Assembly (NCBI GenBank): GCA_943355025.1
Contig: CALRDW010000010.1
Coordinates: 1-34,143, forward strand
Length of the DNA: 34,143 bases
DNA from: Candidatus Magasanikiibacteriota bacterium
GTDB lineage: Bacteria > Patescibacteriota > Patescibacteriia > Magasanikbacterales > 2-02-FULL-50-9b
Direction of reading: 5' to 3'
The notes beneath the pieces are model-generated. The model searched no databases. It was not told where the DNA came from and saw nothing but the letters and a program-made list of their open reading frames with translations. Of this stretch, positions 1 through 34,143 are shown piece after piece. A program made the translations under genes and the position numbers. Each line of letters begins with the position of its first letter. The stretch's first letter is position 1.

Positions 1-338
1 CGATATCCATGCATCAAACTTATGAGCACGACGCCGAGCGCAAGCGTTGAGGAAAATAAAACACCAATAACAGTATCAACTTCTTGCTTGCCACGACGCG
101 CAAGACGCGAAACCAAAAATCCAACAGCGACACTGACGAGCAGCGCGCCAAAAAATGGATGTACTCCAACGAGAAGTGCAAGGGCAACACCAGTTAAACT
201 TGCATGCGCAACTGCATCGGTAAAAAATGACATGCGTCGAATGACGATAAACACACCGAGGAGTGCTGCGGTTATCGCCATGATGACCCCGACAATCAGG
301 GCTCGTTGAAAAAATGGATATGAAAGTGTTTCAAGCAT
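1..338 (-). CDS. Metal (zinc/manganese) ABC transporter permease, ZnuB-like, truncated by window edge
   Basis: Reverse translation from ATG at 338: MLETLSYPFFQRALIVGVIMAITAALLGVFIVIRRMSFFTDAVAHASLTGVALALLVGVHPFFGALLVS..., typical ABC-3 permease; overlaps the ATPase stop. Confidence 0.85.
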   Translation of the reverse strand, partial: MLETLSYPFFQRALIVGVIMAITAALLGVFIVIRRMSFFTDAVAHASLTGVALALLVGVHPFFGALLVSVAVGFLVSRLARRGKQEVDTVIGVLFSSTLALGVVLISLMHGY

Positions 339-1038
339 GATCGTGATGTGAATAGAGACCTGCGTGGTGGCCGTACATGCGCTCAAGTGTTTCTGCAGTC
401 AAAACAGAAGCAGGGCGGCCAGTGCAAATCATCCGTTTGTCAATGCAGAGAACTTGATCGGCATAACGAAATACGACGTCGAGGTCGTGCGAGATTAAAA
501 TAATGGTGCGACGATGTTCATCGCTCAGCTCGCTCAGAAGTCCATAAACTGTTTCCCCTCCACCAACATCAATGCCGGCAGATGGTTCGTCAAGACACAG
601 AACATCTGCGTCCCCGAGAAGTGCGTATGCAATTAACACACGCTGCAATTCTCCACCCGACAAATCTGCAAGCCGTTTTTTCAAGAGTTTCTGTGCACCA
701 ACTCGTTCGACCCACTGCGAAAGCGTTTGAGTATTCGAACTCCAAAACGAATTTTTTGATTTCAAAGAAAAAAATTCTGAAACGGTCAGTGGAAGCGAAC
801 GGGAAATTAAAACTTTTTGTGGCACATACCCAACGCGAGTACCTCGAGTCCACACAACGCTTCCTGTATGAGGAATCAGTCCGAGTAGTGCCTTCATCAG
901 GGTTGTTTTGCCAGCACCATTTGGACCAACCACGGCAAGAATTTGTCCTGGCTCAAGCGAAATTGAAATATCCTGAAGAATGTCAGTTTCAAAACCGCGC
1001 ACCGAAACATGGTCTGCTATAAGAATTGGTCCTGCCAT
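331..1038 (-). CDS. Metal ABC transporter ATP-binding protein (ZnuC-like)
   Basis: Walker A GPNGAGKTT, signature LSGGELQR, Walker B VLCLDEPSAGID, H-loop ISHD; coupled to ABC-3 permease. Confidence 0.92.
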   Translation of the reverse strand: MAGPILIADHVSVRGFETDILQDISISLEPGQILAVVGPNGAGKTTLMKALLGLIPHTGSVVWTRGTRVGYVPQKVLISRSLPLTVSEFFSLKSKNSFWSSNTQTLSQWVERVGAQKLLKKRLADLSGGELQRVLIAYALLGDADVLCLDEPSAGIDVGGGETVYGLLSELSDEHRRTIILISHDLDVVFRYADQVLCIDKRMICTGRPASVLTAETLERMYGHHAGLYSHHDHA

Positions 1039-1060
1039 AACTTTTAAATCTACCGAAACA

Positions 1061-1087
1061 AAGAGCCGCGGTGTGTCCGCGGCTCTC
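1061..1087 (-). terminator. Probable intrinsic terminator (9-bp GC stem, weak T-tract)
   Basis: GAGCCGCGG-TGTGT-CCGCGGCTC; on the minus strand followed by CTCTTTGTTT, directly downstream of the 1104 ORF. Confidence 0.55.
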
Positions 1088-1103
1088 AGTATATCACGAA
1101 TGA

Positions 1104-1661
1104 TTATTGGTGGTCAGCCGCCGACACGGGCGAGGCAGGCGCCGATGTGATTTCAATTGATCGAGCGCTGATAGTTCGCTTCTTTGCGTCGTATGCTCCA
1201 CGCACGGTCACACGATATCCAATATCAATTTGAGAATACAATCTATCTTCACTATTTTGTGTGATATCAGTATTGTCCGTTACTTGCACATACCGCTGCT
1301 GAAAAGCTTTGATATGATTAATTGCGGTTGCCTCAGTAATGATGATGCTGTGTGCGCCTTCGTTAATACCAATAACAGTTCCTTGCCACGCGGTTGCGTT
1401 TGCGCCACGTGTGTCTACACCTTCAGCAAGTGATTTGCCTCGACGAGCTATTACTTTTGCCTTAGCTTTCGTTATTTTCTTTGCAACAACTACCGGCTTT
1501 TTTACAACTGGTTTTTTTACCAGCACTTTTTTAACAACCGGTTTTTTGGCCACTGCAAGGATGGCCGTGCTCTCTGCTGCGCTCTTCGTAGCAGCAAATG
1601 AGGAAGCAGGAATCAGAAGAAAAATGAGCGATAAAAACACTAGATTGAGCGATTTTCGCAT
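1104..1661 (-). CDS. Secreted hypothetical protein, signal peptide, KKPVVKK-type repeats, DUF5666-like C-terminal domain
   Basis: N-terminal MRKSLNLVFLSLIFLLIPASSFA; Lys/Val repeats; GTVIGIN...RVTVRGAYDAKKRTISARSIEI beta-rich segment. Confidence 0.7.
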   Translation of the reverse strand: MRKSLNLVFLSLIFLLIPASSFAATKSAAESTAILAVAKKPVVKKVLVKKPVVKKPVVVAKKITKAKAKVIARRGKSLAEGVDTRGANATAWQGTVIGINEGAHSIIITEATAINHIKAFQQRYVQVTDNTDITQNSEDRLYSQIDIGYRVTVRGAYDAKKRTISARSIEITSAPASPVSAADHQ

Positions 1662-1725
1662 ATATTAGTCTAATAATACCAGAAAATGGCTTTTTCGTCA
1701 ATTGGATCAAAAACCATTTTGTTGG

Positions 1726-4611
1726 CTAGGCAATCCTGCAGGTTTCACCGTCAAGTGTAATCAGCGTAGCCGCTTCGGCCTCAAGAATACCGAAGCTAAT
1801 TGTACTTACTGTCGCATGTTCAAGTGCCGCACGATTTCGTTCTATGAACGCCTGAAACGTGACTGGACCATCCATAGTAAACTCGATATGATCACCAGGC
1901 TTTAATCCCCGCTCCTTTCGAAGCGCATTTACGTTGCGCACAAACTCGCGCACCAATCCTTTTTCTTTTAACTCAGGCGTTATGGTTGTGTCGAGTGTAA
2001 GCTCGTCGCCAATTTCAATCGTCTCAACATTTAATTCTTCTTGCAAAATTTCGAAGAGTGGCGCAAGCACTGCTGCGCCCTGTGGCACTGTTAATTTTCC
2101 AAGAATTTGACGAATCGGGATACCCGTCTTCGCGCGCTGCTCAAGTGCTGCAGTAACGAGCAGACGAATTGCTTCCATATTTGTCAGCGCGGATTCATCA
2201 ATCTGTTTTATTTCTGGCCAGTCCTCGAGATGCACTGAAAAATTTGCTCCAACAATTTCGCGATGAATCGCATCAGCAATCATTGGTGTGAACGGCGCAA
2301 ATAATTTCGCAAGTGTTATGAGCGCGTATCGAAGCATCGCTGCTGCAGCGGCAGCATCGTCGCCACCATTTTTAAAGCGTCCGCGTGACCGACGAACAAA
2401 CCACGTGGATAGATCTGTCACGAATGCCGCAAGTTCGCGCGCTGCATTTGTGAGTTCGTACGCCTCAAGTTGTTCCGTTACATAATTAATTGTTTTCTGA
2501 AGTCGCGCCTCGAGCCATGCGTCGAGTGGATGTGCGGTAGAGCGCTCTTGACTTGGCACACCTGGATACAATTTATAGAACTCAAGTGTATTCCATAAAA
2601 TCAAAAACACTTTTTTTACAACCTCGTCTACAGATTTTTTATCGAATAATTTCGGATCTCCTGGCTGTGAAGTTGCACACAGGAAAAAACGAAGAGGGTC
2701 CGCGCCATACTCATTAAAAATTTCCCACGGGTCAACAACATTGCCTTTCGACTTCGACATTTTTTGTCCCTTACTATCTAAGATGTGACTGATGCACACA
2801 ACGTTTTTATAGGGCGCTGGCAAATCGAGAATTGTTGCGACCGCGAGGAGCGTATAAAACCAGCCGCGCGTTTGGTCAATCGCTTCAGAAATATAGTCTG
2901 CCGGAAAATGCGCTTCGAAATCCTTTTTCGCCGCGCCTTCCTCGCCCCATTTATATCCCCACTGTGCAACAAACATCGCGCCAGAATCAAACCACACGTC
3001 CATCACCTCTTTAACGCGAATGCGCACGCCACCACAGTCGCACGGATATGAAATGTCGTCGACAAATGGTCGATGTAAATCTTCCGGCGCTGTCATTCCG
3101 CGCTCTAGCATCTCCGCGCTTGATCCAAGTACATCAAACTTTCCGCACTGAGCGCATTGCCAAATTGGCAGCGGTGTTCCCCAATAACGCTCGCGTGAAA
3201 TCGCCCAATCCTTAACATTTTTTAACCATTCTCCAAAACGGCCATCGCGAATATGCTCTGGAACCCAGTGCACGGTTTCATTTCTTTTCTGTAATTCCGC
3301 GCTGAGCTCAGACATGCGAATGAACCACGAATCTTTTGCGTAATAAATCAGCGGCGTTGAGCAGCGCCAGCAAAACGGATATTCGTGTTCATATTTTTGA
3401 GAACGCAAAAGCATTCCTCGTTCCGCCAAATCCGCAATCACTTCTTTTTCAACTGTGTCGGACTTAACAAATTTCCCCGCCCACTTTGTAACAAATGGTA
3501 AAAACTTTCCATCTTCACCTACTGTATGCAATTTCGGCAAACCAATTTTGTGTCCAAGCTGATAATCATCTTCACCATACATTACTGCCGTGTGCACGAT
3601 ACCGGTACCATCCGTGGTTGTTACAAAATCCGCTGCATACACTTTAAATGCGAGCGCGCGTTCCTCAGGTTTTATTTCTCCTGCCAAATAATCAAACAGC
3701 GGTTCGTATTCGAGACCGACTAATTTTGCACCTGTCATTTTCTCGACAATTTCATAACTCACACCTTCTAAAACTTTTTCAACAAGCCCCTCTGCTAAAA
3801 TATAATTTTCTTCTCCTGCGCGCACGCGCACATAAGAAATTTCCGCACCGACTGCGAGCGCGACATTTCCCGGCAGCGTCCACGGCGTCGTTGTCCACCC
3901 AAGAAAAAAAGTTTTCTCCTCGCCAACAATCGCAAATTTAACAAACACCGATTCGTCTGTGACGGTTTTATATCCTTGCGCAACTTCGTGGCTCGAAAGC
4001 GCTGTTCCGCATCGCGGACAATGCGGCACAACTTTATGGCCTTGATATAAAAGACCGCGTTCGTTAACCTGTTTTAAAACACTCCACAAACTTTCGATGT
4101 ATTCATTTTTATATGTAACGTATGCGCCTTCGAAATCAACCCAGTATCCCATGCGCCGCGTGACCCGTGTCCATTCATCCAAATATTCCCAAACACTTTC
4201 TTTACATTTTTTATTGAATTCAACGATTGATGCATGCACGTTGCCTGGAACTAAATTTTCGATCTGCGGTTTTCCCGAAATACCCAACGCTTTTTCAACT
4301 TGAAGCTCAACCGGCAGCCCGTGCGTGTCCCAGCCACCCTTGCGATCAACGCGACGGCCGCGCATTGTTTGAAACCGCGGAATCGCATCCTTAAATGTAC
4401 GCGCAATTACGTGGTGCACACCCGGTTTGCCGTTAGCCGTTGGTGGGCCCTCAAAAAATATAAACGGTTTTCCATTCGCCGTTTTATCGAGTGTTTTTTT
4501 AAAAAGATTTTCTGCGTCCCAGAGGGCGAGCATTTTCTCTTCCAGTTCGGGAAATTTTGGTGCGGGCATAGCATCGGTAATTAGGTATGTTGTAGGTGCA
4601 ACTGTACTCAA
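1726..4611 (-). CDS. ileS: Isoleucyl-tRNA synthetase
   Basis: EGPPTANGKPGVHH (HIGH-like), DTHGLPVE, WTTTPWTLPGN, KMSKSKGN (KMSKS), anticodon-binding domain. Confidence 0.96.
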   Translation of the reverse strand: MSTVAPTTYLITDAMPAPKFPELEEKMLALWDAENLFKKTLDKTANGKPFIFFEGPPTANGKPGVHHVIARTFKDAIPRFQTMRGRRVDRKGGWDTHGLPVELQVEKALGISGKPQIENLVPGNVHASIVEFNKKCKESVWEYLDEWTRVTRRMGYWVDFEGAYVTYKNEYIESLWSVLKQVNERGLLYQGHKVVPHCPRCGTALSSHEVAQGYKTVTDESVFVKFAIVGEEKTFFLGWTTTPWTLPGNVALAVGAEISYVRVRAGEENYILAEGLVEKVLEGVSYEIVEKMTGAKLVGLEYEPLFDYLAGEIKPEERALAFKVYAADFVTTTDGTGIVHTAVMYGEDDYQLGHKIGLPKLHTVGEDGKFLPFVTKWAGKFVKSDTVEKEVIADLAERGMLLRSQKYEHEYPFCWRCSTPLIYYAKDSWFIRMSELSAELQKRNETVHWVPEHIRDGRFGEWLKNVKDWAISRERYWGTPLPIWQCAQCGKFDVLGSSAEMLERGMTAPEDLHRPFVDDISYPCDCGGVRIRVKEVMDVWFDSGAMFVAQWGYKWGEEGAAKKDFEAHFPADYISEAIDQTRGWFYTLLAVATILDLPAPYKNVVCISHILDSKGQKMSKSKGNVVDPWEIFNEYGADPLRFFLCATSQPGDPKLFDKKSVDEVVKKVFLILWNTLEFYKLYPGVPSQERSTAHPLDAWLEARLQKTINYVTEQLEAYELTNAARELAAFVTDLSTWFVRRSRGRFKNGGDDAAAAAAMLRYALITLAKLFAPFTPMIADAIHREIVGANFSVHLEDWPEIKQIDESALTNMEAIRLLVTAALEQRAKTGIPIRQILGKLTVPQGAAVLAPLFEILQEELNVETIEIGDELTLDTTITPELKEKGLVREFVRNVNALRKERGLKPGDHIEFTMDGPVTFQAFIERNRAALEHATVSTISFGILEAEAATLITLDGETCRIA

Positions 4612-4636
4612 TTTTCAGTTAGTTGTCTAGCCTGAA

Positions 4637-5392
4637 ATGCGACGTGTCCCTATTGACAGAATGGCTATTCTGCGATACTCTCAGCGGCAGATGGCAGGCT
4701 TGCCCGTCGACCAACAAAAACCTACCGCTAGGAGTACGATCATAGCTCATGAGGCAGTGCTAACCAAATTTGACTTCTCCTTTATGAAGCCGGATGCTCA
4801 CATGAGCCCGTTTGACCACGTTCAAGCGCATATCCAACAGCCGGTTATAACGCGTCCAAAATCTCGCGGTACAGGAATGCCGGAGCACATGTTCGAGCCT
4901 ATAAGCCCGACACGGACTGCGTCCGAAAACGCACGAATGTACGTTGCGCTCACCAATAGCTTCTCAACAAATAGTCGCGTGGTGGGCAATTGCGGCGGGT
5001 TCATGACCATCGAAAGTCGGGCACCTGTTAAGCTCGATCATCGTGATTTCATGAACCCCTCGCTCAATTCGCTCGTTCAAGCGATCCTCGACGAATATAA
5101 CGCGGATCATGCATATCAAAAAAGAGTCGTGCCGTTTGCCTATCTGATTGGTCTGCTGCTGAGCGCTGCATACACAACGGACCAGCGCCTGAACGTCATA
5201 CAGCGAAAATCAAAGTTTCTAAAAACAGACGAGATTTTCGTGATTGAACATGCGCACGGTTCGATTCGTTTCACGTTCCGTATGTTGGCACACCAATTTA
5301 GCATCGAGGCGTATGATCGCTCTCGCGTGCTCGTGGCTGAAACGATTACGAAGTTGCCCAAGAAAGACGGACCAACTCGTGTCGGACTCTAG
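4637..5392 (+). CDS. Hypothetical protein (251 aa), divergent from ileS
   Basis: Long ORF in an otherwise intergenic interval with a + strand terminator downstream; no family recognised. Start uncertain: a TTGACA at 4653 lies within the annotated ORF start. Confidence 0.55.
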   Translation: MRRVPIDRMAILRYSQRQMAGLPVDQQKPTARSTIIAHEAVLTKFDFSFMKPDAHMSPFDHVQAHIQQPVITRPKSRGTGMPEHMFEPISPTRTASENARMYVALTNSFSTNSRVVGNCGGFMTIESRAPVKLDHRDFMNPSLNSLVQAILDEYNADHAYQKRVVPFAYLIGLLLSAAYTTDQRLNVIQRKSKFLKTDEIFVIEHAHGSIRFTFRMLAHQFSIEAYDRSRVLVAETITKLPKKDGPTRVGL

Positions 5393-5513
5393 AACTTGCT
5401 CGTCGACCACAACGAAGGGTTTAGTACGCTACTCGACAATCTCCTCATCTTCACTCCGCACCGTTCTGATTTTTGAGAGCCCAACCAAGGACACTCGAAT
5501 CGGACCGCACGTC

Positions 5514-5550
5514 CGCCCAGCTCTACTTGAGAGCTAGCGGGCGTTTTTTT
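5514..5550 (+). terminator. Intrinsic terminator
   Basis: CGCCC-AGCTCT-ACTTG-AGAGCT-AGC-GGGCG followed by TTTTTTT; between convergent genes. Confidence 0.75.
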
Positions 5551-6268
5551 AATGAGCCCATCCGCCCCACAACAAAATAATCCACATCGCCGGCATCATA
5601 AATACACCCATGGGCAATGCTTCTCCAAATTTTTTAATGCCTGTTTTGATAAAGGTAACCGCGACGATTGCGCCAAGTACGTGGGCAATAAGAAGTGCAA
5701 GGCCGAGACGCGTTGGATCACCAACTGCTGCACCGAGAATAAATCCAAGCCCTACATCGCCATCGCCAACCCACTGACCACGAGAAATCGTATACAAGAA
5801 AAAATAAAATATTGAACCGAGCAGTGCGGTAAGTAGTAGCACTCCCGTGTTTTGCGGGGTGATCTGCGCAAAAAGCGCTATGAACGCAACAAGAATTGCA
5901 AACGATCTCGGCACAATTGACCAACGAACATCGATGTAAAACATGAGCATCGTTGTTGTAGCAAGAAGAATCCACCATACAAATTCACGATGCGTTGTAA
6001 ATCGCCACGCGCCAATACCAAATAGTGCTGCGCCAATAAGTTCCATCGCCCAATCAGCAATCAAAATTTCTGTGCCGCATGTTCGGCAGCGACCACCAAG
6101 CCTCAAATATGAAAAAATCGGAATCATTTCCCACCACGAAAGCGTTCTTCGGCATGCATCGCATGCTGTACGCGCTCGAACACCGCTTTTATCCATCAGC
6201 GTTCGTGCGAGCCATGCGATAAGAGATCCAACAACAGCACCGATGAGCGTAAAATAAATTATTTGCAT
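5549..6268 (-). CDS. Prepilin peptidase (A24 family, type IV leader peptidase)
   Basis: MQIIYFTLIGAVVGSLIAWL..., zinc-type CxxC pairs (CDAC, CRTCG), FYIDVRWSIVPR and VGDGDVGLGF motifs. Start chosen at 6268 rather than 6316. Confidence 0.88.
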   Translation of the reverse strand: MQIIYFTLIGAVVGSLIAWLARTLMDKSGVRARTACDACRRTLSWWEMIPIFSYLRLGGRCRTCGTEILIADWAMELIGAALFGIGAWRFTTHREFVWWILLATTTMLMFYIDVRWSIVPRSFAILVAFIALFAQITPQNTGVLLLTALLGSIFYFFLYTISRGQWVGDGDVGLGFILGAAVGDPTRLGLALLIAHVLGAIVAVTFIKTGIKKFGEALPMGVFMMPAMWIILLWGGWAH

Positions 6269-6414
6269 GTTAAGAGCGCTAAAAATGAACTGTTTGTATA
6301 AGTAATTGTAGCACACTCACAGTAAACGCGCAGCAGTATACCGTGTGACCATAAAAAAATAATAGGAATTGCGCCGCCTCGACAAGCCTCTTATTTTACG
6401 CTACGCTTGTCTAC

Positions 6415-7647
6415 ATGAAAGTCGGAATTATCGGCGGCGGTGCGGCAGGCCTTATGGCAGCAGCAACGATCACGGAAACACATCCTGAGATCGAAGTTTT
6501 TTTAATTGAACGAAATCCTGAACTTGGAAAAAAGGTTGTGATCTCGGGCGGCGGGCGTTGCAATGTAACAACGGGCCTGCGCGACATGAAAACATTATTT
6601 ACAAAATATCCTCGTGGCAGTAAATTTTTATCATCTGCTTTTTACGGATTTCCACCAGAAGCAGTTTTCGAGTGGTTTGAAACACACGGTGTACCACTCA
6701 AAATCGAAGATGATGGGCGCGTGTTTCCTGTTTCAGACAATGGTAATGATGTGGTGCGCGCGTTCGAGAATCTATTTGAGAAACATGCGGTTCATATTTT
6801 ATTGTCGCACACGGCGAAGCTTGTTGAAAAAAATACTGATGGCTTCATAGTTCATTGTACGGGACACTCACCGCTCGTTGTTGATAAATTAATTATAACA
6901 ACTGGTGGTCAAGCTTACCGCCATACAGGCTCAACCGGTGATGGATATGGATTTGCCGAAGCACTTGGTCACACAGTTACACCACTTGCCGCAAGTTTGA
7001 GCTCATTTATTTCCCGCGACACATGGATTAAAGAACTTGCTGGTGTTTCGTGGGGCTATGCAGGTCTGAGCACTGATCGTGCGGCAACGCCACCGATTGC
7101 TGGCCCATTTTTATTCACGCATAGTGGCATAACAGGCCCTGTGGTTTTTGCATTCTCTGCGCTCGCTGCGTTTGAACCAGCAACACCAAAAACTCCGCTC
7201 ACTATTTTTATTAATTTATTTCCTGACAACACGCACGTTCAAATTGAAACGCAAATTCGTGCGGCATGCACACTCCATGCAAAAAAATCAATTGAAAATA
7301 TCATCGCGGGTTTTGTTCCAAAATCTCTTGCAAAAAATATATGCGGCATGGCTGAGATTGATGCGGAATTGCATGGCGGCGATATGAGTAAAAAACAAAT
7401 CGAACGCATCGCGCAAACACTCCAACACATTCCGATTCACGCGATTGGTCGCGGCGCTGGCGACGAGTTTGTAACTGCAGGGGGTGTCGAACTCAGTGAA
7501 GTTAACCCAAGTCGAATGGAATCAAAAATTTCGCCCGGACTTTTTTTCGCTGGCGAAATTTTAAATGTCGATGGATTTACTGGTGGCTTTAATTTACAAG
7601 CCTCGTGGGCAACAGGTCGTCTCGCAGGACTCTCAATTGCTGAATAA
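6415..7647 (+). CDS. NAD(P)/FAD-dependent oxidoreductase, HI0933/YhiN family
   Basis: GIIGGGAAGLMAA, GKKVVISGGGRCNVT, C-terminal FFAGEILNVDGFTGGFNLQASWATGRLAG. Confidence 0.92.
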   Translation: MKVGIIGGGAAGLMAAATITETHPEIEVFLIERNPELGKKVVISGGGRCNVTTGLRDMKTLFTKYPRGSKFLSSAFYGFPPEAVFEWFETHGVPLKIEDDGRVFPVSDNGNDVVRAFENLFEKHAVHILLSHTAKLVEKNTDGFIVHCTGHSPLVVDKLIITTGGQAYRHTGSTGDGYGFAEALGHTVTPLAASLSSFISRDTWIKELAGVSWGYAGLSTDRAATPPIAGPFLFTHSGITGPVVFAFSALAAFEPATPKTPLTIFINLFPDNTHVQIETQIRAACTLHAKKSIENIIAGFVPKSLAKNICGMAEIDAELHGGDMSKKQIERIAQTLQHIPIHAIGRGAGDEFVTAGGVELSEVNPSRMESKISPGLFFAGEILNVDGFTGGFNLQASWATGRLAGLSIAE

Positions 7648-7664
7648 TAAAAGCTCCTAAAAAT

Positions 7665-7695
7665 AAAAACAGGGCCCCGAGCGGGCCCTGTTTTT
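7665..7695. terminator. Bidirectional intrinsic terminator, 13-bp perfect stem
   Basis: AAAAACAGGGCCC-CGAGC-GGGCCCTGTTTTT; T-tract on both strands; serves the 6415 gene (+) and the 7712 micro-ORF (-). Confidence 0.92.
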
Positions 7696-7711
7696 GTAGT
7701 AGCAGGTACGA

Positions 7712-7816
7712 TTACGCTGCAACTTCGTCTGCAGCAGGAGCTGCTTCTTCTGTTGACGCTGTTTCTTCTGCTGCAATTTCCTCTGTAGGAACTACGGCTG
7801 TGTTCTGATCGTCCAT
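7712..7816 (-). CDS. Small acidic Ala/Glu-rich protein, 34 aa (MDDQNTAVVPTEEIAAEETASTEEAAPAADEVAA)
   Basis: Not in the supplied ORF track (too short). Framed by a consensus promoter 7867-7895 and the terminator at 7665-7695. Confidence 0.6.
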   Translation of the reverse strand: MDDQNTAVVPTEEIAAEETASTEEAAPAADEVAA

Positions 7817-7866
7817 AGTGCGTAAAGTAAATGAATAAGGCAGCGTCTGAGTTATTCGCTTGTCGG

Positions 7867-7895
7867 ACTATACCTCAAAAATAAAGATGTGTCAA
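7867..7895 (-). promoter_or_regulatory. Sigma70-type promoter TTGACA-N17-TATAGT
   Basis: Minus strand: TTGACA CATCTTTATTTTTGAGG TATAGT; exact -35, 5/6 -10, 17-nt spacer. Confidence 0.8.
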
Positions 7896-7913
7896 GCGTT
7901 GATGTACAACATT

Positions 7914-8718
7914 TTATGCTGACGAAAAATCTATAGCTGGCGCAAGTAGTAATCCGACATGCATTCGAGAAAAACCCAGTTTTTTATACATCAATTCTAC
8001 GATAGAGTCCGCCTCTGTTTGCAGCATCTCCATACGCACCACCATTAAATGCCCATCGCAGAGCCGTGCGCGTTATTTCATTTCCAAAACCACGCATGCG
8101 AAACCCATGGAGCGTTGCGACAGAATATAAACCGGCGACACCGTCTGCCACAACAATACTCGCTATCGCAACACACACATCATCGATGTATCCGGCGAAA
8201 TGTCGTTCGTGAACTAGTGGCGAAACAATCCCATTCACATACGCCTTCGCATACTCAGGTGGCAATTCAAAATAACCAATATCCCCTTCCTGTGCTTCGC
8301 TACTATATGCATCAACAAACACGCGCTGCATTTCTACTGTTGGGTTTTCAACCTCACGAATTTCAAGCACTCCTTTGCGCGGCGCCCCGCCGAAGTCCCT
8401 CTGCCATTCGTCAGCCGCTGCCCACATCCATGTCTCGCGACTTCGTACAACCCACCCATCGGGAACACTATGATATTCCGGCTGCCAGAGTCGACACCGC
8501 CGATTTACGCTCGCCAGAAGAGCTGCCGCCTCAACAATTTGCTCCTGATGAAATGGCTGGTCTATTTTTGAGTATGCAAAATTCCAATACACATCTTTGA
8601 TTGTCGATGTGACTGCAGAAACGCGGGACCCTTCAATTACACGTTCAATAAAAAATGATCCTGTATTTAATTTTATATGCGCCTCCAGCATAAACAGAGG
8701 CGTCGGCTTAATTTCCAT
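7914..8718 (-). pseudogene. GNAT-family N-acetyltransferase-like protein, apparent 1-nt frameshift near 8024-8034
   Basis: Track ORF 7984-8718 contains GLYSVATLHGFRMRGFGNEITRTALRWAFNGGA (GNAT motif A); a shifted frame then gives MLQTEADSIVELMYKKLGFSRMHVGLLLAPAIDFSSA*, a typical GNAT C-terminus (YKKLGF). Confidence 0.7.
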
Positions 8719-8721
8719 ATA

Positions 8722-9076
8722 CTAATTCTGCAATTGATCTTTCGGTAGCAGCGCAACACGCTCCTGCATAAAACGTTCCATCTCAGCACGAATCCGCGGA
8801 TCATTTATATTTGGCGTTTTATATTTTTGAACAAGTTCTGTGAGTTTAATTTCTGATGCGTGGGCAATCTCTATTTTTTCAGCTTGAGTTAAGTTTGATT
8901 TTCCGCTACTAAATTTTGTAACGTACGTACGTATGTGCGTTTGAGGGATCAATTTCTGCATCGGAATCTGTACCAAAATAATAATTGTATGCCACGTGCG
9001 CAACAAGCACCGCTGCTAAAAAAATTATTGCTGAAGCCCCGCGTGTTCCAAAGAATGAGTGTTGGGAACTAAGATT
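8722..9076 (-). pseudogene. Small single-TM protein split by a frameshift at an (ACGT)3 tract; no clear start codon
   Basis: Upstream frame: HSFFGTRGASAIIFLAAVLVAHVAYNYYFGTDSDAEIDPSNAHTYV (TM segment). Downstream frame: TKFSSGKSNLTQAEKIEIAHASEIKLTELVQKYKTPNINDPRIRAEMERFMQERVALLPKDQLQN*. Removing one ACGT unit joins them. Confidence 0.6.
8921..8933. repeat. Tetranucleotide tandem tract (ACGT)3.25
   Basis: ACGTACGTACGTA at 8921-8933, inside the split gene. Confidence 0.95.
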
Positions 9077-9167
9077 CTAACTTACACGATCTTTACCTGC
9101 CTGCCAAATAAGCACAGGGAATTCCGTGTCGCGCTTTCGCCCGTTCGATTCCCTCCTTCAGCCAAAT

Positions 9168-9209
9168 CAGACAAAAAATCACCACCTTTCGGTGAGGAAT
9201 TTTTGTCTG
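9168..9209. repeat. Imperfect hairpin / terminator-like inverted repeat
   Basis: CAGACAAAAA ... TTTTTGTCTG (10 bp) with inner TCACC-ACCTTTC-GGTGA. Confidence 0.6.
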
Positions 9210-9261
9210 GCACGCCGTAGTAGAGGAAGTCAGGAATATTTGTATAACAGAAACGCTATCA

Positions 9262-10608
9262 TTATATCAACGACAATAGTAACGCCATACCAAATATACC
9301 CATTACAACAAACGCAATCCACAACCCAAGCTTAGACCACTTTCCGCTCTTATATTCTCCCATTATATCTGAGCGACTTGATACGCGAGCAATGAGATAA
9401 ATGAGCGGTACTGCGGCAATACCATTAAACACGGCGGTCATCACCAGCGCTTTGATTGGATCAAAGCCCATAAAATTGAACAAAAGTCCAACAAATGTGC
9501 CAACAATAATTACAAAATAAAACTCCCGCGCTTGCTTAAACTTTCGAAATAAACCCTCTCGCCAATTAAATGTTTCAGAAATTGCATATGCCGAAGACCC
9601 AGCTAAAACAGGAATACTTTGCAGGCCGATCCCGATAACACCAATACTAAAAATAAATTTGGCTAAAAAGCCAGCATTCGGAAACGTATGTACCAATGGC
9701 TCAAGTGCTTTTGCGGCATCGGCAGCAGAGTTGATGTTAGTAATTCCCGCTGAATGCAGCACAACTGCACCCACCACGATAATAAACCATGCGGCAACGT
9801 TTGAAAAAAGCATTCCCACGGCAGTATCGATACGAAGTGTTTTTAGATATGACCTCGTCATCTTTGGAATACCGCCATTTTGAGACACGCGACGCTTTGC
9901 GATTTCATCTTCCACAACATTACTTGTTTGCCAAAAAAATAAATATGGGGAGATAGTGGTTCCAAACACAGCAACAATAATAAACAAAAAATCCTTACTC
10001 CATTCAACGTGCGGCACAAGTGTTGCTTTAAGTACGTCACTCCACGGCACGTTAATCATGAATGCGGTTATAAAGTATGCGAACAGCGCCATTGCGAGCC
10101 ACTTCAGAATACGTATGTACGTTTTATAGGAAATAAAAATTTCTAGCAGCATGATAAATACCGCAAAAAAAAGTGCAAGCAAGCCAAATGGAACATGAGG
10201 GATTAACAGTTGTGTGCTTGCTGCCATTGCGCCAATATCGGATCCAATATTGAACGTGTTCGCTACAACGACGAGGGCAACAACGGGATAAAGCACATAT
10301 TTTGGATAGTGGTCACGTACAATTGCAGCAAGACCCTTGCCTGTTACCGCACCAACGCGTGCACACGCTTCTTGAACCGCAGTCATGAGCGGGTATGTGA
10401 ACAACATGGTCCACGGCATGTGAAATCCAAATTGAGCACCGGCCTGTGAGTACGTTGCGATGCCAGATGGATCGTCATCTGCGGCCCCTGTCACAATTCC
10501 AGGCCCGAGAATGCGTAAAAAACGGCCAAAGCCTTTTTGCTTCCCTCGTTTATGAGCAAGAGCTGTTTTTTCTGATGCCTCGATGGCTTCGTCGGGAAGT
10601 TGGATCAT
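9262..10608 (-). CDS. Nramp-family divalent metal transporter-like protein (DDDPSG / TISPY variant)
   Basis: GPGIVTGAADDDPSGIATYSQAGAQFGF (TM1), FGTTISPYLFFWQTSNVVEDE (TM6 position), many TMs; start set at MIQLPDEA (10608). Confidence 0.85.
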   Translation of the reverse strand: MIQLPDEAIEASEKTALAHKRGKQKGFGRFLRILGPGIVTGAADDDPSGIATYSQAGAQFGFHMPWTMLFTYPLMTAVQEACARVGAVTGKGLAAIVRDHYPKYVLYPVVALVVVANTFNIGSDIGAMAASTQLLIPHVPFGLLALFFAVFIMLLEIFISYKTYIRILKWLAMALFAYFITAFMINVPWSDVLKATLVPHVEWSKDFLFIIVAVFGTTISPYLFFWQTSNVVEDEIAKRRVSQNGGIPKMTRSYLKTLRIDTAVGMLFSNVAAWFIIVVGAVVLHSAGITNINSAADAAKALEPLVHTFPNAGFLAKFIFSIGVIGIGLQSIPVLAGSSAYAISETFNWREGLFRKFKQAREFYFVIIVGTFVGLLFNFMGFDPIKALVMTAVFNGIAAVPLIYLIARVSSRSDIMGEYKSGKWSKLGLWIAFVVMGIFGMALLLSLI

Positions 10609-10705
10609 AAAATAATGAGATCTAAAAAAAATATTGTTCACGAAATCTATAAACTTGTATTATACAAGTGCTTTCAATTATAGCACACTCCCTGATTTTT
10701 GATGA

Positions 10706-10722
10706 CACGGGCGGAGGGAATC
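10706..10722 (-). repeat. 17-nt duplicate of the tRNA-Trp 3' end (att-like remnant)
   Basis: CACGGGCGGAGGGAATC identical to 12409-12425, the 3' acceptor/T-arm of tRNA-Trp. Confidence 0.75.
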
Positions 10723-10759
10723 CCGCGTCACGCAGCTCCTTGCCCGGGGCAGCATAGAA

Positions 10760-11608
10760 ATGCCACTGGGCATTGCTGCGGCGCGAAAAAATAAATCAGT
10801 TGATAAATTTTTGGTGCACAAGATCGACCGGTTCGCACGCAACTCTATGGACTTTGCGATCTTGCGATCACGCCTCCGATCCAAGAACGTAGACCTCGTT
10901 TCAATCGTCGAGCAGTTTGAAGACACCCCTTTAGGTCATTTTATGGAACAAGTTATGGCATCACTTGCTGAATTCTTCAGCGCAAATTTGTCGCTGGAAG
11001 TCAAAAAAGGACTAGACGAAAAACTTCGACGCGGCGAGTGGTGTTGGATGCCGCCCATTGGGTATGTTCGGCGTGGCGGTGAAATTGCGGTTGATGGAAT
11101 TCGAGCAACATTTATTCAAAGCGCCTTCGGTCGATTCTCCACCGGAACAATCTCAAGCAGTCAACTCGCTGAAGAATTGTATCTGCAGGGATTTCGTGGA
11201 TTGCACGACCAAAAATTGGATGCATCAAAAATCTGCAGAATACTTCATGATCCATTTTATGTCGGACGCATGAGGACCGGCGACCGTGACTTACCCGGCA
11301 AGCATGATGCGCTCATCTCACGCGAAATTTTTGATCAGGTGCAGGCAATTTTCAAACAGCGACCGACGGGTGGACGACACGCAAATCACCATGACTTCCC
11401 GCTCGCGCGAAAGTTACCATGTCCGAAATGTGGTATGAAACTAGTCGGTGAACAGCATCGAAAACCGACTGGACGTATTTACAAATACTATCGCTGTCAT
11501 ACGAAAGCATGCGGCACAACATTCACGGCCGAACAGGCCAAAAAAGAACTGATTACGACTTCGCCAATTTTGCTATCGCCCCCACATGCTCCCAAGAAAT
11601 CGCCATAA
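10760..11608 (+). pseudogene. Large serine recombinase (resolvase/recombinase domain) remnant, N- and C-terminally truncated
   Basis: VHKIDRFARN, FMEQVMASLAEFFSANLSLEVKKGLDEKLRRGEW, recombinase domain ILHDPFYVGRMRTGDRDLPGKHDALISREIFDQVQ, zinc ribbon LPCPKCGMKLVGEQ...YYRCHTKACGTTF; lacks the N-terminal catalytic Ser region (YxRVS). Confidence 0.88.
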
Positions 11609-12245
11609 AAATATTTCCTGAGAGACTTGGACCGTTCGACACAACGCCGATAAGTTTTCCTGATCCAAGTTCGATAACTGGTGACCCGCTAAATCCTCCA
11701 ACGACAGGACCCGAAATCTGAATTTCCTTGCGATTAGGATTTTGTTTCTTCTCTACGCCGACGACACCCTCTGAATATGTTGGCGAATGTAGCTCATTTA
11801 GCAACTGATTCCCAAGCGGAAAACCCACATATGCAACTTGTGTGGAAATAGGCATATAGGAATCAGTTATCTCAATTCCAGTTTCTGCTTGAGTATCGAG
11901 ATCTTGGCCTGCAATAGGCTGACCATTATTGTCGACAAGCTTTAATACAGCAATATCATGTGCCAAATCGATGCAATCAACCGTGGCGCGCTGATAGTTA
12001 CCAGCATTCCCCACTACAAGTAAACCGGACAATTCAAGCGGACCACCTATTAATCCCTGAACCACGTGTGCACACGTCACAAGAACTTTTTCCTCCTTCA
12101 ACCAAAAGGCAGTGCCTATAACATTTAATTCATCAGAAAAAATTCTACCTTGCTGCGGCGAAAACTTTGGACGAAGAGTGCCGACTGCGCGGACAGCGCC
12201 ATACACTGCCTGGGAGTTGGGCTGAGCCACTATTTCGTTTGACAT
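11553..12245 (-). CDS. Trypsin-like serine peptidase (S1-like), 230 aa
   Basis: Apparent triad: VTCAHVV (His), AHDIAVLKL (Asp), GPVVGGFSGSPV (Ser). Confidence 0.82.
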   Translation of the reverse strand: MSNEIVAQPNSQAVYGAVRAVGTLRPKFSPQQGRIFSDELNVIGTAFWLKEEKVLVTCAHVVQGLIGGPLELSGLLVVGNAGNYQRATVDCIDLAHDIAVLKLVDNNGQPIAGQDLDTQAETGIEITDSYMPISTQVAYVGFPLGNQLLNELHSPTYSEGVVGVEKKQNPNRKEIQISGPVVGGFSGSPVIELGSGKLIGVVSNGPSLSGNIFMAISWEHVGAIAKLAKS

Positions 12246-12344
12246 ATTAACAATCTACTTAGGAACAATGAAAAAAGTGTATCAATCAAAGAAGCTATCG
12301 TCAACAACCAAAAACCTACTCAAAAAACAAAATTTATGTACAAA

Positions 12345-12373
12345 ACAAAAATCGCCTCTAGGGCGATTTTTGT
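12345..12373. terminator. Bidirectional intrinsic terminator, 12-bp perfect stem
   Basis: ACAAAAATCGCC-TCTAG-GGCGATTTTTGT. Confidence 0.88.
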
Positions 12374-12405
12374 AACGTTTTTATTGAGTTCAACATCTTG
12401 CCAAG

Positions 12406-12479
12406 TGGCACGGGCGGAGGGAATCGAACCCACGCCAAAGGTTTTGGAGACCTTCGTTCTACCATTAAACTACGCCCGC
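12406..12479 (-). tRNA. tRNA-Trp (anticodon CCA), CCA encoded
   Basis: GCGGGCGTAGTTTAATGGTAGAACGAAGGTCTCCAAAACCTTTGGCGTGGGTTCGATTCCCTCCGCCCGTGCCA; anticodon loop CTCCAAA. Confidence 0.95.
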
Positions 12480-12489
12480 ATGCTCAAAT

Positions 12490-13284
12490 TTATTTCTTTG
12501 CGTTTCCACTCGTTGCCGCTGGCGGAATGCCGAGGTCAGCGCGCAAACCGAGGATACTGTACACGACACACGCGATTATTTCAACCAACCCCGCTAGCGG
12601 AAATCCGCCGATCGTAAACAAACCCCACAAAACCACAGGCCCTGTAATCGCAACCAGATTGATCGCGAGCATGTCGCGCAGCGACAAGGACCGTTTATAA
12701 ATAAGCCGCTGCACTGCAACCACGAGCAGCGCAATCACAAGTGCAAGTGCAAAAGAAGAAATCAATGCCATGAAGAAAAAATATGCGAACGAGACACACA
12801 CAAGCACGCCCGTATACAATCCCTGATGCTGACTAAAATCTGTCTTGACCTGATCGATATCTTTTGAAAAATCATTCGTATCCGCCCAATATAACTTCTG
12901 CTCCGCAAGATTATCCTGCGCCGCAATATCAATTAACTTCTGCGAAATAAAAATTGTCGAGCTCACGAGGTGCTCATGTTGAACACCTGTTGTATCAATC
13001 GTGATAAGATTTGTTGTGCCGCCCGCCACATATGGTTGCGCGAGTCCCGTCACGATCAAATCAGCTCCCCTCTTCTCAACATGAACACCCTTCGGGAGGG
13101 CCAACAACTTTTCACCAAACGCCCCAACGACTCCTGACAGCTCCGGCAATAACGCCAAAACGACCACAAATGCAACAAACATGTGGAGTCGAAAAAAATA
13201 TGAAAATTTGAGCGGCAACACACGTGCCGTTCCTATCGCACGCGGATCACTGATATATCCACGAAACTCCCGAAAAAAGCGCAT
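12490..13284 (-). CDS. DUF1189-family membrane protein
   Basis: Multi-TM architecture with an extracytoplasmic segment (DTTGVQHEHLVSSTIFISQK), consistent with DUF1189. Confidence 0.65.
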   Translation of the reverse strand: MRFFREFRGYISDPRAIGTARVLPLKFSYFFRLHMFVAFVVVLALLPELSGVVGAFGEKLLALPKGVHVEKRGADLIVTGLAQPYVAGGTTNLITIDTTGVQHEHLVSSTIFISQKLIDIAAQDNLAEQKLYWADTNDFSKDIDQVKTDFSQHQGLYTGVLVCVSFAYFFFMALISSFALALVIALLVVAVQRLIYKRSLSLRDMLAINLVAITGPVVLWGLFTIGGFPLAGLVEIIACVVYSILGLRADLGIPPAATSGNAKK

Positions 13285-13289
13285 ATCGC

Positions 13290-13445
13290 TTATTTCGTTT
13301 CTTTGTGTGGAGTATGCTTTTTATCGTGATTGCAGAACTTCGAAACCTCGAGACGGTTCTTGAGTTTCTTTTTGTTCTTGTGTGTGTAATGCGTCACACG
13401 CTTACACGTTGTGCACTCAAGTTTGATGAGATTGTCTTGTGACAT
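13290..13445 (-). CDS. rpmG: 50S ribosomal protein L33
   Basis: MSQDNLIKLECTTCKRVTHYTHKNKKKLKNRLEVSKFCNHDKKHTPHKETK; start corrected to 13445. Confidence 0.93.
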   Translation of the reverse strand: MSQDNLIKLECTTCKRVTHYTHKNKKKLKNRLEVSKFCNHDKKHTPHKETK

Positions 13446-13474
13446 ACGAGTATGAATAACTTTTTTCAATCGAA

Positions 13475-13546
13475 AGCCGAAAGTGGGATTCGAACCCACG
13501 GCCTACGGTTTACAAAACCGTTGCTCTACCACTGAGCTATTCCGGC
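13475..13546 (-). tRNA. tRNA-Thr (anticodon TGT), CCA not encoded
   Basis: GCCGGAATAGCTCAGTGGTAGAGCAACGGTTTTGTAAACCGTAGGCCGTGGGTTCGAATCCCACTTTCGGCT. Confidence 0.95.
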
Positions 13547-13547
13547 A

Positions 13548-13633
13548 TGGTGGGTGGAGAAGGATTCGAACCTTCGAAGGCGAAAGCCAACAGATTTACA
13601 GTCTGCCGTGTTTGACCGCTTCACTATCCACCC
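13548..13633 (-). tRNA. tRNA-Tyr (anticodon GTA), class II, CCA encoded
   Basis: GGGTGGATAGTGAAGCGGTCAAACACGGCAGACTGTAAATCTGTTGGCTTTCGCCTTCGAAGGTTCGAATCCTTCTCCACCCACCA. Confidence 0.95.
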
Positions 13634-13638
13634 AAAAC

Positions 13639-13714
<76 letters not shown>

Positions 13715-13720
13715 GAGAGA

Positions 13721-13763
13721 GGGATTTGCAATCTGAATGTTTACATTCGAGATTGCGAATCCC
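13721..13763. repeat. Long near-perfect hairpin (about 20-bp arms)
   Basis: GGGATTTGCAATCTGAATGT-TT-ACATTCGAGATTGCGAATCCC. Confidence 0.85.
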
Positions 13764-13782
13764 GAACGAGCCGGCCGTAGAC

Positions 13783-13838
13783 CCGAGCACCGCAGGTGCG
13801 AAGGAGCTGCGGGGCGAGAGACCGAGCACCGCAGGTGC
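13783..13838. repeat. Two direct copies of CCGAGCACCGCAGGTGC (each containing the palindrome GCACC-GCA-GGTGC)
   Basis: 13783-13799 and 13822-13838, identical 17-mers. Confidence 0.9.
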
Positions 13839-13871
13839 AGCGAGGGCCAAGGTATGCGAGTCCCCATCCTA

Positions 13872-14777
13872 TCACATCGCTCCTATCTTTGTCTCCCATT
13901 CAACCAATTTTTGGTTCTCAGGATTCACGGATTGAAGCTGCGTAAGCGCCTCTCGGGCGAGACGTTTATCGCCTGCTATTATACTGATTTCTACGAGTTG
14001 GTCAAGGACCTTTGGATTATTTGGCTCTAAATGGGCCGCTCGCTTATATGCTCCGGCTGCTTCACCAATACGGTCAATCTTTTCATAGCATTCACCTAAA
14101 TCCATCCAACGCCTTGATACCTCACTATTAATCTTCAAAGCATGTCGAAAAGCGCTCGCCGCACCCTCGAAATTTCCGAGCGCCTTACGGGCACGACCTA
14201 GAAATGCCCACCCGAGCTCGTGGGTCGTATCCAGCGTTTCAACCACATGCTGAAGCGCCTCCTCCGCCTCTTTCCAACGCTCCTGTCGAAAATATGTTTT
14301 CCCCAGACCAACATATGCACTTACATTTCTTGGATCGAGCGAAATAATCTCAACATACTTTTGCTCGGCATCCATAAAATGTTCCGCTCTGCGGAATTCG
14401 TCCGCCTCTTCGAGAAGTTTGAGCAAATAAGCGCGACGCTCGTGACGGCTCCGTCCCTTCCAAACTTTCCATTTTTGTTTCCACTCAAGATGACGGTACC
14501 GATCTGCAACATGATTCGCAAAATCTCGAAATTGCTTCTGTACTTTTTCCCAAGCCGCACCTCCTGGCTTTAATACAACGACGGCTTTTAGTCTCGCTTT
14601 TTCAAGTCCGCGAAACATGCGTTTGGCCGCAAGAGTGTGCTTGATGCTTCGCTCCTGAATGTGTGGAACCGAGGTTGCGTCGAATGCAGCGAGCTCCGAA
14701 AAATGACGTGATGCAATAAAAAAAATAACAAAAACCGCGAGTGCGAAAATTATTAGCCAAAAAATAAGAAGCGGCAT
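13872..14777 (-). CDS. TPR-repeat protein with N-terminal TM segment
   Basis: LIFWLIIFALAVFVIFFIA TM; SAYVGLGKTYFRQERWKEAEEALQHV, SRRWMDLGECYEKIDRIGEAAGAYKRAAHLEPNNPKVLDQL repeats. Confidence 0.88.
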   Translation of the reverse strand: MPLLIFWLIIFALAVFVIFFIASRHFSELAAFDATSVPHIQERSIKHTLAAKRMFRGLEKARLKAVVVLKPGGAAWEKVQKQFRDFANHVADRYRHLEWKQKWKVWKGRSRHERRAYLLKLLEEADEFRRAEHFMDAEQKYVEIISLDPRNVSAYVGLGKTYFRQERWKEAEEALQHVVETLDTTHELGWAFLGRARKALGNFEGAASAFRHALKINSEVSRRWMDLGECYEKIDRIGEAAGAYKRAAHLEPNNPKVLDQLVEISIIAGDKRLAREALTQLQSVNPENQKLVEWETKIGAM

Positions 14778-14778
14778 A

Positions 14779-15546
14779 CTATTTTTTACCGCTGCGATTC
14801 ATTTTCTGAATCATGGCGGCAATCGATTTAAAATTTGTTGATGCTTTTCCGACAAGCGTTCCGACTGTGTGAGGAAGTCCGATGAATGACAAAATATTTT
14901 CTGGTGATACACTTCCACCATAACAAATTTCGGTTCCGCGCGCACCAACTTCACCGTCAATGAATCGATGCATCTGGCCTGCCTCAGCTGGTTCGATTGC
15001 AATCCCTGTGCCTATAGCCCACCGCGGTTCGTACGCGACCAAGGTTGGCTGATGAGCGGCCACGAGGACCTTGTCTCCTGCGGCTTCAATAAGTTGCTCC
15101 CGAATCACCTCATATGCGCGTCCGCCGTGGCGTTCATCTTTGGTTTCTCCGACGCAGTAAATTGTTTTGAGACCGGCGTACGTTGCTGCAAGTAATTTTT
15201 TGCGTAAAAGAATATTTGTTTCAGCAAACCATTCACGTCGCTCCGAATGTCCAACGAGCACAAACGCAACACCGAGTTTTTTTAATTCTTTCGGCGAGAT
15301 TGACCCAGTGAAGGCGCCCTCGTCAGCAAAACCGCAGTCTTGCGAAGCGATCAAAATTCTAGAACGATTTTTTTTTGCACGCGCAAGAATTGCTGGCATC
15401 GCGAGCACAGGCGGTGCAACAACAACATACAAATCTGAACCCCAAGAATTTTTTTTCTCAAATCGAAGAAGTTGTTCAAATAACTGTTCGCTCTTTGCCA
15501 CAGTAAGATATTGTTTCCAATTTGCGATCAGATACTTTTTTTTCAT
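14779..15546 (-). CDS. tpiA: Triosephosphate isomerase
   Basis: IANWKQY, VLVGHSERREWFAE, VAYEPRWAIGTG, YGGSVSPEN, GTLVGKAS. Start likely MKKKYLIANWK. Confidence 0.95.
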   Translation of the reverse strand: MKKKYLIANWKQYLTVAKSEQLFEQLLRFEKKNSWGSDLYVVVAPPVLAMPAILARAKKNRSRILIASQDCGFADEGAFTGSISPKELKKLGVAFVLVGHSERREWFAETNILLRKKLLAATYAGLKTIYCVGETKDERHGGRAYEVIREQLIEAAGDKVLVAAHQPTLVAYEPRWAIGTGIAIEPAEAGQMHRFIDGEVGARGTEICYGGSVSPENILSFIGLPHTVGTLVGKASTNFKSIAAMIQKMNRSGKK

Positions 15547-16841
15547 ACAAACCACGGAAGCTTTGCTGCATCCAAAAACTCTTTGGCATTCTTATATGGT
15601 CCGATTACACCGAGCTTCGCATTCTTAAAATTAATGATGCTGCGAGCAACCCGATTAACGTCGGCAGGTGTCTGATTCATGATGCGCTTAAATTTCTGCT
15701 CGGGTGTTTCAACGCGCTTCATCAATAACTTTTGTTGGCCGTAAAAATCAGCGACTCGTGCTGAATCCTCAAACTGCAGTACCATTTTCCCCGAAAGATG
15801 ATCTTTGGCCATTTGCACTTCCTCATCAGTGACGCCGTCCTTAACAAGCCGCTGCAGCTCTTCATAAATAGTCGCCATCGCTTCAGTAAGTCGTGCTTTA
15901 TCAAGCCCAGACGTGACGGTAAATGCGCCGGCGTCGCCATAATTTGTAACACCTGTTCGAATAACATAACACAAGCCTTTTCGTTCACGCACGCCGATAA
16001 ATAATCGAGAGCTCATAGAGCCGCCCAAAATAACATGTAGAAGAAGTTGCGCAGCATTCCGCTCGTCATCATAATCGAATGCAGGAAAACCAAGCACCAT
16101 GTGAACCTGATCAGTTTGTTTGAACAAAATTTTTACAGGCTCTGTCGCAGTTTTCCGCGCCGTGCCCCAGGAAAATTTCTTATAACTGAGACGTTTTGCC
16201 CCATGCATTTTCTCCGCGCCAAAATATTTTTTTATTAGGTCACGTGTATTCTTTCCAATTTTACCAGCAAGTACAAGCACTAAATGTTCTGGCGCATAAA
16301 ATCTTTTTTTATACGCAACCAGTTTTTCCAAATTCATTGTTTTAATATTGTCGGTCAAGCCACCAATTCGAAGCCCCAGTGTATTCGCCGCAAACAATTG
16401 TTCTTCAAATAATTCTTCAACTTTCATCGAAGGATTATCTTCATACATATTTAGCTCCTCAACAATCACTCCACGTTCTCGTTCAAATTCTGCAGAATCA
16501 AATTTTGATTTATATAACATGTCCGAAAGCATGTCGAGCGCGAGCTCCGTGTGTCGCCCATCAATCTTAATATAATATGCCGTGTGGTCTTTACTCGTGA
16601 ATGCATTATAGTCTGCGCCAACCGCGTCAAGCTGTTTCGACAAATCCTCTGTTGTCGGACGCTTTTCTGTTCCTTTAAACATCATGTGCTCAAGAAAATG
16701 CGACCCACCCCACAGTTCAGCTGGCTCAAAACGCGAACCAACCGCAAAATACGCAAGGCATGTTACTGCTTTGGTATCTGAACTTGGCGAAATAATAATT
16801 CGTGTGCCGTTACTCAGTTTGTATTGCTCAAGTGCGTTCAT
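15543..16841 (-). CDS. M16 family zinc peptidase (insulinase-like/processing-peptidase-like)
   Basis: HFLEHMMFKGTEKR (HxxEH), downstream Glu, LGGSMSSRLFIGVRERKGLCYVI. Start set at MNALEQYKL. Confidence 0.92.
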   Translation of the reverse strand: MNALEQYKLSNGTRIIISPSSDTKAVTCLAYFAVGSRFEPAELWGGSHFLEHMMFKGTEKRPTTEDLSKQLDAVGADYNAFTSKDHTAYYIKIDGRHTELALDMLSDMLYKSKFDSAEFERERGVIVEELNMYEDNPSMKVEELFEEQLFAANTLGLRIGGLTDNIKTMNLEKLVAYKKRFYAPEHLVLVLAGKIGKNTRDLIKKYFGAEKMHGAKRLSYKKFSWGTARKTATEPVKILFKQTDQVHMVLGFPAFDYDDERNAAQLLLHVILGGSMSSRLFIGVRERKGLCYVIRTGVTNYGDAGAFTVTSGLDKARLTEAMATIYEELQRLVKDGVTDEEVQMAKDHLSGKMVLQFEDSARVADFYGQQKLLMKRVETPEQKFKRIMNQTPADVNRVARSIINFKNAKLGVIGPYKNAKEFLDAAKLPWFV

Positions 16842-16845
16842 ATTT

Positions 16846-18243
16846 TTAGAGTAAGCGTTTCTGTATCTCTTCAATAAGTGTTGCCATTGGTACGCGGACT
16901 TGCTCCATAGAATCGCGATCGCGAATCGTTACCGCATTATCTTCGAGCGTGTCGAAATCAACGGTGACACAAAAGGGCGTTCCGATTTCGTCTTGTCGAC
17001 GATAACGTTTACCGATTGATTGTGTTTCATCATAATCGACAGCGAGATCAGCCTCACGAAGCTTCTGCGCCAACGCGCGTGCCGGCACGCTTAATTCTTC
17101 TTTTTTCGACAACGGCAGCACAGCAACCTTAATAGGCGCCAACTTGTATGGAAACCGCAAAACAACTCGCGGCTCATCATCAACAATTTCTTCAGTATAT
17201 GCATCGGTTAAAACTGCAAGCACTGTTCGCCCGACACCAACCGATGATTCGATGATATGCGGCAAATATTTTTCGCCCGAAACAGGATCTGTATAAAGTA
17301 ATTCTTGTCCTGAAAATTTTGAATGTTGCGTCAAGTCATAATTACCGCGTGCATGCACACCCTCGAGCTCTTTGAACCCAAATGGAAAATTATATTCGAT
17401 GTCGTACGCCTCTTTCGCGTAAAAAACCAAATTCTCGTGTTTGTGCCATTTTAAATTTTCTTCTTTCAAACCGATATCCAAATAATATTGCCAACGCGCA
17501 GCGCGTAATTTTTCATACTCAACCATTTCTTGATCCGGCGCCGTAAAATATTGCATCTCCATCTGTTCAAACTCACGCGTCCGAAAAACAAATTGTCGCG
17601 CGGTGATCTCATTACGAAACGCTTTACCAATTTGCGCGATACCAAACGGCACACGCTTACGCGTCGCATTTAAAACATTTGGAAAGTTTATATAAATTCC
17701 CTGACAGGTTTCACCGCGTAAATAGACAGGCTCTTTTTCCCAATCACCTGCAAAATTTCCGAGATTCGATTTTACCAAGAGGTTAAATTTTTTTGCTGCG
17801 CTGAAATTACTTTTACCGCACTTTGGACATGTAACATCCTTCATGTGCGCCGCAAATAATTCATTGATTTCGTCTTCACTCATTTTCTCATCAGCCGTAA
17901 CACCAATGTCTTCAAGAAGGTGGTCAACGCGTAGTCGCGCATGACATGATTTACATTCAGCAAGCGGGTCTGAAAAACCTCCAACGTGTCCACTCGCTTC
18001 CCACACGCGCGGGCTCGTAAAAATCGCGCTATCGAGACCGACAATGTCGTCGCGATGCCGAACCATCGCTTTCCACCACGCGGCTTTTATGTTGTTTGCA
18101 AGCTCAACACCGAGTGGTCCGTAATCATACACTGCCGCAAATCCACCATAAATTTCACTGCTAGGAAATATAAAACCGCGTCGCTTGCACAGCGAAACAA
18201 TTTTTTCCATGAGATCTGGTGGTGCTGATATTTTTTCTGACAT
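16846..18243 (-). CDS. glyS: Glycyl-tRNA synthetase (class II, single-chain type)
   Basis: CKRRGFIFPSSEIYGGFAAVYDYGPLGVELANNIKAAWW, FRNEITARQFVFRTREFEQMEMQYF, ESSVGVGRTVLAVL. Confidence 0.95.
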   Translation of the reverse strand: MSEKISAPPDLMEKIVSLCKRRGFIFPSSEIYGGFAAVYDYGPLGVELANNIKAAWWKAMVRHRDDIVGLDSAIFTSPRVWEASGHVGGFSDPLAECKSCHARLRVDHLLEDIGVTADEKMSEDEINELFAAHMKDVTCPKCGKSNFSAAKKFNLLVKSNLGNFAGDWEKEPVYLRGETCQGIYINFPNVLNATRKRVPFGIAQIGKAFRNEITARQFVFRTREFEQMEMQYFTAPDQEMVEYEKLRAARWQYYLDIGLKEENLKWHKHENLVFYAKEAYDIEYNFPFGFKELEGVHARGNYDLTQHSKFSGQELLYTDPVSGEKYLPHIIESSVGVGRTVLAVLTDAYTEEIVDDEPRVVLRFPYKLAPIKVAVLPLSKKEELSVPARALAQKLREADLAVDYDETQSIGKRYRRQDEIGTPFCVTVDFDTLEDNAVTIRDRDSMEQVRVPMATLIEEIQKRLL

Positions 18244-18255
18244 AGTGCGGAGCTC

Positions 18256-18804
18256 TTAGATCGTCATGATGTCCCGTTCTTTTTCGTCGGAAATAATTTT
18301 TATTTTTTCGTTGAACTCTTTACTCAGAGTATCAAGATCTTCGAGCAGCGCATATCGCTGATCCTCTGGAATATCCCCTCCCTCCTCCGCCATAATAATA
18401 AGCGCGCGAACTTCTTCTCGCGCCTGACGAATTCTAATGCGAGCATCTTCTGTTTTTTGTCCAATAATTTTAACAAGTCCACGGCGATTTTCTTCCGTCA
18501 TCGCAGGAACAACAATGCGCAACAATTTACCATCGTTAACCGGATTTAATCCAAGTCCGCTCGAACGAATTCCATCTTCGATAGCTTTCATGAGCGACTT
18601 GTCCCATGGTTCAATCGCAAGCGACTTTGCGTCCGTGACCATAATCGACGCGACGCCTTTAACCGCCATAGGCGATCCATACGCATCAATAATAATATTC
18701 TCAACCATTGCTGGCGATGCGCGACCCGTACGCAATTGCGACAAATCTTGCTTCAAAAACTCAATTGATTTCATCATCTCTTCTTGTGCTGTCTCAATAT
18801 ACAT
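18256..18804 (-). CDS. frr: Ribosome recycling factor
   Basis: LSQLRTGRASPAMVENIIIDAYGSPMAVKGVASIMVTDAKSLAIEPWDKSLMKAIEDGIRSSGLGLNPVNDGKLLRIVVPAMTEENRRGLVK. Confidence 0.95.
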   Translation of the reverse strand: MYIETAQEEMMKSIEFLKQDLSQLRTGRASPAMVENIIIDAYGSPMAVKGVASIMVTDAKSLAIEPWDKSLMKAIEDGIRSSGLGLNPVNDGKLLRIVVPAMTEENRRGLVKIIGQKTEDARIRIRQAREEVRALIIMAEEGGDIPEDQRYALLEDLDTLSKEFNEKIKIISDEKERDIMTI

Positions 18805-18824
18805 ACATTCAAATCAATTTTTTA

Positions 18825-19946
18825 TCACTGCGGTGCACTCCACGCTCCAATCCACAGTAATTCAGTATCAATTCCTGCAACTTTTTCCTGCTGAACAAGA
18901 ATATTTTTAATTACACGAGCTGTTGGAACTCGTTTATTCGTCCAATTTGCACCATGGTCGTCGCTACGATAAAACGCTTTCGGCGTCCCATAAAATATAT
19001 GGTTCGGATTTGTAGGGTTGATACCAAGTGAAAGGATCTGCGTCTCTCCAGGAGCTGTTAATAAAGGCAGCGGTGTCCAGGTGTTTCCGCTATCATCTGA
19101 GCGCAAAATACCATATTTCGAGCCAACAAGCAAGCTGTCGGCCTTGCTTGGATCGAGGGCGATAACGTACACATCATTTGCTCCACGAAACTGTTTAAAG
19201 TTTGGGTTTGACCACGTTGTACCATTATCAATCGTGTGAGCGAGCCCTCCTGCCTTAAGCGCGACAAAATATTCGCCCTCTTTCTTCGGATTTGGCACAA
19301 TCGAACGCACACCTGCATTTTCAAAGCGTGTTATTTTTCGCCATGAATCCGCAGGAATATCATAATGAATCAGATTGCCATTTGTATCTCCAACAAACAA
19401 TTCCTTATCATTAAATGGATTAAATGCGATTGCCGAAAACACCGAATCAGCCAGCTCATTTGTATACACAAGATTCCATGCGCGCCCGCAATTTGTTGTA
19501 CGAATCACAAAACTTTTTCCTGTTTGCGGACCGGACAGCGGACTAATTACCGCATACACAGCGCATTCGTTTTTTGGATCAACCGTGATGCCATTCACGC
19601 GAGACGTTGTAAGAGACAGTTCGGTCGGTGTAATAGTTCGTGCGGAAAGCCAGCCATCTCCACCATCAAAACTATATAAAATACCATTGTTCATCGTGCC
19701 AACCCACAGCGAGTGTGGATGCGTGGGGTCTGCTACGAATACATTGACGTCAAGCGCCGCAAATGTTGCGGCGCTCGCGCTGCCGCCCGCAATAAAGACA
19801 TTACTTTTCTGCTGCCATGCAGTACCGCCGTCCGCCGAGCGGAGCAAACCACCATCAGGAGCCTGTGGGCCTGAAGAGCCACATCCCGCGCCAAGAAGCA
19901 CGAGTGCAACACCTATAATTGAAATTTGAGCTGTGAATGTTTTCAT
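18825..19946 (-). CDS. Lipoprotein with BNR/sortilin/Ycf48-like beta-propeller repeats
   Basis: Lipobox VLLGAGC; repeats S.D.G..W (SFDGGDGWL, SDDSGNTWTPL, SDDHGANWTNK). Confidence 0.82.
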   Translation of the reverse strand: MKTFTAQISIIGVALVLLGAGCGSSGPQAPDGGLLRSADGGTAWQQKSNVFIAGGSASAATFAALDVNVFVADPTHPHSLWVGTMNNGILYSFDGGDGWLSARTITPTELSLTTSRVNGITVDPKNECAVYAVISPLSGPQTGKSFVIRTTNCGRAWNLVYTNELADSVFSAIAFNPFNDKELFVGDTNGNLIHYDIPADSWRKITRFENAGVRSIVPNPKKEGEYFVALKAGGLAHTIDNGTTWSNPNFKQFRGANDVYVIALDPSKADSLLVGSKYGILRSDDSGNTWTPLPLLTAPGETQILSLGINPTNPNHIFYGTPKAFYRSDDHGANWTNKRVPTARVIKNILVQQEKVAGIDTELLWIGAWSAPQ

Positions 19947-19978
19947 AGAGCAACATCGTAAAAATTATATATAGTGTA

Positions 19979-20836
19979 TCACGAGTGTAGTTCAATCACA
20001 ATCCGCTCCATAAGTAGTCGCGGATGCATATTTTCAAACAGAAGCGGGATTGTCTCGGCAATCTTTGCGATAACCTTGTGCTGTGGAGTGTCCCGACGGA
20101 GCCATGCAAGCCACCATCCCAACATTTCGGCAATCTCCGCGCGCGCCTCAACGTGACGATCTTTTTTTCCAAATAAGTCCGCGAGAAGCAACTCCGCATC
20201 TGCCATTTTTCGAGTTTTGAGCAACGAAACGAATCGGGCATGCTCGGACTGAACGCGCGCACGGAACGTAGCGTCTTCACAAAATTTTATTGCGCGCCCC
20301 GGAGCACCTTCAGCAAATAAAACAGCGGGGCCGACGAGCGCCTCCTCAATTCCTCGTGCCCGAAGCCCCACCGCGAGCAATGCGCCCGAAACTGGAGTCA
20401 TGAGCAGGTGCGCGGCGCGCGACTGAATCGTCGGCAGCACAGTGTCTAACGAGCGCGCCAAAATAATAAAATGCAAATTTGCATTCGGCTCTTCCATTAT
20501 TTTAAGAAGTGCATTGCTCGACGCGCCATACAATTCCTGAGCGCGCTCAATTATAAATACGAGTGGGGTTCCGTGTGAAATCGCAAACAGCGAACGCAAT
20601 TCACGAATTGTTTCAACAGGAATTGCTGCACGCGGCGTTCCGGTTTTAGGATCTTCACCGGCAACAAGCGGAATAAGTTGCGCACCAGGCATTCCTGCGA
20701 CAAACTCTCGCGCAAGTGCTGTTTTGCCAACGCTCTCAGGCCCAAGAATAAGCACTGTTTGGGGAAGGCCGCGTTCTTTGAGCCGCGCAACGTGTGCGGC
20801 AGTTCGGGCACTACAAATAATTGGTGAAGACGTCAT
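19979..20836 (-). CDS. DNA polymerase III delta'-like (HolB-like) AAA+ protein
   Basis: LILGPESVGKTALAREF (P-loop), SSNALLKIMEEPNANLHFIILARSLDTVLPTIQSRA; start at MTSSPII (20836). Confidence 0.85.
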   Translation of the reverse strand: MTSSPIICSARTAAHVARLKERGLPQTVLILGPESVGKTALAREFVAGMPGAQLIPLVAGEDPKTGTPRAAIPVETIRELRSLFAISHGTPLVFIIERAQELYGASSNALLKIMEEPNANLHFIILARSLDTVLPTIQSRAAHLLMTPVSGALLAVGLRARGIEEALVGPAVLFAEGAPGRAIKFCEDATFRARVQSEHARFVSLLKTRKMADAELLLADLFGKKDRHVEARAEIAEMLGWWLAWLRRDTPQHKVIAKIAETIPLLFENMHPRLLMERIVIELHS

Positions 20837-21957
20837 AAAAAAGTAGGTCGCATAAGTCCGATTGTTTTTTCCCATGAAAAATCGGCGGCGCGGGCACTTC
20901 CTCGCTGAATAAGCGCGGCCCGCTCTACTGGATCTGTAAGCACTCGATCAATTGCTGCCTCCAACTCTGCTGCATCGTGCGCGAGCGCTGCGCCGTCACC
21001 TGCGACTTCAGCGGTTGAACCAGCGCGGAGCGCGACGACAGGTGCTGCATGCCAAAAAGCCTCAAGAATATTAATGCCAAAGCCCTCATACCGCGAAGCA
21101 ACAACGTATGTGGACGCCATACTGTAAAGCGCCGCACTATCATTTTCTGGAGTAAATCCAAGCTCGCGAATCCACGCGCGCGCTGGCGACGCTTCGATCT
21201 GCGCGCGAATTGCGCCATACCCAACACCTGGTTTACCTACAAGCACAAGATCAATGTCATGCCCTGTGCGTCGTAATTTTTCAAACACGCCCAGAACAAT
21301 ATCGGTACCTTTTTTATATTCAACCCGCCCTATTGTAAGCAAAAACGGTCGTGTGATCCCATATTTTAAACGAACGCGCGAAATTTCATCAGCGCCGGCA
21401 CGCACACGCACACCGCACGGCAACGCGAGTGGCGTAACAATAATTTTTTGTGCAGGAATTGAATAGCGCAGAACAAGCTGCTGTTTTGTTTCCTCAGATG
21501 GCGAAAAAATTACACGCGCGCGGCGTGCAGTTCGCCTTGTCAATATGCGTGCAAATAATCGTTCGTGCCATGAATATGCCTGCGGTAAAACATCGAACGC
21601 AATATCATGAATCGTAATAACGGTTCCGCACGGAGAAAAAAATGGCGCAACGTGCGCAGGCGCAAAAAAAACATGCTCGCCTTTTTTCCACGACGCAACC
21701 CGCCATGAAATACACAAACGGATTTGCGTCCACAAAAATTTTGGTGGCCACCGTAAAAATTTCCACCGACAATTTACAGGAAGTTCGGGAAATACTTCGG
21801 GCGCGCGGCTCCTGAGCCACTCTGGTGCATACAAAATAATCTCCGCGCCCGGAAGCGTAAGCGGCAAGTGTTCAATAATTTCGCGCGCGTACACATTTAC
21901 GCCCGTCGGCTGCACATCAAGCGCGCGCGACGCATCAATATGAATGCTCATATTCAT
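20833..21957 (-). CDS. Glycosyltransferase family 4
   Basis: GVNVYAREIIEHLP, ITRPFLLTIGRVEYKKGTDIVL, ASRYEGFGINILEAFWHAAPVVALRAGSTAEVAGDGA. Confidence 0.92.
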   Translation of the reverse strand: MNMSIHIDASRALDVQPTGVNVYAREIIEHLPLTLPGAEIILYAPEWLRSRAPEVFPELPVNCRWKFLRWPPKFLWTQIRLCISWRVASWKKGEHVFFAPAHVAPFFSPCGTVITIHDIAFDVLPQAYSWHERLFARILTRRTARRARVIFSPSEETKQQLVLRYSIPAQKIIVTPLALPCGVRVRAGADEISRVRLKYGITRPFLLTIGRVEYKKGTDIVLGVFEKLRRTGHDIDLVLVGKPGVGYGAIRAQIEASPARAWIRELGFTPENDSAALYSMASTYVVASRYEGFGINILEAFWHAAPVVALRAGSTAEVAGDGAALAHDAAELEAAIDRVLTDPVERAALIQRGSARAADFSWEKTIGLMRPTFL

Positions 21958-22974
21958 TTATCTTGTTGCGAGAATACTTCGCTTATACGCATCAAGATTT
22001 TCAAGCGCGATTCCCGTGCCTTTGACTACACAGAGCAGAGCGTCTTCGGCAACATGCGCCGGAACGCCGGTTGATTCCGTAAGTAAAATATCAAGGTTCC
22101 GAAGCAAACTCGATCCGCCTGACAAAACCATTCCCTTTTCCATAACATCCGCAGACAATTCTGGCGGTGTTTTATACAGCACATCTTTAACAGCCTGAAC
22201 CAGTCCTTCAAGTTCGTGCTGAATCGCGTCCGTCACGTCGTCAGACGTCACAGTTAAAATGCGCGGGAGTCCGCTAATCATGTCACGACCCTTAATCTCA
22301 ATCGACAACTTACTTTCCAAATACATAGCCGAACCAACTTCAATTTTTATTTCCTCAGCTGTTCGTTCACCAATCGCGAGTCCATATTTACGGCGAATGT
22401 ACTCAGCGATCGCCGCATCAAACTTATTTCCACCAATACGAACTGAACCGCTCGACACGATGCCTCCAAGCGAAATCACCGCGATTTCAGCAGTACCGCC
22501 ACCAATATTTACAATCATGTTACCGCTTGCGGAACCAATTGGAATGTCCGCCCCGATTGCAGCAACAATCGGTTCTTTAATAATGTACGCCGCTTTTGCG
22601 CCTGCTGCGAGTGTTGCGTCGACTACTGCACGACGTTCTGTTGACGTGATACCGCCGGGAACTGAAACCATAACTTCTGGACGAAACAATCGAACGCCGC
22701 CGACTGATTTATTAATAAAATATCGAAGCATAGCTTCAGTAACACGATAATCTGCGATCACGCCGTCCTTGAGCGGCCGAAGTGCAACAATCGTATCCGG
22801 CGTGCGCCCGAGCATGTCTTTTGCCTCTTTGCCAACCGCCAAAACTTTTTTATCTGTTTTTGAAATTGCAACAACAGACGGCTCATTAATAATGATACCG
22901 CGCTTTGGCACGTATACAAGCACGTTCGTTGTGCCCAAATCAATCCCGATCCTCGGAGTCATCAAGAATCCCAT
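21958..22974 (-). CDS. mreB: Rod shape-determining protein MreB
   Basis: RIGIDLGTTNVLVYVPKRGIIINEPSVVAI, GGITSTERRAVVDATLAAGA, VNIGGGTAEIAVISLGGIV, GMVLSGGSSLLRNLD. Confidence 0.95.
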   Translation of the reverse strand: MGFLMTPRIGIDLGTTNVLVYVPKRGIIINEPSVVAISKTDKKVLAVGKEAKDMLGRTPDTIVALRPLKDGVIADYRVTEAMLRYFINKSVGGVRLFRPEVMVSVPGGITSTERRAVVDATLAAGAKAAYIIKEPIVAAIGADIPIGSASGNMIVNIGGGTAEIAVISLGGIVSSGSVRIGGNKFDAAIAEYIRRKYGLAIGERTAEEIKIEVGSAMYLESKLSIEIKGRDMISGLPRILTVTSDDVTDAIQHELEGLVQAVKDVLYKTPPELSADVMEKGMVLSGGSSLLRNLDILLTESTGVPAHVAEDALLCVVKGTGIALENLDAYKRSILATR

Positions 22975-22988
22975 ACGTATAAACCGAG

Positions 22989-24440
22989 CTAGAAATTCAC
23001 TAAAAACTTTTGTTCCTTATCAACGGTGCCTGTCCAATCATAGTATGCGTCACCAAATTTGTCTGGCGACTCCGCAGGCTCCGCCGTACCTACGCTTTTA
23101 CCAAAATTGTGGTGAATCGTCAACTGAAAATTTTTAACGCCGAGTTCTTTTTGAACCAACAATCCATAGTGGCCAGCCGCAGATCCCCCCGAATTCAAAG
23201 CTGCCACAACTTGTGGCGCAAGTGCAATCGTGAATGTAATTGTTTTTTCTGCCCCTGGCTCAACAACTAAAAATGTCCCGATCGACGTGTGCCCTAATTC
23301 CTCGGTGATGTCCCACGGAGCAGGCTCAGTTGATTTTAAATCTTTTTGAGAGCCTTCGCCTGAAATAAATTTCGTACCAGGTGGTAATAGCCACCGCGTG
23401 TACGTCCCATATCGAGATGTCCGCCAATCAAAACTGCCATTATTTTTATACGTCGATGTAACCGTGGCGCGCACTTCACCCGTTTGCGCATCCCTGAAAA
23501 TTGAATACGCAAGCGCTCGATCAATCACACGATCTGTTTTAAGACTCGCAAGATTTGCATCAACCTGCATCAAAAAATCAGGCGCCCCTTCTTTTACACG
23601 ACCTGCCCAACCAAGCTCCACGAGTGTTTTCTGTACATCTGGATTAACATCATACAACATCACCTGTCCATGCGTGATAAGACCAAATAAATCACTAATG
23701 AGCGGACCCCACTGCCGTGGAGAAATGAGTACCGCGCGTTCCGCGATCTGTTTTGCCAAATCCGAAATTATTTTTTTCCGTTGCGACGCTGGAATTTTTT
23801 TATCCGCATATTCAATCTCAACCGTGTACTCAAGTAAATCTGAAATTGTTTCCGCGGTGTATGTTTTTCCTCCTTCTTGAATCGGCCCCGTATATTTAAG
23901 AACGGTCTCAAGAACCGCTGGCGTAATTCCTATTACTGTTTCAACATGGTCTGCGCGCTCACCGCCCTCCGCAGCGTAAAACTGAAGTGCTTTTTTCGCA
24001 GACTCAGAAAAATCTGGCGACCAATTTGAATCACGAAAAAACCAACGCCCAATCAAATGCTGTTGCAGAGGCTTTGGCGGTTCTATAAAAAAAGATTCTG
24101 GCGTTTTATGATCAAGATTTTCTGTTCCATCAGTTTTTAAATCATGAATTACTCCGTGGTCAAGTGTTCCGATTCCATACGAACCGATAAAACCTCCACC
24201 GGGACGAAGCTCCATGTTATTTAAAAATAAAAATAACACAATTCTTGGATGATCAAATCCAAGAATTGCAGGCATGACGGCCGCCGCACTGTCGCGCTCT
24301 GCCACAGGCCCCGGAACAATAAATTTAACCGCTGCTTCGGCACCGCTCCGCGATCGAACAAAATACCATGTGCTTATAATTCCAGCGCACGCAATAACAA
24401 GCATGATGGTGACTGTAATAAATACGGTGCGCTGTTTCAT
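22989..24440 (-). CDS. DUF4012 domain-containing membrane-anchored protein
   Basis: LFLNNMELRPGGGFIGSYGIGTLDHGVI, DSNWSPDFSESAKKALQFY; N-terminal TM. Confidence 0.88.
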   Translation of the reverse strand: MKQRTVFITVTIMLVIACAGIISTWYFVRSRSGAEAAVKFIVPGPVAERDSAAAVMPAILGFDHPRIVLFLFLNNMELRPGGGFIGSYGIGTLDHGVIHDLKTDGTENLDHKTPESFFIEPPKPLQQHLIGRWFFRDSNWSPDFSESAKKALQFYAAEGGERADHVETVIGITPAVLETVLKYTGPIQEGGKTYTAETISDLLEYTVEIEYADKKIPASQRKKIISDLAKQIAERAVLISPRQWGPLISDLFGLITHGQVMLYDVNPDVQKTLVELGWAGRVKEGAPDFLMQVDANLASLKTDRVIDRALAYSIFRDAQTGEVRATVTSTYKNNGSFDWRTSRYGTYTRWLLPPGTKFISGEGSQKDLKSTEPAPWDITEELGHTSIGTFLVVEPGAEKTITFTIALAPQVVAALNSGGSAAGHYGLLVQKELGVKNFQLTIHHNFGKSVGTAEPAESPDKFGDAYYDWTGTVDKEQKFLVNF

Positions 24441-25957
24441 ATGCTCGTAATAATTGTGTCTGGGTGCGCTGTGTAATTCGCACGCTTTTTCTGTGATACA
24501 TTAAACCCTAAATACCGTCCAAACAGCAAACGCGTCGTTGCGTCGAGTGCTGGCAAAGCAGAAAAACAAATAAGCGAAACCGGAACGAGCAGCCATTGCA
24601 GCAGCATAAAAATCCAATCACTTTTTCGTCGCGAATTTGGTAGACGCGGAAGCAGCCGTAAAGATAACACGATACTAAATACAATGCCGGCCATGGAGCA
24701 AAACATCAGCCAATCAAGAATATGCGGGGTGTTTTGAAACAAAACTGTCCGACGCACTTCGTCTCCCGCAACCCAGAGTGGCAAACGCCCAAACAATAAA
24801 ATAAAAATTGATGTTGTACACCACGAAAATTTTCCTTCCCACTGGGCCCATAGTCGATGCAAACGTTTCTGCAGCGGAATTTCTGGATGGTTCGGAAGAT
24901 TCCAGAGTAAAAACGGAATGTGCTCAACACCCCACGCCCATCGACGCTGCTGCTTGTATAAATTCACAATACTTTTTTTAAGTGACGGATCACTCACAGT
25001 GTCCATTGATACAGGCAGATACATAGGAACAACTTCGTAATCGCCACCATATTTGAGCCAACACTGGAAAAAAATTCGCGAATCCTCGCTCACAATATTA
25101 TTTTGCCAAAATCCGACATCAACGAGTGCTTTAAAACTCATGCTGTGTGATGAAAATGTAACGAGAAGCTCTGGTCGACCAAACGCAAACAACAAATAAA
25201 ATGTTGTACCAAACGCCATGATCCGAAGCGGTGCTGGCGATTCCCAAATATTATTATTGTAGAGCGCGACAGGTTGAAACGAAGCTCGCGTTGGATTTGG
25301 ATGCTGCGCATACAAATAAGTAAGGCATGCAAAATAAGACGGGTGCACAATTGTGTCGATATCAAATGCTGAAACGATTACATCCTCATACGCTACGCCG
25401 CGCACGTCCAAATATTCTTTGGCCTTAATTCCTGCATAATGCAAGTTCGAACCCTTTCCCTGAATTTCTCCCGCAACATCCTTTGGATGAATTGTTGTAA
25501 TAAATCCGAAAAACTTTTTTTCGAAATCACCCTGCACGCGCGCAGCGAAAGATTCAAAATGCCCTTTCTGCCTCTCTTCGCCGGCAAGTACAATCAAAAT
25601 TCTGTCCGATGCGTAGTTTGCGGCTGCAATCGCGTCGAGTGTTGACCTGACAACTCCTTCATCTTCGTTATATACCGGCAAAAAAATACAGTGTATATAT
25701 TTGTTGGCACGCGGGCCCAAAGACTGTACACGCGCGCGCCAATCCGTATGAATACTTGTCTGATACGAGCGCCACGACAACAAAAGATAAAATACAAAAT
25801 ACGCCACGCGAAACACCCAATACAAATCAAATAAAATAATAAAATAAATAATGACGAGCGGAGATTTAAAACTCAAAATGACTCCAGCGGTGAGCGCGGT
25901 CCAGACGGCAAGCCCCGGAAGCATTTCGTAAATTCGATATTTTATATAATTTGTCAT
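24437..25957 (-). CDS. Membrane glycosyltransferase family 2
   Basis: CIFLPVYNEDEGVVRSTLDAI, VIVSAFDIDTIVHPSYFACL, SEDSRIFFQCWLKYGG, QQRRWAWG (Q..RW); multiple C-terminal TMs. Confidence 0.9.
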   Translation of the reverse strand: MTNYIKYRIYEMLPGLAVWTALTAGVILSFKSPLVIIYFIILFDLYWVFRVAYFVFYLLLSWRSYQTSIHTDWRARVQSLGPRANKYIHCIFLPVYNEDEGVVRSTLDAIAAANYASDRILIVLAGEERQKGHFESFAARVQGDFEKKFFGFITTIHPKDVAGEIQGKGSNLHYAGIKAKEYLDVRGVAYEDVIVSAFDIDTIVHPSYFACLTYLYAQHPNPTRASFQPVALYNNNIWESPAPLRIMAFGTTFYLLFAFGRPELLVTFSSHSMSFKALVDVGFWQNNIVSEDSRIFFQCWLKYGGDYEVVPMYLPVSMDTVSDPSLKKSIVNLYKQQRRWAWGVEHIPFLLWNLPNHPEIPLQKRLHRLWAQWEGKFSWCTTSIFILLFGRLPLWVAGDEVRRTVLFQNTPHILDWLMFCSMAGIVFSIVLSLRLLPRLPNSRRKSDWIFMLLQWLLVPVSLICFSALPALDATTRLLFGRYLGFNVSQKKRANYTAHPDTIITSI

Positions 25958-26319
25958 GCTGCGTATGTGATATGAGGCTGACTCACATAATCAAATTTTT
26001 TCGTGACTCGAAACTGCTCGGGAGTTGCTGCACGTGGGTCGTCCGGAATAAAATCCGTCGTAATAATTAATTCTGACTTCCATAAACGTGCGAGCACTGT
26101 ACCAATAACATACGCACCGCGGCTTGCGGAAAAACTTCCGATGCCAGACCGTACAATAATATGTGTAACTGTCCGCGACGCGCCACGCATCATGCCAGCA
26201 AGTGTTGCAACAACATCTTCGCCATGTCCAAGTGCTTTGTCCCCAACCCATTTTTTTCCATCCGAAATACGCACGCGCATGCCCCTACCTTCAAGTGGTT
26301 CTAAAATAATGCTGTTCAT
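25954..26319 (-). CDS. Short TsaB-like (ASKHA N-terminal half) protein
   Basis: IIVRSGIGSFSASRGAYVIGTVLARLWKSELI resembles the TsaB motif GPGSFTGLRIGLATAKGLA; only 121 aa. Confidence 0.45.
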   Translation of the reverse strand: MNSIILEPLEGRGMRVRISDGKKWVGDKALGHGEDVVATLAGMMRGASRTVTHIIVRSGIGSFSASRGAYVIGTVLARLWKSELIITTDFIPDDPRAATPEQFRVTKKFDYVSQPHITYAA

Positions 26320-26921
26320 ACGCGCGTCATTTTATCGATCGCAACCTGATGTGGCGCGTCAAGAACCTGATACAAAAATCTATCCATAAGATGTTTTCGT
26401 TCGTAAAACTCAGCTGTCTTTAAAATCGTATATCGAATCTGCGAACCATGTTCCTGCTCAAACTCCAAGGCCGCTTTCGCGACCCGTTTATCGGCGATAG
26501 ACCCAACAACAAGCATATCAATTGGTGTTTGTGCATTTGTAAACAGACCCGTAAACAATAAAAATTCAACTTCGTTTCCGATTGCGAGAGTTGTCGCGAT
26601 GGATTGTTCCCCAAGAATATGTGTCTTGAGAAGCAACGCTCTAAGCTCTGGAAACAAAACGCTCTCCTGATTAAGGCGATAATACTTGCGCTTTCCTTCA
26701 TGTGGATCATCGCTTTGTTCAACGACAGATTCGTCTGTAATCGCCATGATGATCCCCGCGTTCGTTAAATTCTGCAGTTCTCGCCGCACAGCGTTAATTT
26801 GAACATCAAGAAGGCGTGTGAGTTCTCGAACAAAAAAACGCTTGCTTGATTCAGCAAAAAATATTCTGAGGAGCTTCACACGAGTGCGTGAACCAAATAG
26901 GTGTTCGAGCATAACTTCCAA
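26316..26921 (-). CDS. Winged-helix transcriptional regulator with C-terminal nucleotidyltransferase-like domain
   Basis: LLRIFFAESSKRFFVRELTRLLDVQINAVRRELQNLTNAGII (wHTH); FTNAQTPIDMLVVGSIADKRVAKAALEFEQEHGSQIRYTIL. Confidence 0.7.
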   Translation of the reverse strand: MEVMLEHLFGSRTRVKLLRIFFAESSKRFFVRELTRLLDVQINAVRRELQNLTNAGIIMAITDESVVEQSDDPHEGKRKYYRLNQESVLFPELRALLLKTHILGEQSIATTLAIGNEVEFLLFTGLFTNAQTPIDMLVVGSIADKRVAKAALEFEQEHGSQIRYTILKTAEFYERKHLMDRFLYQVLDAPHQVAIDKMTRV

Positions 26922-26979
26922 GGAATTGTGGTCAGCGACGCAATTTAGTATAATCTCCTTAACCCCTTCGGGTCAATGT

Positions 26980-29097
26980 ATGCCGGAACGAACTGAATTG
27001 CAGGTCCACGATTTTCTTATCGAAGGCCGAGATGAGGATAAATCCCATGTTTTTTTAGAAATTGCGCGACCCGCGCCACAGGAAATGCAGTCGCATGGCC
27101 ATTTTTTTGCTATTGCAGAGCTTGTTGGAGCAACACCAAAAACAATTCAATTGGTTCGCGCATGGATTGAATTTGCCATCGAAAGCTACTATTCCGGTTC
27201 TGGAACAACGACAGAAGCGCATTTTGAAAATATTCTTGGCCAACTTAATACCCAAAGTTCCTTATATTTGAAACAGCACCCGGGAGAAATCATACACATG
27301 TGCGCGGCCGTGGTCTGTTCGGGCTCTTTATATTTAGCATTCCATGGTACGCCGGCCGCAATTCTTTTTTACCGCACCGATGATTCATGGCGTGCGATTG
27401 ATCTCGCGGCACAAAACGCTGAAGAGTTCCCTGGCCTTCTTTTTAGTAATATTGTCAACGGTACACTCCGCCCTGAAGATCGGTTGCTTCTCGCAACACC
27501 ACACGTGACAGAATTTTTTAATATTGATCGATTGTGTAAAATCTCAGAAAATAAATCGCTTGCGGAAGTTGCGGAGCACATGGAGCACGTCTTCACAGAT
27601 CTCTCATCTGATTATTCTTTCGGAACAGCGTGGCTTCGCATCCAACACATTATAGAAGAAGAATCGCTTGTGCCAAAACAGCAAGAGCAAGAACTAGCAC
27701 CCCCAACTCAACACAAAAAATCATCTTTGTCGATGATGGATCTTGCGCAAAAAACAAAATCAACTGCCTCCTTGCTTGCGCCGCCCGTTATAACGATTCC
27801 GAAAGATAAAATCGTAACAAATATTTTACAACTCGCGCAACGCGGCCTTATTTCCGCCGGACACCACAGCATGCGTGCTGCTCGCAGTACCTTTAGTTTT
27901 CTGAACGCGCACGCGCGAAAGATTAATGTCGCAAAAATAATTCCACGAATACCCCTTAGTAAATTATCTCCATTAGGAAACAGCGCTAGTATTAGTAATT
28001 TTGGATTAGCCACGGGTCCGCACAAAAAATATACCAAACTTGGAGTGGGAATTTTATTTCTTATCGTGCTAATCAGCATAGGCAGCGTCATTTCATACAA
28101 GCATGCAGAGAAGCAGCGCGCACTTATTGCATCCGAGCTCGATGAACTCGCCCAAAAAATTACTGCAGCAGACCAAGCATTCACGTATCAAAATGAGGCT
28201 GGAGCGCGACAACTGATCAGCGAGGCAGACATGCTTTTTAAAAACATCCCGTCGAGCGCTTCAACAGAATCTGCGACAATTGCAGGCGCAAAAAAACTCG
28301 CGGAAACACGTGCAAAAGTCCTGCATATCGTAGTTCCTCAGATTGAAGTGCTCGCAGAAAAACTTCCTGCGACCGACATTGTATTTAGCGCACAAGAAAG
28401 TTTAGTGCTCGGAACGCAGGGAGAAATTTCTGTCATCCATCTCGGGGCAACAACAGGGGCCGCAACAATTACCGCAGCACAAAAATTATATCGCGATGAT
28501 GATGATAAACGAATAATTGTTTTATCAGCGTCGCGTGCACTTAAAAGTATCGCGACGAATTCCGTACACACCGCAACTCCAATAACAGTTGATTGGCTTC
28601 CTGAAAATACTCGTTTTGATGCGGGTGCCTTTTATGCAGGACGGCTTTACGTGTACGACATGGCCACGCGCATGATCTATCGATACGACAAATCAGGCCC
28701 GTCCTCGTACAGCTCTGGAAAAAAATGGATAACTGATTCAGGCAAGCCAACGGACATCACGCAGCTCTCGGCCGACACATCACTTTGGCTCCGTTCTGCG
28801 GCAGGCGGTGTTCTTAAATTCACTGCTGGCAAACTCCAACCATTCGCATTTGGTGCCATGGTTCCGGAATTTACACATGCTGACCAAGTTATCGCAACGC
28901 AAGGTGCATCAACACTTTATTTTCTCGACCGCGAACATGCGCGCGTCGTTGTCACAGATCGTGAGGGGAAACTCGCGCGTCAATATTCCCTCCCCGCAGG
29001 AACAAATTTCAAAAAGTTTGATATCGATAAAAACGAAACAGCCGTCACCGGGATTACCGATGACGGCCGTGTCGTGAGATTTGCACTCACCAAGTAG
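26980..29097 (+). CDS. PP2C-like (probably inactive) N-terminal domain, central TM, C-terminal beta-propeller-like region
   Basis: Start corrected to ATG at 26980 (MPERTELQVHDF). HFFAIAELVG, GTLRPEDRLLLATPHVTEFF; TM LGVGILFLIVLISIGSVISY; C-terminal repeats (DITQLSADTSLWLRSAAGGVLKF...). Confidence 0.65.
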   Translation: MPERTELQVHDFLIEGRDEDKSHVFLEIARPAPQEMQSHGHFFAIAELVGATPKTIQLVRAWIEFAIESYYSGSGTTTEAHFENILGQLNTQSSLYLKQHPGEIIHMCAAVVCSGSLYLAFHGTPAAILFYRTDDSWRAIDLAAQNAEEFPGLLFSNIVNGTLRPEDRLLLATPHVTEFFNIDRLCKISENKSLAEVAEHMEHVFTDLSSDYSFGTAWLRIQHIIEEESLVPKQQEQELAPPTQHKKSSLSMMDLAQKTKSTASLLAPPVITIPKDKIVTNILQLAQRGLISAGHHSMRAARSTFSFLNAHARKINVAKIIPRIPLSKLSPLGNSASISNFGLATGPHKKYTKLGVGILFLIVLISIGSVISYKHAEKQRALIASELDELAQKITAADQAFTYQNEAGARQLISEADMLFKNIPSSASTESATIAGAKKLAETRAKVLHIVVPQIEVLAEKLPATDIVFSAQESLVLGTQGEISVIHLGATTGAATITAAQKLYRDDDDKRIIVLSASRALKSIATNSVHTATPITVDWLPENTRFDAGAFYAGRLYVYDMATRMIYRYDKSGPSSYSSGKKWITDSGKPTDITQLSADTSLWLRSAAGGVLKFTAGKLQPFAFGAMVPEFTHADQVIATQGASTLYFLDREHARVVVTDREGKLARQYSLPAGTNFKKFDIDKNETAVTGITDDGRVVRFALTK

Positions 29098-29105
29098 CGG
29101 AAAGT

Positions 29106-29504
29106 TTATTTCAAAACCGCCTTGCCACCTGCTTCTTCAACTTTCTTCTTCATTGCTTCAGCCTCTGCTTTTGGCACTGCTTCCTTGATGGTTTTTGGTG
29201 CGCCGTCAACGAGACCCTTTGCTTCTGCGAGACCGAGACCGGTAAGCTCACGCACAACCTTAATCACTGCGATTTTGTTTGCGCCTGCTTCCAAGAGTTC
29301 AACTGCAAACTCTGTCTTCTCTTCTGCTGCTGGAGCTGCTGCCGCTGCTGGACCTGCCATCATCATGGCTGGAGCTGCTGCTGACACGCCGTAGTGATCT
29401 TCAATTGTTTTTACAAACTCAGAGAGATCGAGAACTGACATCTTGTCGATTGATTCGATAAGAGCCTGGAACTTTGCGGGAATTTCTTTTTTTGAGTCTT
29501 CCAT
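29106..29504 (-). CDS. rplL: 50S ribosomal protein L7/L12
   Basis: [72 protein letters not shown]. Confidence 0.96.
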
Positions 29505-29514
29505 ATAATGTGGG

Positions 29515-30042
29515 TTATGCTTTCGCTTTTTGTTCTTCGAGCGCGTGAAGTGCGGTCACGAGGCCGCGGGTGACGCCTGCAAGTGCAGATGCCATGCCCG
29601 TAAGTGGAGCGTTGAGAACGCTTGCAAGCTGACCAAGAAGCTGCTGCTTGGATGGAAGTGATGCAAGAGCTTTAACACTCTCTGCGTCGATCATACGACC
29701 TTCGAGCATGCCGCCCAAGATCTTAATCGCTTCGACTTCTTTTCCGATAGCTGCAACGAGCTGTGCCGCGCTGATTTCGTCATCGAGACCAAATGCAACG
29801 CCGAGATTTCCGTTCATGCTCTTTGCATCAACGTCATATCCTGCTTGTTTTGCCGCAAGTGTGACCAAAGTCTTTTTTGCAACAATATACTCAACACCAA
29901 CTTTTTCTGCACCGCGACGAAGTTTTGCAACATTCTTCACGGTGACACCTTTGTAGTCAACAAACACGATCGCCTTCGCTTTTTTAAATGCGCTGGTGAG
30001 CTGTTCAAGTTCTACGGATTTCTGAGAACGGGATTTTGCCAT
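29515..30042 (-). CDS. rplJ: 50S ribosomal protein L10
   Basis: [77 protein letters not shown]. Confidence 0.95.
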
Positions 30043-30049
30043 ACAAAAA

Positions 30050-30172
30050 AATGCGGCTTATAACCGCAAGACATGGGGCTCCTCGACCTCTTAAAACGAA
30101 GAGTTGAAACCTCGGCGGGACTTATGGGCTTTTTTTGTGCCCAGCCTGCTGTCTGCGGTAATGCCGATATAC
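30050..30172 (-). promoter_or_regulatory. Probable ribosomal protein L10 leader
   Basis: Minus strand immediately upstream of rplJ: CAGGCTGGGCACAAAAAAAGCCCATAAGTCCCGCCGAGGTTTCAACTC...; contains GGCTGGGC..GCCC hairpin and AAGTCCCGCCGAGGT, as in L10 leaders. Confidence 0.6.
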
Positions 30173-30201
30173 TACCTGACAAAGCGATTCGTGTCAAGAG
30201 C

Positions 30202-31278
30202 TTATTTCACAATTAATTCCCATGCCAGCGGAGTTCCGGCTTCAATGTCTTTGGCCGCGGTATAATTCAAAATTTCTTCAAAATATTTTGTTTCAAGGCC
30301 AGCGTCAGGTCGCACATCGCGCACATTTGCGCTTGTGAATTTCTCACCTTTTTTTATGTCTACGCCCGCGAACAGCGATCGACGAAACCGCCGATTATGC
30401 AGTTCTGCTGGTGTTTGCGGGCCGTATGATACAGTGCCCATGACCATTTCCTGCCACCGAATTGTATCAATCATTTTTTTTAATCCTTCTTGATCTAAAG
30501 AAAATCTATCGTCGAGCTGCGTCTCGGCATCGTGCGTAACAACAAAATGTTTTTCAATAATTGCAGCGCCTGCTGCAGCTGCAAGAGCTGGCACCTCAAC
30601 GCCGCCCATGTTGTCCGAAAAACCAACGATGCAATCGAATCGGCGTACTAGGTCTTTCATTGTTGCGAGGTTCGTTGCTTCGGGGTGCGCCACATCACTG
30701 TAAGATGTTGTGCACAGCAATATCGCGAGATCATCTGTTCCGTTTTCACGAAGCGTCTGTATCGATAATTCAATTTCCTCGAGACTCGCAAACCCGACGG
30801 ACATAATGACAGGTTTTTTTGTGCGCGCGATTCGTTTGAGCAGTGGAATATCGGTCGCTTCGTAGGATGCAATTTTGTAGCACGGCACGCCGAGGGTTTC
30901 CAAAAAATCTACCGCGGTTGGGTCAAATGGGGTTGATAAAAATTCCATGCCACGTTCGTGCGCGAGTTTTTGCAGGGGGCCATGCCACTCTTCCCACGGC
31001 GTATATGCTTTTTTGTACAACTCAAAAAAGGTCTGGCGTTTCCACGATTCTGGATTTTCATCGCCGTCCACCCAAAAACATGGTTTGTCCGAATCCATTG
31101 TCATGGTTTCCGGTTTATAGGTTTGAAGTTTGATTGCATCTGCGCCCGCCGCAGCCGCAGCCTTAACAATTTCTACCGCTTTTTCGTAATTCTGACTATG
31201 ATTTGCAGACATTTCCGCAATAATAAAGCACGGATTCCCCTCCCCGATTGTGTGCGAGCCGATAGAAAATGATTTCAT
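30202..31278 (-). CDS. pseI: Pseudaminic acid / N-acetylneuraminate synthase family (PseI-like)
   Basis: CFIIAEMSANHSQNYEKAVEIVKAAAAAGADAIKLQTY, GMEFLSTPFDPTAVDFLE, IIEKHFVVTHDAETQLDDRFSL, C-terminal SAF domain; start at 31278. Confidence 0.9.
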   Translation of the reverse strand: MKSFSIGSHTIGEGNPCFIIAEMSANHSQNYEKAVEIVKAAAAAGADAIKLQTYKPETMTMDSDKPCFWVDGDENPESWKRQTFFELYKKAYTPWEEWHGPLQKLAHERGMEFLSTPFDPTAVDFLETLGVPCYKIASYEATDIPLLKRIARTKKPVIMSVGFASLEEIELSIQTLRENGTDDLAILLCTTSYSDVAHPEATNLATMKDLVRRFDCIVGFSDNMGGVEVPALAAAAGAAIIEKHFVVTHDAETQLDDRFSLDQEGLKKMIDTIRWQEMVMGTVSYGPQTPAELHNRRFRRSLFAGVDIKKGEKFTSANVRDVRPDAGLETKYFEEILNYTAAKDIEAGTPLAWELIVK

Positions 31279-31370
31279 AGATGTGTGTATTGTGGGGCGT
31301 TTTAAAAAAACAGTCAAGTCATAAAAATTTTTGACAAATACGGGCCAATCCGATATCGTTGTGTGCACAT

Positions 31371-32072
31371 ATGCGAGACGTTATTCTCATGCCGACGTAC
31401 AATGAATCCGCGAATATCGTTTCGATGTTGCAAACAATTTTTTCGTTGCACCCCGACATTTCGATCATGGTCATCGACGACAACTCGCCTGACGGAACAG
31501 CAGGGCTTGTGCGCGGGCTGCAATCTACATATCCAAATCTCACACTCTTGTCGCGTCCTGCAAAAGACGGACTCGGCCGCGCGTATGTTCACGGATTTAG
31601 TGAAGTGCTCAAATTTCCAGACGTTGGAAAAATTATTATCATGGACGCTGATTTCTCGCACGACCCTGAATACCTCGCACATTTGCTTATGGCGTCTGAC
31701 GAACATGATGTTGCGATTGGCTCGCGTTATATTCCGAGCGGTTCAACGGTTGGTTGGGAGCCATGGCGCAAATCACTCAGCACTGCAGGCAACATATACT
31801 GTCGCACTATTCTTGGACTTGATATACATGATTACACGGCGGGTTTTGTTGCAATGAACGCAGCGAAATTACGCGAGGTTGACCTTGGAAAATTAAATGT
31901 ATCGGGCTATGCGTTTCAAATCGCACTTAAATATTTACTCAGTCGCGCTGGCGCACGCTTCAAAGAAATCCCAATTGAATTTAAAAATCGCCGTGGCGGT
32001 GAATCAAAACTAACCGGCCACATTATTTTTGAAGGAATAATAATCCCATGGAAAATCAAATTTCAAACGTAA
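31371..32072 (+). CDS. Polyprenol-phosphate mannosyltransferase-like GT2
   Basis: VILMPTYNESANIVSML, IMVIDDNSPDGTAGLV, IIIMDADFSHDPEYL, GSRYIPSG, EIPIEFKNRRGGESKL. Confidence 0.92.
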   Translation: MRDVILMPTYNESANIVSMLQTIFSLHPDISIMVIDDNSPDGTAGLVRGLQSTYPNLTLLSRPAKDGLGRAYVHGFSEVLKFPDVGKIIIMDADFSHDPEYLAHLLMASDEHDVAIGSRYIPSGSTVGWEPWRKSLSTAGNIYCRTILGLDIHDYTAGFVAMNAAKLREVDLGKLNVSGYAFQIALKYLLSRAGARFKEIPIEFKNRRGGESKLTGHIIFEGIIIPWKIKFQT

Positions 32073-32950
32073 TACTCTGCACCGTGTGTCAGAGTGGTGC
32101 GACATCTCTTTTCACCTGCAAAGATGGTTGGAATATTCATCGTTGTGCGGCGTGTGATCTTTTGTTTGTGTGGCCGTTGCCGCCAGAAACACTTTCTGAA
32201 AAAATTTATTCGCAAGATTATTTTGATGGTGCTGACGGCGGATTTGGATATGTAGATTACGATGCAGACAAAGCTGCGATGCGCTCAACCTTTGAAAAAT
32301 ATTTGGATTATATTGAAGAATTGTGCCCGGAAAAGGGCCGGCTACTCGACGTGGGTGCTGCAACAGGTTATTTTATGAGTCTTGCTGCGGCACGCGGATG
32401 GCACGTATACGGAATTGAAATTTCAGAATTTGCAGCAGCACAGGGCCGCGCAAAAGGATTAAATGTTCAGGCAGGAACACTTGATACAATTCAATTTGAT
32501 GAAAATTTTTTTTCTGTTGTGACGTATTGGGACACGATTGAACATGTGCGCGATCCGCAAAGCGAAATGAAAAAAATATTTCGTGTACTCGCGCCAGGCG
32601 GTTTGTTTGCCTGCAACACGCCGGACGCTGGGAGTGTGATTGCGAAAATTGCGCGTTCGCGCTGGCATTTACTTACCGCTCCTGAGCATCTCAATTTATT
32701 TAATATAAAAAATCTTCGTGCCATGCTGAAAGAAAATGGTTTTGAACTTGTGCGCTTCGGCAAACTCGGAAAAAATTTCACGCTGCAATACATCGGACAA
32801 TTTATAACTAACACTCTCGGGGGTCGCTGCGGTAAAATTCTGGGAAAAATTCTTCGCTCGGGCCCTATCGGCCGCATCAGCATTCCGATAAACCTCCGCG
32901 ATAATTTATACGCGATTGCACGGAAATGCGCTAACCAACAGCAGTCTTGA
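32048..32950 (+). CDS. SAM-dependent methyltransferase with N-terminal zinc ribbon
   Basis: CTVCQSG...CAACDLLF; LLDVGAATGYFMSLAAARGWHVYGIEIS; TYWDTIEHVRDPQSEMKKIFRVLAPGGLFACNTPD. Confidence 0.9.
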   Translation: MENQISNVILCTVCQSGATSLFTCKDGWNIHRCAACDLLFVWPLPPETLSEKIYSQDYFDGADGGFGYVDYDADKAAMRSTFEKYLDYIEELCPEKGRLLDVGAATGYFMSLAAARGWHVYGIEISEFAAAQGRAKGLNVQAGTLDTIQFDENFFSVVTYWDTIEHVRDPQSEMKKIFRVLAPGGLFACNTPDAGSVIAKIARSRWHLLTAPEHLNLFNIKNLRAMLKENGFELVRFGKLGKNFTLQYIGQFITNTLGGRCGKILGKILRSGPIGRISIPINLRDNLYAIARKCANQQQS

Positions 32951-34091
32951 TTCCAAGACTGCTCAAAGAATGGAATGGATAGGCCACGCTCAAATAGGCG
33001 CTGGCGTCCAGGTTCCCGAGCACAATATTCGCTGTTGGAATTTTGTCAAATTCACTTGTTAACCGAGCGGCTATAAGTAGGTGTATCATGCCATTCGCAG
33101 ACCAACCTGAAGACAGTCCGAGCATGATATTCGTTTGGTTTAAATTGGTCGCAAACAGCGTTAGCCAGTCTTCGGGAGTCAAACCATGCTCCTGAGCATA
33201 CACCGAATCTGTTGTAAGAATTTCAAGATAGTCCTCAGCTGACATACCAGCTTCTAAATCCAATCGCCCACCGAGTGTCACGCCTTTTCCGGCTTCTGGA
33301 ATAACTTGATTCTCATGAATGAGTAAGACGTGATACCCTGGAAAGGGCAGCTGGTCACTCGCCCCAGACAACACCTGCGCCTTCGTAGAACCAATAAAAG
33401 CACCACTTGATAATTGTGGATAATACACCAAACTTCCTTTTCGATCAGCATCAAAATAATCCTCTGCATATATCACGTTAGCTGCTCTAGGTATAGTTAC
33501 CTTAGACCCGTTTGGGGCAAAAATCCTCCCTGCTTTACGCCGTTCTTCAAAGAAGGTTTGCGTCTTCTCAGTGAGAGTATCAAGTGGCATTCCGAATGGA
33601 ACAATCAAAAGTCGAGTAAATCCTTGATCTGTTTTTCGTTTTATATCTGGGATTGAGCTGAAATAAGTAACGATCGATTCCTGTGACGGAATTTTATAAA
33701 ATTTTTCATCTATCGCGGTAAATCCAAGGTCGGATAATTTATTTTTTCTCAAAAAACTGAATCGTTTTTTCTCATTTTCTAAAAATCCAATTTTCTTGAG
33801 AGAGTTTATTTGAAATGTGTACTCTTTCTCAATAATTTTTTCGATGATTGGTTTAGACGCGTCTCTGGACAGAGCATCTATCTGAGAACGAGCTTCTGCT
33901 GCCATGGCAATGAGATCTTCTTTAGTGACTTCTTTCTGACGATTTGGATGGGGGTCTGAGATGTCTCCCAAGATCTTTCTGTATTTATGTACTCCCCCTT
34001 CTCCGAGGAGTTCCCTAACAATCTCTCTGTTCTTAAGAGGGTCTGTATCCTTAAATTCTGGTAATGGTTTTTGAAAAGGATTAGGAAGCAT
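32931..34091 (-). CDS. Hypothetical protein (386 aa)
   Basis: Long ORF with coherent composition; start set at MLPNPFQKPLPEF; no family recognised. Confidence 0.7.
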   Translation of the reverse strand: MLPNPFQKPLPEFKDTDPLKNREIVRELLGEGGVHKYRKILGDISDPHPNRQKEVTKEDLIAMAAEARSQIDALSRDASKPIIEKIIEKEYTFQINSLKKIGFLENEKKRFSFLRKNKLSDLGFTAIDEKFYKIPSQESIVTYFSSIPDIKRKTDQGFTRLLIVPFGMPLDTLTEKTQTFFEERRKAGRIFAPNGSKVTIPRAANVIYAEDYFDADRKGSLVYYPQLSSGAFIGSTKAQVLSGASDQLPFPGYHVLLIHENQVIPEAGKGVTLGGRLDLEAGMSAEDYLEILTTDSVYAQEHGLTPEDWLTLFATNLNQTNIMLGLSSGWSANGMIHLLIAARLTSEFDKIPTANIVLGNLDASAYLSVAYPFHSLSSLGIKTAVG

Positions 34092-34143
34092 GGGAGTAGT
34101 ATAACACCTGAATGAACGTATACCCAAAAGTAAAAACTATTAC

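Follow-up and report, generated by a model that had tools for sequence, protein, structure and literature searches.

Introduction

Which element left a second copy of the tRNA-Trp 3' end in this genome, and was it the truncated recombinase lying between the two copies? The window, by which we mean the whole stretch of 34,143 nucleotides that was analysed, carries CACGGGCGGAGGGAATC exactly and in identical orientation at 10706-10722 and at 12409-12425. The first-pass annotation took the two copies for the attL and attR of a small degraded element made of a serine recombinase and a protease. The analysis described below leads us to conclude that the repeat is the scar of an insertion at the 3' end of tRNA-Trp, and that the recombinase is probably not its cause. 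The scar is likely to belong to a smaller and less familiar element than the one first proposed.

A displaced tRNA 3' end

When the window was searched for the 17-mer with up to three mismatches, only these two matches were found (shuffled sequences give an expectation of 0.04), and the 988,540-base genome, searched with up to two mismatches, contained the same two only. The duplicate is thus exact, co-oriented and not widespread away from tRNA-Trp. The repeat can be extended to 10703-10722 versus 12406-12425, where 19 of 20 bases agree, and it then spans the T-loop to the CCA of tRNA-Trp. An intact tRNA gene and a co-oriented displaced 3' fragment, two of the parts of a tRNA-gene element in the Islander definition, are both present; between the copies, where that definition places the element's own integrase gene, lies a truncated serine recombinase, but the displaced copy is adjoined by the remnant of a non-coding unit that occurs by itself elsewhere. 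The first-pass annotation was therefore right in reading the repeat as a tRNA 3' end displaced by integration in a stretch that has since degraded. The source genome is a draft assembly of 33 contigs, which could raise the suspicion of chance or of an assembly artefact; this is extremely improbable, as the match lies far beyond chance and the architecture recurs in many genomes, including one listed as a single contig (G066). A second tRNA with the anticodon CCA was called by ARAGORN in G000 (L145, G000:C16:14826-14898).

Table 1. Features of the tRNA-Trp locus, in window coordinates, from the tRNA outwards.
Feature	Position	Strand	Basis or remark
tRNA-Trp(CCA), intact; 12406-12425 is the proximal repeat copy	12406..12479	-	ARAGORN
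Palindromic terminator AAAAATCGCCCTAGAGGCGATTTTT, behind tRNA-Trp	12345..12374	-	sequence
Trypsin_2 (trypsin-like) protease, complete, 230 aa, co-directional with the tRNA	11553..12245	-	domain search
Large serine recombinase remnant: partial catalytic domain, Recombinase domain, zinc ribbon	10784..11552	+	Pfam, alignment with full-length relatives
Three-way-junction interior remnant, class like that of G003 tRNA-His	10716..10786	-	homology 10716-10774; boundary with recombinase about 10775-10787
Displaced tRNA-Trp 3' end (17-mer plus 3 nt), likely distal direct copy of the unit	10703..10722	-	
Displaced flank CATCAAAAATCAGGG, a terminator start, as shortly behind tRNA-Trp of G001 and in G003 (one difference)	10690..10704	-	
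Nramp transporter gene, 91% protein identity to its G003 counterpart in the same place	9262..10641	-	
S site ATACAAATATTCCTGACTTCCTCTACTACGGCGTGCC, signature found at the end of cargo insertions	9208..9245	-	
Second unit remnant	9115..9207	-	palindromic terminator 9168-9207; inverted T-arm copy GGAGGGAATCGAAC 9143-9156

A recombinase fossil from a tRNA-directed clade

The roughly 1.7 kb between the copies does hold a recombinase remnant and a trypsin-like protease, as first annotated, on opposite strands and with overlapping ends; the open frame at 10706-10783, however, is a non-coding remnant and not recombinase. The Pfam Resolvase match of the recombinase starts at profile position 58 and is followed by the Recombinase domain. 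Alignment with relatives, which at full length mostly have 480-620 residues, places its start past the middle of the catalytic domain, the N-terminus with the catalytic serine being gone, and the first 26 codons of the open frame have no clear match in these relatives. Both the Recombinase domain and the zinc ribbon are retained. The protein stops just past the latter, with its C-terminal third missing and its end overlapping the stop codon of the protease.

A convergent tRNA gene, usually overlapping, stands at the recombinase stop in 29 of the 31 homologues of the order (loci L002-L034), and many isotypes are involved. Hence, the recombinase is probably the trace of a second element that used the same tRNA. 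Serine recombinases next to tRNA-Trp, for which the first-pass annotation proposed a search in relatives, were found in G019, G027, G028, G041 and G069. As the window recombinase has the same orientation as these, it is most likely descended from such a tRNA-directed serine-integrase element. No long direct repeats were found at these five loci (that of G019 is a 4.9-kb contig only) or at tRNA-Glu of G000, and G002-G004, three of the six family genomes, yielded no P0001-like serine recombinase. Serine recombinases at tRNA 3' ends, as in this clade, are unusual, and those targeting tRNA genes were said in the Islander paper not to be known (PMC4383910). An integrase gene split by its own insertion, with the frame running through the repeat (SSV-type), was also considered and rejected: the plus-strand frame into the tRNA copy stops at 12385-12387, and 10706-10783 is unit sequence.

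A non-coding unit behind tRNA genes

In this Magasanikbacteria family, tRNA genes of at least 13 isotypes are followed, at a distance of about 50 nt, by a non-coding unit of about 150 bp. It consists, in this order, of a terminator, an inverted copy of the T-arm of the local tRNA, a covarying three-way junction and a direct copy of the tRNA 3' end that begins in the T-loop. In relatives, this arrangement is seen behind tRNA-Met, -Ser, -Cys and -Gly, with an interior of G+C-rich hairpins. A covariance model of the unit gave 25 matches, which are spread over all six family genomes and mostly lie 42-54 nt behind a tRNA on the same strand. The matches of an order-wide search with this model fell mostly in the same family, and a search of 380 genomes of the phylum gave almost nothing outside it. 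Searches for the arms found the same architecture in other families, so the model is too narrow. Look-alikes occur across the order; tRNA-Trp of G070, G020 and G066 has the architecture, and tRNA-Ser of G066 (L126) is followed by two near-identical tandem units.

The unit is predicted to fold as a three-way junction. Double changes, altering both sides, occur in 34 of the 38 pairs of the fold; 87% of the alignment cells are paired, compared with 68% in shuffled and 25-44% in slid alignments, and covariation is above that of all shuffles, in an alignment that was fitted to the model, which favours this result. The arms follow the local tRNA closely. The distal arm matches its own tRNA over a mean of 12.9 nt (up to 21) versus 5.7 nt for other isotypes, and the match is at least 10 nt long in 14 of 21 cases versus 0.5% with other isotypes. 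Both arms are present at 30 of 264 tRNA loci, compared with 0.9% when isotypes are swapped, with the inverted arm at a median of +50. G-U pairs make up 0.9% of P2, the main helix, versus 5.6% in the tRNAs of the same genomes, a difference for which high G+C could partly account. Because the main helix is almost free of G-U, the fold appears to behave like, and to be maintained as, a DNA site.

At the loci of four relatives, only tRNAs exceeded the Rfam gathering score, and for the unit and the window stretch nothing but tRNA came near it; an identity with RAGATH-33 was dismissed, the match being far below that score. Literature searches on tRNA-associated MITE-like hairpins and on tRNA elements of CPR gave nothing on point. 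This kind of unit was thus found neither in the RNA-family library (Rfam) nor in the literature searched. Separately, conserved sequence common to several genomes and devoid of unit arms lies behind tRNA-Ala or -Pro at L136, L174, L181, L196 and L209.

The units could be immobile. They would then be conserved RNA structures, 3' trailers of tRNAs, or duplications in which a tRNA 3' end folds back around the terminator, with the direct copy made by local templated repair. The inverted arms flank palindromic terminators symmetrically and may reach a considerable length (21 nt at tRNA-Asp of G000), and palindrome-templated correction could explain why arms match the local tRNA. We nevertheless consider this unlikely. 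Occupancy of the same tRNA is patchy between genomes, the interiors of units at different tRNAs and in different genomes share up to 92% identity (G004 Leu versus G003 Asp), displaced 3' ends carry terminators of their own, two unlike units can stand in series, and G-U pairs are scarce.

The unit remnant of the window and probable insertion in series

On the minus strand, 10716-10774 is 77% identical to the G003 tRNA-His unit over 60 nt (E 1e-7). The unit of the window is too decayed to receive a score from the covariance model, and its assignment is made from this 60-nt match and from its position. Its terminator and inverted T-arm copy are absent, and the recombinase remnant stands in their place. 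From this comparison of sequences, the reported 17-mer can with fair confidence be regarded as the distal direct copy of a unit.

The corresponding locus of G003 has the same gene order, its tRNA-Trp being followed by a 140-codon gene, a degenerate displaced tRNA-Trp 3' end and Nramp, with neither recombinase nor protease. The displaced end is therefore independent of the recombinase-protease block. The sequence past the displaced copy, both in the window genome and in G003, resembles the terminator behind tRNA-Trp of G001. In G001 itself, tRNA-Trp is unoccupied, has no unit and carries the displaced flank. The G003 unit before Nramp is of a class different from that of the window, and hence the two genomes probably received their units separately.

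Units also occur in series. At tRNA-Asn of G005 (L106:60-420), two different units follow each other, separated by an exact displaced 3' end, and at tRNA-Ser of G002 a displaced 21-nt end is followed by a second terminator. Serial units, displaced ends and near-identical interiors fit repeated site-specific insertion between the tRNA and older units. Intact serine-integrase elements at tRNA-Glu of G021 (about 11 kb) and tRNA-Ser of G080 (about 5.5 kb) are flanked on one side by the tRNA and on the other by unit-like structures that have displaced copies; at the distal end of the element itself, no more than a short stretch matches the tRNA terminus. In the window, too, the tRNA is followed by the protease and the recombinase remnant, then by the unit remnant, the displaced copy and Nramp.

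These arrangements bear directly on the reading of the two copies as attL and attR of a single recombinase-protease element that has shrunk by deletion. Serine recombinases of this order do abut tRNA genes; a serine integrase with a 20-bp repeat of the tmRNA 3' end and T-loop insertion is published for the ssrA islands of Dehalococcoides (PMC3146451); and in G027 no unit accompanies the 15-nt copy that closes the element, 10 kb away from tRNA-Asn. Against this, the left copy adjoins not the integrase but the remnant of a unit, and such units occur by themselves behind many tRNAs; G003 has the equivalent copy before the same Nramp gene with neither of the two genes between, and the G021 and G080 elements end at a short core with the unit beyond. 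The single-element reading is thus rather improbable, and the attL/attR assignment of the first-pass annotation is not upheld. We favour instead, as the likely explanation, a layered integration hot spot behind tRNA-Trp, in which the 17-mer was made by insertion of a small unit.

Probable cargo genes and a second remnant

The protease is probably single-gene cargo. Most neighbouring genes are 40-58% identical to their G003 counterparts; judged by its far higher identity (Table 1), Nramp was probably acquired horizontally, also as cargo. Among 86 genomes of the order, the S site was found behind tRNA-Trp of G000, G003 (three times) and G004 only. When the S site was tested for a dyad with the cargo start by ungapped shuffling, significance was not reached, and the reading of S sites as serine-recombinase attP is thus only a lead. 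In the second unit remnant, the interior is shortened, the distal copy is degenerate and the inverted arm is displaced from the tRNA.

The array behind tRNA-Trp of G003 (L067:9720-15983) consists of single genes, all co-directional with the tRNA: the 140-codon gene, Nramp, a regulator-like ORF, and LD-carboxypeptidase-like, inositol-phosphatase-like and phosphotransferase-like genes, where all names except Nramp are impressions from the sequence. Behind several of these genes come an S site and a terminator. In G004 (L068:8384-9106), the stretch from tRNA-Trp to an S site contains a fragment of a reverse transcriptase similar to the enzymes of diversity-generating retroelements. Elsewhere in the window, the G+C-rich stretch 13740-13870 has a 17-nt direct repeat (at 13783 and 13822), and its positions 13801-13821 are similar to 10721-10741 of the unit remnant; it is possibly another decayed unit.

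Discussion

The nesting of these features suggests the following order of events. A small non-coding unit would have inserted at tRNA-Trp and made the reported repeat. On one side, the tRNA would have stayed whole and gained a new terminator; on the other, its original 3' end would have been pushed away together with the old flank. A tRNA-directed large serine integrase element would have entered later between the tRNA and the unit, with the 3' end of the integrase gene towards the tRNA. This element would then have decayed, losing the catalytic N-terminus together with the terminator and inverted arm of the unit, and losing the C-terminus where the protease cargo gene now ends.

We infer that the units are mobile and that they act as folded DNA, most likely being moved in trans by a recombinase on extruded or single-stranded DNA. 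The enzyme could be a serine integrase acting in trans, Xer or something else. Three of the six family genomes have no recognisable relative of P0001, and the tyrosine recombinase, of which each family genome has one, is Xer-like in the one that was read (G000). Neither a circle nor a pair of strains with empty and occupied sites was seen. Tentatively, and with somewhat less than even confidence, we propose that the units, about 100-190 bp long, are integrative DNA elements of a new, gene-free class, mobilised in trans at many tRNA isotypes of this CPR order, with a three-way junction whose closing stem would be rewritten at each insertion to match the target T-arm and a terminator of its own that would keep the tRNA functional.

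Several known systems share some of these properties. Like integron attC sites, the unit is conserved as a fold and not as a sequence, and the G003 array resembles integron cassettes in carrying single-gene cargo in series at one locus; here, however, no IntI was recognised, the one tyrosine recombinase read being Xer-like, the targets are tRNA T-loops of many isotypes, and the arms copy the target. MITEs and REP/BIME palindromes are likewise short, non-coding, palindromic and dispersed, whereas the units stand strictly about 50 nt behind tRNAs, with target-matched arms and a tRNA 3'-end duplication. Tycheposons also target tRNAs, displace their 3' ends and carry cargo, but they are large and use a tyrosine recombinase. 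The ends of Islander tRNA-gene islands are similarly marked by a restored tRNA and a displaced 3' fragment, but these islands are attributed to tyrosine integrases only (PMC4383910), and the units are gene-free. A further parallel is with the ssrA islands of Dehalococcoides, where the 3' end of a CcrB-like serine recombinase (DsiB) is known to run into the target RNA gene and where, besides T-loop insertion with displaced 3'-end repeats, there are tandem accretion and integrase-free islands. Those are kilobase islands with genes at one target (tmRNA), and in the part of the paper used here a non-coding unit with a target-matched inverted arm is not described (PMC3146451).

A serine recombinase clade that is almost always found at tRNA genes runs contrary to the Islander statement (PMC4383910), and its sites at tRNA ends could serve as integration tools. 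If the units are mobile, gene-free elements target the tRNA genes of reduced CPR genomes and copy the target into their own fold, a mechanism that, if true, has no description in the literature searched. Layered islands such as this one can also be used to work out in which order genes were gained, in organisms of which most have not been cultured.
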